Assembly (NCBI GenBank): GCA_021777035.1
Contig: JAIQZR010000164.1
Location: 1 to 64,000 of the forward strand
DNA from: Candidatus Scalindua sp.
GTDB taxonomy: Bacteria; Planctomycetota; Brocadiia; Brocadiales; Scalinduaceae
Direction: 5' to 3'
Length of the DNA stretch: 64,000 bases
Both the position numbers and the translations under genes were made by a program. Below are positions 1 to 64,000 of this stretch, one piece after another (position 1 is the first letter of the stretch; each line of letters opens with the position of its first letter). The notes beneath the pieces were generated by a model. It saw only the letters and a program-made list of their open reading frames with translations, was not told the origin of the DNA and made no database searches.

Positions 1-2
1 GA

Positions 3-1409
3 AAAGATAATGTTGACACTTATAAATATTTTGGGGAACCTGTTTATATCTATTCGCTCAAAGAAGGTATTAACGATGGATTCCTTACACCATTCAAGGT
101 AAAACGCATCCGGACAACGCTGGACGATTATATATACACCAGTGATGACAATATTATTGAAGGCGAGATTGAGGAAGGAAAGATATACGAAGAACCCGAC
201 TTTAATAAAATTATTGAAATAAAAGAGCGGGAGGCGAAGCGGGTTCAGATTTTTATGGACGAAGCCAACCAGAACGAAAAAACCATTATTTTCTGTGCTA
301 CACAAATTCACGCAGCCGCAGTTCGAGATTTGGTAAATCAATATAAAAAAAACAAAGAGACGAACTATTGTGTTCGTGTAACTGCAAACGATGGTGAAAT
401 AGGAGAACAGTTTTTACGGGAATTCCAGGATAATGAGAAAACGATTCCAACGGTATTAACCACTTCCCAGAAACTATCAACAGGTGTTGACGCCAGAAAT
501 ACTCGCAACATTGTTTTAATGCGCCCGGTAAATTCAATGGTTGAGTTTAAACAGATTATAGGACGTGGTACGAGATTATTTGATGGCAAAGAGTTTTTTA
601 CTATTTACGATTTTGTGGATGCCTATCATCATTTTCAAGATGATGGCTGGGATGGCGAAGCCTTGCTTTGTGAGGTTTGTGACAAAATAGTATGCGAGTG
701 TATTGGATCGCCATCTCCTGAACCAAAACCTTGCAAGGTTTGTGGTCAGCGACCTTGTATTTGCGAAAAAGAACCACCACAACCTTGTGAAAAATGTGGA
801 CAACGACCTTGTGTCTGCATAAAGAAAGTTAAAATAAAGCTAAGAGATGGTAAAGAGCGTGAAATACAACACATGATTGCGACTTCTTTTTGGAGTGCTG
901 ACGGCAGACCCATATCAGCCGAAGAATTTCTGGAAAGTCTTTACGGTGAATTACCTAAGTTTTTTAAGGATGAAGAAGAGCTGAGAAGAATCTGGTCTGT
1001 CCCGGCAACACGAAAATCATTCTTGGAACAACTGGAAGAAGCCGGTTACGGTAAAGATGAATTAAGTAATCTACAAAAACTGATAAATGCGGAGAAAAGT
1101 GATCTGTTTGATGTACTCGAATATGTGTCCTTTGCGATCAAGCCCATTACCAGAGAAGAACGGGTGGGGAATGCCAGTTCGCAAATCTTTGACGGCTTGG
1201 ATAACAAACAAAAAGATTTTCTGGATTTTGTTTTGTCCAAATATATTGAAACCGGTGTCAGCGAACTCGACCAGGATAAATTACCGAGCTTGCTGGAATT
1301 GAAATACCAATCCATTACAGATGCCGCGGAGGCACTTGGCGGGGTAGAAACAATAAAGAATACATTCATTGAATTCCAAAAATATTTATATCAAATTAGA
1401 GCGGCGTAA
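3..1409 (+). CDS. hsdR: Type I restriction enzyme R subunit (HsdR), 5' end outside window
   Basis: This is the C-terminal part of the ATP-dependent translocase/endonuclease subunit of a type I restriction system. The frame is open from base 3, well upstream of the first ATG at 255, so the gene starts before the window. The visible part begins with the family's conserved KDNVDTYKYFGEPVYIYS stretch, followed by the second RecA-like helicase lobe (KTIIFCATQ, TSQKLSTGVDA, and motif VI as QIIGRGTR) and the C-terminal domain that contacts the M subunit. Three copies of a C-x2-C-x4-C-x-C unit lie between the helicase lobe and the C-terminal domain (bases 669-701, 732-764, 786-818). These look like metal-binding knuckles and are not part of the core fold. 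HsdM and HsdS are presumably upstream. Confidence 0.93.
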   Translation, partial: KDNVDTYKYFGEPVYIYSLKEGINDGFLTPFKVKRIRTTLDDYIYTSDDNIIEGEIEEGKIYEEPDFNKIIEIKEREAKRVQIFMDEANQNEKTIIFCATQIHAAAVRDLVNQYKKNKETNYCVRVTANDGEIGEQFLREFQDNEKTIPTVLTTSQKLSTGVDARNTRNIVLMRPVNSMVEFKQIIGRGTRLFDGKEFFTIYDFVDAYHHFQDDGWDGEALLCEVCDKIVCECIGSPSPEPKPCKVCGQRPCICEKEPPQPCEKCGQRPCVCIKKVKIKLRDGKEREIQHMIATSFWSADGRPISAEEFLESLYGELPKFFKDEEELRRIWSVPATRKSFLEQLEEAGYGKDELSNLQKLINAEKSDLFDVLEYVSFAIKPITREERVGNASSQIFDGLDNKQKDFLDFVLSKYIETGVSELDQDKLPSLLELKYQSITDAAEALGGVETIKNTFIEFQKYLYQIRAA

Positions 1410-1595
1410 TCTTCTCAACGTACGAGTACGAGTTAAGAAAAAAAGAGCAGGATAACATTACATAAAAGATATTATATAGCCAGGTGACAATTAAAAATAC
1501 AATTGAGACAATTCAACTTAGAAAAGTAACGTGCTTTAGATGCTATTATGATATATCTAATTTTAATTGTTCCTTATGAGGAAGTGAGATAAGGC

Positions 1596-1621
1596 TTTTG
1601 AGGTTTGACAAAACCTCAAAA
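1596..1621. repeat. Perfect 11-bp inverted repeat in the gap before the three-gene unit
   Basis: TTTTGAGGTTT at 1596-1606 pairs perfectly with AAACCTCAAAA at 1611-1621 across the loop GACA. No T-run follows on either strand, so it is not a standard terminator. It sits about 110 bp before the next start codon and could be an operator or a 5' leader hairpin for the downstream operon. The rest of the gap (1410-1729) is AT-rich with nothing else recognisable. Confidence 0.5.
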
Positions 1622-1729
1622 AGTGATAGAATTATTAAAATTATGGTACAAGCTACCTATAATACGAGTTACAAGAAGGCAAAAAAAGAGTATTTTTTAA
1701 TCTTTGACTTAGCTAAAACAAGTTAAAAC

Positions 1730-2449
1730 ATGACTGAGAATTCTTTGTTAAGTAGCGCTTCGATTGTTTTTTTGGGTCATTTTAATCCTATAATTATGCA
1801 CCCTCAATGGTTTAATCGATATAAAGTCTTGCCTATACAAGAAACGCAGAAAGCTGAAGGTGAGAAGCCAAAAGTAATTGAGATCCCATATGAGGGAAAA
1901 AAGGTTGTTTTAGAAGAAGCGTCATTAACTAGTGTTACTGCTGGTTATGCCTACATACCATTTCCTTCTTTAACAATTGAGGTAACATTAGATAGATATG
2001 TATGTTCTTCAACTAAAAGTGAAAACTTTAATCTTATTAAAGAAGTAACTGTAAAAACTTTTAACATTCTTGAACATACTCCTATAAAGTCAGTAGGTAC
2101 AAATTTTGAAGGTCATTGGAAATGTAAATCCAGTGCTCAAGATACACTGAAAAGTCTTTTTGCAAAAGATGATGATTCCTTTAAAAATAAATTCGGAGAT
2201 GAATATCATATTGGTGGAGCTATTTCATTTCAAGAAAATGGTAGACGAGTAACTTTAAGAATAAACAAATCAAACCTTCTTGATAATGGGGTTCATTTCA
2301 ATTTCAATTTCCACAAAGGTGGTTTAGAAGCACAACAAGCAAAAGAGGCAGTTGAAATAATTAATACAAATTACAATGATGATATTAATAATAGTATTAA
2401 GCTTGCTAAAGAATTAATAGGAGAACCTGAAAACACATGGAAACCGTAA
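1730..2449 (+). CDS. Uncharacterised protein, first gene of a three-gene unit
   Basis: A 239-residue soluble protein with no signal peptide or membrane segment. Two blocks look conserved in character: FNPIIMHPQWF at residues 18-28, and an HTPIKSVGTN block at residues 116-125. From memory, similar blocks occur in a scattered family of uncharacterised proteins found in phage and defence contexts; I cannot name the family and this was not checked. The stop overlaps the next start by 13 bases, so the two are probably translationally coupled. Its place directly behind hsdR and ahead of a metallo-beta-lactamase gene suggests a defence or accessory role, but no function can be assigned. Confidence 0.75.
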   Translation: MTENSLLSSASIVFLGHFNPIIMHPQWFNRYKVLPIQETQKAEGEKPKVIEIPYEGKKVVLEEASLTSVTAGYAYIPFPSLTIEVTLDRYVCSSTKSENFNLIKEVTVKTFNILEHTPIKSVGTNFEGHWKCKSSAQDTLKSLFAKDDDSFKNKFGDEYHIGGAISFQENGRRVTLRINKSNLLDNGVHFNFNFHKGGLEAQQAKEAVEIINTNYNDDINNSIKLAKELIGEPENTWKP

Positions 2450-2937
2450 TAATAACACCTCCAGAAGAAACAACAGAATATTCTTTTTTTAGAAGGCCTC
2501 AACGTAAATTACCTAAATATCCCAATTATTCGAAAAGAACAGACCAGCAGCAACAAATAGGCTCATCTATGTCAACAACCGATATAATGGAACAACCAGA
2601 GAGAGTAGAAAGCACTCTTAAAGAAAAGATTTTAGAATGGTGGATGGGAACGGTATTGAATGTCTATCATGAAGAGGGTTATTTCGAGGCTAGCCTGGAA
2701 GACTCTAACGGAATTAAAAGTATAGCGGAATTTGAGATTGATACAGAACAAGAACAAGATGTTTTTCCAAAAGCCAGATTTGTGTTTTCTGTATTTACCA
2801 GACATGGGCAAGGCAGCCCAGAGACAGCAAATCGGATTGAATTTGTTCCTCCATCTATATGGACAAAGGAAGATAAAGAGGAATTAGAAGAGATATACAC
2901 TGAATTGTTTCCCGACAGTCCATCACTATTAGATTAA
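2437..2937 (+). CDS. Uncharacterised acidic protein, second gene of a three-gene unit
   Basis: A 166-residue protein. The first ~50 residues are Pro/Gln-rich and look disordered. The rest is acidic with alternating strand-like and helical segments (a Trp-Trp at about residue 68, and a C-terminal Glu-rich helix). The start overlaps the preceding gene by 13 bases. The stop shares its last base with the next start codon (TAATG), so all three genes form one translational unit. I recognise no family. It could be an adaptor or inhibitor partner of the neighbouring metallo-beta-lactamase; that is inference from the coupling only. Confidence 0.7.
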   Translation: METVIITPPEETTEYSFFRRPQRKLPKYPNYSKRTDQQQQIGSSMSTTDIMEQPERVESTLKEKILEWWMGTVLNVYHEEGYFEASLEDSNGIKSIAEFEIDTEQEQDVFPKARFVFSVFTRHGQGSPETANRIEFVPPSIWTKEDKEELEEIYTELFPDSPSLLD

Positions 2938-4079
2938 TGCCACTATTCCCTAGCGATGTTTTAACCCTTCCAAAAGAAGACGAATTAGAAATCTCCATTT
3001 TTGGTCCGGGATATGGAGAATCTATTGTCCTGCATGTTCCCCACGTTGGCTGGGGAATAATTGATTCGTTTGTTCAAAAATTCGAGAATACCTCTATTGT
3101 TCCACCACTAGAGTATCTTTTGAAAATCCTAGACCGCCCATACCCCAAACTTGCCTTTATTATATTAACGCACCCTCACGAGGATCATTGTAAAGGGATT
3201 GACAAAATAATAAAAGAATATCCAGGAGGTATAGAAAGAGTATGCCGATATGATGGTTTTGGACTTAAGGAACTAAGGGCTTATAATGCCATCAATAATA
3301 CCAAATTAAAACAAGCGGCACCAGGCCTTGTCTACGCTTATAGAGCTATGGAAGAGGCGACAAAGAAAGGCTCTCAATTAAAAGATTTGAGCGAAATGAC
3401 ACTAGTATTCGACAAGAGAATAGAAACCGAAAGAAATTGTTTTACAGAAATTCGCATGATGGCATTAAGTCCATCAGCAAAAAGCAAGGAGAAATATAGA
3501 AAGGAGTTATTAAATGTGTTCCGTGTTGAGGAAGGAATCTCAATTACGGGAAAGGATAATTCAGATCACAATTTGATTTCTGTTGCATTAGTTTTAAAAT
3601 TGGGAAATCTTCAAGTTGTTTTTGGAAGTGATGTAGAAGAAGGCACAAATAATGAAACTGGTTGGTCAGGAATTGTTTCTAATATAAATGAACCTTCTCT
3701 TTGGGCTCATCTAGTAAAAGTGCCACACCATGGGTCTGAGAATGCCCACAACGATTTGGCTTGGGAAAAATTTTGTAGTAAGGGAAAACCTATTGCGCTT
3801 ATATCCCCTTTTTTAAAAGGAAGTGTAGTATTGCCCAAAGTTAATGATTTAGAGAGAATTAAAGCACTGTCTCATAAAGTAGGGATTACAGGTTACATTA
3901 ATTTGGAAACAAGACTTAAAAAGTACTATACGAGAGAGGTTGTCAGAAGTATCAATAGTACAGTACGAACCATGAAAATAATTGAAAAGCCAAAGAAGCC
4001 TGGATTAATAAGAGTGAGATATAAGTTAGATGGAACAAGAACTGAATGTCTTGTAAAATCTCCTGCAAAGTGGTATTAA
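2937..4079 (+). CDS. ComEC/Rec2-like metallo-beta-lactamase fold hydrolase
   Basis: A 380-residue stand-alone metallo-beta-lactamase. The metal-binding motif HxHxDH is at residues 79-84 (THPHEDHCKG). Later hallmarks are FGSDVEE and VPHHGSENAH. The GSD and HHGS blocks are typical of the ComEC C-terminal nuclease-like group rather than of true beta-lactamases. It has no membrane segments, unlike ComEC itself, so it is probably a cytoplasmic hydrolase acting on a nucleic acid or phosphodiester; the substrate is unknown. It ends a coupled three-gene unit behind a type I restriction gene, a setting in which such enzymes are often effectors. That role is inference. Confidence 0.85.
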   Translation: MPLFPSDVLTLPKEDELEISIFGPGYGESIVLHVPHVGWGIIDSFVQKFENTSIVPPLEYLLKILDRPYPKLAFIILTHPHEDHCKGIDKIIKEYPGGIERVCRYDGFGLKELRAYNAINNTKLKQAAPGLVYAYRAMEEATKKGSQLKDLSEMTLVFDKRIETERNCFTEIRMMALSPSAKSKEKYRKELLNVFRVEEGISITGKDNSDHNLISVALVLKLGNLQVVFGSDVEEGTNNETGWSGIVSNINEPSLWAHLVKVPHHGSENAHNDLAWEKFCSKGKPIALISPFLKGSVVLPKVNDLERIKALSHKVGITGYINLETRLKKYYTREVVRSINSTVRTMKIIEKPKKPGLIRVRYKLDGTRTECLVKSPAKWY

Positions 4080-4236
4080 CAACAATGGCAAACGGTGCCA
4101 CATCTCGCCCACTTGACACATTCAAATAAATTAACGCTTGATCAGTGAGTATACTTAAAATAAGCGAGACTTTTTTACGAACGCATCGCCACTCACTGGG
4201 GAAATAAAATAGTATTATAAGACTTAGTTTTAATAA

Positions 4237-4365
4237 CTATAATTTTTCAATTTTAATTACATCATTAATTTTTTTATTATCAGTTCCTGAAATCTTCACT
4301 TTTTTAAATCCTTTAGAAGTCTGAACGATATAATGGCTGTCAATAATGCCAACGATTCTATACAT
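4237..4365 (-). CDS. Possible small protein (42 aa)
   Basis: Reading on the minus strand from ATG at 4365-4363 gives a 42-residue basic protein starting MYRIVGIIDSHYIVQTSK and ending IKIEKL. Its alternating hydrophobic pattern suggests a small beta-barrel. There is no clear ribosome-binding site. The frame stays open upstream into the end of the 70-aa ORF, so a longer N-terminus is possible. It is the last of three consecutive tiny minus-strand ORFs in DNA that otherwise has no genes. Support is only sequence character. Confidence 0.35.
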   Translation of the reverse strand: MYRIVGIIDSHYIVQTSKGFKKVKISGTDNKKINDVIKIEKL

Positions 4366-4382
4366 ATTGCTATTCTCATTTT

Positions 4383-4595
4383 CTATTTTTCCGGTTCAAG
4401 TTGGGGTTCTCCGTTTTCTTCAACGATTTCAGGTTTATGATATACATGATTTTTATTCATGTTATGAAAGATTTTCATAAAACCAAATCTAAAAATTAAT
4501 CCTGCACATACAACCAAACCAACAAAAATCAAAATATGCTTAAACGGAATACTTTTAATCTTTTCTCCTTCTCCAATTATCATTGAACGGTACAT
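4383..4595 (-). CDS. Possible small membrane protein (70 aa)
   Basis: A 70-residue ORF with one clear membrane segment (HILIFVGLVVCAGLIFRFG, about residues 20-38), a basic amphipathic start and an acidic Pro/Glu-rich tail. The ATG at 4595 has no obvious ribosome-binding site. A purine-rich GGAGAAGGAGAA lies inside the frame and might serve a later start. It is flanked by two even smaller minus-strand ORFs. I recognise no family. Confidence 0.4.
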   Translation of the reverse strand: MYRSMIIGEGEKIKSIPFKHILIFVGLVVCAGLIFRFGFMKIFHNMNKNHVYHKPEIVEENGEPQLEPEK

Positions 4596-4618
4596 TCCAA
4601 AGACTTTTTGATCTTGTT

Positions 4619-4762
4619 TTATTCTTTTTGTCTTAAAGCATTCATCACCAGCTTAACTGTTCCCCAAGATTTCATTACAAACAGAGTCGGGTCATTTTTC
4701 CCCCACGCACGACTACTACAGAAATAGTCATTTCCGTTGAGTAATCTAAATTGACTCGACAT
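4619..4762 (-). CDS. Possible small protein (47 aa)
   Basis: The minus-strand ATG at 4762-4760 opens a 47-residue frame containing NGNDYFCSSRAWGKNDPT and SWGTVKLVMNALRQKE. Its balanced composition (two Trp, one Cys, mixed charge) looks like a real small folded protein rather than a chance ORF. It is followed after 23 bases by the 70-aa ORF, so the three tiny ORFs could be one transcript. A weak GGAAG lies close upstream. No family recognised. Confidence 0.4.
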   Translation of the reverse strand: MSSQFRLLNGNDYFCSSRAWGKNDPTLFVMKSWGTVKLVMNALRQKE

Positions 4763-4891
4763 CTTCCATGTATTATGTTACGTTAGTTCGCCTGTTAAGA
4801 AGGCATGATGAGCAAAGTCATTACATAAAAATCAGACAAATGCAAAATACAATTGTGCTTATTAGTTTACCGGACATTCCTTAATATCTAA

Positions 4892-6663
<1,772 letters not shown>

Positions 6664-6728
6664 GCGCTTAGAGCGCCAAAGTTACCAACATGTTGTCGTT
6701 GTTTTGTAAGTTGTTGAAGTTTCATTAG

Positions 6729-6905
6729 TTAAAATCCGAAATACGGATATCAAAACACGAAACAAATCCAAAATTCGAATTACTAAATGTTCAAAGCAAA
6801 AGATATTTTGTGTACCTTAATTCTTTTGTTTCTGAAATTGGAATTTTGGTGATTTGAAATTTGTTTCGGATTTCCGATTTCGTGGTTCGGATTTAGGATT
6901 TCCAG
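6729..6905. repeat. Long imperfect hairpin repeat between atpC and atpQ
   Basis: A roughly 175-bp imperfect palindrome built from variants of AAATCCGAAATACG, CACGAAACAAAT and, on the other arm, ATTTGTTTCGGATTTCCGATTTCG. The arms pair across a central region near 6790-6840. A second member of the same family, with the same words in the same order, lies at 51112-51262. It appears non-coding and would form a large stem-loop inside the N-ATPase transcript. Confidence 0.75.
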
Positions 6906-6934
6906 TTTATCTGGGTTAGGGAGGAGAAAATCTC

Positions 6935-7210
6935 TTGGGAGACCTGAGCAGAAAAATTGAAAAGAAAGAGGCCAGGAAAATGAAAGCGCGTGCTGATAAG
7001 GATAAAGGAGTTTTATTCGGGTTCGGCATGTTCGGCCTTGTGGGATGGTCTGTAGCGATTCCCATGTTACTCTTTCTCGGTATCGGGATCTGGATAGACG
7101 CCAGGTGGCCTTCAAAACACTCATGGACCCTTATGCTGCTAATTATTGGAATGATTACCGGATGCTGGAACGCATGGTACTGGGTAAAGAAACAGAGCAG
7201 GGGTGAATGA
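6935..7210 (+). CDS. atpQ: N-ATPase accessory membrane protein AtpQ (AtpI-like)
   Basis: A 91-residue protein with a charged N-terminus and two membrane helices (about residues 30-50 and 62-84), characteristic of the AtpI-like subunit specific to N-ATPase operons, thought to help c-ring assembly or carry Mg2+. The start is TTG at 6935, chosen because AGGGAGGAG lies 9 bases upstream; an internal ATG at residue 16 would cut the N-terminus. Paired with atpR. Confidence 0.85.
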   Translation: MGDLSRKIEKKEARKMKARADKDKGVLFGFGMFGLVGWSVAIPMLLFLGIGIWIDARWPSKHSWTLMLLIIGMITGCWNAWYWVKKQSRGE

Positions 7211-7234
7211 AACTATTGATGACATGGAGAAAAG

Positions 7235-7531
7235 ATGGAATTCGTTTTTGAAATATTTTCTTTCGTGACGCCCTTCTTGGCAGGTATCTTTGTGGGGTTA
7301 TTCTATCACATCGGGCTGTGGTGGACAGTAAAAGCGCTGCCATCGTCACCAAACCCTGCTCTTCTGAGCATAGGAAGCTTTTATATCAGGATGGGAATAA
7401 CACTGTTTGTTTTCTATCTTGTAATGAATAACAGTTGGCAGCGTCTTGTAGTATGCCTGCTGGGGTTTCTTGTGGTAAAGTACACGATGACGCGCATGCT
7501 GAGACCAGGGAAAAATACTTCTAAAATTTAA
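7235..7531 (+). CDS. atpR: N-ATPase accessory membrane protein AtpR
   Basis: A 98-residue protein with three membrane helices. It ends in a basic tail (TRMLRPGKN), the usual size and layout of AtpR, the second membrane protein found only in N-ATPase operons. A GGAG sits upstream of the ATG. In other N-ATPase operons atpB normally follows directly; here 823 bases containing a toxin-antitoxin pair intervene. Confidence 0.85.
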   Translation: MEFVFEIFSFVTPFLAGIFVGLFYHIGLWWTVKALPSSPNPALLSIGSFYIRMGITLFVFYLVMNNSWQRLVVCLLGFLVVKYTMTRMLRPGKNTSKI

Positions 7532-7600
7532 CCTGAATTGGGAGTTTTTGTAATCACTAAAAGTGGTTATTTTATATTGTAAGAACTGGAGAATAGAGAC

Positions 7601-7804
7601 ATGAAAACCATTAAGGTTGCCCTACCAGAGAAATTGTGTATCGAAGTTGATAATTACGTTAAGAATGGATGGTTTACCGACGAAGGAGAGTTGTTACGCA
7701 CTGCCCTACAGGAGTTTATCCGACATAACAGGATTAAATTGACAGATCAGTTTATGAAAGAAGACATAGAGTGGGCATTAAAAGCAAAAATGAGCACTAA
7801 ATGA
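7601..7804 (+). CDS. Ribbon-helix-helix antitoxin
   Basis: A 67-residue protein with a ribbon-helix-helix layout: a short N-terminal strand (KTIKVALPEKL) that would insert into the DNA major groove, two helices (EVDNYVKNGWF and GELLRTALQEFIRH), then a charged C-terminal tail that would neutralise the toxin. Its stop overlaps the toxin start by 4 bases. It lies inside the ATPase operon and probably represses its own promoter; it could therefore affect atpB-G transcription. Confidence 0.85.
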   Translation: MKTIKVALPEKLCIEVDNYVKNGWFTDEGELLRTALQEFIRHNRIKLTDQFMKEDIEWALKAKMSTK

Positions 7805-8304
7805 AAATTATCGTAAGCGATACTGGACCAATTGTCCATCTAAAGGAAGCGGGACTTCTTGAACTGCTTGGAAAAATAGGTGATATCTACATCCCCAAAA
7901 TGGTAGATATTGAAATAACCAAACTACAACCTCACTGGACAAAGTTTAAACCTGAATGGTTATACACTGAATCTTTATTACCAGATGAAGCGAAACAAGC
8001 AGAAAATTTATTTCTCTCAGGGCTTCTGGATTTAGGAGAGGCGGAAGCAATTCTCTTAGCTAAAAGGCTTAATCCAAAATGGTTTCTAACGGATGACACA
8101 GAAGCAAGAATTTTTGCAAATTCTTTGGGTATAGAGGTGCATGGCTCACTTGGTGTAGTGCTATGGCTTGCTGCTGTTGGCCATTTAAACCATATTGAGG
8201 CCAAAGACTCCCTTATAAGACTTTCCAAGACTTCTCTTTGGGTGTCAAAAAGCATCTTAGAGGACGCACAAAATGCGTTAAAGAAAATATTTCGGCGGAA
8301 TTAG
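7801..8304 (+). CDS. PIN-domain toxin (DUF3368-type)
   Basis: A 167-residue PIN-fold ribonuclease toxin. The first catalytic aspartate is D7 in VSDTGPI; then come the helix GEAEAILLAKR and the LTDDTEARIFA block with the later acidic residues. The tail HGSLGVVLWLAAVG is typical of the DUF3368 PIN group. All acidic positions needed for metal binding appear intact, so the toxin should be active. It overlaps its antitoxin by 4 bases and sits 50 bases before atpB, same strand, without an obvious terminator between them. Confidence 0.88.
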   Translation: MKIIVSDTGPIVHLKEAGLLELLGKIGDIYIPKMVDIEITKLQPHWTKFKPEWLYTESLLPDEAKQAENLFLSGLLDLGEAEAILLAKRLNPKWFLTDDTEARIFANSLGIEVHGSLGVVLWLAAVGHLNHIEAKDSLIRLSKTSLWVSKSILEDAQNALKKIFRRN

Positions 8305-8354
8305 ATTATTCTAATTTTAAATCATATGTTACATTGATTATAGAGGGTTAACTA

Positions 8355-9050
8355 TTGAAAATCAGTCCTGATTTGATCATATTCTGGCAGTGGGGAGATT
8401 TTACGTTAAACGCAACCATCGTTTTCACATGGGCAATCATGGCCTTCCTGACAATCTGTTCGTGGATAGTAACCAGAAAACTCACCATGGAAACAAAACT
8501 CTCACGGTGGCAGAATATCCTTGAAATTCTGGTCACGTGGATTCAGGGCCAGATACAGGCTATCAGCCAGCGCGAAACATACCGGTACCTGCCATTTATA
8601 GGAACCCTGTTTATCTTTATTGCCGTTTCAAATCTTTTGGCCATTATTCCATGGTACCAGGCGCCTACAGGCTCATTGTCCACTACCATAGCGCTTGCAG
8701 TTTGTGTTTTTATTGCGACCCCTCTGTTCGGCATCATGGAAGGCGGCTGGAAAGCGTATTTTCGGTCATATCTCAAGCCTACATTCTTCATGTTGCCATT
8801 CAATATTATCGGGGAGATTTCGCGCACGCTCGCGTTGGCAGTAAGACTTTTCGGCAATATTATGAGCGGCTCAATGATAGCGGGGATCCTGCTATCGGTT
8901 ACACCACTGTTTTTCCCTATCATTATGCAGGCTCTCGGATTGCTTACGGGACTGGTACAGGCATATATTTTTGCCGTGCTGGCAATGGTATACATTGCCT
9001 CGGCAATACAGACGCACAAGGGGAAGGCCGCGCAGGAATCAGAACATTGA
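8355..9050 (+). CDS. atpB: N-type F1Fo ATPase subunit a
   Basis: A 231-residue integral membrane stator subunit. It forms the ion half-channels against the c-ring. The essential arginine is in LALAVRLFGNIMSGSM, a signature of subunit a. The start is TTG at 8355 (MKISPDLIIFWQWGDF); no upstream ATG is in frame. Five to six membrane helices are visible. It is followed by a palindromic repeat before atpE. Confidence 0.93.
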   Translation: MKISPDLIIFWQWGDFTLNATIVFTWAIMAFLTICSWIVTRKLTMETKLSRWQNILEILVTWIQGQIQAISQRETYRYLPFIGTLFIFIAVSNLLAIIPWYQAPTGSLSTTIALAVCVFIATPLFGIMEGGWKAYFRSYLKPTFFMLPFNIIGEISRTLALAVRLFGNIMSGSMIAGILLSVTPLFFPIIMQALGLLTGLVQAYIFAVLAMVYIASAIQTHKGKAAQESEH

Positions 9051-9065
9051 ACGAGAAGATATATA

Positions 9066-9150
9066 GTGCGGCGTAGCCGCAACCAAATTAAAAACAATTT
9101 AGAGATTCAGGGATTTAGGAATTCCTTAACCCCTGAATTCTTAAATTATG
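9066..9150. repeat. Palindromic dispersed repeat between atpB and atpE
   Basis: The core is a palindrome at 9106-9137 (TTCAGGGATTTAGGA pairing with the following TCCTTAACCCCTGAA). It is preceded by GTGCGGCGTAGCCGC and AATTAAAAACAATTTAGAGA. A clear homologue with the same order of blocks follows clpB at 41387-41471. Its position upstream of the c-subunit gene could stabilise or process the mRNA to raise c-subunit output; that is inference. Confidence 0.7.
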
Positions 9151-9187
9151 AAACTTTGATAAAAATAGAAAAAGGAGGAGTTTGATC

Positions 9188-9466
9188 ATGGATACACTTG
9201 GTTTAATAAGTATTGCTTCAATTATCACTGCGGGTATTACGATAGCGATTGGTTCCATCGGCCCGTCACTTGGAGAAGGCCGCGCGGTCTCCCAGGCCCT
9301 GCACTCAATCGCGCAGCAGCCTGATGAGGCAAACACAATAACGAGGACGCTTTTTGTGGGTCTGGCAATGATTGAGTCTACGGCAATATACTGCTTTGTC
9401 GTGTCAATGATTCTGCTCTTTGCCAATCCATTCTGGAAACATTTTATTGAAAAAGTCGGGGGATGA
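9188..9466 (+). CDS. atpE: N-type F1Fo ATPase subunit c
   Basis: A 92-residue hairpin proteolipid of the rotor ring. ATG at 9188 is preferred over TTG at 9182 because AGGAGG at 9173-9178 is then correctly spaced. Helix 1 contains GSIGPSLGEGRAV with a carboxylate (E30) where classical Na+ synthases have Gln. Helix 2 contains the ion-binding E63-S64-T65 and Y68 (MIESTAIY). This keeps the E-S-T-Y set of Na+-type c-rings plus the extra glutamate known in N-ATPases. Na+ or H+ coupling cannot be decided from sequence alone. Confidence 0.94.
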   Translation: MDTLGLISIASIITAGITIAIGSIGPSLGEGRAVSQALHSIAQQPDEANTITRTLFVGLAMIESTAIYCFVVSMILLFANPFWKHFIEKVGG

Positions 9467-9469
9467 TTC

Positions 9470-10243
9470 GTGATTGACTGGTTTACGGTATGTGCACAGA
9501 TTTTTAATTTTCTGATTCTTGTTTATCTCCTCAAGCGCTTTCTCTACGGACCCATAATCGCGGCAATTGATAAAAGAGAAGAGAGTATCTCCGCAAGAAT
9601 TAAGGAGGTCGAACAGAAACAAGTTGCTGCTGAAGAAGAAATAGATACGTTCCGAAAAAAGAATGAAGATTTTGAGTTGCGACGGACAGAGATGAATGCT
9701 CATATGAAGGAAGAAATCGAGTTTCAGAAAAAACAGCTACTCGAAAATTCACGGCAGGAGATTGAAGAAATCAAAACACGTTGGAATGAATCGGTCATAC
9801 AGGAGAGAGATGTTTTTCTGAAAAATCTCAGAAAGCGTGTCATTGATCAGGTTTATATAATTACGAAACAGGCCCTTGCCGATCTTGCCGCGACTGATAT
9901 CGAACAACACATTGTTACTGTTTTTCTAAAGAAGATTAGTGACTTCAATGGGGCAAAGAGTGAAAAGATTACGCAATCCCTGCAGGACCCGGAAACAGAA
10001 ATTACGATTACCACTTCATTTGAATTGCCCGGGGATCAACGAGACTTAATACGAAAGGCAGTTCGCGAACTTCAGTTTGAAAACAAGGATATCAGGTTTA
10101 TTGTATCGAATGATATTATTTGCGGGATTGAACTCAGGGGAAATGGTTTCGTAATCGGCTGGAATCTTGAGGATTATCTGAATTCACTGGAGAAGGATTT
10201 CAATAAGACTATTGAAGCTGGAACCGGAAAATTGAAAAGTTGA
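9470..10243 (+). CDS. atpF: N-type F1Fo ATPase subunit b with delta-like C-terminus
   Basis: A 257-residue peripheral stalk protein, about 100 residues longer than ordinary subunit b. It has one N-terminal membrane helix (FNFLILVYLLKRFLYGP), then a long coiled coil to about residue 130. The C-terminal region from about 165 (EITITTSFELPGDQRDLIRK, then CGIELRGNGFVIGWNLEDYL) resembles the C-terminal domain of the delta/OSCP subunit, which has no gene of its own in this operon. The start is GTG at 9470. It thus probably joins the roles of b and delta. Confidence 0.88.
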   Translation: MIDWFTVCAQIFNFLILVYLLKRFLYGPIIAAIDKREESISARIKEVEQKQVAAEEEIDTFRKKNEDFELRRTEMNAHMKEEIEFQKKQLLENSRQEIEEIKTRWNESVIQERDVFLKNLRKRVIDQVYIITKQALADLAATDIEQHIVTVFLKKISDFNGAKSEKITQSLQDPETEITITTSFELPGDQRDLIRKAVRELQFENKDIRFIVSNDIICGIELRGNGFVIGWNLEDYLNSLEKDFNKTIEAGTGKLKS

Positions 10244-10325
10244 AAATTTTTCTGCATGAAACATGAAGTAAAGTTTTTCAGGGAGTAGTATATATGATGG
10301 AATCACCGAAAAAAGGAGTACAAAA

Positions 10326-11852
10326 TTGAGTGACAAGAATGAGTTGGGCGCTCTTCTCGATGACGCCTTTACCACTTTTGACCGTGTTATTGAGGAACAT
10401 CATTATGAACCGACCGCTCATGAAACCGGTATCGTAAAATTTGCAGGACGAGGTGTTGTGCTTGTTGATGGATTGCCCGGCGTAAAGGCTGAAGAGATGC
10501 TCATATTCCCCGGAAATATATACGGAATGGTCTTCAATCTTGATCCGGAAGAGGTCGGCGTTGTGATGCTTTCCAAAAGCGATGACTTAAAAGCCGGCAG
10601 TACAGCGACCCGTACCGGTAAGGTAATGGATGTGCCTGTGGGAGAAGCGCTCCTGGGTCGTGTTGTTGACCCGACAGCCAGGCCACTTGATAATGGCGGC
10701 CAGGTTAATACTCTCGAAAGAAAACCGATAGAGCGGGAAGCGCCCGCGATTATGGATCGTGAACCGGTAACCGTTCCTCTTCAGACAGGCCTGAAAGTAG
10801 TGGACGCTCTCGTCCCGATCGGAAGGGGGCAGAGGGAGCTTATCCTCGGAGACCGTCAGACGGGAAAGACTGCTATTGCCCTGGATACAATCATAAACCA
10901 GAAAAATAAGAACGTGGTATGCGTTTACTGCGCGATCGGTCAGCGGAGCTCTTCTGTCGCAAAGCTTATTGAAGACTTGCACAGGCACGAAGCAATGGAA
11001 TATTCCATAGTTGTGTCAACATCCGGAGAAGACCCTCCGGGAATGAAATTCATTGCGCCTTACGCGGCAACTTCAATGGCCGAATATTTCATGGAAAAAG
11101 GCAGGGACGTTCTGATTGTATATGACGATTTGACCAATCACGCGATTGCGTACAGAGAACTGTCTCTGCTCCTGAGACGCCCTCCGGGAAGAGAAGCTTT
11201 CCCCGGAGATGTTTTTTATATACATTCCCGTCTCCTTGAACGTTCTACGCATCTGAGAAAAGAACTTGGGGGCGGCTCATTGACCGCTCTGCCCATTGTT
11301 GCTACGGAAGCGCAGAATGTTGCAGCTTACATTCCCACAAATATTATCTCTATTACGGATGGACAGATTTATCTTTCACCCGATCTTTTTCAGAAAGGTG
11401 TTTTACCTGCGGTGGATGTCGGCAAATCGGTATCCCGTGTGGGTGGAAAGGCACAGCTTCCCGTATACCGTTCAGTTGCCGGAAATTTGAGACTCTCTTA
11501 TTCTCAGTTTGAAGAGCTTGAGAAATTTGCCCGCTTCAGCACAAGGCTTGACGAGCAGACTCGGAAAACCCTTGAGAGAGGTCGCCGTGTGCGTGAGGTG
11601 CTCAAGCAGGATCAGTACAACCCTTTTACCGTGTCAGAGCAGATCGCGGTGCTTCTGTCGGTAACAGAAGGAGTTTTTGATGACTTGCCGGTAGAAAAGA
11701 TTGAAGAGGCTGAGCTGGCAATCAGGTCTGCGGTTACAAAACAGTTACCCCACATAAGTGAAAAAATTCATACTGGCAATAAATTGAGCGATGAAGACAA
11801 AAAGGCGATTGTTGAAGCCGCAAGGGCAGTGACTGCAAAAGAGAAGAGTTGA
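10326..11852 (+). CDS. atpA: N-type F1Fo ATPase subunit alpha
   Basis: A 508-residue non-catalytic nucleotide-binding subunit of F1. The P-loop GDRQTGKT is at residues 175-182. The alpha signature [18 protein letters not shown] is near the C-terminal domain. The start is TTG at 10326, supported by AAAAAGGAG just upstream. The TGA stop at 11850-11852 lies inside the beginning of a ~150 bp dispersed repeat, so the insertion may have set the current end of the protein. Confidence 0.96.
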
Positions 11853-11998
11853 TATTTAAAAGAAATACTGATGTAACGATTATGAGAACTGCATATTTTT
11901 CTGACAAATATTCTTCTGCTCCACTTTTTTATATTTTTCTTTGCGATCTTTGCTTGTGCCGTCTTTGCGGTGATAAAATAGTTACGCTGAATAGTTAC
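11848..11998 (+). repeat. ~150-bp dispersed repeat, copy 1 (between atpA and atpG)
   Basis: This copy runs from GTTGATATTTAAAAG at the atpA stop to CGCTGAATAGTTAC. The reverse complement of 26520-26657 matches it along nearly its whole length: the same words appear in the same order, such as TGTAACGATTATGAGA, CAAATATTCT and GTCTTTGCGGTGATAAAATA. Copies differ by scattered substitutions and small indels, so the family is not recent. It has no coding content. Confidence 0.8.
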
Positions 11999-12014
11999 AT
12001 AAAATTAATCTCAC

Positions 12015-12902
12015 ATGCAAACTATTGAAACCATAAGAAGAAACATTAAAAGCGCGGAAGATCTTCGGGACATTGTAAAAACCATGCGGACATTGTCTGC
12101 GGTAAACATTCACCATTTTGATCAGGCCGTTGAGTCTACGGGTGATTACTACCGATCGGTTGAAATGGGATTTCAGGTTTTACTCAAGGGCGAAACGGTT
12201 GCAGCGCCGGAACAGAAGGAAGAAAGTAGATGTGGCTTCTACGCCGTTGTATTTGGTTCTGATCAGGGGCTTTGCGGAGGTTTTAATGAGCAGATTGTTG
12301 CCTACGCCTTACAGGAGATTGAAAGCGAGAAAACGGTGGAAAACAGTACCATTGTATGCATAGGCGCGCGTGCGCTCGCGTCGCTTGAGGAGAGAAAGCA
12401 GCAAACAGTGGAAGTCTTTCCTCTGCCGGGATCGCTTGCGAGTATAACACCGATAGTTCAGCAGTTAGTAATGGCAATTACCGATTTGCAGGCAACCGGA
12501 AAAATCAACAGGGTTATACTCTTTCATCATAAACTGGTGTCTCAGGTTTCCTATCAGCCGAACCACATGACTCTCCTTCCAATTGACCGGACGTGGTTAG
12601 AATCAATCAGACAGAAAAAATGGCCAAGCCATTTACTGGCATCATTTACCATGGAGAAAGATGCCCTTTTCTCTTCTCTTTTCCGTCAGTATATGTTTAT
12701 TTCCCTTTACCGGGCATTTGCAGAATCTATGGCATGCGAAAACGCGGCTCGCCTTATTTCCATGCAATCAGCCGAGAAAAATATTGAAGAACGGCTTGAA
12801 CAGCTCAACGCCATCTACCGCAGCGAGCGTCAGAGTTCAATTACCAGCGAACTTCTGGACATTGTGTCAGGTTTCGAGGCATTGAGAACAAAAGAAGAAT
12901 AG
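12015..12902 (+). CDS. atpG: N-type F1Fo ATPase subunit gamma
   Basis: A 295-residue central rotor shaft. The long N-terminal helix (RRNIKSAEDLRDIVKTMRTL) and the C-terminal helix (RLEQLNAIYRSERQSSITSE) that form the coiled coil are both recognisable, as is FGSDQGLCGGFNEQI in the globular middle. It is the last gene of the operon, ending 95 bases before the convergent P-type ATPase gene. No strong terminator hairpin is visible after it. Confidence 0.93.
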   Translation: MQTIETIRRNIKSAEDLRDIVKTMRTLSAVNIHHFDQAVESTGDYYRSVEMGFQVLLKGETVAAPEQKEESRCGFYAVVFGSDQGLCGGFNEQIVAYALQEIESEKTVENSTIVCIGARALASLEERKQQTVEVFPLPGSLASITPIVQQLVMAITDLQATGKINRVILFHHKLVSQVSYQPNHMTLLPIDRTWLESIRQKKWPSHLLASFTMEKDALFSSLFRQYMFISLYRAFAESMACENAARLISMQSAEKNIEERLEQLNAIYRSERQSSITSELLDIVSGFEALRTKEE

Positions 12903-12997
12903 AACGCCAACATTCACAGATCATTGTTCATTCTGACAAAGGAGATAGTGCTTAATTCTCAGGCTTACGGGCAAGTTTGTTAAGTGGAGATGATACC

Positions 12998-15730
12998 TTA
13001 AAAATTCTTTAACAATTGTCCAGGTATCTTCTTTTTCCGTCGTTCCCTCTTCTGCAGTACGAGTTTCTCAATCTCTACCAGTACGAATACAGAAAAGGCA
13101 ATTATTGTTATGTAAGCCCATTCAACCGGCTTGAGGCTTTTAACGCCGAAGAGATGTTGCATAAATGGTGTATATGTAAAGAAGAGTTGTGCGATTATTA
13201 CCGCACCTATAGCGATATAAATATAACGATTTCCTGTGAATCCTTTCCTGGTGAAGATACTGGTTCTTAAAAACCGTGTATTCAGCAGATAAAATATTTC
13301 AAACATTACCAAAGTGTTGACAGACACAGTTCGGGCATATTCTATGGAAACGTTATGCAGCCTGTCCCATAAAAAAAGGCCAAAGGTGCCCGAAACCATT
13401 ATTGATGATACAAAAAGAATCCTCCAGATTAAAAACGGAGAGAGGATCGGCTCCTTCGTATCTCTAGGTGACTGCTGCATTATCTTCGCCTCAGGAGGTT
13501 CAAATGCAAGCGATAAAGCGAGGGTAACGGCAGTAATCATATTTATCCAGAGTATCTGAACCGGTGTAATCGGAAGAAGACGGCCTGTCAAAATAGCTGC
13601 TATGATAATCCCCGCTTCACCTCCATTGGTCGGAAGGATAAAGGTAATAGATTTCTTGATATTGCTATACACGGTACGGCCTTGTTCAACAGCATTGGTA
13701 ATAGATGCGAAATTGTCATCAGTCAGTACCATTTCCGCCGACTCCTTTGCAACATCAGTACCTTTGATACCCATAGCAATCCCTACATCCGCACGCTTGA
13801 GAGCAGGTGCGTCATTTACTCCGTCACCAGTCATCGCTACGACTTCTCCATTTGCCTGAAGCGCTTGAACAAGTTTTAATTTGTGTTCAGGACTTACCCG
13901 TGCGAATATATCTACTTTCCGGACAGCAAGGCGGAATTGGTCGTCATCCATTGAATCCAGTTCCGTTCCTGATATTGCCGACTTTCCATCTCCGATTCCT
14001 ATTTTTGCACCAATAGAGCGTGCCGTATATATATGGTCTCCCGTAATCATCTTTACTTTAATGCCTGCCGTTTTACATAGTTGTATAGCTTCGATCGCTT
14101 CGGTTCTTGGCGGATCAATAATACCAATAAAACCGAGAAGGCTAAGACCTCCATTCACATCAGAAAACTGAAGAGTTCGGTGATTAACGTCAGCCGGCAT
14201 AAAGGCTATTGCAAGAACCCTCTGCCCCTTACTCGCCATTTCTTCGATCCGGTTGTTCCAATACTTGGTATTAATAGGTTCATCTACTCCTGAAGAGCGT
14301 TGTTTGTTGCACATCATCAAAACTTTTTCCGGTGCTCCCTTAACGTAAATGAATCCGTGTCCGGAATGGTCATGATGCAGAGTAGCCATGAAACGATGTT
14401 CCGATTCAAAGGGAATTATATCTGTTCTCGGATACATTTCTTTTACCTTCGTATGTTCCAATCCGGCCTTTATTCCCATAGACACAAGCGCTCCCTCTGT
14501 AGGGTCACCGTGCATCTGCCACTGATTCCCGACAGCATGGAGCTCTGCATCATTGCAGAGCAACGCGGCCTGTGCCAGCTCACTCAGTGTGGGATATTCT
14601 GTTAATGAAATATTTTTGCCATCAATGGAAAATCCACCGTGTGGTTCATAGCCCACTCCGCTTACATCGAAAAGATGACTCACAGAGGCTATAGTCTGGA
14701 CAGTCATCTCATTGCGCGTAAGTGTGCCTGTTTTATCAGAACATATTACCGTCACAGACCCGAGAGTTTCAACGGCAGGAAGACGGCGAATGATGGCGTT
14801 ACGTTTTGCCATACCCTTAACCCCGATTGCCAGAGTAATCGTAATTATTGCCGGTAGTCCTTCGGGTATTGCGGCTACAGCCATACCAACAGCAGCGAGG
14901 AACATATCTCCAAACTTGTATTGCCGTACCATAATACCAAAAACAAAAGTAAATAGTGCCATAGCTCCGATTGCCATGGTTAGCAAATAACCGAATTCTG
15001 CAATCTGCCTGAGCAATCTTGTGGTAAGCGGCTTAACCGTAGAAAGCATCATATTAATACGTCCAATCTCTGTAGTATCACCAGTGGATACCACAACTCC
15101 GATTCCCTGGCCATATGTCACAAACGTTGCGGAAAAAGCCATACATTTTTTATCTCCTATTACCGCAGTTTCTGCAACCGGTACAATCGTTTTTTCCACC
15201 GGCATTGATTCTCCTGTAAGCGCTGCTTCATCTATGCGTAAACCTTTGGCCTTAAACAGACGAAGGTCTGCAGGAACCTTATCTCCGGACTGTAAAAAAA
15301 CAATATCACCGGGAACAACACCGTCCGCGGAAATCATGACTTTTTTACCGTTGCGAAGAACAAATGCCTGCTGGGAAAGTATAGAACGTATCGCATCCAA
15401 TGCTTTTTCTGCCTTACCTTCCTGTATAAAACCGATAAGCGAATTTACAATTATTACGCCGAAAATAACACCCGCATCAACCCAATGGCTGAGGAACGCT
15501 GTTATTATGCCGGCAGCAAGCAGAACGTATATGAGTACATTGTGGAACTGCAATAAAAACCGAATGACAGAACTCTGTTTTTTGGGTGGATGTAACTTGT
15601 TTTTACCATATCGGGACAGCCGTTTTTCTACCTCTTCAATCGTTAACCCTTCGGGCTGGCTTTCAATCTGCTCAAAAACATCAGTGATTTCAGATGCATG
15701 CCAGGATGTGTTAGAATCTTCTTTATTCAT
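12998..15730 (-). CDS. Type II P-type cation-transporting ATPase
   Basis: A 910-residue cation pump with the full type II layout: a cation N-terminal domain, TGES actuator motif at residues 172-175, M4 motif PEGLP at 289-293, phosphorylation site DKTGT with D332, a nucleotide-binding domain, the hinge TGDGVNDAPALKRA, and a C-terminal set of membrane helices. PEGLP is as in SERCA-type Ca2+ pumps. M6, however, reads NMITAVTLALSLAFEP, lacking the Asp of the Ca2+-site TDGLPA motif, so Ca2+ specificity is doubtful and a monovalent cation such as Na+ is possible. It is convergent with the N-ATPase operon, which fits a cation-export role. Confidence 0.92.
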   Translation of the reverse strand: MNKEDSNTSWHASEITDVFEQIESQPEGLTIEEVEKRLSRYGKNKLHPPKKQSSVIRFLLQFHNVLIYVLLAAGIITAFLSHWVDAGVIFGVIIVNSLIGFIQEGKAEKALDAIRSILSQQAFVLRNGKKVMISADGVVPGDIVFLQSGDKVPADLRLFKAKGLRIDEAALTGESMPVEKTIVPVAETAVIGDKKCMAFSATFVTYGQGIGVVVSTGDTTEIGRINMMLSTVKPLTTRLLRQIAEFGYLLTMAIGAMALFTFVFGIMVRQYKFGDMFLAAVGMAVAAIPEGLPAIITITLAIGVKGMAKRNAIIRRLPAVETLGSVTVICSDKTGTLTRNEMTVQTIASVSHLFDVSGVGYEPHGGFSIDGKNISLTEYPTLSELAQAALLCNDAELHAVGNQWQMHGDPTEGALVSMGIKAGLEHTKVKEMYPRTDIIPFESEHRFMATLHHDHSGHGFIYVKGAPEKVLMMCNKQRSSGVDEPINTKYWNNRIEEMASKGQRVLAIAFMPADVNHRTLQFSDVNGGLSLLGFIGIIDPPRTEAIEAIQLCKTAGIKVKMITGDHIYTARSIGAKIGIGDGKSAISGTELDSMDDDQFRLAVRKVDIFARVSPEHKLKLVQALQANGEVVAMTGDGVNDAPALKRADVGIAMGIKGTDVAKESAEMVLTDDNFASITNAVEQGRTVYSNIKKSITFILPTNGGEAGIIIAAILTGRLLPITPVQILWINMITAVTLALSLAFEPPEAKIMQQSPRDTKEPILSPFLIWRILFVSSIMVSGTFGLFLWDRLHNVSIEYARTVSVNTLVMFEIFYLLNTRFLRTSIFTRKGFTGNRYIYIAIGAVIIAQLFFTYTPFMQHLFGVKSLKPVEWAYITIIAFSVFVLVEIEKLVLQKRERRKKKIPGQLLKNF

Positions 15731-15988
15731 AGTATTTAAAATCTAAGTCAGATAATTTAAATGAAAATTTGTTGTATATAAGTCTGAAAATATACTCTCA
15801 TGGACAGTCAGGCATCCGGAAAAAATCGTTACTATATAGTTTAGGTATACCAGAAAAAACATTATGGTAAAAGTCAAAAAAAGGATGTTTTTTCTTTCGG
15901 TAGTATCTGGCAAATGGTATATTTGCCATAACAGAAGAAGCTGAGGTCTGATCTTCATAATTAAATGTATAGGAAATTCAAAGTTTAT

Positions 15989-16066
15989 GGTAGGAGCCGT
16001 CTCCAGACGGCGATCGTCAACGTTAAACGGTGGTAATTCGGTCGCCAACAGGAGTTGGCTCCTACC
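15989..16066. repeat. Double-hairpin repeat, copy 1
   Basis: A 78-bp element. Its ends are inverted repeats (GGTAGGAGCC and GGCTCCTACC), and each end also carries its own hairpin: GCCGTCT/AGACGGC on the left and GCCAAC/GTTGGC on the right. A second copy with identical ends but a different middle lies at 58142-58225. The surrounding gap (15731-16307) has no gene I can support. Confidence 0.75.
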
Positions 16067-16172
16067 TGCGTGTCTTTAAGGTTGCCGAATGCCTGATTTT
16101 AATTAGGCATTCGGCAGATATTTTACCATATATAATACAAAAAAAATCTTGTTGGTTAGTCTAACATGAAAT

Positions 16173-16231
16173 GTCGGGTATGGAAACCCGACCTACACAA
16201 AAAATTTTTGTAGGGCGGTTTCCATACCCGC
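16173..16231. repeat. Near-perfect hairpin, GTCGGGT family
   Basis: CGGGTATGGAAACC on the left arm pairs with GGTTTCCATACCCG on the right, and CTACACAAAAA pairs with the following TTTTTGTAG, giving a ~58-bp stem-loop. Single-arm relatives are seen at 47489-47516 (GTCGAGTAAGAAACCCGATC), 48362-48390 (GTCGGGTTTAGAAACACGAC) and near 51088, all intergenic. Confidence 0.6.
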
Positions 16232-16307
16232 AGATTTTGAAATCCCTCATACATTTAATTGCTTGTTGGGTGGGTTTTTGACAATTCTTATAGATGGAGC
16301 TGAGATT

Positions 16308-17057
16308 ATGAAACGATTGAGTTGGTACATTATGCTGGGCTCAATGCTGCTCGCACTGTCTGCTTCTTTCTATGTTTTGCACTACTTGATATTCAAGGAT
16401 GTTCACCATATCTTCATCTTCCTGATTGGTGATATCGCGTTTGTATTCATTGAAGTTCTTATGGTAACGTTAATCATCCGCCGCGTACTTGAAGACCGGG
16501 AAAAGAAGGCTCTGCAGAAACACATGAACATTTTCATAGGGGCATTTTTCAGCGAAGTCGGAATAAAGCTTCTGGGACTCCTGTCCAGGTGGGATCCTCA
16601 CATTGAAAGAATACAGCAGGAACTGGTCGTTGAGGGAGACACTGCTGAACAGAAGTTTGCGAGAGTCTGCAGGTGCTTGAGGAATCATGATTTCAGTATC
16701 GAGCGGGAGAAACCGGATTGGGAGACGTTAAAGGCATTTCTGGTCGCGAAGAAGGATTATCTCTTGAGGCTGTTGGAGAATCCAAATCTGCTGGAACACG
16801 AGTCTTTCACAGACCTGTTATGGGCAGTGTTTCATATGGCCGAGGAATTCGAGGCTCGCATGGATTTCGATTACCTGCCGAATGAAGACCATGAGCACCT
16901 CCATGATGACGCGAAAAGAGTATATGGGCAATTGGCCCTGCAGTGGCTCAAATACATGGAACACTTGATCGGCAATTATCCATATCTGTTTTCACTCTCA
17001 ATGAGAACTAACCCGTTTGATCCGAGTGCAACGCCAATAGTGCAGAAGTCACAATAA
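16308..17057 (+). CDS. Uncharacterised two-helix membrane protein
   Basis: A 249-residue protein when started at ATG 16308, which has GGAG 8 bases upstream; an in-frame TTG at 16263 lacks one. Two membrane helices (about residues 5-25 and 35-57) are followed by a cytoplasmic all-helical domain rich in Trp, Leu and acidic residues (SFTDLLWAVFHMAEEFEAR). I recognise no family. It stands alone between a hairpin-rich gap and a decayed oxidoreductase fragment, so context adds nothing. Confidence 0.7.
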   Translation: MKRLSWYIMLGSMLLALSASFYVLHYLIFKDVHHIFIFLIGDIAFVFIEVLMVTLIIRRVLEDREKKALQKHMNIFIGAFFSEVGIKLLGLLSRWDPHIERIQQELVVEGDTAEQKFARVCRCLRNHDFSIEREKPDWETLKAFLVAKKDYLLRLLENPNLLEHESFTDLLWAVFHMAEEFEARMDFDYLPNEDHEHLHDDAKRVYGQLALQWLKYMEHLIGNYPYLFSLSMRTNPFDPSATPIVQKSQ

Positions 17058-17315
17058 TGGTTTAGTACTAAGCCATCAACTGCTTCTATAGCCCATAAAG
17101 TAAAGTCACGCAAAGAAACATTCTTGAAGATAAGGGGCTTTCGCTTGATCTGATCTATACTGCTGACTTTGTAACCAATCATTCAGGTGAAATACGCAAT
17201 GTAAATGGAATTAGATGGTAGACATTTTTACCTTGAATTGGCCAGGAAAACAAATAACATGGGTATTAAAGAGTATCCCGAATATGATGTTGTAAATATC
17301 GACAAGGAATTATAA

Positions 17316-17591
17316 ACGCCATTTGATTATACTATTACCATCGCCGGTAGTGCGGGGCAGGGACTGCAGATAATTGCCAATATACTGCTCAAGGTACTTG
17401 CCAGAAACGGTTACTATGTATTTTCGTCACAGGACTAACTCTATTGAACGGTTTTAGTAGTTAATCGCAGATCTAACATCTGTATTTTGATCTTTCGATC
17501 GAGATGGTCAAATGATATAGTTACCGAAAGCGTTTTTCGCAATTCAACAAACATAGTTATTATCGAATATCCGGATAACCTTGAGGATTAA
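17316..17591 (+). pseudogene. Remnant of a 2-oxoacid:acceptor oxidoreductase gamma domain
   Basis: The frame starting after the stop at 17313 translates as FDYTITIAGSAGQGLQ and then RNGYYVFSSQD. This is the nucleotide-binding start of the gamma domain in 2-oxoglutarate/pyruvate ferredoxin oxidoreductases. TAA at 17436 and TGA at 17442 break it, and the frame then continues with weak similarity to about 17591. No start codon, other Kor subunit or downstream domain is nearby. The preceding 36-codon ORF (17205-17315) is in the same frame but not recognisable. Confidence 0.65.
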
Positions 17592-17594
17592 ATT

Positions 17595-18986
17595 ATGAAA
17601 ATTACCTTTATTGGCGCTACAAGGATTGTTACCGGTTCATGTTTCCATATCCGGACGGGAAAAGCACATCTCCTTATTGATTGTGGGCTGTTCCAGGGAA
17701 CCAGGGAGAATGAACAGAAGAACGCGGAGCCATTCCCGTTTAAACCATCTGAAGTAGACTATCTCTTGTTGACTCATGCTCATCTTGACCACTCAGGGCT
17801 TATACCAAAACTGGTAGCTGAAGGTTTTCAGGGTAAAATACTTGCGACAAAAGCAACTGTTGAACTATGCAATGTCATGCTCCTTGATTCAGCACACATA
17901 CATGAACGTGAGGCGGAATGGCAAAACAGAAAACGAAGGAGGGCTGGGAAATCTCCTCTTCAGCCGTTGTATACGACAGAAGATGCCACTTACAGCTTTC
18001 AATTTTTTCAAGGGGTTAATTACAATGAAATAGTGGATCTGGAGAATGGCGTTAAGGTGAGATTTCAGGATGCTGGTCACATCCTGGGATCCGCGTGTCT
18101 GGAATTATGGGTAAAGGAAGATGCAAAAGAGAAGAAACTCGTTTTCTCCGGAGACATTGGCCAGAAGGATCTGCCGATTGTCAAAGACCCTACACCTATA
18201 GAGGAAGCAGATTATGTATTTACGGAATCTACGTATGGGAACAGAAGGCACAAAGATATTGATGAAACAGTAGAAGAGTTCAGAAAAGCTGTATCCGAAG
18301 CGTTAGAAAGAGGGGGAAATGTGATTATACCTGCCTTTGCTGTTGGACGAACACAGAACATTCTCTATATATTGAAACAGTTATCGAAAGAGAAAAAACT
18401 CAAGAATCTTCACGTTTTTGTTGACAGCCCCATGGCAATTCGAGCAACCAACGTAACCTTAAATCATCAGGAATGCTTCGATGAAGAGACCCTGGAACTT
18501 GTGAAGGAAGGTAAGCTTTCCGGGAGCGGGCTCTCTTTAACGTTTACGGAGAAAGCAGAAGATTCCAAGAGAATAAATAAAACAAAATCCGGGGCAATTA
18601 TTATTTCCGCAAGCGGAATGTGTAATGCGGGAAGGATACGTCATCATTTAAAACACAATTTATGGCGTCAGGAGTGCAGCGTCATATTCGTAGGATACCA
18701 GGCCCAGGGGACTCTGGGTAGAAGGATTATTGAGGGAGCAAAAATAGTGAAACTTTTTGGAGAAGAGATTGCGGTAAAGGCTAAGATATACACCATAGGC
18801 GGTTTTTCCGCCCACGCGGATCAGGAAGGACTCATCGATTGGCTCAGCAATTTTAAAAAGAAGCCTGAACGTATTTTTGTTATGCATGGTGAGGAAGAAA
18901 TAGCACTGGGGTTTGCCGAAACGATTAAAAAACGACTGAACATTGATGCCTACGCACCTTTCTGCCTGGAAGACATAACGGTATAA
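17595..18986 (+). CDS. Metallo-beta-lactamase/beta-CASP RNA-processing nuclease
   Basis: A 463-residue member of the CPSF73-like beta-CASP family. The metal-binding HAHLDH is at residues 61-66. Further motifs are GHILGSA, FSGDIG, the beta-CASP block DSPMAIRAT, SASGMCNAGRIRHHL, and the C-terminal IGGFSAHAD, the complete set of ligands. Members of this group act as RNA endo- or exonucleases in the cytoplasm. The ATG at 17595 directly follows the oxidoreductase remnant. The next gene (LOG protein) follows closely and may be co-transcribed. Confidence 0.92.
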   Translation: MKITFIGATRIVTGSCFHIRTGKAHLLIDCGLFQGTRENEQKNAEPFPFKPSEVDYLLLTHAHLDHSGLIPKLVAEGFQGKILATKATVELCNVMLLDSAHIHEREAEWQNRKRRRAGKSPLQPLYTTEDATYSFQFFQGVNYNEIVDLENGVKVRFQDAGHILGSACLELWVKEDAKEKKLVFSGDIGQKDLPIVKDPTPIEEADYVFTESTYGNRRHKDIDETVEEFRKAVSEALERGGNVIIPAFAVGRTQNILYILKQLSKEKKLKNLHVFVDSPMAIRATNVTLNHQECFDEETLELVKEGKLSGSGLSLTFTEKAEDSKRINKTKSGAIIISASGMCNAGRIRHHLKHNLWRQECSVIFVGYQAQGTLGRRIIEGAKIVKLFGEEIAVKAKIYTIGGFSAHADQEGLIDWLSNFKKKPERIFVMHGEEEIALGFAETIKKRLNIDAYAPFCLEDITV

Positions 18987-19030
18987 TTATATTGATTAAT
19001 ATTTTTACCTGTAATAAAGAAATAAATTCT

Positions 19031-19753
19031 ATGACGGTAAATAAACAAAAAAAAACTAAAAAAACCACAAATAAAATCTCAATTACACCTGACCACAGAA
19101 TTGCGAAGGTAATTGAGGACAAAGACGAAAAGATATCATCCTGGCGTATTTTTAAGATTATGGGAGAATTTGTCAGTGGTTATGAATTTTTGAATAATTA
19201 TGATTTAGCGGTAAGTATTTTTGGCAGCGCCCGCCGTGGATTCAAAGATGAAATTTACAAAGAAGCACAAACACTTGGATACAAACTGGCCAAATTGGGT
19301 TTCGCCGTTATTACGGGGGGAGGGCCGGGAATTATGGAGGCTGCCAATAGAGGCGCACATAAAGCCGGAGGAAGATCTGTTGGAATTAATATACAATTAC
19401 CTGCAGAACAACAGGTAAACCCTTATGTCCGGGAAACCATTGGTTTTAATTACTTTTTTGTCCGTAAGCTGATGTTATCGTTTGCTTCAGAAGTATATAT
19501 TTTTTTTCCGGGCGGCTTTGGAACGCTCGATGAACTTTTTGAATTGTTAACACTTATTCAGACAAAAAAGAGTAAACGCATCCCAATTATTTTGGTAAAC
19601 AAGGAATTTTGGACACCACTGTTAGACTGGCTAAATAATCAGGTTTTTAAAAAGAATAATGCTATAAGCAAAGAAGATATGGAGATTTATAGTTTGGTAG
19701 ATACTGCTGATGAGGCATTTCTTTTGATTAAAAAAATGATTGATACTAAATAA
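19031..19753 (+). CDS. LOG-family protein (nucleoside 5'-monophosphate phosphoribohydrolase type)
   Basis: A 240-residue Rossmann-fold protein with the two LOG signatures: GGGPGIMEAANRGAHKAGG, binding the phosphoribosyl group, and PGGFGTLDELFELLT with the catalytic glutamate. Family members hydrolyse AMP-type or cytokinin monophosphates to base and ribose 5-phosphate; older annotations call them lysine decarboxylases. ATG 19031 is preferred; TTG 18992 would add 13 residues but has no ribosome-binding site. The first 40 residues are a Lys/Thr-rich extension ahead of the fold. Confidence 0.88.
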   Translation: MTVNKQKKTKKTTNKISITPDHRIAKVIEDKDEKISSWRIFKIMGEFVSGYEFLNNYDLAVSIFGSARRGFKDEIYKEAQTLGYKLAKLGFAVITGGGPGIMEAANRGAHKAGGRSVGINIQLPAEQQVNPYVRETIGFNYFFVRKLMLSFASEVYIFFPGGFGTLDELFELLTLIQTKKSKRIPIILVNKEFWTPLLDWLNNQVFKKNNAISKEDMEIYSLVDTADEAFLLIKKMIDTK

Positions 19754-19764
19754 AACTATTTCTG

Positions 19765-21540
19765 CTAGAAAGGCCATAGTAATGGTATAAGAAGCACGGC
19801 CAAGCCCCAGAATATCAGGTTAAGCGGCGCGCCGATTCGTGTAAAGTCTGTAAATCGGTATCCTCCGGGAGAATAAATCATCGTATTTGTCTGATAGCCT
19901 ATCGGGGTAGCAAAACTGGTGGAAGCGGCAAAGGTTATCGCCACCAGAAACGGCCTTGCATCCACGTTCATGGCTGCCGCCACTGACATGCCTATAGGCA
20001 CAAGTATTATTGCAGCAGCGTTATTTGACATAGCCTCTGTAAGTATTGCTGTTATTATGTATATGACAGCCAGAACCACAAGAGGTCCTAGATCTAGAAA
20101 AGGACTTAAGAACGTATTCGTCATCCAGAGAGCGGCGCCACTTTGCTCCATAGCAAGTCCCAATGGCAATATGCCTCCAAGAAGAAAAATAACTTTCCAA
20201 TCGATAGCTTCGTAAGCTTCCTCAATAGTAAGACAGCGGCCCAAGACCATGCCAACTGCCCCTATTAATGCTGCAACCAGGATCGGGATTATATTTAACA
20301 CGGTTAATGTTACTACGGTAAGAAACATGAGTAATGCAACGATGGCTTTATCTTTTCGCACATATAGTTCCGTTAATTCGTTGGTGACTATGAGGTCACG
20401 TGATTTCAGAAGCCTGGCAATAACTTCTTTGTCTGCTTCCAGGAGCAGTGTGTCTCCATCATTGAGACTTATTTCTGCCACACGATCTCGTATCGTCTTT
20501 CCACGACGTTGTACCGCAAAGGCAATGCAGCCGAAACGGCGGAAGAATTCAAATGTTTGTAATGTTTGGCCTACCAATCTTGACCGTGGTGGAATAAGAA
20601 CTTCAACCAGCCTGATTTCATCAGAACTGATCTTCTTGTCATCCATCTCTGCTTTAGCATGTAAACGTAATCGATATTTATCCTGCATGGCGATCAGTGT
20701 ATTCATATTTCCATGAAGCAGAAGAATATCACCTTCTCTAATCTTGGTTTTTGGAGGTTTTGTTGTTGCCTTGTCATTTCGTATGAACTTAATAAGATTT
20801 ACTTTTTCATTCTGTTTCAGCTTGCTCTTCATCCATGTTGTACCAATCAGCAAAGATTTCTTCGTTACCTGCAGTTCTGCAAGATAATCGGCAAGATGAT
20901 ACCTGTCCACCTGCTGCTCTCCACCCTTACGCTTTGGGAGAAGCCAGCGAGCTAATATTAGATAGGCTATGCCAACAACCGTCATAGCAAGGCCCAATGG
21001 TGCAAACTCAAAAAACGTGAAGGCTTTCATACCTTTGTCAACCGCGATCGAGTTAACCAGTATATTGGTAGAGGTTCCAATCAATGTACATACCCCTCCG
21101 AATTGGCTTGCAAATGACAGAGGTATCAATACCCTGGATGCAGAAATCTTCCGTGTTTTCGCGAGTACGATTGCAATGGGGATAAATACTGCAACAGCGG
21201 CAGTATTGATCATGAATCCCGATAAGAAGGCGATAGCAATGCAGATAACAATAATGAGTCGTGGTTCGGTTTTCCCAGCCAGACTGTCCAGCCGGCGCGC
21301 AAGCCATCCGACCAGTCCTGCACGCTCCAGTCCCGCGCTCAAGACAAACATGGCGACTATAGTGGCGGTTGCCTGATTAGCAAAACCGTATAACGCCTGA
21401 TCAGGATCTAATAATCCCAGCATGATTAAAGCAAGCAACACACAGAGGGCTATCAAGTCAACCCGTAATTTTTCAGTTATAAAGAGAGCCATTGCAGCAA
21501 CAACTACTGTAATGACCAATATAGCTTGTATATCAGGCAA
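19765..21540 (-). CDS. SLC13/DASS-type anion permease with two TrkA-C domains
   Basis: A 591-residue transporter: about five N-terminal helices including IGTSTNILVNS (substrate/Na+ motif of the first repeat), two TrkA-C/RCK-C domains in the middle (about residues 210-290 and 300-380), and a second membrane half with TSFATPIGYQTNTMIYSPGGY. Relatives move sulfate or dicarboxylates, usually with Na+. The RCK-C insert suggests regulation by a nucleotide or small ligand. It is convergent with the LOG gene (12-base gap) and divergent from the 987-aa gene. Confidence 0.88.
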   Translation of the reverse strand: MPDIQAILVITVVVAAMALFITEKLRVDLIALCVLLALIMLGLLDPDQALYGFANQATATIVAMFVLSAGLERAGLVGWLARRLDSLAGKTEPRLIIVICIAIAFLSGFMINTAAVAVFIPIAIVLAKTRKISASRVLIPLSFASQFGGVCTLIGTSTNILVNSIAVDKGMKAFTFFEFAPLGLAMTVVGIAYLILARWLLPKRKGGEQQVDRYHLADYLAELQVTKKSLLIGTTWMKSKLKQNEKVNLIKFIRNDKATTKPPKTKIREGDILLLHGNMNTLIAMQDKYRLRLHAKAEMDDKKISSDEIRLVEVLIPPRSRLVGQTLQTFEFFRRFGCIAFAVQRRGKTIRDRVAEISLNDGDTLLLEADKEVIARLLKSRDLIVTNELTELYVRKDKAIVALLMFLTVVTLTVLNIIPILVAALIGAVGMVLGRCLTIEEAYEAIDWKVIFLLGGILPLGLAMEQSGAALWMTNTFLSPFLDLGPLVVLAVIYIITAILTEAMSNNAAAIILVPIGMSVAAAMNVDARPFLVAITFAASTSFATPIGYQTNTMIYSPGGYRFTDFTRIGAPLNLIFWGLAVLLIPLLWPF

Positions 21541-21737
21541 TTAAAACGTCTCCTTACAAAAACATCTATGTAATCTAAAAAAAAAATAATTATAACAGAA
21601 CGATTCAAGCTGGCAATTCAAAATCAGATGAAGGGTTTTCCTCTTATTCTTCTTGACTAAGCTTTTTCATGGGGTTAGCCTTGCATTTTTATAATTGATG
21701 CATTCATCTCGATGATTGGTTTTCTCTGTTCAATGAG

Positions 21738-24701
21738 ATGATAAATAGTAATATGAACTCCATTATTAAAATCCATAAACCGAATATACTCAGTTTAAAA
21801 GAGGCGATAGAGATCTCTTTTGAACCAAAACTGGATCCCCATGTTCATGGACTTAACGTTAAAAATATCAATCGTCTTATGAGTGGGAATAGACAGGGAA
21901 AAATTGCTTCCGGTGAATTAATGGTGGATTTAAACGGTACATTGGGTGAGCTTGTGGTGGGAGCAGGCATAATGGCAGGTAGAATATCTGCCCATGCAGA
22001 CAAATATATTATTACGAATGGAAATCCTATAAATTTATTACGATTTCGTGGTATGCAGGTCTGGTGGTTACGAGAATTGATAAATACCCGGGATGTATTT
22101 GTCGTAGTCAAATGTACTGAATGTGAACGTAAGGGCATTAGTTCAGTTGAAAAGCCCTCCCTGATTCATGGAGAAACTCTTGGATATTGTTTTGACAAGA
22201 GTGAAATAGATCTGGTTTTAAATATTTTAGAATCTGAACAGGGGATTGTCCATCCTGAAAAGGTGCGGACACTTATATCTCTTCTTTTCGGGGTTGTAAA
22301 GGAAGGTCATCCATATGCCTTCCCTGACCTTCCGGATGATTATATGTTTAAGATCGTTGTCAGTGAAGAATATAAAACTATTGATTTAAAGAAAATCTTT
22401 GCAAGCTCTCTTGAATCGATGAGAAACACTCTGGATATTAATCTCATGGTGAAATTACTCGGTGAAGCAATCGATACTAAAGGAATAGAAAACGGGAAAA
22501 CACGGTGTGACGCGAAGATTGCCGTTCTCTGGAGGGAGCGGCATGAAGATCTTTATAATGCATTCAAGATTAATGGTTTTGATGTAGGGAAAAAGGATTT
22601 TTTTAAAATTGGCAGATTGCTTAGAGAAGACTCAGGCAGGCTTACTGAAGGAAATATTGAATGGGTATTATATGATGATTGGTCGCAGGGCCTTGAGATA
22701 GCTCTTGGGGATATTGATCTGTTGATTGGTTCCGGAAGGATGCCGGGAGCCCTTAACAGTGCCTGGCTTGTAGCAAAATATGGGGGTAACTTCGCCAGCA
22801 TCCCTATTGCGACAGAGTATCTTTATCAGGGTGAGGCCAGAACTCATTTTGAAAATGTTAATAATTTTTCTCTACGTGAGCAGAGTAACGCGAAACGATT
22901 CAACCTTGATCTGATCGATACAGTTACTGGACGTAATAAAATCTACACTCATCTGGACTTGTTTAGAGGTGATCTCAGTGAAAGCGTTATGGCCATAGGG
23001 ATAATCAGGGAGAATCCCTGCCTGGGTGGAGGAATTCAAGGCGTACGTACTGATGAGGAGACAGGGAAGGTCATTGTGAATGTGTTGTGGCTCGGATCTG
23101 AAGAGAAAGGGATTATTAATCTGGAGTTAGAGTTTGAGACAAGTGTCTCTTATTATTTATCAAAGATTCTGATGCCCGGACAAGATGGCAGGACTGCGGC
23201 TAATCTTTATCACTTGAGTCTGGCTTACGCTGAATTTGGAAAATGGAGGAAGGCAGGGCAAACCATTCAGGAGGCGTTAAAGTATTCAGCAGAAAACCGT
23301 TCAAAAGGATTCCGGCGAAAAATAAAAACAACGCAGTTATATATCAAAGGATTAGAAGCGTTTGGTATGGGAGACCCAGAATCTGCTAACAAAAGAGCCG
23401 CAGAGTTTTTTGAAAAAGCATTGGACTGTAATGATCATGAAGATCCTCTACACATACGCCGTTTTCTCAGAAGAATCGCTCTTGATAAAATGGATATGGT
23501 CATTCAAAAAGCTGAAGACCTGTGGATAAAGGGAATCGATGGAAAAGAGAAAGCCCGCAATTATATCCCGGAATCATTTAAATTCTGGAAGGAAGCGTAT
23601 AAATATAGCGGCAATGAGGTCGGGTTGATGGAAAGATACAACGAACTTAATTTCTGGGAGACGATCCATAATTATCATGATGAGATTGTCAGCATGTGGC
23701 AGAGAAAAGAGTTTCCAAAGAATGGAAAATTAAGGCTACAGTTCAGATTAAAAAAAGCCTATGAGGTATTTGTGAAACTGCGGAAAACAAAAATAGTCAG
23801 TGAATACGAAAAGGAATTACATAAAGGACAGGGTGATATCTGGATGAGCTATCTACTGGTAACGGTCTTTAGAGAATCCCCACCATCCATACGGAACGGA
23901 ATGATTAAAGCCTGCCTTGATCTTCTTGACAGTATTAATGAGTGGAAGAACAACCAGATAATTGATGGGCAGATTAATACCTCAACACTTTCTTCCCGAT
24001 ATGAAGCCGGGTATGGTTTATCCGGAGAAATGGTACAAGCGATTATCGAGTACCGTGACAAGCAAGATACGGGAAAAATCACGAATGTTTCACAGCTTTT
24101 TGAAATTCCGATTTTCTTAGGAAATGATTTTATTATACGGTTTTTGTCTGCTCTTGTCCCAACAAAGAAACAGCTTCAGGAAAAAGATGATATTTTAGTA
24201 GAGGTAGAGACAAAATTTGTGCGACCAACCAGTTTAACCATCGAAGAACAGATAATTCACCAGGAAAAACAGAGAGAAAAAATACAGCAGGAAAAACATA
24301 ATGTTCTGGACTATAACCTGGAGCAGGGTATCTTTCTTTTTGAAGCTGAAATAAATGCTTATCACGCCAGAGAATTAATTGTGCTGGGACATCACAGAGG
24401 AGCGGAAGAATATCTCACAAAGGCTATTGCGGCTTTAGATCGAATGATTGATAAATCCATTGGATACCTGCCTTACGTCTATCAACAGAAAAACAAAGTC
24501 GATCTTTATAAAGAATTTGGACAGCGATTAAAAAGGGTTGAATTGTTGAAAAAAGGTGTTAAGGCCCTCGATGAAGTTCTGGATCCGGATAAAAGAAAAA
24601 AACGTTTTGGAAAAAATTCCGGAGCAGTGGGGGGGCAGGATCTAATTGCATTAATGAAAATGGGCGAACTAGGCCAGATGATTAAGAAATTAGGAGGATA
24701 A
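21738..24701 (+). CDS. Large multidomain protein; central part distantly like class II FBPase (GlpX)
   Basis: A 987-residue soluble protein without a confident family. Residues ~325-450 contain IDLLIGSGRMPGAL, THLDLFRGDLSESVMA and GGGIQGVRTDEETGK. Their order and spacing recall the C-terminal half of GlpX-type fructose-1,6-bisphosphatase. The N-terminal GELVVGAGIMAGRISAHADK is also enzyme-like but unassigned. Residues ~486-520 look like a tetratricopeptide pair, ~760-790 like a helix-hairpin-helix segment (MVQAIIEYRDKQDTGKI), and ~820-860 like a coiled coil. The stop overlaps the convergent permease gene by 12 bases. The FBPase link is tentative; the ORF itself is certain. Confidence 0.8.
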   Translation: MINSNMNSIIKIHKPNILSLKEAIEISFEPKLDPHVHGLNVKNINRLMSGNRQGKIASGELMVDLNGTLGELVVGAGIMAGRISAHADKYIITNGNPINLLRFRGMQVWWLRELINTRDVFVVVKCTECERKGISSVEKPSLIHGETLGYCFDKSEIDLVLNILESEQGIVHPEKVRTLISLLFGVVKEGHPYAFPDLPDDYMFKIVVSEEYKTIDLKKIFASSLESMRNTLDINLMVKLLGEAIDTKGIENGKTRCDAKIAVLWRERHEDLYNAFKINGFDVGKKDFFKIGRLLREDSGRLTEGNIEWVLYDDWSQGLEIALGDIDLLIGSGRMPGALNSAWLVAKYGGNFASIPIATEYLYQGEARTHFENVNNFSLREQSNAKRFNLDLIDTVTGRNKIYTHLDLFRGDLSESVMAIGIIRENPCLGGGIQGVRTDEETGKVIVNVLWLGSEEKGIINLELEFETSVSYYLSKILMPGQDGRTAANLYHLSLAYAEFGKWRKAGQTIQEALKYSAENRSKGFRRKIKTTQLYIKGLEAFGMGDPESANKRAAEFFEKALDCNDHEDPLHIRRFLRRIALDKMDMVIQKAEDLWIKGIDGKEKARNYIPESFKFWKEAYKYSGNEVGLMERYNELNFWETIHNYHDEIVSMWQRKEFPKNGKLRLQFRLKKAYEVFVKLRKTKIVSEYEKELHKGQGDIWMSYLLVTVFRESPPSIRNGMIKACLDLLDSINEWKNNQIIDGQINTSTLSSRYEAGYGLSGEMVQAIIEYRDKQDTGKITNVSQLFEIPIFLGNDFIIRFLSALVPTKKQLQEKDDILVEVETKFVRPTSLTIEEQIIHQEKQREKIQQEKHNVLDYNLEQGIFLFEAEINAYHARELIVLGHHRGAEEYLTKAIAALDRMIDKSIGYLPYVYQQKNKVDLYKEFGQRLKRVELLKKGVKALDEVLDPDKRKKRFGKNSGAVGGQDLIALMKMGELGQMIKKLGG

Positions 24702-26486
24702 ATAACAGAAATAAATTATACAAACGGTAATACAGAGAAAAATCATTGTCATAATGCCCCCTGCCTTGAGATAATCCAGATTGCGGTACTTACCTGGCAC
24801 AATAAGTAAGGCATTTACCTGGTGAGTCGGCAAGAGAAAGGAATTTGAAGCACATACCCCTACCAAAAGTGCAAGATAACGGGGATCGACATCAATGATT
24901 TTCCCCATATCAATTACTAATGGTACAAGTAGTATCGTGGCAGCAACATTAGACAAAAATAGAGTAAATACTGTTGTAAGAGAAGCAATAACCAATAATA
25001 TAATGATAATGTGTTTTCCTTCCAGAAGATTCATTATATTGTATGCAATCAACTCTGCCGCCCCTGTTTGCTTCATTGCAAGACCAAGGGGGATTAATCC
25101 CGCTAGAAGAAAAATTATCTGCCAATCTATTGCCTTATATGCATCATCAACCCCTATAACTCCAAAAAGAATCATTCCTAATGCCCCGGTAAACAAGGCT
25201 ATGGGAAGATAAACTCCGGAGATGGCCATTACAATGGAACATAGAAAACAGATGCTTGCAATAATTTCTTTCGATGATTTGGTTTCAGCTGACCCTATCG
25301 GTGTAACTACAATAAAATTTTTGTCAATACTCAAGTTCTTTATGTATTTCCAGTGTCCGTATACAAGAATTATGTCACCGGATTTAAGAGTTTTATCGGA
25401 AAATCCGCTTCTGGCTTCGATTCCACTGTTTAATAAAACCAGAGGTTCTACCCCAAAAGTCTTACGCAGTGAAACTTCACGCAACGTTTTTCCTATAATT
25501 GAAGAATGGGGTTTTACGATAACTTCAGCAAAACCCGCAATGGCGTCCTTTTGAAGATCATCAAATGTTGTCACATATTTGCTAACCTGTAAATGGTAAT
25601 CAGATGCAAGGCGTTCAACATTTTCCTTACTTCCAAAAATGCCGAGTTTTTGTCCAGCACTGAAACTCGCTTGCCTCCATGGAGCATACCGAATTTCATC
25701 TTTTTCTACCATGGCGATAAGGTTAAGGCCATAGTGCTCTTTTAATTTTACTGATTCTCTGGTTTTTCCAATTAAAGGGCTGTCATTCGATACTACCAGT
25801 TCAAATAGTGTTTTCGGTAAACTCCAGGAAGCGATTAATTCTTGCTGGTGTTTAGTTACAATATCTTCTAATGGTCTTGACGGTAAAACATATTTGCCAA
25901 ACAGGAGGAAAAAGCCTGTGCCGGTGAAAAGTAACGTCAATCCTATTGGAGTTACGCTGAATAAGCTAAATTTCTGCAAGCCACCATGTTCCATCAGATC
26001 GTTAAGGAGTATGAGTGGGCTTGAACCAATCATACTTATGGTACCGCCCAGAATGGCGGCAAATCCCATAGGCATAAAAAAACGGGATGGAGATATTCCC
26101 TTATGCTTTGTAATCTTTATAAGAGCAGGAAGAAACAGAGCAATAACGCCGATATTCTGCATGAAAGCCGATACAGCACCGATCATTAATGAAATTACAC
26201 CGAAAAGCCGACGGTCACTTTTTCCTGCTATAAAAAAAATAAATTTTATTAACCTGTTCATGATGCCGGATTGATCAACACCGTAACCCAGAATCATTAC
26301 CGCAATAATTGAAATAACGGCATTACTCGAAAACCCTGAAAACACCTGCTCTTTTTCTATCAAACCGAACATTGGCAATAATATTAAAACGAGCAATGCA
26401 ACGACATCAACTCTTATAATTTCTGTTACAAACAGAATAATCATTACCAATAAACTGGTGAGAACAAGAATTATATCCGGAGACAT
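24690..26486 (-). CDS. SLC13-like permease with TrkA-C domains, second type
   Basis: A 598-residue transporter with the same plan as the one at 19765: membrane half, two TrkA-C domains (about residues 215-375), membrane half. The substrate motifs differ: the first repeat has SMIGSSPLILLN in place of the TSTN type, and the second has FLLPTHQVNALLIVPGKYR. It is therefore a paralogue of different specificity rather than a recent duplicate. Upstream of its start lies copy 2 of the ~150 bp repeat. Confidence 0.87.
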   Translation of the reverse strand: MSPDIILVLTSLLVMIILFVTEIIRVDVVALLVLILLPMFGLIEKEQVFSGFSSNAVISIIAVMILGYGVDQSGIMNRLIKFIFFIAGKSDRRLFGVISLMIGAVSAFMQNIGVIALFLPALIKITKHKGISPSRFFMPMGFAAILGGTISMIGSSPLILLNDLMEHGGLQKFSLFSVTPIGLTLLFTGTGFFLLFGKYVLPSRPLEDIVTKHQQELIASWSLPKTLFELVVSNDSPLIGKTRESVKLKEHYGLNLIAMVEKDEIRYAPWRQASFSAGQKLGIFGSKENVERLASDYHLQVSKYVTTFDDLQKDAIAGFAEVIVKPHSSIIGKTLREVSLRKTFGVEPLVLLNSGIEARSGFSDKTLKSGDIILVYGHWKYIKNLSIDKNFIVVTPIGSAETKSSKEIIASICFLCSIVMAISGVYLPIALFTGALGMILFGVIGVDDAYKAIDWQIIFLLAGLIPLGLAMKQTGAAELIAYNIMNLLEGKHIIIILLVIASLTTVFTLFLSNVAATILLVPLVIDMGKIIDVDPRYLALLVGVCASNSFLLPTHQVNALLIVPGKYRNLDYLKAGGIMTMIFLCITVCIIYFCYLSS

Positions 26487-26519
26487 GTAACGTTTCCTTT
26501 AAGGAATGGTAAAAGTTTT

Positions 26520-26690
26520 GTAACTATTCAGCGTACTTATTTTATCACCGCAAAGACGCAAAGACCGCAGAGAAAAACATAAAAAATATGAGAATATTTG
26601 CCAGAAAAATATCCATCTCTGATAATCGTTACTTCAGTATTCTTTTTAAATATCAACTTTGCGTCCTTTGCGTCTTTGCGGTGAATAGAT
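26520..26690 (-). repeat. ~150-bp dispersed repeat, copy 2, extended into a long hairpin
   Basis: Bases 26520-26657 are the inverted homologue of 11848-11998. In this copy the ends also pair with each other: CACCGCAAAGACGCAAAG near the left and CTTTGCGTCTTTGCGGTG near the right, giving a long stem-loop. It fills the gap between the pyruvate kinase stop and the start of the SLC13-like gene and would be transcribed with them. Confidence 0.78.
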
Positions 26691-26702
26691 ACAAAGTTTT
26701 TT

Positions 26703-28118
26703 TTATTTTAATATCTCAACTTTGATCAAGTTGGTAGAATCTGCAGCGTCTGTTAGAATACCTGCGGTAATAACGACCACATCACCGGTTTTTACTAAAC
26801 CGGACTGTAATGCCTTCTCTTTTGCCTGTTCTATCATTTCCTCTGTATTGCTATATCTATTTGAGAGTATGGGATATACTCCCCAAATTAAATTGAGACA
26901 GCGAACCACTTCAGGGTCAGGACTTAAAGCGATAATTACCTGGTTCGGACGATTGGATGCAACCATTTTAGCTGTGCCACCGAATTGGGTGGGAGTAAGA
27001 ATAGCCTCTGCTTTTAAATCTTTAGCCAATTCTGAAGTAGCACGGCTGACTGCGCTGACTATAGATTCGGGTTTTTCCTCATCTGGTCTATAATTTTGAT
27101 GTTTTAATACACGGCTTGACTCTGTAGCTTCGATGATCTTAGCCATAGTACGTACTGTTTCCACTGGATATCTGCCAACGGTTGTCTCCTCCGAAAGCAT
27201 TACCGCGTCGGTGCCATCTAAAACGGCATTCGCCACATCATTGGCCTCGGCACGAGTAGGTCTGGGATTTTCTACCATAGATTTTAACATCTGAGTAGCC
27301 GTAATAACCGGCTTTCCTTTTTGATTGCTTTTCAGGATTAACATCTTCTGTACCATCGGAACTTTCTCTAAAGCAGTTTCTACGGCCAAATCTCCTCGCG
27401 CTACCATTATTCCGTCTACAGTATCTATGATTTCATCAATTTTTACAAGAGCCTCATGTTTCTCAACTTTTGCTATTATCGGGACTTGCCTGTTGATCTC
27501 TTTCAAAAATTCTTTCATCTGCAATATATCTTCTTTACTGCGCACAAAGGACAGGGCAACGTAGTCTACCCCCTGCTCTAATCCAAACCTCAGGTCTTTG
27601 CGATCCTTTTCCGTAAACGCCTTGACTGATAAAGAACTTCCCGGGAGATTAATGCCTTTATTGGAAGAAAGTTCACCTCCAACCTGAACTTTACAGGTAA
27701 CATTTTTGGCATCTGTTTTTACAACGCAGAGTTCAATATTGCCATCGGCCAGGAGTATTAGATCACCAATCTTTACCTCTGCTGTTAATTTTTGATACGA
27801 TACGAAAACTTTGTTTTCATCCCCCAGCACGTCTTCATTTGACAAGACAAACGTCTGTCCGGCCTCTAAAAAGACTGAGTCATCTTTAAATTTTCCAACC
27901 CTGATCTTGGGGCCAGCTAGATCCTGTAGAATAGCGATTGAGACCTGTTTTTCGTCCGAAACTGAACGAATCTTTCTTATTGTGGCTCCGTGTTCTTCGT
28001 GTGTACCATGAGAGAAATTGAGGCGTGCCACATTCATACCCGCGTCAATCAATTTTCCAAGGAGATCCTCTGAATCACTTGCCGGTCCAATAGTGCAAAC
28101 AATTTTTGTTCTGCGCAT
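26703..28118 (-). CDS. pyk: Pyruvate kinase
   Basis: A 471-residue glycolytic enzyme converting phosphoenolpyruvate and ADP to pyruvate and ATP. Family hallmarks from the N-terminus: TKIVCTIGPAS, NVARLNFSHG, the active-site block PIIAKVEKHEALVKIDEI, MVARGDLAVE, and ITATQMLKSMVENPRPTRAE. Length is normal for the bacterial single-chain type, without the extra C-terminal PEP-utiliser domain. It stands alone on the minus strand. Confidence 0.97.
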   Translation of the reverse strand: MRRTKIVCTIGPASDSEDLLGKLIDAGMNVARLNFSHGTHEEHGATIRKIRSVSDEKQVSIAILQDLAGPKIRVGKFKDDSVFLEAGQTFVLSNEDVLGDENKVFVSYQKLTAEVKIGDLILLADGNIELCVVKTDAKNVTCKVQVGGELSSNKGINLPGSSLSVKAFTEKDRKDLRFGLEQGVDYVALSFVRSKEDILQMKEFLKEINRQVPIIAKVEKHEALVKIDEIIDTVDGIMVARGDLAVETALEKVPMVQKMLILKSNQKGKPVITATQMLKSMVENPRPTRAEANDVANAVLDGTDAVMLSEETTVGRYPVETVRTMAKIIEATESSRVLKHQNYRPDEEKPESIVSAVSRATSELAKDLKAEAILTPTQFGGTAKMVASNRPNQVIIALSPDPEVVRCLNLIWGVYPILSNRYSNTEEMIEQAKEKALQSGLVKTGDVVVITAGILTDAADSTNLIKVEILK

Positions 28119-28270
28119 TTTTTATATTTGAAATAATGGTTTAAATTAAAGAGAGATACCGTCATCGTGTTTCAAAGCTGTTTGAAATTATACGTGAGAT
28201 ATTTAACGACTGCTTTCAGGCACACCGGCAAGTGTCTCGTCGAAACGTTTGGTTCGATGTTTTCAGTTCC

Positions 28271-28882
28271 TCAGAACTTTTCCACCCATGTCCGGACGCC
28301 CTGCATGATCATTTCAATTGACACGGTTCCCACAAAGAGCGCAGAGATTCTACCAGCAATCTCTATATATCTTTCTATGAGAACCTCTCGGCGCGGGAGA
28401 ACATAGTCATGTATTGCTTTGAATATCAGTATCAATACGATGGAGGTGAATACCGCCAAGAGAATAGCCGCGCATGCGCTAACCGGATCATGTCGCTTGC
28501 CAACAATGATACTGGCGCTAATTGTTCCTGGTCCAATGAGCACCGGCATGGCAATTGCTCCAGCCAGGTGTTCTGGCTTGCCTCTAAGCAACTTGATAGC
28601 AGTTGGTCCGTGGAACACAAACTGAAGCCCGATAAGAAGAAATACAACACCTCCGAATATCTGAAAAGATGCGAATTCTGCCTGTACAATGTTGGAGAAA
28701 ACGGTATCACCAAGGATGGCAAAGCAGCAGAAGGCAGAGCTGGCAATCAGTCCCGCACGGATCAGAACGTAAGTAAATTGCTTCCGTTCCAGTCTCTGGA
28801 TCACTCCCAGAAGATAAATGCTGACCAGGAACGGATTGAGTAGGACAAGTAGCAAAGCTAAAGATCGGATAAAATCTTTCAT
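28271..28882 (-). CDS. MarC/UPF0056-family integral membrane protein
   Basis: A 203-residue protein with six predicted membrane helices. It carries the family pattern ALLLVLLNPFLVSIYLLGV at the N-terminus and AIAMPVLIGPGTISASIIVG in the middle. The MarC name is historical; these proteins are not shown to give multidrug resistance and their substrate is unknown. Monocistronic on the minus strand. Confidence 0.9.
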   Translation of the reverse strand: MKDFIRSLALLLVLLNPFLVSIYLLGVIQRLERKQFTYVLIRAGLIASSAFCCFAILGDTVFSNIVQAEFASFQIFGGVVFLLIGLQFVFHGPTAIKLLRGKPEHLAGAIAMPVLIGPGTISASIIVGKRHDPVSACAAILLAVFTSIVLILIFKAIHDYVLPRREVLIERYIEIAGRISALFVGTVSIEMIMQGVRTWVEKF

Positions 28883-28948
28883 GGCTATTCACACTGAACA
28901 AGTAATTACTAGGGTTATTGAAAAATTTTAGATTAGTGCTTTCAAAAC

Positions 28949-29128
28949 ATGCTTATGGAAATAAATTTAACCTTTAGTCATATCAAACTTACGACTAGAT
29001 TGTTTAACTATATAGGACTTGCCAAGGTAATACAAGACGTCTTTGAAGACGACGAAGATCGATTAAGTTATATTTCCTGGATAAATGATTACGGCAAGAA
29101 GTATAAATTGTCGATAGCTGCCTATTGA
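28949..29128 (+). CDS. Possible small ORF or gene remnant (59 aa)
   Basis: ATG at 28949 opens a 59-codon frame ending at TGA 29126. It contains FNYIGLAKVIQDVFEDDEDR and SYISWINDYGKKYKLS. The composition is protein-like, but there is no ribosome-binding site and no partner gene. It may be the remnant of a larger gene. No family recognised. Confidence 0.25.
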   Translation: MLMEINLTFSHIKLTTRLFNYIGLAKVIQDVFEDDEDRLSYISWINDYGKKYKLSIAAY

Positions 29129-29500
29129 TTGATTGTCAATCATATTCCTTTCATTGTAATCCCGCAAGATGAATATTCACTGGCTAATGTTTTCAGCATA
29201 TTCCATATGCGGTATTCTCAATATTTTAATAAAAAGAAAAATCCAAATAAATAGTGCCTGTCCCTGTTACCGACCTCCGGTTTTTCTTGTATGTGGGGAG
29301 ATTTTAATTTCAGCAACTGGTTAAAATAATGTGCTTCAGTATTGTTCAAGAGGCGGAGTTCCAGGGGGGGGGGTAGAATCTCCAAAACTAAAGAAAGTGC
29401 TATCAAGGCAGACGCTCAGCATACGTGGTTAACTGTGCGCTTACGAATATTGAGTATGGGCATGGATTTAATCAAGTGGGAAAGGGAAGAAATTGAGTTA
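29129..29500. other. Intergenic gap without a supportable gene
   Basis: The gap between the small ORF and rmlD. It has an unusual run of ten G at about 29364-29373. A 62-aa minus-strand ORF here is Leu/Asn-rich and I do not support it. No hairpin with a T-run and no RNA gene was seen. Confidence 0.5.
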
Positions 29501-30358
29501 TTATTGTTCCTTCAGATATGACGCAACCGCTTCCTTCCACGATCTCATTCGCATCCCGGTAATCGTGGTCAGTTTTTGACAGTCCAGGGTTGAATTAAGG
29601 GGGACTTTTGCGGGGCGTTTATATTCTGACGATTTTATCGGGTTAATTTTGATTTCGTATCCCGTCGTCTCAAAAATATACTTTGCCCATTCATATCTTG
29701 AACAACTTCCGTCATTAGAGACATTGACAATGCCTTCACATTTCTGTTCTATTAATGCCAACAGTGCCCCGGCAAGGTCAGCAGTATATGTTGGGGAACC
29801 GGTTTCGTCGGTAACAACGGACAGCTCTTTATTATGTTCTGCAAGTTCAACCATTTTGGCGGCAAAGTTGGTTCCATGGTGCCCGAACAGCCATGAAGTC
29901 CTAACTATGAGATATGAGTCGCAGTGTCTCGGTATATTCTTTTCTCCTTCAAGTTTTGTCATGCCATATTCAGATAATGGACAGGTTGGATCGTCCTCTT
30001 TATATGGCCTGTTACCGTTTCCATCGAAGACAAAATCAGTGCTGATATGGATAATCCTTGCACCGCATTTTTTTGCGGCGGCAGCGATGTATTTTGGCCC
30101 TAGAGCATTAACATTGAATGCCGCTTCCCTTTCAGTTTCGCATTTATCAACATTTGTAAAGGCCGCGCAATTAACAATGATGTCTGGTGCGTGTGTAGAG
30201 ATAAAGTCTAATACATTGTCTTCGAGTGTAATATCAAGTACTCCGTGAGGGGCCTCTATTACTTCCAGATTGGGGTAAAGCGAGATCTTCTTGCTCTTAA
30301 ATAGATCGACAAGATCTGTTCCAAGCATTCCGTTTGATCCGGTGATAAGTATTTTCAT
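29501..30358 (-). CDS. rfbD: dTDP-4-dehydrorhamnose reductase
   Basis: A 285-residue short-chain dehydrogenase (RmlD) making dTDP-L-rhamnose for surface polysaccharide. The NAD(P)-binding GSNGMLGTDL is at the start, ISTDFVFDGNGNRPYKEDD follows in the middle, and the catalytic Tyr-x3-Lys is in YGMTKLEGE. The start is placed at ATG 30358 (MKILITGSNG); the longer frame to 30412 adds 18 residues ahead of the first beta strand and is unlikely. The other rml genes are not in the window. It is followed in the same direction of the map by the ABC exporter gene. Confidence 0.94.
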   Translation of the reverse strand: MKILITGSNGMLGTDLVDLFKSKKISLYPNLEVIEAPHGVLDITLEDNVLDFISTHAPDIIVNCAAFTNVDKCETEREAAFNVNALGPKYIAAAAKKCGARIIHISTDFVFDGNGNRPYKEDDPTCPLSEYGMTKLEGEKNIPRHCDSYLIVRTSWLFGHHGTNFAAKMVELAEHNKELSVVTDETGSPTYTADLAGALLALIEQKCEGIVNVSNDGSCSRYEWAKYIFETTGYEIKINPIKSSEYKRPAKVPLNSTLDCQKLTTITGMRMRSWKEAVASYLKEQ

Positions 30359-30467
30359 TTTTTCGCGAACCCAAATTAAATAATAAACTTCAAAATGGCC
30401 TATGAAACACACAAAAGATTACTTTTGTGGTTATTGTTGAGAAGAAGAAGTTGCCGAAGTCGCTAAT

Positions 30468-32351
30468 TTATATATCAAACTGTATCCTATATTGTTTTTT
30501 GTACTCACTCTCTCTGCCTATAAGTTCATCATGGGTGCCAGTCTCAACGATACGACCACTTTTTAAGACTACGATTCGGTCTGCATGACGTATGGTTGAG
30601 AGCCGATGTGCGATAACGAAAGTTGTCTTGCCTTCAATTAAATTGTCCAGCGCTTTCTGGACAAGCTTTTCAGACTCAGAATCCAAAGATGACGTTGCTT
30701 CATCTAGAATTAAGATAGGTGCATTTTTAAGTATTGCCCTGGCTATAGTTACCCTCTGCTTTTGCCCGCCTGATAGTTTTACGCCTTGCTCGCCTACAGT
30801 AGTATCATAACCATCCGGGAGATTACTGATAAAGTCATGTATATTAGCTGCTTTTGCTGCATTTTCGATATCTTCTATACTTGCGTCTCTTCTCCCACAC
30901 AGGATATTTTCTTTAAAACTTCTGTTGAATAGAAATGTTTGTTGGCATACAATTGCAATTTGATCCAGGAGGGAATCACGTTTAATAAAGCGAATATCTG
31001 TACCATCGATTTTGATACTTCCATTTACAGGATCATAGAAACGGGGAACAAGATCGAGCAATGTTGATTTGCCCGCACCGCTTTTTCCTACAATAGCAAT
31101 AATCTGCCCCTTTTGTACGGTCAGGTTGATGTCATTGAGAACTGGTATAGTGTCGTATGTAAAGCCCACGTTATTGAATGTAATTTCTTTTTCAATTTTA
31201 TTCAGTTCTATAGCGTTGGGGTCATCGGTGATTGCCGGATGCTGATCCAACAACTCGAATACACGACTTGCACCAGCTAAAGATTCCTGAAGTTTTCCAT
31301 AGCTTTTAGCCAGTTTTTTTATCGATGCAAGTATCAAAAATGCAGTAACGGTAACAAATCCTCCTAGTGAACCTGGAGAGATCTTGCTTGATGAGATAAC
31401 GTAACCGCCGATAATGATTATAGCGGCTAATCCCAGAGAATAGGTAAGCTCTGTTGTACTTGAATTCAACGCCTTTGCCTTAACAGTCTGCATCACCCTT
31501 TTAAAGAATCTCAAATTTATTATTTTGAACTCTACAATCTCTTCGTCTTCCATCTTGAAAGCTTTTACAGTTCTTATACCCGAGAACATTTCTCTCATTG
31601 CATCGGTCAACTCTCCTAAATGCATCAGGCTTCGTTTTCCATGTTTTTTTATTTTGCGTCCAAATACTAACATAGGTATTACGAGAATTGGAAATAGTAC
31701 AAAGGTAAATAGCGAAAGTTTCCAACTGAAATAAAATGCCAGCACAAACCCGCATAACAGGCGCATAGGATTGAGAAGAACACTATCAAACAGTATAGAC
31801 AGCGCAAATTGTGTTGAATTTATGTCGTTAGTAAGTCTGGAAATCAGTTCTCCGCTCTTCTTGTTCCCAAAATAACTTAGCGATTGTGGCAGGAGGTGCT
31901 CGCACAGCTGATTGCGTATGTCCATGAGAACACTCCACATGACATGATACTTCAGATATGTTTGAAGATAATTAAAGATAAAAATAAATGGGGCCATAAT
32001 GCCTACAAGTATTCCTATGAGAGTGAAGGAGTTTGTGTACTTTCCTGCCAAATTTTTAAGCGTTGAAATGAAAGTTATACTTGTCACTCTAGAGGCGGTT
32101 TTCCGTTTAAAACTGCTTATTAGGTCTTTGGAATCGTTTTTCTTCTGAAAACTGTTTATTCCAGATGTATGATTGACTGTTTCTCCCTTCATCAAGCGGT
32201 CTATCACTGGCTTAATTAACGCCAATTGAGCACCAATGAACAGTGTGAAAAGCCCCATGCATAGCAGGGTCAGTAAAAATATTTTCCAATGCGGTTTTGC
32301 GTATGAAAACAGTCTGCCACACTCTCTGATTGTGTTATTCCTTTTTGCCAT
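30468..32351 (-). CDS. ABC exporter, MsbA/lipid-flippase type
   Basis: A 627-residue fused half-transporter: an N-terminal six-helix export domain (about residues 1-360), then an ATPase domain with Walker A GKSGAGKST, signature LSGGQKQRVTIARA, Walker B ILILDEATSSLD and the His switch in VIAHRLST. The similarity is to MsbA, which flips lipid A-core across the inner membrane, but other lipid or peptide substrates are possible. A ~50-residue hydrophilic insert follows helix 1, longer than in MsbA. It is divergent from the LptF-type gene, which fits a shared role in the outer envelope. Confidence 0.9.
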   Translation of the reverse strand: MAKRNNTIRECGRLFSYAKPHWKIFLLTLLCMGLFTLFIGAQLALIKPVIDRLMKGETVNHTSGINSFQKKNDSKDLISSFKRKTASRVTSITFISTLKNLAGKYTNSFTLIGILVGIMAPFIFIFNYLQTYLKYHVMWSVLMDIRNQLCEHLLPQSLSYFGNKKSGELISRLTNDINSTQFALSILFDSVLLNPMRLLCGFVLAFYFSWKLSLFTFVLFPILVIPMLVFGRKIKKHGKRSLMHLGELTDAMREMFSGIRTVKAFKMEDEEIVEFKIINLRFFKRVMQTVKAKALNSSTTELTYSLGLAAIIIIGGYVISSSKISPGSLGGFVTVTAFLILASIKKLAKSYGKLQESLAGASRVFELLDQHPAITDDPNAIELNKIEKEITFNNVGFTYDTIPVLNDINLTVQKGQIIAIVGKSGAGKSTLLDLVPRFYDPVNGSIKIDGTDIRFIKRDSLLDQIAIVCQQTFLFNRSFKENILCGRRDASIEDIENAAKAANIHDFISNLPDGYDTTVGEQGVKLSGGQKQRVTIARAILKNAPILILDEATSSLDSESEKLVQKALDNLIEGKTTFVIAHRLSTIRHADRIVVLKSGRIVETGTHDELIGRESEYKKQYRIQFDI

Positions 32352-32484
32352 ATATCTTTATTATTAAACTGGTTATGTGTGAAATACACTTGACGATTTG
32401 CAAAGCGATGTTATCACACATAAGTCTTTTGTCAATAAAAAGATTGTGTCTACAGTAGCAATTCTAATGGATAAATAATTGTTA

Positions 32485-32514
32485 TTGACCTATTCAAAGC
32501 AGGATAGATATAAT
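32485..32514 (+). promoter_or_regulatory. Sigma-70-like promoter for the LptF-type gene
   Basis: TTGACC at 32485-32490 and a perfect TATAAT at 32509-32514 are separated by 18 bases. The predicted start near 32521 leaves a leader of about 55 bases before the ATG at 32575. It lies in the divergent region between the ABC exporter and the permease. Confidence 0.55.
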
Positions 32515-32574
32515 CATCCTTGAGTTCTTGAAAATTAGTGCCTTACGCAACATAAAAGTTGTTTTGCAAATTTA

Positions 32575-34185
32575 ATGAATATACAGATATTACATAAATA
32601 TTTAGTAAAGGAGTTGTTCAGGACATTCTTGCCGTCACTGTTATGTTTTGAATTTGTGTTGTTACTGGGGTTTTCCATACAATTGCTTCACAAGGGGCTT
32701 GATGTTCCAAGCCTTTTCTCTGTTTTGCCTTATATGGCCTTATACACCATGCCACATGCTTTGCCTACTTCACTGCTTACCGCAACCGTTATGTCTTATG
32801 GGCGGCTTAGTGCTGATAACGAAATTACGGCAATCAAAGTTGCCGGGATACATCTTCACAACCTGGTCACACCGGTTGTCGTTATGGGAATATTGTTTAG
32901 TATATTGGCTCTGTATCTTAATGCCGAAGTTTTGCCGAGATCATATTATAAGGTGAGACAGCTTCAAGAAAGGGCAGTTAAAAAAGTCCTTGCTACACAC
33001 TTTATTACGGCTAAAAAGAAGATCGATTTTTATCCATATCATATTTTTATAGGTAGTGTGGAGAGCAGCAACTTTAAAGACATTGCAGTTTTTGAATATG
33101 TCGACGACTACATCGTCAACATACTATTAGCAGAGGAAGGTGAAATAGAAATAGATGATGATGGAAATCAAGTATTTCTGACGTTAAGGCGTGGAGAGTT
33201 CCTTAAACCAGACTCTGGCAATAGTGTTGATTCTCCTACAACGGGGAGTTTTGAGGAAGCTGTATTTAAGATTCCATTAAGAAAAACAGTACGGCATTCA
33301 GCACTTAAATATACGACATTAACAAATCTTATAGAACTAAGAAGAGAAATTGATAATAAGTTAAGCAGTATAGATACACAATTTAAGGATCCTGAAAAAA
33401 CTATCAAGCGTGCAAGAAAAGGGATTCAATTGGTTGATGATAAAAAGAGTGAAATTAAAGTGAAGCTTCTGAAAGCTGAAAAGAAAATAAATGATTCGGA
33501 AACCAATATTTCAAAACAGGAGGGAACAATTAAACGTGCAAAGTTTAATCTTAATATCTATGAAAATTATATTAATGTGGCGAAAGGGAATATTAGGAAA
33601 TTGGCGAGAGAAAAGGAAAGTGAAGAAGAGTTGGAGAGCCAGGAGCCTAAACAGAATAGGGAAGAGGAATTTGCAAAGAATATTACGCTAATTAAAAAAA
33701 TAATAAATAAAGAGAAACGAAGAATTAAGATGACAAATAGAAAGATATTGGTATCCAAAAGATTAGTAGATGAAGAGAAGGAAGAAGTTGAAAAAATAGC
33801 ATTGGAAGTTGAAGAACTTAATCTAAATAACAAAAATCTGGAAAAAGAGTACGTAATACTTGCCGAGCAAATTGCAATGGCAGAAAAGCAGAAATTGAGG
33901 CGAGAGTTATCAATAAATATTCATAAGCGGTTATCACCTTCCCTTGCAAGCCTTTCGTTTATATTGATAGGTATCCCATTAGGTATAATGACAAGAAGCA
34001 GTAACATGCTGGTTAGTTTGGGGATAAGTTTCATTTTAATACTTTTTATTTACTATCCATTAGTTGCAACGGGTCTGGTTGTAGCAGAGAGTATGAGCTT
34101 TCCAATTATTCCTTCAGTCTGGGGGGCAAATATTGTTAATCTCATTATCAGTGCTTTACTATTTAGAAAAATATTTAGACAATAA
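32575..34185 (+). CDS. LptF/LptG-family permease with coiled-coil insert
   Basis: A 536-residue inner-membrane permease of the LPS transport ABC complex (YjgP/YjgQ family). The N-terminal helices (about residues 10-125) carry the family pattern LPYMALYTMPHALPTSLLTA. The periplasmic jellyroll spans about 130-250. C-terminal helices from about 460 include FILIGIPLGIMTRSSN. Ordinary members are 350-400 residues; here about 190 residues (roughly 255-445) of Lys/Glu-rich coiled coil are inserted between the jellyroll and the last helices. It opens the block permease, rhomboid, dapB. Confidence 0.88.
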   Translation: MNIQILHKYLVKELFRTFLPSLLCFEFVLLLGFSIQLLHKGLDVPSLFSVLPYMALYTMPHALPTSLLTATVMSYGRLSADNEITAIKVAGIHLHNLVTPVVVMGILFSILALYLNAEVLPRSYYKVRQLQERAVKKVLATHFITAKKKIDFYPYHIFIGSVESSNFKDIAVFEYVDDYIVNILLAEEGEIEIDDDGNQVFLTLRRGEFLKPDSGNSVDSPTTGSFEEAVFKIPLRKTVRHSALKYTTLTNLIELRREIDNKLSSIDTQFKDPEKTIKRARKGIQLVDDKKSEIKVKLLKAEKKINDSETNISKQEGTIKRAKFNLNIYENYINVAKGNIRKLAREKESEEELESQEPKQNREEEFAKNITLIKKIINKEKRRIKMTNRKILVSKRLVDEEKEEVEKIALEVEELNLNNKNLEKEYVILAEQIAMAEKQKLRRELSINIHKRLSPSLASLSFILIGIPLGIMTRSSNMLVSLGISFILILFIYYPLVATGLVVAESMSFPIIPSVWGANIVNLIISALLFRKIFRQ

Positions 34186-34345
34186 CCGTTTTTTATAGAA
34201 AAATGCCTCATTTCAGTTCGCAAATGGGCGGATAACAATCTTGACATTTTTATTGAATTAGTTATAGTGAAGCTCCTGCGTGAGTTGCGATATAGCTTTT
34301 GTAATCAATAAGTTACAAATTTCAAAATAGTAGTTTTGATTGAAA

Positions 34346-35230
34346 ATGACATACAACAATAGTTACTACAAGCCGGGATCTGGGTTTGGTTTGTCAATAG
34401 GAAGTAGATGGACAAGAGCCATAATGATACTGATAATTGTAAATGTCAGTGTTTTTGTTGTTCAGCTTCTGTTTTCCACCATTAGTCCACAATGGGATGG
34501 GGTCTCTCCGGGAATAGATATAGATGATATGATTCCGCAGTTAATTTTGGGGCCAGATCGATTTACCACTATTTTCTGGCTTTATCGACCTCTTGCTATA
34601 GGAAAATTATGGTTGTGGCAGTTTGTAACGTATATGTTTCTTCATAGTGTGTCCAGCCCATGGCATATAATATTCAACATGCTTGTACTATGGATGTTTG
34701 GTAGCGAAGTTGAAAGGGCGATGGGTACAAGTAAGTTTCTGACTATGTACTTTTCCGCAGGCATCTTTGCCGGTATATTTTGCTGTCTATTTACTCCTGA
34801 TAGTCCGATCATTGGAGCTTCAGGTGCAATTTTTGCCGTTGAAGTCGCATTTGCTATGTTCTTTCCCAACACTACGGTAGTTTTTTTCATATTTCCGATA
34901 AAGGCAAAATACCTTGTAATGATTTTTGCAGGCATTACCGTTATCAGCTGTATTATGCCGTCAAGCGGTAATACTGCTTATTTTGCACATCTTGGTGGGC
35001 TTATATACGGCTTTCTTTTCATTCGCTACGAATCCAGATGTAGCGGTTTTCTTCTGTCATGGCAGAAACAACAGCAGGAAAAAGAGTATAAGAAAGAGGA
35101 GAATATTAAAAGACAGGTTGATGTTTTGTTGGATAAAGTGAACCTGGGTGGTATGAAAAGTCTGACGAGGAGAGAGAGAAACTTTCTTAGAAGCGCAAGC
35201 AAAAGATACAGAAAAACACGTGACAAATAA
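34346..35230 (+). CDS. Rhomboid-family intramembrane serine protease
   Basis: A 294-residue six-helix protein. The catalytic serine is in IIGASGAIFAVEVAFAMFFP, the catalytic histidine in FAHLGGLIYGF, and the oxyanion-side motif is WHIIFNMLVLWMFGSEVERAMG. A basic cytoplasmic tail of ~60 residues follows the last helix. ATG 34346 is preferred to an in-frame TTG two codons earlier; neither has a strong ribosome-binding site. A second, shorter rhomboid is at 43006. Confidence 0.9.
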   Translation: MTYNNSYYKPGSGFGLSIGSRWTRAIMILIIVNVSVFVVQLLFSTISPQWDGVSPGIDIDDMIPQLILGPDRFTTIFWLYRPLAIGKLWLWQFVTYMFLHSVSSPWHIIFNMLVLWMFGSEVERAMGTSKFLTMYFSAGIFAGIFCCLFTPDSPIIGASGAIFAVEVAFAMFFPNTTVVFFIFPIKAKYLVMIFAGITVISCIMPSSGNTAYFAHLGGLIYGFLFIRYESRCSGFLLSWQKQQQEKEYKKEENIKRQVDVLLDKVNLGGMKSLTRRERNFLRSASKRYRKTRDK

Positions 35231-35277
35231 CCACTAAGTCGACAATTTAGAAGAAAAAAAAGAAAGCTGATAACATA

Positions 35278-36075
35278 ATGATTAATATAGCAATAAATGG
35301 TGTATGCGGACGTATGGGTTTAAGAATTGCGACGCTTGTCGCAGAGGACAAAGATCTAAAATTAGTCGCTGCTCTCGAAATGAAAGGTCATAAAGATATT
35401 GGAAAGGATCTAAGTACTATAATCAGCCGTGGGCACAATGATGTAGTAATCTCGGATGAACTTAGCGGTTCACCAGATGTTTTGATAGATTTTACCTCTC
35501 CTGATTCTACGATGGAGAGGTTGAAGGCTTGTGCCGACAAAGGAATTGCCTTAGTGACAGGCACTACCGGCCTTGACAACGAACAAATGGAGCAGATCAA
35601 GAAATCATCTCAAGTAATACCGTGTCTTTTTTCACCAAACATGAGTGTTGGTGTAAATTTGCTTTTCAATCTTGTTGAGTCTGTGTCTAAAATACTGGGT
35701 AAAGAGGCTGATATAGAAATAATTGAGTCACACCATCGTTATAAGAAAGATGCGCCGAGTGGTACCGCTTTGAGACTTGCAGAAAAGATATGTTCTGCAA
35801 CAGGTCAGGCAATGGATGACGTTGTAATCTATGGACGTAAAGGTTTGACAGAAGAAAGACCGCAAGATCAAATATGCATTCATTCGATCCGTTCCGGCGA
35901 TATTGTAGGAGAACATACGGTAACTTTCTGCAATGCCGGAGAACGCCTTGAATTGGTTCATAAGGCACAAACTCGAGATTCTTTTGCCTTGGGTTCCATT
36001 CGCGCTGCAAAATTTCTGGCTGGTAAACCACCGGGTTTCTATAACATGAAAGATGCTTTAGGGGATGTGAGCTAA
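35278..36075 (+). CDS. dapB: 4-hydroxy-tetrahydrodipicolinate reductase
   Basis: A 265-residue enzyme of the diaminopimelate/lysine pathway, reducing hydroxy-tetrahydrodipicolinate with NAD(P)H. It has the nucleotide-binding NGVCGRMGLRIA at the N-terminus, the signature EIIESHHRYKKDAPSGTALRLAE-type block with the catalytic His and Lys, and the usual length. Diaminopimelate implies peptidoglycan synthesis. A clear terminator follows immediately. Confidence 0.96.
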   Translation: MINIAINGVCGRMGLRIATLVAEDKDLKLVAALEMKGHKDIGKDLSTIISRGHNDVVISDELSGSPDVLIDFTSPDSTMERLKACADKGIALVTGTTGLDNEQMEQIKKSSQVIPCLFSPNMSVGVNLLFNLVESVSKILGKEADIEIIESHHRYKKDAPSGTALRLAEKICSATGQAMDDVVIYGRKGLTEERPQDQICIHSIRSGDIVGEHTVTFCNAGERLELVHKAQTRDSFALGSIRAAKFLAGKPPGFYNMKDALGDVS

Positions 36076-36076
36076 A

Positions 36077-36120
36077 GTTTCACAACATCTCGTTAACGAC
36101 GTTGTGAAACCTCTCTTTTT
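36077..36120 (+). terminator. Rho-independent terminator after dapB
   Basis: GTTTCACAAC at 36077-36086 pairs with GTTGTGAAAC at 36101-36110, and the next ten bases are CTCTCTTTTT. It begins two bases after the dapB stop codon. Confidence 0.85.
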
Positions 36121-36121
36121 A

Positions 36122-36738
36122 TCTTAATAAAACGTAAAACCTACTTCTTTCCAAACCCGGGTTCTTCAGGGAAATCGCCCTCACCTGGTGGGGAAGGGGG
36201 GGGTAGTAACTAAAGTCCCGCTCCATGTGTCTCCGATACGGCTGCTGGCTGCTTGATAATCTGAGCCACTACCATTCCAAACACCATAATATCCATGTTG
36301 AAGCCATCCAATACCACATGTAGAGTCATTATAATGTCAACTAAAATATATGAGATAGAGATATTTTTTGACTGAATTACTCACTCAACTGGTTGAGTCA
36401 CGCAATAACTTCAATCTGGATTTCCGTTTGCCGTGTTGAAATCTGGCGTTAGCAAGTTCATGCCATTATGGCATAACATGTCTGTAGAAAAGGAATAGGC
36501 TTGCATAGGTAAATTAATTATTATTCCATAATCTCCAATGTTACAAGAGTTTATGGGATTTTAAAAATACATGGTACATAGTTTGCTTATTCTTTACTAT
36601 CAGAAGAATATTCTGATTAAAATTCAGCTTGTTATGTTTACATAAAAAAGTCAGGTAAAATCTTCAGTAAGAAAAATACAATAATTATTAATCTGAATAA
36701 TAGAAAGTATTGAATTTAATATTATTAAGGAGAATTTG
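36122..36738. other. Long gap upstream of dnaK with a palindrome
   Basis: 617 bases without a supportable gene. An imperfect palindrome TCACTCAACTGGTTGAGTCA at 36381-36400 (8 of 10 arm positions pair) could be an operator. No CIRCE element (TTAGCACTC/GAGTGCTAA) was found. A minus-strand frame near 36215-36330 reads GIGWLQHGYYGVWNGSGSDY and may be a scrap of a secreted protein gene. The dnaK ribosome-binding site AAGGAG is at 36727-36732. Confidence 0.45.
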
Positions 36739-38679
36739 ATGGAAAAAATCATTGGTATAGACTTGGGAACTACTAATTCTGTGGTGGCTGTAATGGAAGG
36801 TGATCTGCCAAAAGTAATAACAAATTCGGAAGGAAACAGGATTACTCCTTCTGTTGTCGCTTTTACCGATAAAGATGAGCGTCTGGTTGGACAGCTTGCC
36901 AAACGGCAGGCGGTCATAAATCCGAAAAATACGGTATTTTCTATTAAACGCTTTATGGGTAGGAGACATAATGAAGTTGCACAGGAAGAGAAACTGGTGC
37001 CATATTCGATAGTTGGCAACCCTGAAGAATTGGTAAAGGTAGAAGCAAGGGGGAAAAGCTTTACTCCTCCTGAAATCTCTGCAATGGTGCTTCAAAATCT
37101 TAAGAAAACGGCTGAAGATTATTTGGGCACTGAGGTCAAGAAAGCCGTAATTACGGTACCTGCTTATTTTAATGACAGCCAGAGGCAGGCAACAAAAGAT
37201 GCCGGGTCGATAGCTGGCTTGGATGTGGTTCGTATCATTAATGAACCGACTGCTGCCTCTTTAGCATACGGTATCGATAAAAAGAAAAATGAAAAGATAG
37301 CTGTTTTTGACCTTGGCGGTGGTACCTTTGATGTCTCTATATTGGAAGTTGGGGAAGGTGTTTTTGAGGTTCTTTCTACAAATGGTAATACACATCTTGG
37401 TGGAGATGATATTGATCAGGTGTTATTAAACTATATTGCTGATGAGTTTAAAAAAGAGCAAGGTATTGAACTTCGGCAGGATCACATGGCTTTGCAGCGC
37501 CTCAGAGAAGCTGCAGAAAAGGCGAAATGTGAACTTTCAACTTCTACAACTGCAGAGATTAATCTTCCATTTATAACTGCAGACCAGGCGGGACCAAAAC
37601 ATTTGACCATGAGTTTGACAAGGGCAAAGTTTGAGCAGCTGATAGGTAGTCTTGTTGAAAAGTGCCGTATGCCATGTGAAATGGCTATGAAAGATGCAAA
37701 AGTGAATTCTGGTGACATAAACGAGGTAATACTCGTAGGCGGAACGACAAGATCGCCTATTGTTCAAAAACTGGTACAAGAGGTCTTTAAAAAAGAACCG
37801 AATAAAAGTGTCAATCCTGATGAAGTTGTTGCACTGGGTGCCGCAATACAGGGAGCAGTTCTTGCGGGTGAAGTCCATGATGTCTTGCTGTTGGATGTTA
37901 CTCCGCTTTCATTAGGTATTGAAACATTGGGTAGCGTTTGTACCGTTCTGATTCCACGTAATACAACTATTCCTACTAACAAGAAGGAGATATTCTCAAC
38001 TGCCGCAGATAATCAGACTGCTGTAGACATACACGTAATACAGGGCGAACGTTCAATGGCTACCGACAATCGCACACTCGGTCGTTTCCAGTTAACCGGA
38101 ATTCCATCTGCACCCAGAGGTGTTCCACAAGTTGAGGTCTCTTTTGATATTGACGCAAATGGAATTCTTCATGTGTCTGCTAAGGATCTCGGAACAGGTA
38201 AAGAACAATCTATTCAGATAAAATCTTCTTCCGGATTATCTGACGAAGAAGTGGAGAAAATGCAGAAGGAAGCGGAACTACATGCTGAAGAAGATAAGAA
38301 AAACAGGGAGATCGTAGATGTGTTGAACCAGGCTGATCAGGTGATTTATTCGACTGAAAACACCATCAAAGAACATGGTGACAAGGTTGATGAGACTGAG
38401 AAGAACAACATAAATCAGGGGCTGGAGAAGCTGAAGGCAGCGAAAGAGGGAAAGAATGTTGATGAAATCAAGAAGGCCATAGATGAGCTTCAGGAGTCTT
38501 CTCACAAATTGTCGCAGGCTATGTATGAAGCTGCTGCCAAAGAGCAGCAGGCGGCAGGTGGTGCGGAAGCAGGATCGGAAGGGCCTTCTGCCGGAGAAGA
38601 GTCTTCAGGAGAAAATGGCGCAAAAAAAGGCAAAGAGGGTGACGATGTTATTGATGCTGATTATGAGGTCAAGGAATAA
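36739..38679 (+). CDS. dnaK: Molecular chaperone DnaK (Hsp70)
   Basis: A 646-residue Hsp70: nucleotide-binding domain starting [14 protein letters not shown], with [36 protein letters not shown] and [10 protein letters not shown]; then the substrate-binding domain, the helical lid, and a Gly/Glu-rich tail ending [14 protein letters not shown] 36739 has AAGGAG at correct spacing; an in-frame TTG one codon earlier is less likely. grpE and dnaJ are not adjacent. A terminator separates it from clpB, its partner in protein disaggregation. Confidence 0.98.
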
Positions 38680-38733
38680 GATACTGTAATTCTATTCTGC
38701 TATATGCGGGAGAGAGTGAGTATTGATAATAAG

Positions 38734-38764
38734 AAAAAAGCCGGGTTTAGCCCGGCTTTTTTTG
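38734..38764 (+). terminator. Rho-independent terminator between dnaK and clpB
   Basis: A perfect stem: AAAAAAGCCGGG at 38734-38744 pairs with CCCGGCTTTTTT across TTTAG, with the T-run included. It stops dnaK transcripts and argues against the longer clpB frame that would start at 38704, upstream of this hairpin. Confidence 0.9.
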
Positions 38765-38799
38765 TTTCGCGAACCCTTAATACATTGGAGGTTAATAAA

Positions 38800-41385
38800 A
38801 TGAGATTGGATAAATTTACGATAAAGGCACAGGACGCAATACAGGAAGCCCAGCAGTTTGCGGGTTCGAAAGGGCACCAACAGGTAGATTCTTTACATCT
38901 TCTTGTTAGTCTGCTCCAGCAGAAAGATGGTGTAGTGGTTCCCATTATAAAAAAGCTGGGGGTGAATAGCGATGAAGTTCTTGCCAAAGTACAGAAATCC
39001 GTGGAATCGTTACCGCAGGTGAGCGGCGCGCAGGGGCAATATATCAGTCATGAATTGAATGATATATTAAACAAGTCCACCGTTGAAGCCGGTAGATTGA
39101 AAGATGACTATGTGAGCACCGAACATCTTTTACTATCTCTGGTAGATAGTAAACAAAGTGCTGCCGGAAAAATACTGGTTGACTCAGGAGTTAACAGCTC
39201 TGATATTTTTGCGGCACTCAAGGATATAAGAGGGAGCCAGAGAATTACTGATCAAAATCCTGAGGAAAAATATCAGGCATTGGAACGCTACTGTAAGGAT
39301 CTTGTAGAGTTAGCGTCTAAGGGTAAATTGGATCCTGTTATTGGACGTGATGATGAAATAAGGAGGGTAATTCAGGTACTATCACGCAGGACTAAAAACA
39401 ATCCTGTGTTAATTGGAGAACCTGGTGTGGGGAAGACGGCTATCGCAGAGGGTCTGGCCCTAAGGATTGTTAATGGTGATGTTCCGGAAGGGCTAAGAAA
39501 TAAAAGAGTGAGGTCCCTGGACATGGGGGCACTGATTGCAGGGGCAAAATTCAGGGGAGAATTTGAGGATCGTTTGAAAGCAGTTTTGAAAGATATTGAT
39601 GCGTCTGAAGGGCAGTCAATTCTTTTTATTGATGAATTGCACACGGTTGTTGGAGCAGGAGCGGCAGAGGGGGCGGTTGACGCATCCAATCTTCTGAAAC
39701 CGGCTTTAGCCCGTGGCGAACTTCGTTGTATTGGCGCTACGACTTTAGATGAATATAGGAAATATATTGAAAAAGATGCTGCATTGGAAAGAAGGTTTCA
39801 GCCGGTATATATCGGAGAACCATCTGTTGACGATACTGTCGCCATTCTCCGTGGTTTGAAGGAGCGTTACGACCTGCATCATGGTGTCAGGATTAAAGAT
39901 TCCGCACTGGTTGCCGCAGCAACGCTGTCACATAGATATATCTCTGAGCGATTCCTGCCTGATAAGGCTATCGATCTGATAGACGAAGCCGCGTCAAAGT
40001 TGAGGATGGAAATAGACAGCATGCCTACTGAACTGGATGAGGTAGAACGGAAGATAACTCAACTGGAAATTGAAAAAAAGTCATTAAAAAAAGAGACTGA
40101 TGAGGAGTCAAAGAAGAGGGTTGAGAAATTGGAGCGTCAGCTATCAGGACTGAAAGAAGATGGGAGTGCACTAAGGCTGCATTGGGAAAATGAGAAAAAA
40201 GTAATAAAAGAAATTCAGGATTTGAATGCAAAAATTGATCAGGCAAAGGTAGACGAGCAGACAGCTCAAAGGAATGGCGATCTGGAAAAGGTCGCAGAAA
40301 TAAGATATAGCCTGTTAAGGGATTATGATAATGATCTTCAAAAACTGCATGAAAGATTAAAGGATATCCAGAAGGATAAATGTCTGCTCAAGGAAGAAGT
40401 TGATACTGATGATATAGCCGAGGTAGTATCTAAATGGACCGGGATTCCAGTGTCAAGGATGCTGGAGGGCGAAAAAGAAAAGCTTATCAAAATGGAGGAA
40501 CGTCTGAAAGAGAGGGTTGTCGGGCAGGGCGAAGCGATAGAAGCGGTTTCAAATGCTGTCAGACGTGCGCGTGCCGGCCTGCAGGATCCAAATCGTCCGA
40601 TAGGCACTTTCCTGTTTCTGGGGCCAACGGGTGTGGGCAAGACGGAGCTATGCAAGGCATTGGCCTCTTTTCTCTTTGATGATGAGAATGCGATGGTAAG
40701 GATTGACATGTCTGAGTTTATGGAACAACACTCTGTCGCAAGGCTTATAGGCGCACCTCCCGGATATGTGGGCTATGAAGAGGGGGGAAGATTGACAGAG
40801 GCAATAAGACGAAGGCCGTATTCAGTAATCCTGTTTGATGAAATTGAAAAAGCACATAAAGATATCTTTAATATTTTACTCCAGGTATTTGATGATGGAC
40901 GATTGACTGATGGGCATGGAAGGACGGTTGATTTCAGAAATACAATTATTGCGATGACTTCGAATATTGGGAGTCAATATATCCAGGATTTTATTAGTCA
41001 TGGAAACAAGGAAGAGCTGGATAACAATATCAGTAAAACTTTGAAGGAGATATTCAGGCCCGAATTCCTGAACCGTATCGATGAAACAATAATTTTCAGT
41101 AGCTTGACAAAAGAGCAAATTGGAGATATTGTCGTGATTCAGCTTGCAGAGCTTAAAAAGAGATTGAGTGAGCATAACCTGAAATTGTCAGTGACAGAAT
41201 CTGCAACTAAATGTCTGGTAGATCAAGGATATGATGTTTTCTATGGCGCCAGACCTTTAAAACGTACAATTCAGCAACTTATTGAGAACCCCCTTTCATT
41301 AGAAATACTTCAGGGAAAATTTCAGGAAGCCAATGAGGTAATCGTGGATGCAAAGGGGAATACCTTGACCTTCCATGCAAAATAG
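38800..41385 (+). CDS. clpB: ATP-dependent disaggregase ClpB
   Basis: An 861-residue Hsp100 disaggregase: N-terminal repeat domain ([18 protein letters not shown]), first AAA+ domain with Walker A GEPGVGKT, the long coiled-coil middle domain (about residues 405-530) that contacts DnaK and distinguishes ClpB from ClpC, and second AAA+ domain with GPTGVGKT. The start is ATG 38800 with GGAGG nine bases upstream. It has its own expression unit because a terminator follows dnaK. Confidence 0.97.
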
Positions 41386-41386
41386 G

Positions 41387-41471
41387 GTGCGGCATCGCCA
41401 TTGTCAAATTTAAAAATAATTTAGAGACACAGAGATTTAAGAATTACTTAATCACTGAGTTTTTAAAATAT
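41387..41471. repeat. Palindromic dispersed repeat after clpB
   Basis: Homologue of 9066-9150: the same blocks GTGCGGC, AAATTTAAAAATAATTTAGAGA, ACAGAGATTTAAGAATT and CTTAATCACTGAGTTTTTAAA occur in the same order. It starts two bases after the clpB stop codon. The remaining gap to 41718 is AT-rich with nothing else supported. Confidence 0.7.
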
Positions 41472-41718
41472 GGATCGTGCTTTTGTCGTAGGTAGCGTTT
41501 CACAAGAAACCACAAAAAAATGAATATTTTATGGTGTAAAAGTACAATTGACATAGACTGGTAAAAAGTAATCGTATTATGTATAATTACACTTTTCAAC
41601 CTGTGTTGCTGTGTTCAGGATTTTCATTTGACTCCTGATACTATGTGGCACAGGCAGACCATATAATATTCCATAATTATTATTGCACACTGAACGTGTT
41701 TAGAAGGGTCTCAACCGT

Positions 41719-42861
41719 TTGAAAATAGACAAAAAAAAGATACTGTTTATCGTGGGGATTTTGATAAGTATTATTTGCTCGTGGCTTTTTTTGAGAAAGA
41801 TTGAGTGGTCTACCTTGGGTGTGGCTTTCAGGGAGGCTAAATATGTCTATATTCTTCCTGCCATAATAATCGTATTTGTGAACTACTATTTCAGGGCGGT
41901 TAGATGGGCTGTATTAATGTCACCTATAAAGAAAGTATCAGTATTAAACCTGTTTTCAGCAAATATGATTGGCTTTATGGCAAGTAATGTATTGCCAGCA
42001 AGGCTTGGTGAAGTTATAAGACCGGTTATAATTGCCAGGAAAGAAAAAATCAAAGTATCGACATCATTCGCCACTGTTGTGATGGAGAGGGTCTTTGATA
42101 TATTGGGTATTATTGTAATTGCATCTCTGTTGTTTTATTTTCTGCCGGCGGATCCATCACAGAGCAAACATGTTGGTGCGGGTTCTCATATTGAAACCTC
42201 AGCCGTAGATTCAAAAGCTATGGAATATGGTTGGCAAGATAAAACGGAACCGCATTCCATCATGCAGCAGAAGGAGGCAGATCCGCTAAGTGTAATACAC
42301 CAATTGAAAAAATGGTCTACTATTATGGCTTTTTTTGGAATATGTGCGATAATGTCGCTTTTTCTGTTATCGTTGTATCCCAAAAAAGCGGGTGCAGTTT
42401 TTGAGAAATTGCTCTTCGTTTTTCCGCATCACCTAAGGGAGAAACTGGTTAATCTACTTCATTCTTTTATCTCCGGTCTTCAAGTTTTTGATAATAAAAA
42501 GCAGTTAATGTGGATAGGGATACTATCACTTATTATATGGCTCCTTAATGCCGCATCTGTTTATGTATTATGTTTCTCTTTTGATATTGGTTTGTCTTTT
42601 GCCGGGGCATGTTTTGTTATCATTTGTGTTGCTCTAGCTATCGCCCTGCCACAAGCACCTGGTTTTATAGGAGTTTTTCACATCGCTACACAGAAATCAT
42701 TAGATGTGTTTGGTATAGGTTTGTCGTCTGCTCAGAGTCTTGCAATATTACTATGGGCGGTGACTTTCATTCCCGTTACCGTAGTAGGGCTAATATTCCT
42801 TTGGAGAGAGGGGTTAAGCTTCGGTGAAATATCTCACATAGATGAAAGGACGCCTGAGTAA
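41719..42861 (+). CDS. Flippase-like integral membrane protein (UPF0104/LPG synthase TM family)
   Basis: A 380-residue protein with about eight membrane helices. It has the family pattern YYFRAVRWAVLMSP, then ASNVLPARLGEVIRPVIIA and TSFATVVMERVFDILG, and LPQAPGFIGVFHIATQKSL near the C-terminus. Relatives include the membrane half of lysylphosphatidylglycerol synthase and glycosyl-lipid proteins; the C-terminal aminoacyl transferase domain is absent. The start is TTG 41719. A ~55-residue hydrophilic loop (about 145-200) interrupts the helices. Confidence 0.85.
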   Translation: MKIDKKKILFIVGILISIICSWLFLRKIEWSTLGVAFREAKYVYILPAIIIVFVNYYFRAVRWAVLMSPIKKVSVLNLFSANMIGFMASNVLPARLGEVIRPVIIARKEKIKVSTSFATVVMERVFDILGIIVIASLLFYFLPADPSQSKHVGAGSHIETSAVDSKAMEYGWQDKTEPHSIMQQKEADPLSVIHQLKKWSTIMAFFGICAIMSLFLLSLYPKKAGAVFEKLLFVFPHHLREKLVNLLHSFISGLQVFDNKKQLMWIGILSLIIWLLNAASVYVLCFSFDIGLSFAGACFVIICVALAIALPQAPGFIGVFHIATQKSLDVFGIGLSSAQSLAILLWAVTFIPVTVVGLIFLWREGLSFGEISHIDERTPE

Positions 42862-43005
42862 TTTGATGATATATCCATTTCAGAATAGTTTTCTAATAAA
42901 TTCTAAAAACTATTTAGCCAAAGTAAAGTCCTTAGTCCATTCTGTTCGAGGATAACTGCCTCTTTAGCCCTTAAATACAAGTTTGTTTCGTATTTTGCAC
43001 TTTCA

Positions 43006-43707
43006 CTACCGATATCTTCGTCTCGCGTGTTTACGTACAAAAAGTATACGTATGATGTAGAATAGTATTATTCCTGATATAAATCCTCCTATATGTGCCC
43101 ACCATGCAACACCATTATCGGATGTTGATGCTGTTATAGATATTGCACCGTTAAAGAATTGAATGAAAAACCAGAAACCAAGAACTATGATAGCCGGGAG
43201 TTCTATAATTTGCAGGAAAAAGAATATAGGTATGACCGTGATAACCCTTGCACGTGGAAATGTTACCATGTATGCCCCAAGTACTGCAGCAATTGCCCCG
43301 CTTGCGCCAATACATGGTATCTCCGACATTCTGTTGAAAAATACGTGAACTGATGATGCGATGATTCCGCAGAGAATGTAAAAGCCAAAGAATCTAAAGT
43401 GTCCAAGTTTATCTTCTATATTATCACCAAATATCCAGAGAAACCACATGTTGCCAATAAGGTGAATAAATCCCCCATGTAAGAATGTTGATGATATAAA
43501 AGGAAGGAACGTACTGCTAAATGTTAAATCAGAAGTCTGGAAATAGTGTGTTACATTTGCCGGTACTATGCCATACTGTTTTATAAATACGCCTAAATCA
43601 GAACCTAAGGAGAGTTCGTGTAGAAATATGGAAATATTTATGACGATAATTCCTATTGTTACATATGGAAAAGTATTGGAAGGGTTTCTGTCCTTTACAG
43701 GTATCAT
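43006..43707 (-). CDS. Rhomboid-family intramembrane serine protease, short type
   Basis: A 233-residue six-helix protease. FIHLIGNMWFLWIFGDNIEDKLG carries the His/Asn of the active site, IGASGAIAAVLGAYMVTFPRA the catalytic Ser, and VAWWAHIGGFISG the catalytic His. This is the GlpG-like minimal form, distinct from the one at 34346 which has a long tail. The gene is convergent with the flippase-like gene. Confidence 0.92.
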   Translation of the reverse strand: MIPVKDRNPSNTFPYVTIGIIVINISIFLHELSLGSDLGVFIKQYGIVPANVTHYFQTSDLTFSSTFLPFISSTFLHGGFIHLIGNMWFLWIFGDNIEDKLGHFRFFGFYILCGIIASSVHVFFNRMSEIPCIGASGAIAAVLGAYMVTFPRARVITVIPIFFFLQIIELPAIIVLGFWFFIQFFNGAISITASTSDNGVAWWAHIGGFISGIILFYIIRILFVRKHARRRYR

Positions 43708-43758
43708 TGCCGTTTTTTTCTTCTTCCAGGTCTCTAACTGAAATCATTAATAATAATC

Positions 43759-44358
43759 CTATTTCAAACTGGCCAGTAATTTATTAAAAGGGAAATGTTT
43801 ACCGGGACAGACTGTTTTTCGAAATGTTTTATGCATTATGATATTATTTTTTTGGATGTTACAACGTTTTTGTAAATAATTTATTAAATACAAAAGAGAA
43901 GAAATTTGTTGATTTGTTGGGTAGTCGTTGTCAAAGTTACCGACTAAACATATTCCTATGCCATGTTTATTGTATTCGGGATTACCGGCGTGGGCGCCAT
44001 CTATCTGTAGGTTCCATCTGCCCCCTACTTCTATCTGTCCATCTTTTGAGCCGTTTCCGTTCCCTATGAGAAAATCATAACCCAGGCCGTTAACCCAACC
44101 CTTCTCTTCCTTGTGATATTTGCCTATTGAAGCGGCACTTCCTGAATCAGAAGCACTGTGATGGATAACAATATACTTCCATGGTCTGATTTTAAATTGA
44201 TTCAACTCTGTTCTGACACCATACGGAACAACAACGTCAGGTTGTGATTTTATATGTTTGTAGGTTGGTAATGTTGATACATGCGTACTGCTGCAACCAT
44301 ACAAGACTGGCATAATGAAGAAAAGGAACATCAAATAAGTCCATTTACATTTGATCAT
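43759..44358 (-). CDS. Lipoprotein N-acetylmuramoyl-L-alanine amidase (PGRP/Amidase_2 fold)
   Basis: A 199-residue lipoprotein. The signal FLFFIMPVLYGCSST contains the lipobox cysteine (LYGC). The amidase domain shows the zinc ligands around YIVIHHSASD and the C-terminal RKTVCPGKHFPF, with YDFLIGNG and KHGIGICLVGNFD between. It probably trims peptidoglycan in the periplasm. ATG 44358 is chosen over the upstream one (44388) because GGAGAG lies eight bases ahead and the signal peptide then starts correctly. Confidence 0.88.
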   Translation of the reverse strand: MIKCKWTYLMFLFFIMPVLYGCSSTHVSTLPTYKHIKSQPDVVVPYGVRTELNQFKIRPWKYIVIHHSASDSGSAASIGKYHKEEKGWVNGLGYDFLIGNGNGSKDGQIEVGGRWNLQIDGAHAGNPEYNKHGIGICLVGNFDNDYPTNQQISSLLYLINYLQKRCNIQKNNIIMHKTFRKTVCPGKHFPFNKLLASLK

Positions 44359-44941
44359 TATCGTCTCTCCACAAAAAGGGTTTTTCATTATATGAATAAG
44401 ATGGTTACGGGTCAGTTATTTACTAAGTCAACCAGTATGGCTTCCAAGAAATCCCATTTGCAGGCAATAAGATTACTTTGACTCAGCTTTCTAACCGGAC
44501 ATTTATATAGAATCTTGTGAGCAATTGAAAGCTCTTTTTATCTGCAAAAAATGGAAGCAGATAAAAGTGTTCTTTTTGAGAGAATTGATACTAGACAGGC
44601 CAAAATGGTAGCTTGCTGAGATGGCATAAAGTAGCTTCTTGTAGGTGATATATTTCTAAACGCGAGATAATGCTATCAATAAACTGTACAAAAGTCAATG
44701 AATAACATGGATTTATTATATGATTACTGGATGTATTACTTTATAAATAACACGAAAAAGAAAAATACATGGCCAGTTGTAAGCTCTATCTGCCCCGGTA
44801 ATTATGGCTACATGGTATTTGTGTATATTTTTTGTAATTTTAAATGATGCCCTTTGTATATAAAATAAAACTTAGTATTTGCATTCCGAATGATAAAAGG
44901 AAATTAGAATAAGGTATATTACGTGTAGCACGGAGAAAGAG
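44359..44941. other. Long intergenic gap
   Basis: 583 bases between the divergently arranged amidase and spermidine-synthase-like genes. It is AT-rich with no ORF, RNA gene, repeat or terminator that I can support. It must hold the promoters of both flanking genes. A 66-aa plus-strand ORF that starts inside the amidase gene looks like chance. Confidence 0.5.
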
Positions 44942-47365
44942 ATGATTCATGAAAACAGGGCTTGGTTGTTTATTTTGTTCTCAATAGTATTCGTCGGATG
45001 TTATGCAACGATTGCTCAGGTACTGATAATTCGGGAGTTTCTGGTAGTTTTCTTTGGAAGCGAATTATGCATTGGAATAATTCTTGGTACCTGGCTGTTT
45101 GGTGTTGCAACTGGAGCGGCAATAGGGGGGATAGTTGCCGGTAGGCTTAAGAAGCATTTACCTGCTTTTATTGTTGTGTTGATGTTGATGTGTGTAATTC
45201 TTCCCTTTGAATTAGTCTTGATCAGAACCTTAAGGCTTCTCCTCAATGTACCGGCAGGTCAGTATATTCCTATATTGTATTTGCTCTTTTCATCAATATG
45301 TATTATTACGCCATTTAGTTTTACTATAGGATTAAGTTTTCCAATTGGGTGTAAAGTTGTCAGGGGATTTACGTGTGATTCTGCATCTGATATTGGTCTT
45401 GTATATATTCTGGAATCCATTGGCAGTCTTATCGGTGGTTTGTTGTTTACTTTCGTGCTCATTACCAGATTTCAGCCATTAGCGATAACACTGATTTTTA
45501 GTTGTATTTTGTTTTTGAATCTGTTCTTGATGTTTCAGTTTTTTGATAGAGGACTCCCTAAGAGAGGAAAGTCTTTAGCATGCCTTTCTCTTTTCTTTGT
45601 TACTTTTATATTATTGATATCTGGTGTGGTCAATAGAGTAGATAATTATTTTGTCAATGTAAGGTGGAGTTCTTCAAATCCTGATATAAAACTCCTTGAA
45701 TCAATTGATTCAAGATATGAGAATATTGTGGTTGGTGTAAGAGACGATCAGTACAGCGTATTCGGGAATGGTCAGTTTGATTTTGCTTTTCCTGATGAAT
45801 ATGGAAATGCTCAAATGGCCCATCTGGTAATGACACAACATCCTGATCCAAAGAGAGTGTTGTTAATAGGCGGGGGAATGGGAGGGTTGATCCGAGAGAT
45901 GCTGAAACACCAGATTGAAGAGTTGGACTATATTGAACTGGATTCAGCATTGATAGACTCAATAAAGAAATATTTACCATCTGAAGAGATAGATGCTTTG
46001 TCTGATAAGAGGGTAAAAATATTTCATACAGACGGGAGATATTATGTTAAGAGAGTAAAGACAGGGAGGGAATATGATTTAATATTTGTAAATGTCCCCG
46101 ACCCTTCAACGGCATTTCTTAACAGGTTCTATACCTTACAGTTTTTTCAGGAGGCGAATGATATGCTTGCGAAAAATGGTGTATTTGGGACAAAAATATC
46201 TTCTGCTGTCAATTACATGGGAGAAGAAGTGGGTAATTATACAGGTTCTATTTATCAAACTTTGCACAGTGTATTTCCACATGTAATAATTTCTCCTGGG
46301 CAGACAAGTTATTACTTTGCAAGTCGTTCATTTGACACTGCTACATTTGATATACAGACATTAATAAAACGTTATGTTAATCGAGGCGTTAAATCTGATT
46401 TTTTTTCTGAACACGTATTTAATGCTCTTTTGCCACCCGAGAGAACCAGGTTTGTTACAGATGAAATCAAGAGTAGAAAAGGTCTCATGGTGAACACCGA
46501 TGCAAAACCTGTTACATATTTCTTTAATCTTCTGTTATGGGATAAACTTACTGGCCGTAAATTTGGAAGTATTCTTCAATGGTTTAAGAACAGTCATGTA
46601 AAAACATTCTTAATTCCTATTGTCATCTTCATTGTCTGTAGGTTTATATACGTTACTGTTTTCAGGTGCAGTCCGGATGCTCAGCAAAGATTCAACAGTA
46701 TAGCGGCAATTGCTACAACCGGCTTTGCCGGAATGGCATTACAAATTATCCTGATTTTTGCATTTCAAAATATATATGGATACGTATATGAAAGTATAGG
46801 GCTGATCATTGCGGTGTTTATGTTTGGCCTGGCCCTGGGGGGGTGGGTCAGTAACAGGTTGATAATACAGAGCTCATCTGGGAGGATTCTGAACAAGCTA
46901 GGCATTCGGCAACATTTTCTCACCAAGAAGATACAAAGCCACAAAAAAACTCCTGAAGGGGGCGGTGGGCGGAGGGAGATGAATTGGATAAAGATATTCA
47001 TAGTATTAGAATCTATTATCGTAATGTATGCTTGTGTCATGCCTTTTGTCTTGGATCAACTCTCTTCTCTGCTTTTTGATTCTGAATATCTTTTCATGGT
47101 ATTGGTGACTTTAACTGGCGTACTTGTAGGCATGGAATTCCCGATCGCAGGCAAGCTGTATCTTATGCGAAAAGGGGAGTTGAGTCTAGCTGCCGGAACG
47201 GTTGACAGTGCGGACCACGCAGGTGCATTTATTGGCGCTCTACTTACGGGAGTACTATTTATCCCACTATTCGGAATATCTGGGTCATGCGTAATAATAG
47301 CAGTGGTGAATCTGATGAGTTTGCTGTTTTTTCTGCACCTTTACTATCAGAGGAAAAACGTTTGA
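44942..47365 (+). CDS. Membrane-fused spermidine-synthase-like protein
   Basis: An 807-residue fusion: N-terminal membrane region of about seven helices (residues 5-225), a soluble aminopropyltransferase/SAM-binding domain (about 235-500) with LLIGGGMGGLIREML and the acidic LDYIELDSALID, then a second membrane region (about 555-805). The synthase core has the Rossmann glycine loop, but key polyamine-site residues cannot be confirmed by eye. Such membrane fusions are common in planctomycetes and deltaproteobacteria and their product is not established. It reads alone. Confidence 0.85.
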   Translation: MIHENRAWLFILFSIVFVGCYATIAQVLIIREFLVVFFGSELCIGIILGTWLFGVATGAAIGGIVAGRLKKHLPAFIVVLMLMCVILPFELVLIRTLRLLLNVPAGQYIPILYLLFSSICIITPFSFTIGLSFPIGCKVVRGFTCDSASDIGLVYILESIGSLIGGLLFTFVLITRFQPLAITLIFSCILFLNLFLMFQFFDRGLPKRGKSLACLSLFFVTFILLISGVVNRVDNYFVNVRWSSSNPDIKLLESIDSRYENIVVGVRDDQYSVFGNGQFDFAFPDEYGNAQMAHLVMTQHPDPKRVLLIGGGMGGLIREMLKHQIEELDYIELDSALIDSIKKYLPSEEIDALSDKRVKIFHTDGRYYVKRVKTGREYDLIFVNVPDPSTAFLNRFYTLQFFQEANDMLAKNGVFGTKISSAVNYMGEEVGNYTGSIYQTLHSVFPHVIISPGQTSYYFASRSFDTATFDIQTLIKRYVNRGVKSDFFSEHVFNALLPPERTRFVTDEIKSRKGLMVNTDAKPVTYFFNLLLWDKLTGRKFGSILQWFKNSHVKTFLIPIVIFIVCRFIYVTVFRCSPDAQQRFNSIAAIATTGFAGMALQIILIFAFQNIYGYVYESIGLIIAVFMFGLALGGWVSNRLIIQSSSGRILNKLGIRQHFLTKKIQSHKKTPEGGGGRREMNWIKIFIVLESIIVMYACVMPFVLDQLSSLLFDSEYLFMVLVTLTGVLVGMEFPIAGKLYLMRKGELSLAAGTVDSADHAGAFIGALLTGVLFIPLFGISGSCVIIAVVNLMSLLFFLHLYYQRKNV

Positions 47366-47653
47366 AATGGTAAATATCCTATCGGCTAATTTTCAGTGTA
47401 TTATCAACTATCCATAATTCGGTATTCAACGTTCACCGCTCCCTGGACAAGAAGGCGCAGATGACGCAAAGAAAAGTTTAAGACAATTATGTCGAGTAAG
47501 AAACCCGATCTACACCAACATCCCTATTCCTTTCTTTTCAGGGTTTTAATTCTTCCATTCTATAATTATTTTTGTTACCATTGCACTCAAGTGCTGGAAA
47601 ATAATACTTATAATCTTGTATAAACAAATTTTAATAGTAGTTGAAGTTTATAA

Positions 47654-48077
47654 ATGCCAACGATCAAAAATATTTCAGGGAAATACCGTTTTTTCTTCTG
47701 TAGTTTTGATTGTAATGAGCCGGAACATGTTCATGTTCATGTTCAAAGAGAAAAAATGAATTGTAAATTTTGGTTGGATCCATCAGTGTCCGGTTAGGTT
47801 TTTGCGAGTACGGTTTTTTATGCCCGATCTGTCTGAAGATACGTAGGGCGAGGCTTTAGCCTTGCGCTTAATGTACGAAAGCAAACCTAAAGGATTGCCC
47901 TACGTGATACATGAAAAAACATAACCGGACACTGCTGGGTTGGATCCTGTTACTTTAAGCAATAATCATGGTTTTTCTCCAAAAGAATTAAATGACATAC
48001 GAAAGACTATTGTAAAGGAAAGTGACATAATAATGGAGGCGTGGAATGAGCATTGTGGTAAAAGTTCAAGAGATTAG
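47654..48077 (+). pseudogene. DUF4160 gene split by a MITE-like insertion
   Basis: The left part reads MPTIKNISGKYRFFF and continues to CKFWLD before hitting a stop inside the insertion. The right part resumes as LDPVTLSNNHGFSPKEL and ends EAWNEHCGKSSRD. Together they are a complete DUF4160 protein. Removing the element at 47781-47937 plus one copy of the 9-bp duplication restores KFWLDPVT in frame. DUF4160 genes are usually paired with DUF2442, here overlapping at 48046; the pair resembles a toxin-antitoxin module of unknown mechanism. Confidence 0.88.
47781..47937. mobile_element. 157-bp MITE-like element, copy 1, with 9-bp target duplication
   Basis: The ends are inverted repeats: CATCAGTGTCCGGTTAGG on the left and, read inward from the right, CAGCAGTGTCCGGTTATG. 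The direct repeat GGTTGGATC flanks it at 47772-47780 and 47938-47946. The interior contains CGTAGGGCGAGGCTTTAGCC and no ORF. It must have been moved by a transposase encoded elsewhere. Confidence 0.88.
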
Positions 48078-48315
48078 AATAAAAGAGATAAGCATTAGTG
48101 ACGATACAATATCGGCACATCTTCTCGATGGTAGGACAATCAGTGTTCCACTGGCCTGGTCATGGCGCCTATCAGAAGCTACATCAGAACAAAGATCTGA
48201 TTATCAAATTATTGGCGATGGCCAGTCCATTCATTGGCCTGATATTGATGAAGATTTAAGTGCTGAAGGAATGTTATACGGTATCCCTGCTCCAAGACCA
48301 ACAGTTAGCAAATAA
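48046..48315 (+). CDS. DUF2442 protein
   Basis: An 89-residue protein with the DUF2442 pattern: ISISDDTISAHLLDGRTISV, then PLAWSWRL and HWPDIDEDLSAEGMLYG near the end. GGAGG lies eight bases before the ATG, and the gene overlaps the end of the DUF4160 frame. The insertion in its partner is upstream, so this gene may still be expressed from an outside promoter. Family members are suspected antitoxins or DNA-binding partners; function is not established. Confidence 0.9.
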   Translation: MSIVVKVQEIRIKEISISDDTISAHLLDGRTISVPLAWSWRLSEATSEQRSDYQIIGDGQSIHWPDIDEDLSAEGMLYGIPAPRPTVSK

Positions 48316-48523
48316 CAAAATCTCTTTAATTCTATTCAAAATATTTTCCATCTCGTCTAATTTGTCGGGTTTAGAAACACGACCTACGAGAATGATGCTT
48401 TTCCTATACACCGTTCAACGATTATGTCGGTGTTAATTTGATGTATAGAAATTCCGAAATTGGCAGGTACCCTGCCTGATTTCGTTATTTAGGCGGGAAA
48501 ACCTCCATACAAAAATGTAATAG

Positions 48524-48910
48524 TTACAACTCCCTCCCTTTCCAGACCATTCCCATCAGGGAAACCATTCCAACTAACTCGCCATTTTCCATAACCGGTG
48601 CCCATGATACGTTGAAGTTTGTCAAAAAACGTGCGGCGTAATTGACCGGCATATTTGCATCAACCATTAAAACCGGTTTTGCCATAATTTCATAGGCGTG
48701 GACATCTTCTAAACGCTTTCCTGCCGCAATAATCTTTGTGGCGATATCTCTCATTGTAATCAGGCCATACACATCTTCATCATTCCGTGGCCTTACCATT
48801 ATAGTCTGAATGTTTTCATCCTTCATGATGCTCAGAGCATCAGATACTTTTGTAATCCCATGAATATTCACTACGTACGAATACATAACATCCTTAACTC
48901 GTTCTATCAT
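48524..48910 (-). CDS. CBS-domain protein
   Basis: A 128-residue protein made of two CBS motifs (about 10-65 and 72-128; for example DVMYSYVVNIHGITKVSDAL and VMENGELVGMVSLMGMVW), forming one Bateman module that would bind an adenine nucleotide. ATG 48910 is used because GGAGAAAAT precedes it; the longer frame to 49081 runs through the upstream gene. It is the last gene of a four-gene minus-strand unit with two DUF1538 transporter genes and a PII-like gene, so it is likely a regulator of that transporter. Confidence 0.88.
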   Translation of the reverse strand: MIERVKDVMYSYVVNIHGITKVSDALSIMKDENIQTIMVRPRNDEDVYGLITMRDIATKIIAAGKRLEDVHAYEIMAKPVLMVDANMPVNYAARFLTNFNVSWAPVMENGELVGMVSLMGMVWKGREL

Positions 48911-48932
48911 TATTTTCTCCTTGATTTTTTTG

Positions 48933-49277
48933 TTAAATATATTTTTCTTGAGCCGCTTTCTCGAGTGCCTCCATCTGGCTCTCTGTGCCGATGACCCTGT
49001 CAACTGTCCATGAAAAGGCCATGCCACGTCCTTCCTTGAAATTACCAGACTTATAAATAGCGTCCATGATAGAGTTGGCATGGAAGTCCTCTACGATGAA
49101 CAGAAGGACTTCCCGTTGTTGATCCATTTGCAGACCAAAAAATGTTTTCTGTTCACGGATGCCTTCTCCTCTGGCATTAAGTATGGTAACGCCTGTGGCG
49201 CCTGCCTCTTTTGCAGATGAAATAACCGCATCCTGATGGTTCTGCTCTACCATTGCTATTATTACTTTAAACCGCAT
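48933..49277 (-). CDS. PII-like regulatory protein of a DUF1538 cluster
   Basis: A 114-residue protein with the ferredoxin-like PII fold: FKVIIAMVEQNHQDAVISSAKEAGATGVTIL-type N-terminus, a T-loop-like region around GEGIREQKTFFGLQ, then REVLLFIVEDFHANSIMDAI. It is not GlnB/GlnK; members of this branch sit next to DUF1538 transporters. ATG 49277 has GGAGG at good spacing. It probably senses a nucleotide and gates the neighbouring membrane proteins. Confidence 0.85.
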   Translation of the reverse strand: MRFKVIIAMVEQNHQDAVISSAKEAGATGVTILNARGEGIREQKTFFGLQMDQQREVLLFIVEDFHANSIMDAIYKSGNFKEGRGMAFSWTVDRVIGTESQMEALEKAAQEKYI

Positions 49278-49357
49278 ATATATTTCCTCCAAATTAAAAA
49301 AATGAGATAAGAACATTTAAAATCTACATCTCTACTTACTGCTAAAAATATAGGATT

Positions 49358-50167
49358 TCAGGTTTTCTCCAGACTTTTTCTCCTACTTCTGTTTATTATC
49401 CACTCTGATGTTATACCATAACCGAGTACGGTTATAATCGGAAATAGAGAGGCAAAGGCTATAAGTCCGAAAGCATCAACAATGACGGATCGACCGGGTA
49501 CGTTAGATGCCAGGCCAATTCCGAGTGCGGCGACCAGTGGTACTGTAACGGTAGAAGTAGTAACTCCTCCGGAATCATAAGCTAGCGGAATAATCATCTT
49601 GGGGGCAAAAAATGTTAGACAGACTACTACTAAGTATCCTGCGATAATATACCAATGCAGGGGAGAGCCGGTAACTATTCTATAGCAACCAAGTGAGATG
49701 CCAATCGCCACTCCAAAGGCTACTGCGAGACGAAGTCCCCAAGGTGAAATGGCCCCGGTTGAAACTTCCTTTGCTTTGAGAGCCACGGCTAATAAAGCGG
49801 GTTCTGCAACGGTAGTAGAGAACCCGATACAGAACCCGAATATATACGTCCAGAAATAAAGTGAGGGATACACCGTGCCGGTCTTTTCGATCTTTTCAAG
49901 CAGTGGAATGTTTCCTTTTGCCAGAAAATCAGGGTTTGTCAGTTGTCTGGACATTGCTTCACCGAGAGGGAAAAGCCCTTTTTCCAATCCGATCATAAAT
50001 ATGGCTAAGCCAATAACCACCAGGCAGAACCCATATATCAAACGACCCGGATGGTCAATCTTTTTTCTGATAATGACCAACTGAAAAAAGGTAATTACAC
50101 CTATAATCGGAAGTACATCCTTCAGTGTGCCAAGTAACACATGTGCTGAGTGGTATAATAGTCCCAT
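49358..50167 (-). CDS. DUF1538 membrane protein, subunit A
   Basis: A 269-residue protein with about seven membrane helices. It carries the DUF1538 patterns IGLEKGLFPLGEAMS, GFSTTVAEPALLAVA and AYDSGGVTTSTVTVPLVAALG. The next gene upstream in the transcript encodes a second, related DUF1538 protein. DUF1538 pairs have been reported, to my recollection, as two-component Na+(K+)/H+ antiporters (UmpAB of Halomonas). That role would fit the cation-handling genes elsewhere in the window. Confidence 0.9.
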   Translation of the reverse strand: MGLLYHSAHVLLGTLKDVLPIIGVITFFQLVIIRKKIDHPGRLIYGFCLVVIGLAIFMIGLEKGLFPLGEAMSRQLTNPDFLAKGNIPLLEKIEKTGTVYPSLYFWTYIFGFCIGFSTTVAEPALLAVALKAKEVSTGAISPWGLRLAVAFGVAIGISLGCYRIVTGSPLHWYIIAGYLVVVCLTFFAPKMIIPLAYDSGGVTTSTVTVPLVAALGIGLASNVPGRSVIVDAFGLIAFASLFPIITVLGYGITSEWIINRSRRKSLEKT

Positions 50168-50222
50168 TTGTATAATATGTAGTTGTAAAAAAAATACAGA
50201 AATTTCAAGGTTGCCACAAAGT

Positions 50223-50268
50223 CACTAAGACACCAAGGTTTTTTCTTTGTGGCTTTGCGTCTTAGTGG
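50223..50268. repeat. Hairpin between the two DUF1538 genes
   Basis: CACTAAGACACCAAG and, further right, CTTTGTGG with GTCTTAGTG form an imperfect stem around a T-rich centre; GCGATAAAATA follows. The words resemble the CTTTGCG/GCGGTGATAAAAT hairpins at 11848 and 26520, so it may be a distant member of that repeat family. Confidence 0.5.
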
Positions 50269-50303
50269 CGATAAAATATTGCCGAAGGTTTAACTTAAAA
50301 CAG

Positions 50304-51041
50304 TCAATAAATAATAAATCCGTATATCATAACAAAAAACATAGGCGTTAAGCTCGCAAAGGCAATTAGTCCAAAGCCATCGACTATGGGATTTCTTCCT
50401 CGTATACAGGATGCCAGGCCCACTCCTAAGGCTGCTACCAAAGGTACGGTAATTGTGGATGTCGTAACGCCTCCTGAATCATAGGCTATGCCAACAATTT
50501 CGTCAGGTGCGAAGGCAGTCATGACAGCAACACAAATATATCCAATGATAATAAACCATTGGATTGGCCAACCTTTGACTATACGGAAAACCCCTACGGA
50601 AATAGCGAACCCAACTGAAAATGCGACAGTCATCCTGAGTCCGAAGGCGTAGCGTTCGATTGATTCACTCGTGTGTTGAATGGCATTCGCCTCAGCGGCT
50701 ATTTCACCGGCTTTTTTAGCAACGGCAATCAGGGCTGGTTCAGCAATTGTGGTGGTAAAGCCGATGGTAAATCCGAAGATCAGTAACCACCAGATATTTC
50801 CCTTGGCAGAGAACTGGAAGGCCATCTTTTCGCCAAGTGGAAATAAGCCAATCTCAAGCCCCTGTATAAAAAGGAACAATCCGACTAATACAAAAATCAT
50901 TCCTGAAATAGTAGCCGCGAGATCAGGAAAAGGCTGTTTGATGACAAATAACTGAAAGGATGTGACAACCACCAGAATAGGCAGGATGTTTAAAAATACA
51001 CTAAAGATGTTTTTAGCAAGTTTTATAAGAAATACAATCAT
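50304..51041 (-). CDS. DUF1538 membrane protein, subunit B
   Basis: A 245-residue protein with the same family blocks as its neighbour (IQGLEIGLFPLGEKMA, GFTTTIAEPALIAVA, AYDSGGVTTSTITVPLVAALG). It is a paralogue and not a duplicate, and lacks the ~25-residue loop of subunit A. It is first in the minus-strand unit DUF1538-B, DUF1538-A, PII-like, CBS. The two most likely form a heteromeric cation transporter in the inner membrane. Confidence 0.9.
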   Translation of the reverse strand: MIVFLIKLAKNIFSVFLNILPILVVVTSFQLFVIKQPFPDLAATISGMIFVLVGLFLFIQGLEIGLFPLGEKMAFQFSAKGNIWWLLIFGFTIGFTTTIAEPALIAVAKKAGEIAAEANAIQHTSESIERYAFGLRMTVAFSVGFAISVGVFRIVKGWPIQWFIIIGYICVAVMTAFAPDEIVGIAYDSGGVTTSTITVPLVAALGVGLASCIRGRNPIVDGFGLIAFASLTPMFFVMIYGFIIY

Positions 51042-51111
51042 GGCAGTATTTAGTGGAAATTAAATAGGGTATACCCGTCTAACTATCTGTCGGGTTGGGT
51101 TTCAAAAGAGA

Positions 51112-51262
51112 CTTATGAAAACAAATTCGGAATACGAAGCACGAAATACAAAACAATTTTCAAAATTAAAAATCTTAATGATCAAAACCATGTTTTGAAT
51201 TTTTGTCATTTGACATTCGAATTTGTTTCGAATTTCGATATTCGTTTTTCGAATTTTGACTG
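51112..51262. repeat. Long imperfect hairpin repeat, second copy of the 6729 family
   Basis: The left arm has AAATTCGGAATACGAAGCACG and AAATACAAAACAATTTT-type words; the right arm has CGAATTTGTTTCGAATTTCG and TATTCGTTTTTCGAATTTTG, which pair with it. The order of words matches 6729-6905. It lies between the DUF1538 unit and the radical SAM gene and is non-coding. Confidence 0.72.
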
Positions 51263-51330
51263 TTGAAATTATAAGGGCTTATGCTATAGGGATCAACATG
51301 TTAGTCGTTTTGGCATTTTATGCGCCTGAA

Positions 51331-52458
51331 CTAATGCCATACACCTGGTATTGGATGTTTACAATTTCCGCATTCATTTCCCTTCAGGGTATTCTCAAGG
51401 ATTGTAAATCCCACTCTTTTTATGACCACCTTCTTACAGCTGGGACAGTAAGTGCTCTCGCCGGGATGACCTGGCACATTACCGGTATAAGGAAAATTCA
51501 AGCCGGCTTCCAGTGCTATGTTTCTCGCCATTTCTAACGTCTTTGTAGGTGTAGGCGGAAGGTTTTTAATCTTGTACGTAGGATGAAAACGTGTGAAGTG
51601 AATTGGTACATTTGGGCCAAGGTTTTCGTTTATCCATTTGCACATATCTCTGAGCTCTTTTTCGCTGTCATTCAGTGTTGGTACCATGAGCATTACAACT
51701 TCGAACCATATGCCTCTCTCTTTTAATGTGAGAAGCGTTTCCAGGACAGGCTTTAACTCACCGCTACAAGTTTCCTTGTAGAACTTCTCTGTAAATGCCT
51801 TGAAATCTATCTTGACAGCGCTTAATTCCCTGCATAATTTAACTAAAGGTTCTTTCTTTATGTATCCGTTAGAAATCATAACACTTCCAACTCCTTCCTG
51901 CTTCGCACGTCTGGCAGTATCGTACATATATTCATAGAAAACCACAGGTTCGGAATATGTGTACGCTATAGTGTTGCACTTTTGTTTCTTCGCGAATTTT
52001 ACAACTTCTTCGGGTGTGATTTTAATGTTGTTTATCTGTTCGGGACGAAATTGTGATATTTGCCAATTCTGGCAAAATTTGCATTCAATATTACACCCTG
52101 CTGTTGCAATTGAATACGCCCTCGTGCCGGGTAAATAGTGAAATAACGGTTTCTTCTCAATGGGGTCGGCATTTAAGGAACATACGCGGGAATGAACCAG
52201 CGTATAGTACTTACCATCACGATTTTCTCTTACACCGCAATAACCTCTTTCAAGATCTGCTACTTTACAACCTCTTGGACAGAGTTCGCACTCAACACGC
52301 ATCTCCGGAAGAGATTTATAATACATTGCCTCTTTTGCAGGAAATTCATCTTCATGCGAACCGGAAGCATTAATTGCGGCAGCGAATGGTACGTAGCCGG
52401 TACAAAACGCACCAGTCCCTATGATACTACTCTTCAAAAACCCTCTTCTTGTGATCAA
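51331..52458 (-). CDS. amrS: AmmeMemoRadiSam-type radical SAM protein with Tat signal
   Basis: A 375-residue radical SAM enzyme with the iron-sulfur motif CxxxCxxC in AGCNIECKFCQNWQ. Extra cysteines occur near the N-terminus (CELCPRGCKVADLERGYCGV) and the C-terminus (CPSCKK, GNCKHP). The N-terminus reads LITRRGFLKSSIIGTGAF, a twin-arginine type signal, unusual for a radical SAM protein. The start TTG 52458 is chosen because AGAGGTGA lies upstream at good spacing; the ATG at 52506 would add 16 residues ahead of the signal. The AmmeMemoRadiSam partners are not adjacent. Confidence 0.88.
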   Translation of the reverse strand: MITRRGFLKSSIIGTGAFCTGYVPFAAAINASGSHEDEFPAKEAMYYKSLPEMRVECELCPRGCKVADLERGYCGVRENRDGKYYTLVHSRVCSLNADPIEKKPLFHYLPGTRAYSIATAGCNIECKFCQNWQISQFRPEQINNIKITPEEVVKFAKKQKCNTIAYTYSEPVVFYEYMYDTARRAKQEGVGSVMISNGYIKKEPLVKLCRELSAVKIDFKAFTEKFYKETCSGELKPVLETLLTLKERGIWFEVVMLMVPTLNDSEKELRDMCKWINENLGPNVPIHFTRFHPTYKIKNLPPTPTKTLEMARNIALEAGLNFPYTGNVPGHPGESTYCPSCKKVVIKRVGFTILENTLKGNECGNCKHPIPGVWH

Positions 52459-52687
52459 ATTATCACCTCTCTTTTTTATGTGATAAAATTCTATTTTATT
52501 TATCATATAAAGTCAAGTTACATGTAGTTCTTCTTAGCATATGCAGTTCAAAACCTCGATATCATAATGTTGACAGCATAATATCAAAGTGATACACTTT
52601 CCTGGAAGTGTGTTGTTACTGGAAAGTATATAGATTTTTTACTACTCTTAACTGTAAGCCGTTTTTGAAAGGAGGATTGAAGGAAGG

Positions 52688-53254
52688 ATGAAGAGGAGAG
52701 TCAGTTGTTTTATGTTCTTACTTGTTCCGATTATGTGTATTGCCTTCTTGAGTATTTCTCATGGTATTGAATTAAACCCGATTAAAGAACGGATTGAAGA
52801 CACTATCAAACTTGGCGAAAAAAATCCTGGCAAGAAGATTTTCGATACAGATCTTGTAAAATCTGCAATTTTTGGTAACTGGCCAAATTATGGAAGTGGT
52901 CTGATTAAGACGAAGCTGGTTAACCTTGCCGTAATGTCAGCCATGATGAGGAAATCAAGAAAGAACCTAAAAGAAGAAGATGCGTTCGTAATGGTGCAAT
53001 CAGACCTGTTAACAATCAGTTATAGAGGCGGAGAAGATATTTTCAAAATCAAATTGAGCCAGCACGGCAGGACAATAGAACCAGTGAAGATGGTCAAACC
53101 TAATATGCCCGGAAAGGGTAAAAAAGACCACGTCATTTTCTATTCGGTAAGCTTTCCGTATGCAAAACTAGATCTTGAGGGAAAGGCCACAATTTTAATC
53201 TTAAAGGATTTTGGTGATGAGAAGTATGTGGTTGACTTCTCGAGGATCAAATGA
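52688..53254 (+). CDS. Uncharacterised exported protein
   Basis: A 188-residue protein with a clear signal peptide (SCFMFLLVPIMCIAFLSISHG, cut near residue 26) and GGAAGG just before the ATG. The mature part is basic, with a strand-rich C-terminal half (ILILKDFGDEKYVVDFSRIK). No family recognised. It is upstream of the ACT-domain gene on the same strand with a 178-base gap. Confidence 0.7.
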   Translation: MKRRVSCFMFLLVPIMCIAFLSISHGIELNPIKERIEDTIKLGEKNPGKKIFDTDLVKSAIFGNWPNYGSGLIKTKLVNLAVMSAMMRKSRKNLKEEDAFVMVQSDLLTISYRGGEDIFKIKLSQHGRTIEPVKMVKPNMPGKGKKDHVIFYSVSFPYAKLDLEGKATILILKDFGDEKYVVDFSRIK

Positions 53255-53432
53255 TTTGTGCCAGCTATTTTGTGTCTGATACAAGTGCATCTGTTTTTGA
53301 TTGGGCAAAGAGACAAGGAGCTGGCAGTTAGTTGATAAAAGGGAAGCTGATTGGTGCTGGGCCCGCCATAAGTCAAATGACATTAGATAACAGCATTAAC
53401 AAATTTGAACATCAATTAAGGAGGAAGACTAA

Positions 53433-53825
53433 ATGCCAATCGTAAAACAGTTAACAATTCTTCTTGGAAATAAACCTGGGGCACTGTCAAATGTATGTTC
53501 TGATCTGGCTAGTAAAAACATAAATATTTTGGCAATGTCAGTCTTAGATACAATAGATTCAGGCCTTATCAGAATGGTAGTCGACGATCATGAACACGCA
53601 GTAAAAGAGCTTGCCGATTCAGGGCTTAATGTTATTGAAACTGAAGTATTATCTCTGGAAATGTCACATAAACCCGGAACCCTGGCAGGTATAACAAGGC
53701 AACTCAGTAAAGCAAAGATAAATATTGAGTACGCATACGTAAGCGTTCCACCAGGTGATGGTACTTCCATAGGGATCTTCTGGGTTTCAAATCTGAAAAA
53801 GGCAACAGAGATACTGGAGGCGTGA
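53433..53825 (+). CDS. Tandem ACT-domain protein
   Basis: A 130-residue protein of two ACT domains: one from residue 5 (QLTILLGNKPGALSNVCSDL) and one from about 70 (SLEMSHKPGTLAGITRQLSK), each with the Gly-x-Leu turn that binds an amino acid at the domain interface. Without a catalytic domain, it is likely an amino-acid sensor; the ligand is unknown. GGAGG lies ahead of the ATG. A strong terminator follows. Confidence 0.9.
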   Translation: MPIVKQLTILLGNKPGALSNVCSDLASKNINILAMSVLDTIDSGLIRMVVDDHEHAVKELADSGLNVIETEVLSLEMSHKPGTLAGITRQLSKAKINIEYAYVSVPPGDGTSIGIFWVSNLKKATEILEA

Positions 53826-53886
53826 GCCTGATTCAGGAGCATACGAGAGAGTAGTTGTCTTTACCATCCACAATGAAGCAGGTATG

Positions 53887-53941
53887 GCCTTGCTTACGAA
53901 GAGTTAATAATTAATACACTTCCGTAAGCAAGGCTTTTTTT
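53887..53941 (+). terminator. Rho-independent terminator after the ACT-domain gene
   Basis: GCCTTGCTTACG at 53887-53898 pairs perfectly with CGTAAGCAAGGC at 53923-53934, followed by TTTTTTTG. The AT-rich loop is 24 bases and can extend the stem (GAAG with CTTC). Confidence 0.88.
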
Positions 53942-54084
53942 GTTGACCGTAGAGGTCATGCCCGAGCAATAAATGGTCGCTGTGCATATTTGCCCATGCA
54001 TAGAGTCTCTTCTTGTCAGATGAGCTTCTTGACTGGTGTAGTAAGCAATATTTTATATTGCAAATCAACCCCACTCTTTTATAA

Positions 54085-54288
54085 TATCCTGATTCGGTAC
54101 AAGTTGGTGAATATATCCCCGATCTGATTGTTTTTGATAAGATTATTGTTGACACCAAGGTCATTGAGAAAATTGGCAATAACGAAATAGCTCAAATAAT
54201 CAATTATTTAAAGATTACCGGGTTAAGAGTGGGGCTGGTATTAAACTTTAAACATGCCAAACTTGAATGGGAGAGAATCATCTTATGA
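54085..54288 (+). pseudogene. GxxExxY-protein remnant
   Basis: The frame reads QVGEYIPDLIVFDKIIVD and continues EIAQIINYLKITGLRVGLVL to LEWERIIL. This is the C-terminal two-thirds of a GxxExxY protein (nuclease-like fold). The N-terminal third, including the naming motif, is missing, and TAA at 54082 stands directly upstream in frame. No start codon serves it. Confidence 0.8.
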
Positions 54289-54397
54289 AGAAAATGCCAC
54301 AGATGGACACGGATTTTGTATTATCGAAAAACAAAATTATTAAAAATATTATCTGTGTGAATCAGTGTTCATCTGTGGTTAAAAATGGAGTTGTTTC

Positions 54398-56149
54398 GTG
54401 AGGATGAATGAACAAGAACTCTTAAAATTGCTGAGCGATCATGAGTGGAAAGATATTGAGTTTAAAGAAGCCCAGAGAGCGGTACCTAAAAATGCTTATG
54501 AATCTGTTTCTGCCTTTGCCAATACGGAAGGCGGTCATCTCGTATTTGGTGTAAGAAAAGAGGGTTCAGATTTTGAAGTAGTAGGCGTCTTAAACGTGGA
54601 TAAAGTACAGAGCGACTTCCTGACTTCATTACGCCAAAAAGACAAGATCAGCCTGATTATTGATGTAAAGGAACAGCTCCACTCTGTTAACGAAAAAGAT
54701 CTGCTCGTGTTTTATGTGCCGGAAGCATCACGTACTGATAAGCCGGTGTTCTTGAATGGTGATATTAGAAGAAGTTTTCTTCGCAAAGGAGCCTGCGACG
54801 TAAAATGCTCCAATGAAGAAGTTCAGCGGTTAATCAGTGACGCTTCGCTGGAACGATACGATGGGAAAACCGTTGATTATGATTTAAGCGCTTGCTACAG
54901 CTCCAAAGATATCGCTTGGTATCGCAGGCAGTACGAAGGGAAGACAAGTAATCGTAATTATGGCGATTTAGAGGATTTGGAGTTTCTATTTCAACTTGGT
55001 TTGATAAAAAATACGGACAGAGGACAAAAACCGACTATTGCTTCAATTCTTTTATTTGGCCAGGACGGTTACTTACGCGGTCTACTCCCTCGACCGGTTA
55101 TTGATTGTCAGCGGTACTTATTTAAACATGACGATTATTCAAGAGGTGAACGTTGGCATGATCGCACGGTTTGCGATTACAATTTAGTTCAGAGCTGGCT
55201 TGCTGTTCTTGAATGGTACTATCGTTTCGCTGAGATTCCGTATGAAGTCAATCCAAAAACGCTTCAACGCAGTGATACTCCACCGGATTATACCGCTTTT
55301 CGTGAAACAATCATCAACATGTTAATTCATCAGGATTATGCCGACCATTGCCGCAAACCGGTTATTGCTCATTTTGCCGATTTGACCCGGTTTTGGAATC
55401 CAGGTGATGCGTTTGCCAATGTAAGAGATCTGCTTGAGCCAGGAGAGAAGGAGACAAGAAATCCAATTCTGGTGACGGCATTTAGACGGATCGGATTTAG
55501 CGAAAATGCAGGCTGGGGGTTACGGGATGTATTTAAGAACTGGCGAGGATTGGGTAAGGTGCCACCTGTAATTAATAACGATAAATCAAAGAAATCATTT
55601 GAACTGGTTTTACATAAAGAAGTTCTGCTGTCGAGAGAACAGGTAGAATTTCAGAAGACAATCGGTGTTCACCTCTCTGAAGATGAGGCGTCTGTTTTTG
55701 CCTATGCATGCAAGCACAAAAAACTCTCCATTTATGACATCCGGGATGTTTCAGGTAATTCACTTAAAAGCTGTCGAGACATTGCTGATCATTTAGTCAT
55801 TCAGGTACTTTTCGTTAAGATTGACAGTGATTATTATGAACTTTCATCTGTTATGCAGGAACGGTTCAAACATGTTAAATTCGAGGCCCATGATGAGGCC
55901 CATGATGAGGCCCATGATGACTTGACTGAGACAGAACGGGAAATTGTCAATTACTGTGTCGAACCCCAAAGTACTCCTGAATTGCTAAAATTACTCGGAT
56001 ACCGTTCAAGAACGGGTAATTATAAATCTGCTCTATCTAACCTGCTTTCAAGTGGTTATCTGGAAATGACGATTCCAGACAGCCCAAGAAGCAAGAATCA
56101 AAAATATAAATCAACATTGGAAGGCAAACGACTTGTACACAACGACTAA
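54398..56149 (+). CDS. Schlafen-type AlbA_2 / ATP-binding regulator-like protein
   Basis: A 583-residue protein. The N-terminal AlbA_2 domain (about 10-130) shows DIEFKEAQ and SAFANTEGGHLVFGV. A GHKL-type ATP-binding region (about 285-385) shows FRETIINMLIHQDYAD, WNPGDAF and GWGLRDVFKNW. A winged-helix-like C-terminus from about 505 would bind DNA. Such proteins are annotated as transcription regulators or RecG-like and are frequent in accessory DNA. GTG 54398 is preferred to ATG 54404 because GGAG is seven bases upstream. An AHDE-rich repeat precedes the last domain. Confidence 0.88.
   Translation: MRMNEQELLKLLSDHEWKDIEFKEAQRAVPKNAYESVSAFANTEGGHLVFGVRKEGSDFEVVGVLNVDKVQSDFLTSLRQKDKISLIIDVKEQLHSVNEKDLLVFYVPEASRTDKPVFLNGDIRRSFLRKGACDVKCSNEEVQRLISDASLERYDGKTVDYDLSACYSSKDIAWYRRQYEGKTSNRNYGDLEDLEFLFQLGLIKNTDRGQKPTIASILLFGQDGYLRGLLPRPVIDCQRYLFKHDDYSRGERWHDRTVCDYNLVQSWLAVLEWYYRFAEIPYEVNPKTLQRSDTPPDYTAFRETIINMLIHQDYADHCRKPVIAHFADLTRFWNPGDAFANVRDLLEPGEKETRNPILVTAFRRIGFSENAGWGLRDVFKNWRGLGKVPPVINNDKSKKSFELVLHKEVLLSREQVEFQKTIGVHLSEDEASVFAYACKHKKLSIYDIRDVSGNSLKSCRDIADHLVIQVLFVKIDSDYYELSSVMQERFKHVKFEAHDEAHDEAHDDLTETEREIVNYCVEPQSTPELLKLLGYRSRTGNYKSALSNLLSSGYLEMTIPDSPRSKNQKYKSTLEGKRLVHND
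55883..55918 (+). repeat. In-frame 12-bp tandem repeat, three copies
   Basis: GAGGCCCATGAT occurs three times in a row inside the AlbA_2 gene, encoding repeated EAHD ahead of the C-terminal winged-helix region. The copies are identical, so the array can expand or contract by slippage without breaking the frame. Confidence 0.9.
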
Positions 56150-56352
56150 TAGTCGGGGTCACATCTTGATTAGTGATTAAGAAGGCAAACAGTTTTAAAG
56201 ATGATAAGGATAGAATAAACGTCGAAGAGCAGTTCAATTCGTGTTGTTTCTTCAATCAGGGGGCTTCACCTTACTCCCCCTGCTATATTCTGGCAGCCCT
56301 TCGGGCTTGGGAAAGAGATAATTTATTACCCTAAAGAACATGAGAGATAATT

Positions 56353-56856
56353 ATGAAAACACTTCTGTTTTTTGAATCAGTAGCACAATCAGTGCCGCAG
56401 AGTACGGCATGGTATCTTGCCGATATGGGAGAACATCTCGGCAAGCAGGAGCTTTATGCGAGGCAGGCGCCGCAGAAGCTGAAGGCGCTGAAGAAACATG
56501 CTATCATAGAGAGCGCAGTGTCTTCCAACAGGATTGAAGGAGTCACTGTTGATTCTGCAAGGGTAAAGGAAGTGGTATTTGGAAGAGCGCATTTGCGGGA
56601 TCGTGACGAAGAAGAGGTGCGGGGTTACCGCAAGGCGCTTGAACTTGTCCATACGGAATCAGGTTCCCTTAAGGTGTCAGAAAACACCATCTGTGAACTG
56701 CATCGGATGACACGTGGAAGCATAGGTGATGCGGGACAGTATAAAAGCAGAGACAGCGATATCATAGAACATTATCCTGATGGAAGAAAAAGGGTAATAT
56801 CTCTAAAAGAGGGTAATAATAAGGGTAATAACCGGGGTCAATTGAAAGAACTGTAG
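56353..56856 (+). pseudogene. Truncated Fic-family protein
   Basis: The 167-codon frame has the Fic N-terminal domain: KHAIIESAVSSNRIEGVTV with the inhibitory-helix-like (S/T)xxxE(G/N) region, then VRGYRKALELVH, and the approach to the Fic core GDAGQYKSRDSDIIEHYPDG. It then runs into GNNKGNNRGQLKEL and stops. The catalytic HPFx(D/E)GNGR loop is missing and is not found downstream in any frame by eye. AMPylation activity is therefore impossible. Confidence 0.75.
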
Positions 56857-57086
56857 CCTCGGGTTATCAATCTCATGTAACGGAAAGGAAAAACTACCAA
56901 CAATCCGTTTTTGATGATGACAGATTTCAGTTAGTATCCTCAATATTTCGAGGAACAGAGTGCGTAACTGGAAAAACTGCGGTCACAAAGCTGGGGTTGA
57001 CATCTGGTTATTTGACAATTCGTGAGGGTGGTAAATGAGGTGACTTTTGTCGATATTGTCGGTGGTTTTCAGGAAGTATTGTGATG

Positions 57087-57611
57087 TTAATTATTAGATA
57101 CATTCCCATATTCTTTGTGCATATATTTTCTAGTCTTATTCCATAGCTTTTGTGTTGAACTTTGCTGAATGACAACGCCTAATTCAGTTTCATATTCAGG
57201 CCAATTGAGTGATTCATTACCCCAAATCTCTTGTAATTCTTTAATAAATCCCCATTGCAACCCTGCCGCATTCAAACTACGAACTATTCCTTTTTCATCT
57301 ATCAAAACACGCGACAACGCATTTGAATCTTCTGACAAGAAACTTGAAACTTCATCATCTTTCAATATATTGAAGGGTGTTTCTACTAACCAATTATGTC
57401 CAAATTTCCATATTATAAGCCCATAAGGAAAAGTATCGGATTTATATATTCCATAAGATACCAGTTCTTCAAAATACCCAATTTCCTGGTCTTTAGGATA
57501 TGGACATACCAAAACCATTATCAAGCCATGTGTGTGGATTTTAAGACAAGCCCCGTCCTGTGGCAAGTTCCCGAAAGGATGCGGTTTTCCGACTGAAATA
57601 ATCTGTGCCAT
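57087..57611 (-). CDS. Uncharacterised protein
   Basis: A 174-residue acidic soluble protein rich in Trp, Tyr and Phe (GIYKSDTFPYGLIIWKFG, GFIKELQEIWGNESLNWPEY). There is no signal or membrane segment. ATG 57611 has GGGA eight bases upstream; a TTG two codons earlier is the alternative. The composition recalls small immunity-type proteins, but I recognise no family. It stands alone among decayed accessory genes. Confidence 0.6.
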   Translation of the reverse strand: MAQIISVGKPHPFGNLPQDGACLKIHTHGLIMVLVCPYPKDQEIGYFEELVSYGIYKSDTFPYGLIIWKFGHNWLVETPFNILKDDEVSSFLSEDSNALSRVLIDEKGIVRSLNAAGLQWGFIKELQEIWGNESLNWPEYETELGVVIQQSSTQKLWNKTRKYMHKEYGNVSNN

Positions 57612-57705
57612 TTTCAATTCCCAATTAGTTGAACCAAATAATGATTGATCGAGAAACGTTACAAGATGATGGAGAATAGTTTTTTAAAGATTTTGCAAGA
57701 ATAGT

Positions 57706-57889
57706 CATTATCAGCCGGTTAGGTTTTTGTGTGTAACACGTAGGGCAATCCTTCCCGCCCGGCCAAGCCGTTCGGACGGGTAGGTTTGCTTTTGTGCATA
57801 AATGCAAGGCTAAAGCCTCGCCCTACGTCTCTGCTGCCGATTCGGGTATAAAAAAGCCGTACTCGCAAAAACCTAACCGGATGCTACTG
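57706..57889. mobile_element. 184-bp MITE-like element, copy 2, with 9-bp target duplication
   Basis: Inverted ends CATTATCAGCCGGTTAGG (left) and, inward from the right, CAGTAGCATCCGGTTAGG. The direct repeat AAGAATAGT flanks it at 57697-57705 and 57890-57898. It is inverted relative to copy 1: its right part contains GCCGTACTCGCAAAAACC, the reverse complement of copy 1's left end. An internal GC-rich segment (CCCGCCCGGCCAAGCCG) is absent from copy 1. No ORF. Confidence 0.87.
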
Positions 57890-57899
57890 AAGAATAGTA

Positions 57900-58126
57900 A
57901 GATTGTTAATAAAACTCAAGTGCTTTTTGGGAATTATTACGTGCTGAATTGATGAGAGCATTAAAATTCCGTGTTCAGTAAACACACGTGGAGGTTTACG
58001 AGTAGCACCTCAACTTGATGTTTCAAAATGGAATATCAAATCCTTAAGCTCATCTGTAGTCAATCGAAACATAAGGTCTTCAGGAAAACGATCCAAGTTT
58101 TTACCCACCGCTTTATTCAAATGCAT
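57900..58126 (-). pseudogene. ORF6N-domain gene remnant
   Basis: Read on the minus strand from 58126, the frame gives LNKAVGKNLDRFPEDLMFRL and continues with FHFETSS, a TGA at 58012-58010, then GATRKPPRVFTEHGILMLSS. This is the ORF6N domain of phage antirepressor-like proteins. Family members read SSxGG-like here with Trp at the TGA position. A frameshift follows the MLSS motif. The first ~30 residues are missing, with a double-hairpin repeat 16 bases beyond the break. Confidence 0.8.
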
Positions 58127-58141
58127 AGTCTTTCTAAGTTT

Positions 58142-58225
58142 GGTAGGAGCCGTCTCCCGACGGCGAGCGAATATCATTCACCGTAGTATGAGAACCACGG
58201 TCGCCAACAGGAGTTGGCTCCTACC
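58142..58225. repeat. Double-hairpin repeat, copy 2
   Basis: An 84-bp element with the same ends as 15989-16066: GGTAGGAGCCGTCTCCCGAC on the left and TCGCCAACAGGAGTTGGCTC on the right, and the same two terminal hairpins. The middles of the two copies differ in sequence and length, so only the ends are conserved. It abuts the truncated start of the ORF6N remnant. Confidence 0.78.
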
Positions 58226-58326
58226 TGCATATTTTCGCTGAAGGCTTAACTTGCCATTTTTATCTTGAATGCAGATGTGCATTGTTTTAGTATGTAAGAG
58301 TTCGCAAAATAATAAGGAAAAAGAGT

Positions 58327-59058
58327 ATGCAAAATGGTAAATCATTCGTACTATTCGGATTCATGATAGCAATTGCTGTCGTGCTGTCTACCTACATCGT
58401 TACGGATGCGATGAGAGATATCCGAATGTCACATCAGATTATTAAGGTCAGAGGATATGCAGAGGTTCCAGTACAGTCTGATCTGGCCAAATGGGGTATC
58501 ACCGTTGATGCCTCCAATAAAGAAATTGCTGAGGCATATCACACGCTTGCCGCATACCGTGCGAAGGTTCTCAATTTCTTAAAGAGTAATGGCCTCAAGG
58601 ATGCAGATGTGCAAATAGGCCCGGTATCTGTATCCGAACTGAAGAAACGTACCGAGGAAGGACAACTCTTAAATGAAATTGAGAGATATCTCCTTTCTCA
58701 AATTATTGAAATCAAATGTCCGGATGTCAGTGGTGTGGCTAAAGCATCCACCAAAATCTCAGACCTCCTTGGCGAGGGTGTAGAACTTCACGCGTATGCA
58801 CCTATGTATTACTACAGTCGAGTCAACGAGTTGAAGAGCCAATTGTTGGTCAACGCAACAAAGGACGCGCGCGAGAGAGCAAAGATACTGGCGGAAGGTA
58901 GCGGAGTCAGGCTTGGTCAATTGAGGGCGGCACGTCAGGGAGTTTTCAGCGTTCGAGCGGCTGACTCGACTGGAATCTCGGAGAGTTCCTCAGAAGATAT
59001 ATCATCCATCGGAAAGAAGGTCACTGCGGTCGTGACGGTAGACTATGCAATGAAGTAG
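58327..59058 (+). CDS. SIMPL-domain (DUF541) protein
   Basis: A 243-residue protein anchored or exported by an N-terminal hydrophobic segment (FVLFGFMIAIAVVLSTYIV). The SIMPL domain includes IIKVRGYAEVPVQSDLAKWG, the internal pattern ATKDARERAKILAEGSGVRLG, and TAVVTVDYAMK at the end. Relatives form periplasmic ring-like oligomers (BP26) and are of unclear function. AAGGAAAAAG lies ahead of the ATG. Confidence 0.92.
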   Translation: MQNGKSFVLFGFMIAIAVVLSTYIVTDAMRDIRMSHQIIKVRGYAEVPVQSDLAKWGITVDASNKEIAEAYHTLAAYRAKVLNFLKSNGLKDADVQIGPVSVSELKKRTEEGQLLNEIERYLLSQIIEIKCPDVSGVAKASTKISDLLGEGVELHAYAPMYYYSRVNELKSQLLVNATKDARERAKILAEGSGVRLGQLRAARQGVFSVRAADSTGISESSSEDISSIGKKVTAVVTVDYAMK

Positions 59059-59100
59059 AACAGAGCAACAAATGTGAATATGTGTTTGAAAGATGCCTTC

Positions 59101-60468
59101 CTAATGGGTGGCCTTGATATCAAGTATTTCTTTTGCCTTGCCTGCTAAAAAGAATGAGCCTGTTATGCAGATCAAGTCGTCTTTCGTTGCGAACCTTTTC
59201 GCTTCTTTCAGCGCTTCAGCAATGTCTTCAATAACCATTGGTTTCTTATGGTAAAAGCGTTGCGCCTCAACGGACATTTGATTTGGCTCTGCTTCGCGAG
59301 GGTTGCCTGTTCTTGTAAGTATTAAATGATCAGCGATAGAGCTTATCTCTTTGAGGACGCCTTCAATATTCTTGTCCGCAGATAGACCTATTACTATTAC
59401 TAATCGCCGGAAAGAGAAGTTTTCCTTTATTGACTCTCTCAATATCTTCATTGAGGCTACTGTGTGTGCCGTGTCCAGTATAGTCAACGGGTTTTCTGAG
59501 ATAACGTCTATCCTTGCCGGGCATCTGATCTTTGCTAATCCGTTTATAATCGATATATTATCAGTCTCTATTACTCCGGTTTCAGATAGGATCTCCATTG
59601 TCCCAATTGCAGCAGCACAGTTTTCGACCTGATGTCGTCCGACCAATGGTAGGAAGATATTTTCATAGTCATTTCTCCATGTTTTTATTTCGCACTCTGT
59701 ACCATAAATTCCGTTTCTCTTTCTTACCTTAGTATTACCGGTCAAAATATCTCTTCCAACGAGATAGAGATGTGATCTCTTCTCTTTACATCTCTTTGAA
59801 ATTACGGAGAGTGCGTCAGGTTCTTGTATTGATGAAATAACAGGAACGCCCTCCTTTATTATCCCTGCCTTTTCGTATGCAATTTCCGCAAGTGTGTTTC
59901 CAAGCCTGTCAGTGTGGTCATAACCAACAGGCGTTATGACGGAAACTTCAGGCAAAATAATATTGGTCGAATCAAGTCTTCCTCCCATGCCTACTTCAAG
60001 GACAGTAATGTCTGTTTTCTCTCTTTCGAAATAGAGGAATGCAATTGCAGTGACTATTTCAAAAAAGGTTGGCATAAGAATTGGATCTTTAAGTGTCACT
60101 CTATCGATATACGGCTTGAGCATATTTATTAATTGTACGAATATTTTTTGAGAAATCATCTTATTGTTGACTCTCATTCTTTCGCCCAGATGTATAAGAT
60201 GAGGTGAGGTGAAAAGTCCGGTCTTCAGGCCAAGTTCTTTTAAGAGAGAGGCAACTATTATCGCCGTGGAGCCTTTACCCTTAGTGCCGGTTATGTGAAC
60301 AGTCTTTCTATTCTTATGAGGGTCTCCTACGGAAGACATCATCTCTTCCATCCTCTTGAGGTCAAATGTGGAGGTGTCGTATTTGTACTGTGTAAGCTTC
60401 TCGTAATCTATTGTCTGCAATAAGAATTCTTTTGCCTGTTTATAGGAACTGAAGAGTTTGGTTTTCAT
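59101..60468 (-). CDS. folC: Bifunctional folylpolyglutamate/dihydrofolate synthase
   Basis: A 455-residue Mur-ligase-like enzyme adding glutamate to folates. The ATP-binding P-loop is VHITGTKGKGST, followed by GLFTSPHLIHLGERMRVNN, EVGMGGRLDSTN, TPVGYDHTDRLGNTLAEIA with the Mg-binding His, and the C-terminal ligase domain with ILDTAHTVASMK. ATG 60468 is divergent from aroB with 56 bases between the starts. Confidence 0.95.
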   Translation of the reverse strand: MKTKLFSSYKQAKEFLLQTIDYEKLTQYKYDTSTFDLKRMEEMMSSVGDPHKNRKTVHITGTKGKGSTAIIVASLLKELGLKTGLFTSPHLIHLGERMRVNNKMISQKIFVQLINMLKPYIDRVTLKDPILMPTFFEIVTAIAFLYFEREKTDITVLEVGMGGRLDSTNIILPEVSVITPVGYDHTDRLGNTLAEIAYEKAGIIKEGVPVISSIQEPDALSVISKRCKEKRSHLYLVGRDILTGNTKVRKRNGIYGTECEIKTWRNDYENIFLPLVGRHQVENCAAAIGTMEILSETGVIETDNISIINGLAKIRCPARIDVISENPLTILDTAHTVASMKILRESIKENFSFRRLVIVIGLSADKNIEGVLKEISSIADHLILTRTGNPREAEPNQMSVEAQRFYHKKPMVIEDIAEALKEAKRFATKDDLICITGSFFLAGKAKEILDIKATH

Positions 60469-60486
60469 AGATTATTCTCTTTTTGC

Positions 60487-60515
60487 TTGACAAAAAAATC
60501 AACATACTTTACAAC
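60487..60515 (+). promoter_or_regulatory. Sigma-70-like promoter just ahead of aroB
   Basis: TTGACA at 60487-60492 and TACAAC at 60510-60515 (four of six to TATAAT) are 17 bases apart. The predicted transcription start is within a few bases of the ATG at 60525, so aroB may be leaderless; no ribosome-binding site precedes that ATG. Confidence 0.4.
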
Positions 60516-60524
60516 GTTACCATC

Positions 60525-61604
60525 ATGAAAGAAATCTTCGTTGATCTCGGGAAGGACAGCTACAACATAATAGTTGATAAGGGTATACTTAATCAAGTTG
60601 GTACCCACATATCTAAGGTAGTCAGTCCTCGGAAAGCTATTGTCGTAACGGACAACATTGTAGGGCCGCTTTATGGAAAAATAGTCCTCGATAGCCTATC
60701 TGAATGTGGATTTGATGTCAAGTTGGTTTCGCTGGCTCTTGGTGAGGAGCAGAAATCCCTGGCAAAGGCTGAGGAGCTGTACGAGCATCTGTTCGACCAT
60801 GAGATGGATAGAAAATCTCTTATAGTCGCATTAGGTGGTGGTGTGTTGGGCGATTTGGCAGGTTTTGTTGCCGCGACGTTTATGAGGGGCATACCATTTG
60901 TTCAGGTGCCTACTACATTACTGGCACAGGTCGATAGCAGCGTTGGAGGTAAGGTTGCCGTAAACCATCCTAGAGGTAAGAACATGATCGGGTGTTTCTA
61001 TCAGCCAAAGGCTGTTTTCATAGATACTGATACCCTCCGGACACTGCCAAAGCCAGAAATAACGGCAGGCATGGTTGAAGTTATGAAATATGGGATGATT
61101 AAAGAGCCTGCTTTTTTTGAATATGTAGATAAGCATCTTTCAAAAATCATGGAGCTTGATTCTGATGCATTGGAGGAAGTTATATTCAACTCGTGCAAAA
61201 CCAAGGCGCGTGTTGTTGAGCTTGATGAGACGGAACAGGGGATCAGGGCCATACTAAATTATGGACATACTATCGGGCACGCATTGGAGGCGCTGACATT
61301 ATATAAGAAATATAGACATGGAGATGCGGTAGCTATGGGCATGATATATGTGAGCAAGATAGCCAAAGAGATGGGTCTTGCTGATGACACTGTATTGAAA
61401 AGGCAGGAATCACTGTTTTTGAAATTAGGTTTAAGCCTGAAAGACACTGAATTGGATCCCCATGATATTGTCCGTAAATTATATCAGGATAAAAAGACGA
61501 TTGCAGGAAAACTGAGGTTTGTTCTCCCAACCAGGATCGGGAATGTCATAATTGATGATAGTGTAAGTGAACAGACAATCTTGAACGCTCTTACATCAGA
61601 TTAA
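60525..61604 (+). CDS. aroB: 3-dehydroquinate synthase
   Basis: A 359-residue shikimate-pathway enzyme cyclising DAHP to 3-dehydroquinate with NAD and Zn. Hallmarks are VALGGGVLGDLAGFVAATFMRG-type glycine loop, QVPTTLLAQVDSSVGGKVAV, the metal ligands around EVMKYGMIK and the C-terminal ILNYGHTIGHALE. The start is placed at ATG 60525; the frame to TTG 60483 would add 14 residues and run through the likely promoter. Confidence 0.95.
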   Translation: MKEIFVDLGKDSYNIIVDKGILNQVGTHISKVVSPRKAIVVTDNIVGPLYGKIVLDSLSECGFDVKLVSLALGEEQKSLAKAEELYEHLFDHEMDRKSLIVALGGGVLGDLAGFVAATFMRGIPFVQVPTTLLAQVDSSVGGKVAVNHPRGKNMIGCFYQPKAVFIDTDTLRTLPKPEITAGMVEVMKYGMIKEPAFFEYVDKHLSKIMELDSDALEEVIFNSCKTKARVVELDETEQGIRAILNYGHTIGHALEALTLYKKYRHGDAVAMGMIYVSKIAKEMGLADDTVLKRQESLFLKLGLSLKDTELDPHDIVRKLYQDKKTIAGKLRFVLPTRIGNVIIDDSVSEQTILNALTSD

Positions 61605-61692
61605 CGAAATGTGGTATGGCTTCCCGCAGATGCTAAGACTGCGAAGTAATGATAGAATCATTAGATTACCACTTTAATAGTTCGGAGTAACC

Positions 61693-61709
61693 AGTTCGGA
61701 GTTAGGAGT
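61693..61709. repeat. Left arm of an inverted repeat around the four-helix-bundle gene
   Basis: AGTTCGGAGTTAGGAGT here matches the reverse complement of 62108-62124 at 16 of 17 positions. The AGGAG inside this arm is also the likely ribosome-binding site of the enclosed gene. Confidence 0.7.
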
Positions 61710-61717
61710 AATATGAT

Positions 61718-62083
61718 ATGAGTGAGGATAGGTTTGATTTCGAAAACTTAAAGGTCTACCAGAAGTCTCTGGAATATATTGATTTTGTGTATGAGATTAC
61801 AAAAGGGTTTCCTAAAGACGAAATCTTTTCTTTAACTAACCAATTTAGAAGAGCCTCTATATCTATTTGTTTAAATATCGCGGAAGGTAGCGGAGGAAGC
61901 AAGGCGGAATTTAATCAGTTTCTTAAAATAGCAAGACGGTCTGTAAGGGAATGTGTTGCAGTGACTGAAATTTCGTGCAGGCAGGCATTTATCAGTAACG
62001 AATATAAAAAGCAATCACGAGGATCTTGCATAGAACTTTCAAGAATGATAAACGGATTAATGAAGTCTTTGAAAAATAAGTAA
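61718..62083 (+). CDS. Four-helix-bundle protein (S23/IVP family)
   Basis: A 121-residue all-helical protein with the family pattern FENLKVYQKSLEYIDFVYEI, then SLTNQFRRASISICLNIAEG and the C-terminal helix LSRMINGLMKSL. It is related to proteins encoded in 23S rRNA intervening sequences; stand-alone copies are common and of unknown function. The family forms pentamers. Inverted-repeat arms bracket the gene closely on both sides, suggesting it moves as a cassette. Confidence 0.92.
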   Translation: MSEDRFDFENLKVYQKSLEYIDFVYEITKGFPKDEIFSLTNQFRRASISICLNIAEGSGGSKAEFNQFLKIARRSVRECVAVTEISCRQAFISNEYKKQSRGSCIELSRMINGLMKSLKNK

Positions 62084-62107
62084 ACTGATGATAGCTGAAA
62101 ACTTCGA

Positions 62108-62124
62108 ACTCCAAACTCCGAACT
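62108..62124. repeat. Right arm of the inverted repeat around the four-helix-bundle gene
   Basis: ACTCCAAACTCCGAACT is the inverted partner of 61693-61709. Together the arms enclose 432 bases containing only the four-helix-bundle gene. Confidence 0.7.
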
Positions 62125-62214
62125 ATACCGTTAATTTGTCAAGATTGATGATTTATTACAGAATCAATAGTTAATTTAAGATTAGGCATTAGCGAGAGAA
62201 ATAAGGTATCAATC

Positions 62215-63315
62215 ATGGATGATTTTGAAGGTCTACTTCGTTTAAATATGATAAGCGGTATAGGTACGATAACCTATCGCCGTCTTATAGAGTATCTTGG
62301 TACGGTTAAGTCCATATTGGATTGTCCGAAAAGCAGGCTGGAAAAGATACCCGGTGTAGGGCCCAAAATAGCTGCAAGAATCGTAAATGGTTCAAAGGCG
62401 GCGGATGTTGATAAAGAGATTAGACTGGCAGAGTCGAATAACATAAAGATAATCCCTTTCACAAGTGATCAATTCCCACACAACCTCAAGCAAATATATG
62501 ATCCACCACTACTGCTCTACATTAAAGGAGAGATTAAAAAGAGTGATACGCTTGCACTTGCTATAGTCGGAGCGCGCAAAAGCAGCTACTATGGCTTGAC
62601 ACAGGCGGAAAGATTTGGACGGCAGCTTGCACAAGTGGGGTTTTGTATTGTAAGTGGAATGGCAAGAGGTATCGATACTAATGCGCATACGGGGGCAATC
62701 AAGGGAAAAGGCAGGACAATAGCCGTACTGGGCAGTGGCCTTGGCGTTATTTATCCCAGCGAGAACAAGGAGCTTTCTGAAAAAATTGCATCTAATGGGG
62801 CTGTAATATCTGAATTACCGATGAACACACCTCCTAATAATCGCAATTTTCCTCCTCGAAACAGGATAATCAGCGGGTTGTCACTTGGAGTACTGGTGGT
62901 GGAATCTACACTCAGGAGTGGTTCAGCTATTACGGCAAAATGGGCTCTTGAGCATGGCAAAGATGTATTCGCTATTCCAGGCAATATAGATAGTAATTAC
63001 AGCAGGGGTACCAATCAACTTATTAAAGACGGTGCAAAACTCGTTGAAGACATAAGTGACATTGTTGAAGAACTTGGCCCACTTGCAGAATCTATACACA
63101 TAAACGACAATGAAAAAGTTGTGGACATTAGAAGTCTCACACTCAATTCGCAGGAGAACAAAATATTCTCACTACTTTCAAGTACCCCTGAGGCTATAGA
63201 TGACATTACCGACAAATCCGGCTTGCCGCCATCAAATGTAGCAAGCATTTTGATGATATTGGAAGTGAAAAGATTGGTAAAACAGCTTTCCGGAAAAAGG
63301 TTTGTAAAGGCATAG
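62215..63315 (+). CDS. dprA: DNA-processing protein DprA
   Basis: A 366-residue RecA loader for incoming single-stranded DNA during natural transformation. The N-terminal helix-hairpin-helix region (KIPGVGPKIAARI) comes first, then the Rossmann core with GMARGIDTNAHTGAIKGKG, VLGSGLGVIYPSENKEL and FPPRNRIISGLS, and a C-terminal winged helix (from about 305). All core motifs are intact. Confidence 0.95.
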   Translation: MDDFEGLLRLNMISGIGTITYRRLIEYLGTVKSILDCPKSRLEKIPGVGPKIAARIVNGSKAADVDKEIRLAESNNIKIIPFTSDQFPHNLKQIYDPPLLLYIKGEIKKSDTLALAIVGARKSSYYGLTQAERFGRQLAQVGFCIVSGMARGIDTNAHTGAIKGKGRTIAVLGSGLGVIYPSENKELSEKIASNGAVISELPMNTPPNNRNFPPRNRIISGLSLGVLVVESTLRSGSAITAKWALEHGKDVFAIPGNIDSNYSRGTNQLIKDGAKLVEDISDIVEELGPLAESIHINDNEKVVDIRSLTLNSQENKIFSLLSSTPEAIDDITDKSGLPPSNVASILMILEVKRLVKQLSGKRFVKA

Positions 63316-63332
63316 TTCGGGGGAATGGAAGG

Positions 63333-64000
63333 TTATACACCTTTAGCAAGCCTCTCACCGAGGAACAATGGTAAATTGGCTTTATTAATTTTTGCCACTG
63401 TTTTGTGATAGTCATATTCTAATCTGATGATCTCTACGTTCCACTTATCATTGTCAAATACTGCAAATGATAGCATCGGAGAACCGTCACGTGGTTGTCC
63501 TACACTTCCCACATTTACGATTGTTTTGTCATCTTTAGATAATATTGCCTTATTACTGTCCCTCTGTAATGCACGATAAGTATATATTCCCGGGATATGC
63601 GAATGCCCGACAAAGCAGAGAGGTTGTTTCATCTCTATCAAGCTTAAATATGCATTATGAGCATTAGTGATATAACTCCATAGTTTCGGGCCGTTTGGTG
63701 ATGCATGAACATATAAGACATTATCTTCTTCTATCTGAAGAGGTAACTCCTTGATTGTCTCTTTTATCTCTTCGTCCAGTATGCCCCTTGTCCATCTGAT
63801 TGCATCACGTGCATACCTGTTTATTTGGTAATCATAATTTGTATCCAGAATAGAATCCTCGTGATTCCCAAGGCATATTTTATCAGTAAGTGACTCAACT
63901 ATTTTGAAACACTCTACAGGATTTGGGCCATAACCAACAGTGTCTCCAAGGCATATAACGCACTTTTCCCCCTCCAGCTTGTCAATATATTCCAATACCT
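63333..64000 (-). CDS. Calcineurin-like metallophosphoesterase, N-terminus outside window
   Basis: The frame is open to the window edge, and the visible start VLEYIDKLEG is the end of helix 1 of the family, so the first ~25 residues with the DxH motif lie beyond base 64000. The remaining metal ligands are visible: CLGDTVGYGPNP (GD), LGNHED (GNH), VHASPNG and VGHSHIPG (GHxH). This is the YfcE/MJ0936-like cytoplasmic phosphodiesterase group; the substrate is unknown. It is convergent with dprA. Confidence 0.9.
   Translation of the reverse strand, partial: VLEYIDKLEGEKCVICLGDTVGYGPNPVECFKIVESLTDKICLGNHEDSILDTNYDYQINRYARDAIRWTRGILDEEIKETIKELPLQIEEDNVLYVHASPNGPKLWSYITNAHNAYLSLIEMKQPLCFVGHSHIPGIYTYRALQRDSNKAILSKDDKTIVNVGSVGQPRDGSPMLSFAVFDNDKWNVEIIRLEYDYHKTVAKINKANLPLFLGERLAKGV

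What the first reader, a model, noticed from the sequence alone, without database searches (positions are those of the whole stretch)
47654..48077. MITE-like element with exact 9-bp target duplication splits a DUF4160 gene
The element 47781-47937 has inverted ends and is flanked by GGTTGGATC on both sides. Excising it with one duplicate rejoins KFW-LD-PVT in frame and recovers a full DUF4160 protein overlapping its usual partner DUF2442. This is direct evidence for recent transposition and for inactivation of one half of a TA-like pair while the other half stays intact.
Basis: seen in the sequence. Interest (0 to 1): 0.75.

Follow-up and report, generated by a model that had tools for sequence, protein, structure and literature searches.

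The report
Mobile DNA scrap breaks bacterial toxin gene
A 157-base piece of mobile DNA that cannot move by itself, one of about 40 copies in this anammox-type bacterium's genome, has jumped into the toxin gene of a toxin-antitoxin pair and left the antitoxin gene whole; it is a clean example of an ordinary process rather than a new kind of element.

Summary
A 157-bp element (47781-47937) with 9-bp target duplications (GGTTGGATC) splits a DUF4160 gene. About 40 further copies lie in the same genome; 23 of 31 scorable complete copies have 8-9 of 9 matching target bases, against a mean of 0.8 (maximum 5) when flanks are shuffled. Uninterrupted homologues in two related genomes carry the target once and align up to both edges of the insert, so the empty site is shown without reconstruction. 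Full-length 1.3-1.4 kb insertion sequences with the same ends and an IS4-family DDE/YREK transposase exist in sister genomes; one has a 9-bp duplication. The element is therefore a MITE of an IS4-family (IS4Sa-like) insertion sequence; no matching transposase was found in its own assembly. The pair is not merely TA-like: DUF4160/DUF2442 is the tested DhiTA type, with DUF4160 the toxin, so the broken gene is the toxin and the intact one the antitoxin. Nine relatives have the same neighbouring genes but no pair between them, so the pair was probably gained here first. The toxin also carries an in-frame 6-bp repeat expansion. 'Recent' is plausible but undated.

The parts
47781..47937 (.). MITE, 157 bp, ends CATCAGTGTCCGGTTAGGTTTTT / AAAAACATAACCGGACACTGCTG
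   Evidence: inverted arms; about 40 genomic copies; strong hairpin on folding, z = -7.0
47772..47780 (+). left copy of the 9-bp target duplication GGTTGGATC
   Evidence: same length in most other copies
47938..47946 (+). right copy of the 9-bp target duplication GGTTGGATC
47654..47780 (+). 5' piece of the DUF4160 (DhiT-type toxin) gene; its reading frame ends at a TAG inside the element (47797)
   Evidence: Pfam DUF4160 positions 2-32; 91% amino-acid identity to the intact G016 homologue
47938..48077 (+). 3' piece of the DUF4160 gene, without its own usual start
   Evidence: Pfam DUF4160 positions 33-65 (just below the cut-off alone); 74-77% identity to the G016/G021 homologues
47726..47743 (+). 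CATGTT x3 inside the toxin's HxH motif: one 6-bp unit (two residues, HV) more than in all ten intact homologues aligned
   Evidence: 128 versus 122 aligned bases against G016
48046..48315 (+). intact DUF2442 (DhiA-type antitoxin) gene, overlapping the end of the toxin gene by 32 bp
   Evidence: Pfam E=5e-20; 79% identity to G016
47838..47909 (.). inner palindrome ACGTAGGGCGAGGCTTTAGCCTTGC...GCAAACCTAAAGGATTGCCCTACGT (approximate limits), which also occurs on its own, without the MITE ends, in other genomes of the order
57697..57899 (.). second copy of the same MITE family in the window with its 9-bp duplication AAGAATAGT on both sides

Best explanation
A non-autonomous element (MITE), with ends recognised by an IS4-family, IS4Sa-like DDE transposase, transposed into the coding sequence of a DhiT-type (DUF4160) toxin gene. 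The staggered cut duplicated 9 bp (GGTTGGATC). The insert plus one duplicate is 166 bp, so it shifts the frame, and it supplies an in-frame stop (GTG TCC GGT TAG): the toxin is cut to about 43 native residues, losing the second half of its domain. The overlapping DhiA-type (DUF2442) antitoxin remains intact as an orphan. Shown: the insertion, the duplication, the element family, uninterrupted homologues, and IS4-family elements with the same ends in sister genomes. Inferred: that this transposase moved it, that the toxin is inactive and the antitoxin active, and that loss of the toxin rather than the antitoxin reflects selection (a broken antitoxin beside a working toxin would be harmful).
For: Structure and duplication. 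Copies and their duplications. Relatives hold the same MITEs with 9-bp duplications. Full-length IS of 1.32-1.39 kb with the same ends in G003, G005 and G002, the G002 copy flanked by GGTGGGAAT on both sides; G004 holds an IS end identical to the MITE end over AGTGTCCGGTTAGGTTTTTGCG next to the transposase C-terminus at a contig end. Transposase: DDE_Tnp_1 E=4e-19, NCBIfam IS4 family 207 bits against a cut-off of 115, D134/D198/E298 and Y(2)R(3)E(6)K. Gene split. Toxin and antitoxin roles by family: PMC8198452 and PMC12724237. Locus without the pair in nine relatives.
Against: No full or partial copy of this transposase was found in the window's own assembly, although a draft of 204 contigs can lose repeats. 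No empty allele of this very pair at this very locus is known; the uninterrupted copies are homologues elsewhere with 70-79% antitoxin identity. Toxin activity of the intact homologues was not tested. The element differs from its closest copies by 4-6%, so the jump need not be very recent.
Confidence: 0.93

Rival explanations
1. The element is a structured repeat (REP/BIME-like or RNA-coding palindrome) that was not moved by transposition, and the 10-bp repeat at its edges is chance or recombination.
For: It folds into a strong hairpin (z = -7), and its inner palindrome is dispersed across the order without the MITE ends.
Against: Fixed-offset 9-bp duplications in 23 of 31 copies against at most 5 in 10,000 shuffles; IS4-family elements with the same ends; no Rfam match.
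Confidence: 0.03
2. The insertion is neutral: the pair had already lost function (for example through the 6-bp expansion in the toxin's HxH motif), and the MITE landed in a dead gene.
For: The window toxin has an extra HV in a motif that has the same length in all ten intact homologues aligned; the pair is an extra at this locus.
Against: The expansion is in frame, both gene halves are otherwise open, and the antitoxin is intact. The order of the two changes cannot be told.
Confidence: 0.3
3. The split gene still works, as two pieces or as a shortened protein (TTG start at 47940 for the second piece).
For: Both pieces remain open reading frames.
Against: The domain is cut in the middle; the second piece lacks a clear start and ribosome site; no promoter-like site was found inside the element.
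Confidence: 0.04

Closest known systems
IS4 family, subgroup IS4Sa (De Palmenaer et al. 2008, PMC2266710)
   Same: Partner transposase with DDE and Y(2)R(3)E(6)K, a single ORF, element size within 1150-1750 bp, ends beginning CA, duplications of 8-10 bp.
   Different: Subgroup membership was not tested by phylogeny; the D-D spacer is 63 and the D-E spacer 99 residues, the latter at the edge of the published 100-150 range. The window copy itself has no transposase.
Bacterial MITEs mobilised in trans by IS transposases
   Same: Short, non-coding, inverted ends like a full-length IS, target duplications of one length, many dispersed copies mostly between genes.
   Different: Only the ends are shared with the IS; the interior is a palindrome that is dispersed separately in the order, not a deleted transposase gene.
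DhiTA (DUF4160 toxin / DUF2442 antitoxin), Dickeya dadantii; PEM module of Thermus plasmids
   Same: Same domain pair, same order (toxin first), overlapping genes.
   Different: Here the toxin gene is interrupted and the antitoxin is left alone.

Membership tests
MITE | short (< about 400 bp), non-coding, terminal inverted repeats | tested here: met
   157 bp, 31-nt arms 84% complementary, no ORF of its own
MITE | many dispersed copies with target duplications of constant length | tested here: met
   about 40 copies; 9 bp in 23 of 31 scorable copies
MITE | ends shared with an autonomous element that can move it | tested here: met
   ends shared with 1.3-1.4 kb IS in G003, G005, G002 and an IS end in G004; movement itself not tested
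IS4 family (autonomous partner) | DDE transposase with Y(2)R(3)E(6)K | tested here: met
IS4 family (autonomous partner) | duplication of about one helix turn (8-10 bp in IS4Sa) | tested here: met
   9 bp in the G002 IS and in the MITEs; the G003 IS has no matching duplication
IS4 family (autonomous partner) | belongs to subgroup IS4Sa by transposase phylogeny | not tested
   size, CA ends and duplication length agree with the table in PMC2266710; no tree made
DhiTA type II toxin-antitoxin | DUF4160 gene followed by an overlapping DUF2442 gene | tested here: met
   (toxin present in two pieces)
DhiTA type II toxin-antitoxin | first gene toxic, second neutralises | not testable with these tools
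   shown for relatives in PMC8198452 and PMC12724237

The most novel reading that the evidence does not exclude
MITE insertion is a recurrent, selected way in which this lineage disarms newly acquired toxin-antitoxin pairs: the toxin is cut and the antitoxin is kept as an orphan that protects against the same pair arriving again. In G016 a duplicated pair shows a parallel state, a 5'-truncated toxin beside an intact antitoxin.
Probability: 0.12. Interest if true: 0.5.

Novelty: new member of a known kind. Interest (0 to 1): 0.3.

Why it matters
It documents an IS4-family MITE in the Scalindua group of anammox bacteria together with the full-length elements that share its ends, and gives a clear natural knock-out of a DhiT toxin with its antitoxin retained. 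The case makes a simple prediction testable: insertions that fix in toxin-antitoxin pairs should fall in the toxin. Each ingredient is of a known kind.

Tried and rejected
Looked for an autonomous partner in the own genome with DDE_Tnp_1, NF033592 and the sister transposase: only unrelated transposases in ORFs of about 600 aa, without these ends. Several own-genome places with one end sequence proved to be MITEs cut by contig ends, other small elements, or chance matches in genes. No plasmid match, no exact end in viral contigs, no Rfam match, no PADLOC match, no paper holding the end sequence in a relevant context, no held paper on MITEs of anammox bacteria found.

Full report
What is there. 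The element at 47781-47937 is 157 bp, with inverted ends CATCAGTGTCCGGTTAGGTTTTT / AAAAACATAACCGGACACTGCTG, and is flanked by exact 9-bp copies of GGTTGGATC at 47772-47780 and 47938-47946. As a single strand it folds far better than its shuffles (z = -7.0), as expected for a long inverted repeat. The 13-bp end sequence occurs in the window exactly only at these two places.

It is one of a family. The own genome (4.16 Mb, 204 contigs) holds about 40 copies, the best at 93-96% identity, and a second complete one lies in the window at 57706-57890 with duplication AAGAATAGT. Among 31 copies whose two flanks could be scored at one fixed offset, 17 have identical and 23 have at least 8 of 9 matching flank bases; with flanks shuffled among copies the mean number with 8 or more is 0.8 and the largest in 10,000 shuffles is 5. 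Several contig ends fall inside copies. Most copies lie between genes or touch a gene's end by the simple ORF test made here. Related genomes of the same genus carry the same and sister MITEs, again with 9-bp duplications.

What moves it. One related genome (G003) holds a 1318-bp element with ends CAGCATTGTCCGGTTAGGTTTTTGCG... and a 388-aa transposase; G005 and G002 hold relatives with 80-82% identical transposases, and the G002 copy is flanked by GGTGGGAAT on both sides. In G004 an IS end next to the transposase C-terminus, cut by a contig end, matches the MITE end over 22 bases. The transposase is DDE_Tnp_1 and scores 207 bits with NCBIfam's IS4-family model (cut-off 115). It has D134, D198, E298 and the Y(2)R(3)E(6)K motif. 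Size, CA ends, the YREK motif and a 9-bp duplication agree with subgroup IS4Sa in the published table (PMC2266710); a subgroup tree was not made. The own assembly holds no match to this transposase, so mobilisation may have stopped, or the gene may be missing from the draft. Only the ends are shared with the IS; the interior contains a palindrome that occurs by itself across the order.

What it broke. The two flanking pieces match DUF4160 positions 2-32 and 33-65. Genome G016 has an uninterrupted homologue. The window's DNA aligns with it from 47654 to 47781 (84%) and from 47938 to 48299 (83%), the two blocks overlapping on G016 by 10 bases, that is, the target present once; G021 shows the same with 9 bases. 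So the empty site is seen in natural homologues and no reconstruction was needed. Insert plus one duplicate is 166 bp, not a multiple of three, and the end of the element supplies an in-frame stop at 47795-47797. The intact DUF2442 gene (48046-48315) overlaps the toxin gene's end by 32 bp, as in the homologues.

The pair is a known toxin-antitoxin kind. DUF4160/DUF2442 was tested as DhiTA in Dickeya dadantii, where the toxin alone inhibits growth of D. dadantii and E. coli and the pair does not (PMC8198452). In Thermus, plasmids lacking the second gene could not be established, while those lacking the first could (PMC12724237). By family, then, the MITE cut the toxin and left the antitoxin. 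This direction is what selection would tolerate, but a single case cannot show selection. In G016 a second, nearly identical antitoxin gene (97.7% DNA) stands behind a 5'-truncated toxin piece, a parallel state by another route.

History of the locus. Nine related genomes have the same two neighbours (the 807-aa gene upstream and the CBS-domain gene downstream) close together with no trace of the pair between them. The pair was therefore probably gained here, and the MITE came later. Besides the MITE, the toxin carries one extra 6-bp unit (CATGTT x3) in its HxH motif, absent from all ten intact homologues aligned. Whether this came before or after the MITE cannot be told. The genome has five other DUF4160 matches over the cut-off, one of them with an internal stop.

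Host. The genomes of the same genus include one whose contig lengths equal those of 'Candidatus Brocadiaceae bacterium S225', and exact end matches also occur in a Candidatus Scalindua MAG. The window is therefore inferred to come from a Scalindua-type anammox planctomycete (for the lineage).

Verdict. The finding is correct in fact and in interpretation, and the pieces are of known kinds. The additions are the identity of the mobilising family, the identification of the broken half as the toxin, the natural empty sites, and the absence of the pair from the locus in relatives.

Noticed in passing
57697-57899: Second copy of the same MITE family in the window, longer (about 184 bp) because of an extra G+C-rich hairpin in its loop, with exact 9-bp duplication AAGAATAGT.
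   Followed up: yes
47838-47909 and loci L072-L084: The inner palindrome of the MITE (GTAGGGCGAGGCTTTAGCCTTGC...) is dispersed on its own over many genomes of the order, without the MITE ends; the MITE seems to have captured or grown around a separate repeat.
   Followed up: partly
L180 (G016:C45:30500-35000): Duplicated DUF4160/DUF2442 region in which the second copy has an intact antitoxin (97.7% DNA identity) but a 5'-truncated toxin.
   Followed up: partly
47726-47743: CATGTT repeated three times inside the toxin's HxH motif, one unit more than in the intact homologues.
   Followed up: partly
L010, L015, L017, L018: Several MITE copies overlap the 3' ends of ORFs, whose last residues (...VASG, AVSG, ASSG, VASG) and stop are supplied by the element's end.
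   Followed up: no
L085, L090-L099, L103: Other MITE types in relatives with the same ends and 9-bp duplications but a different interior.
   Followed up: partly
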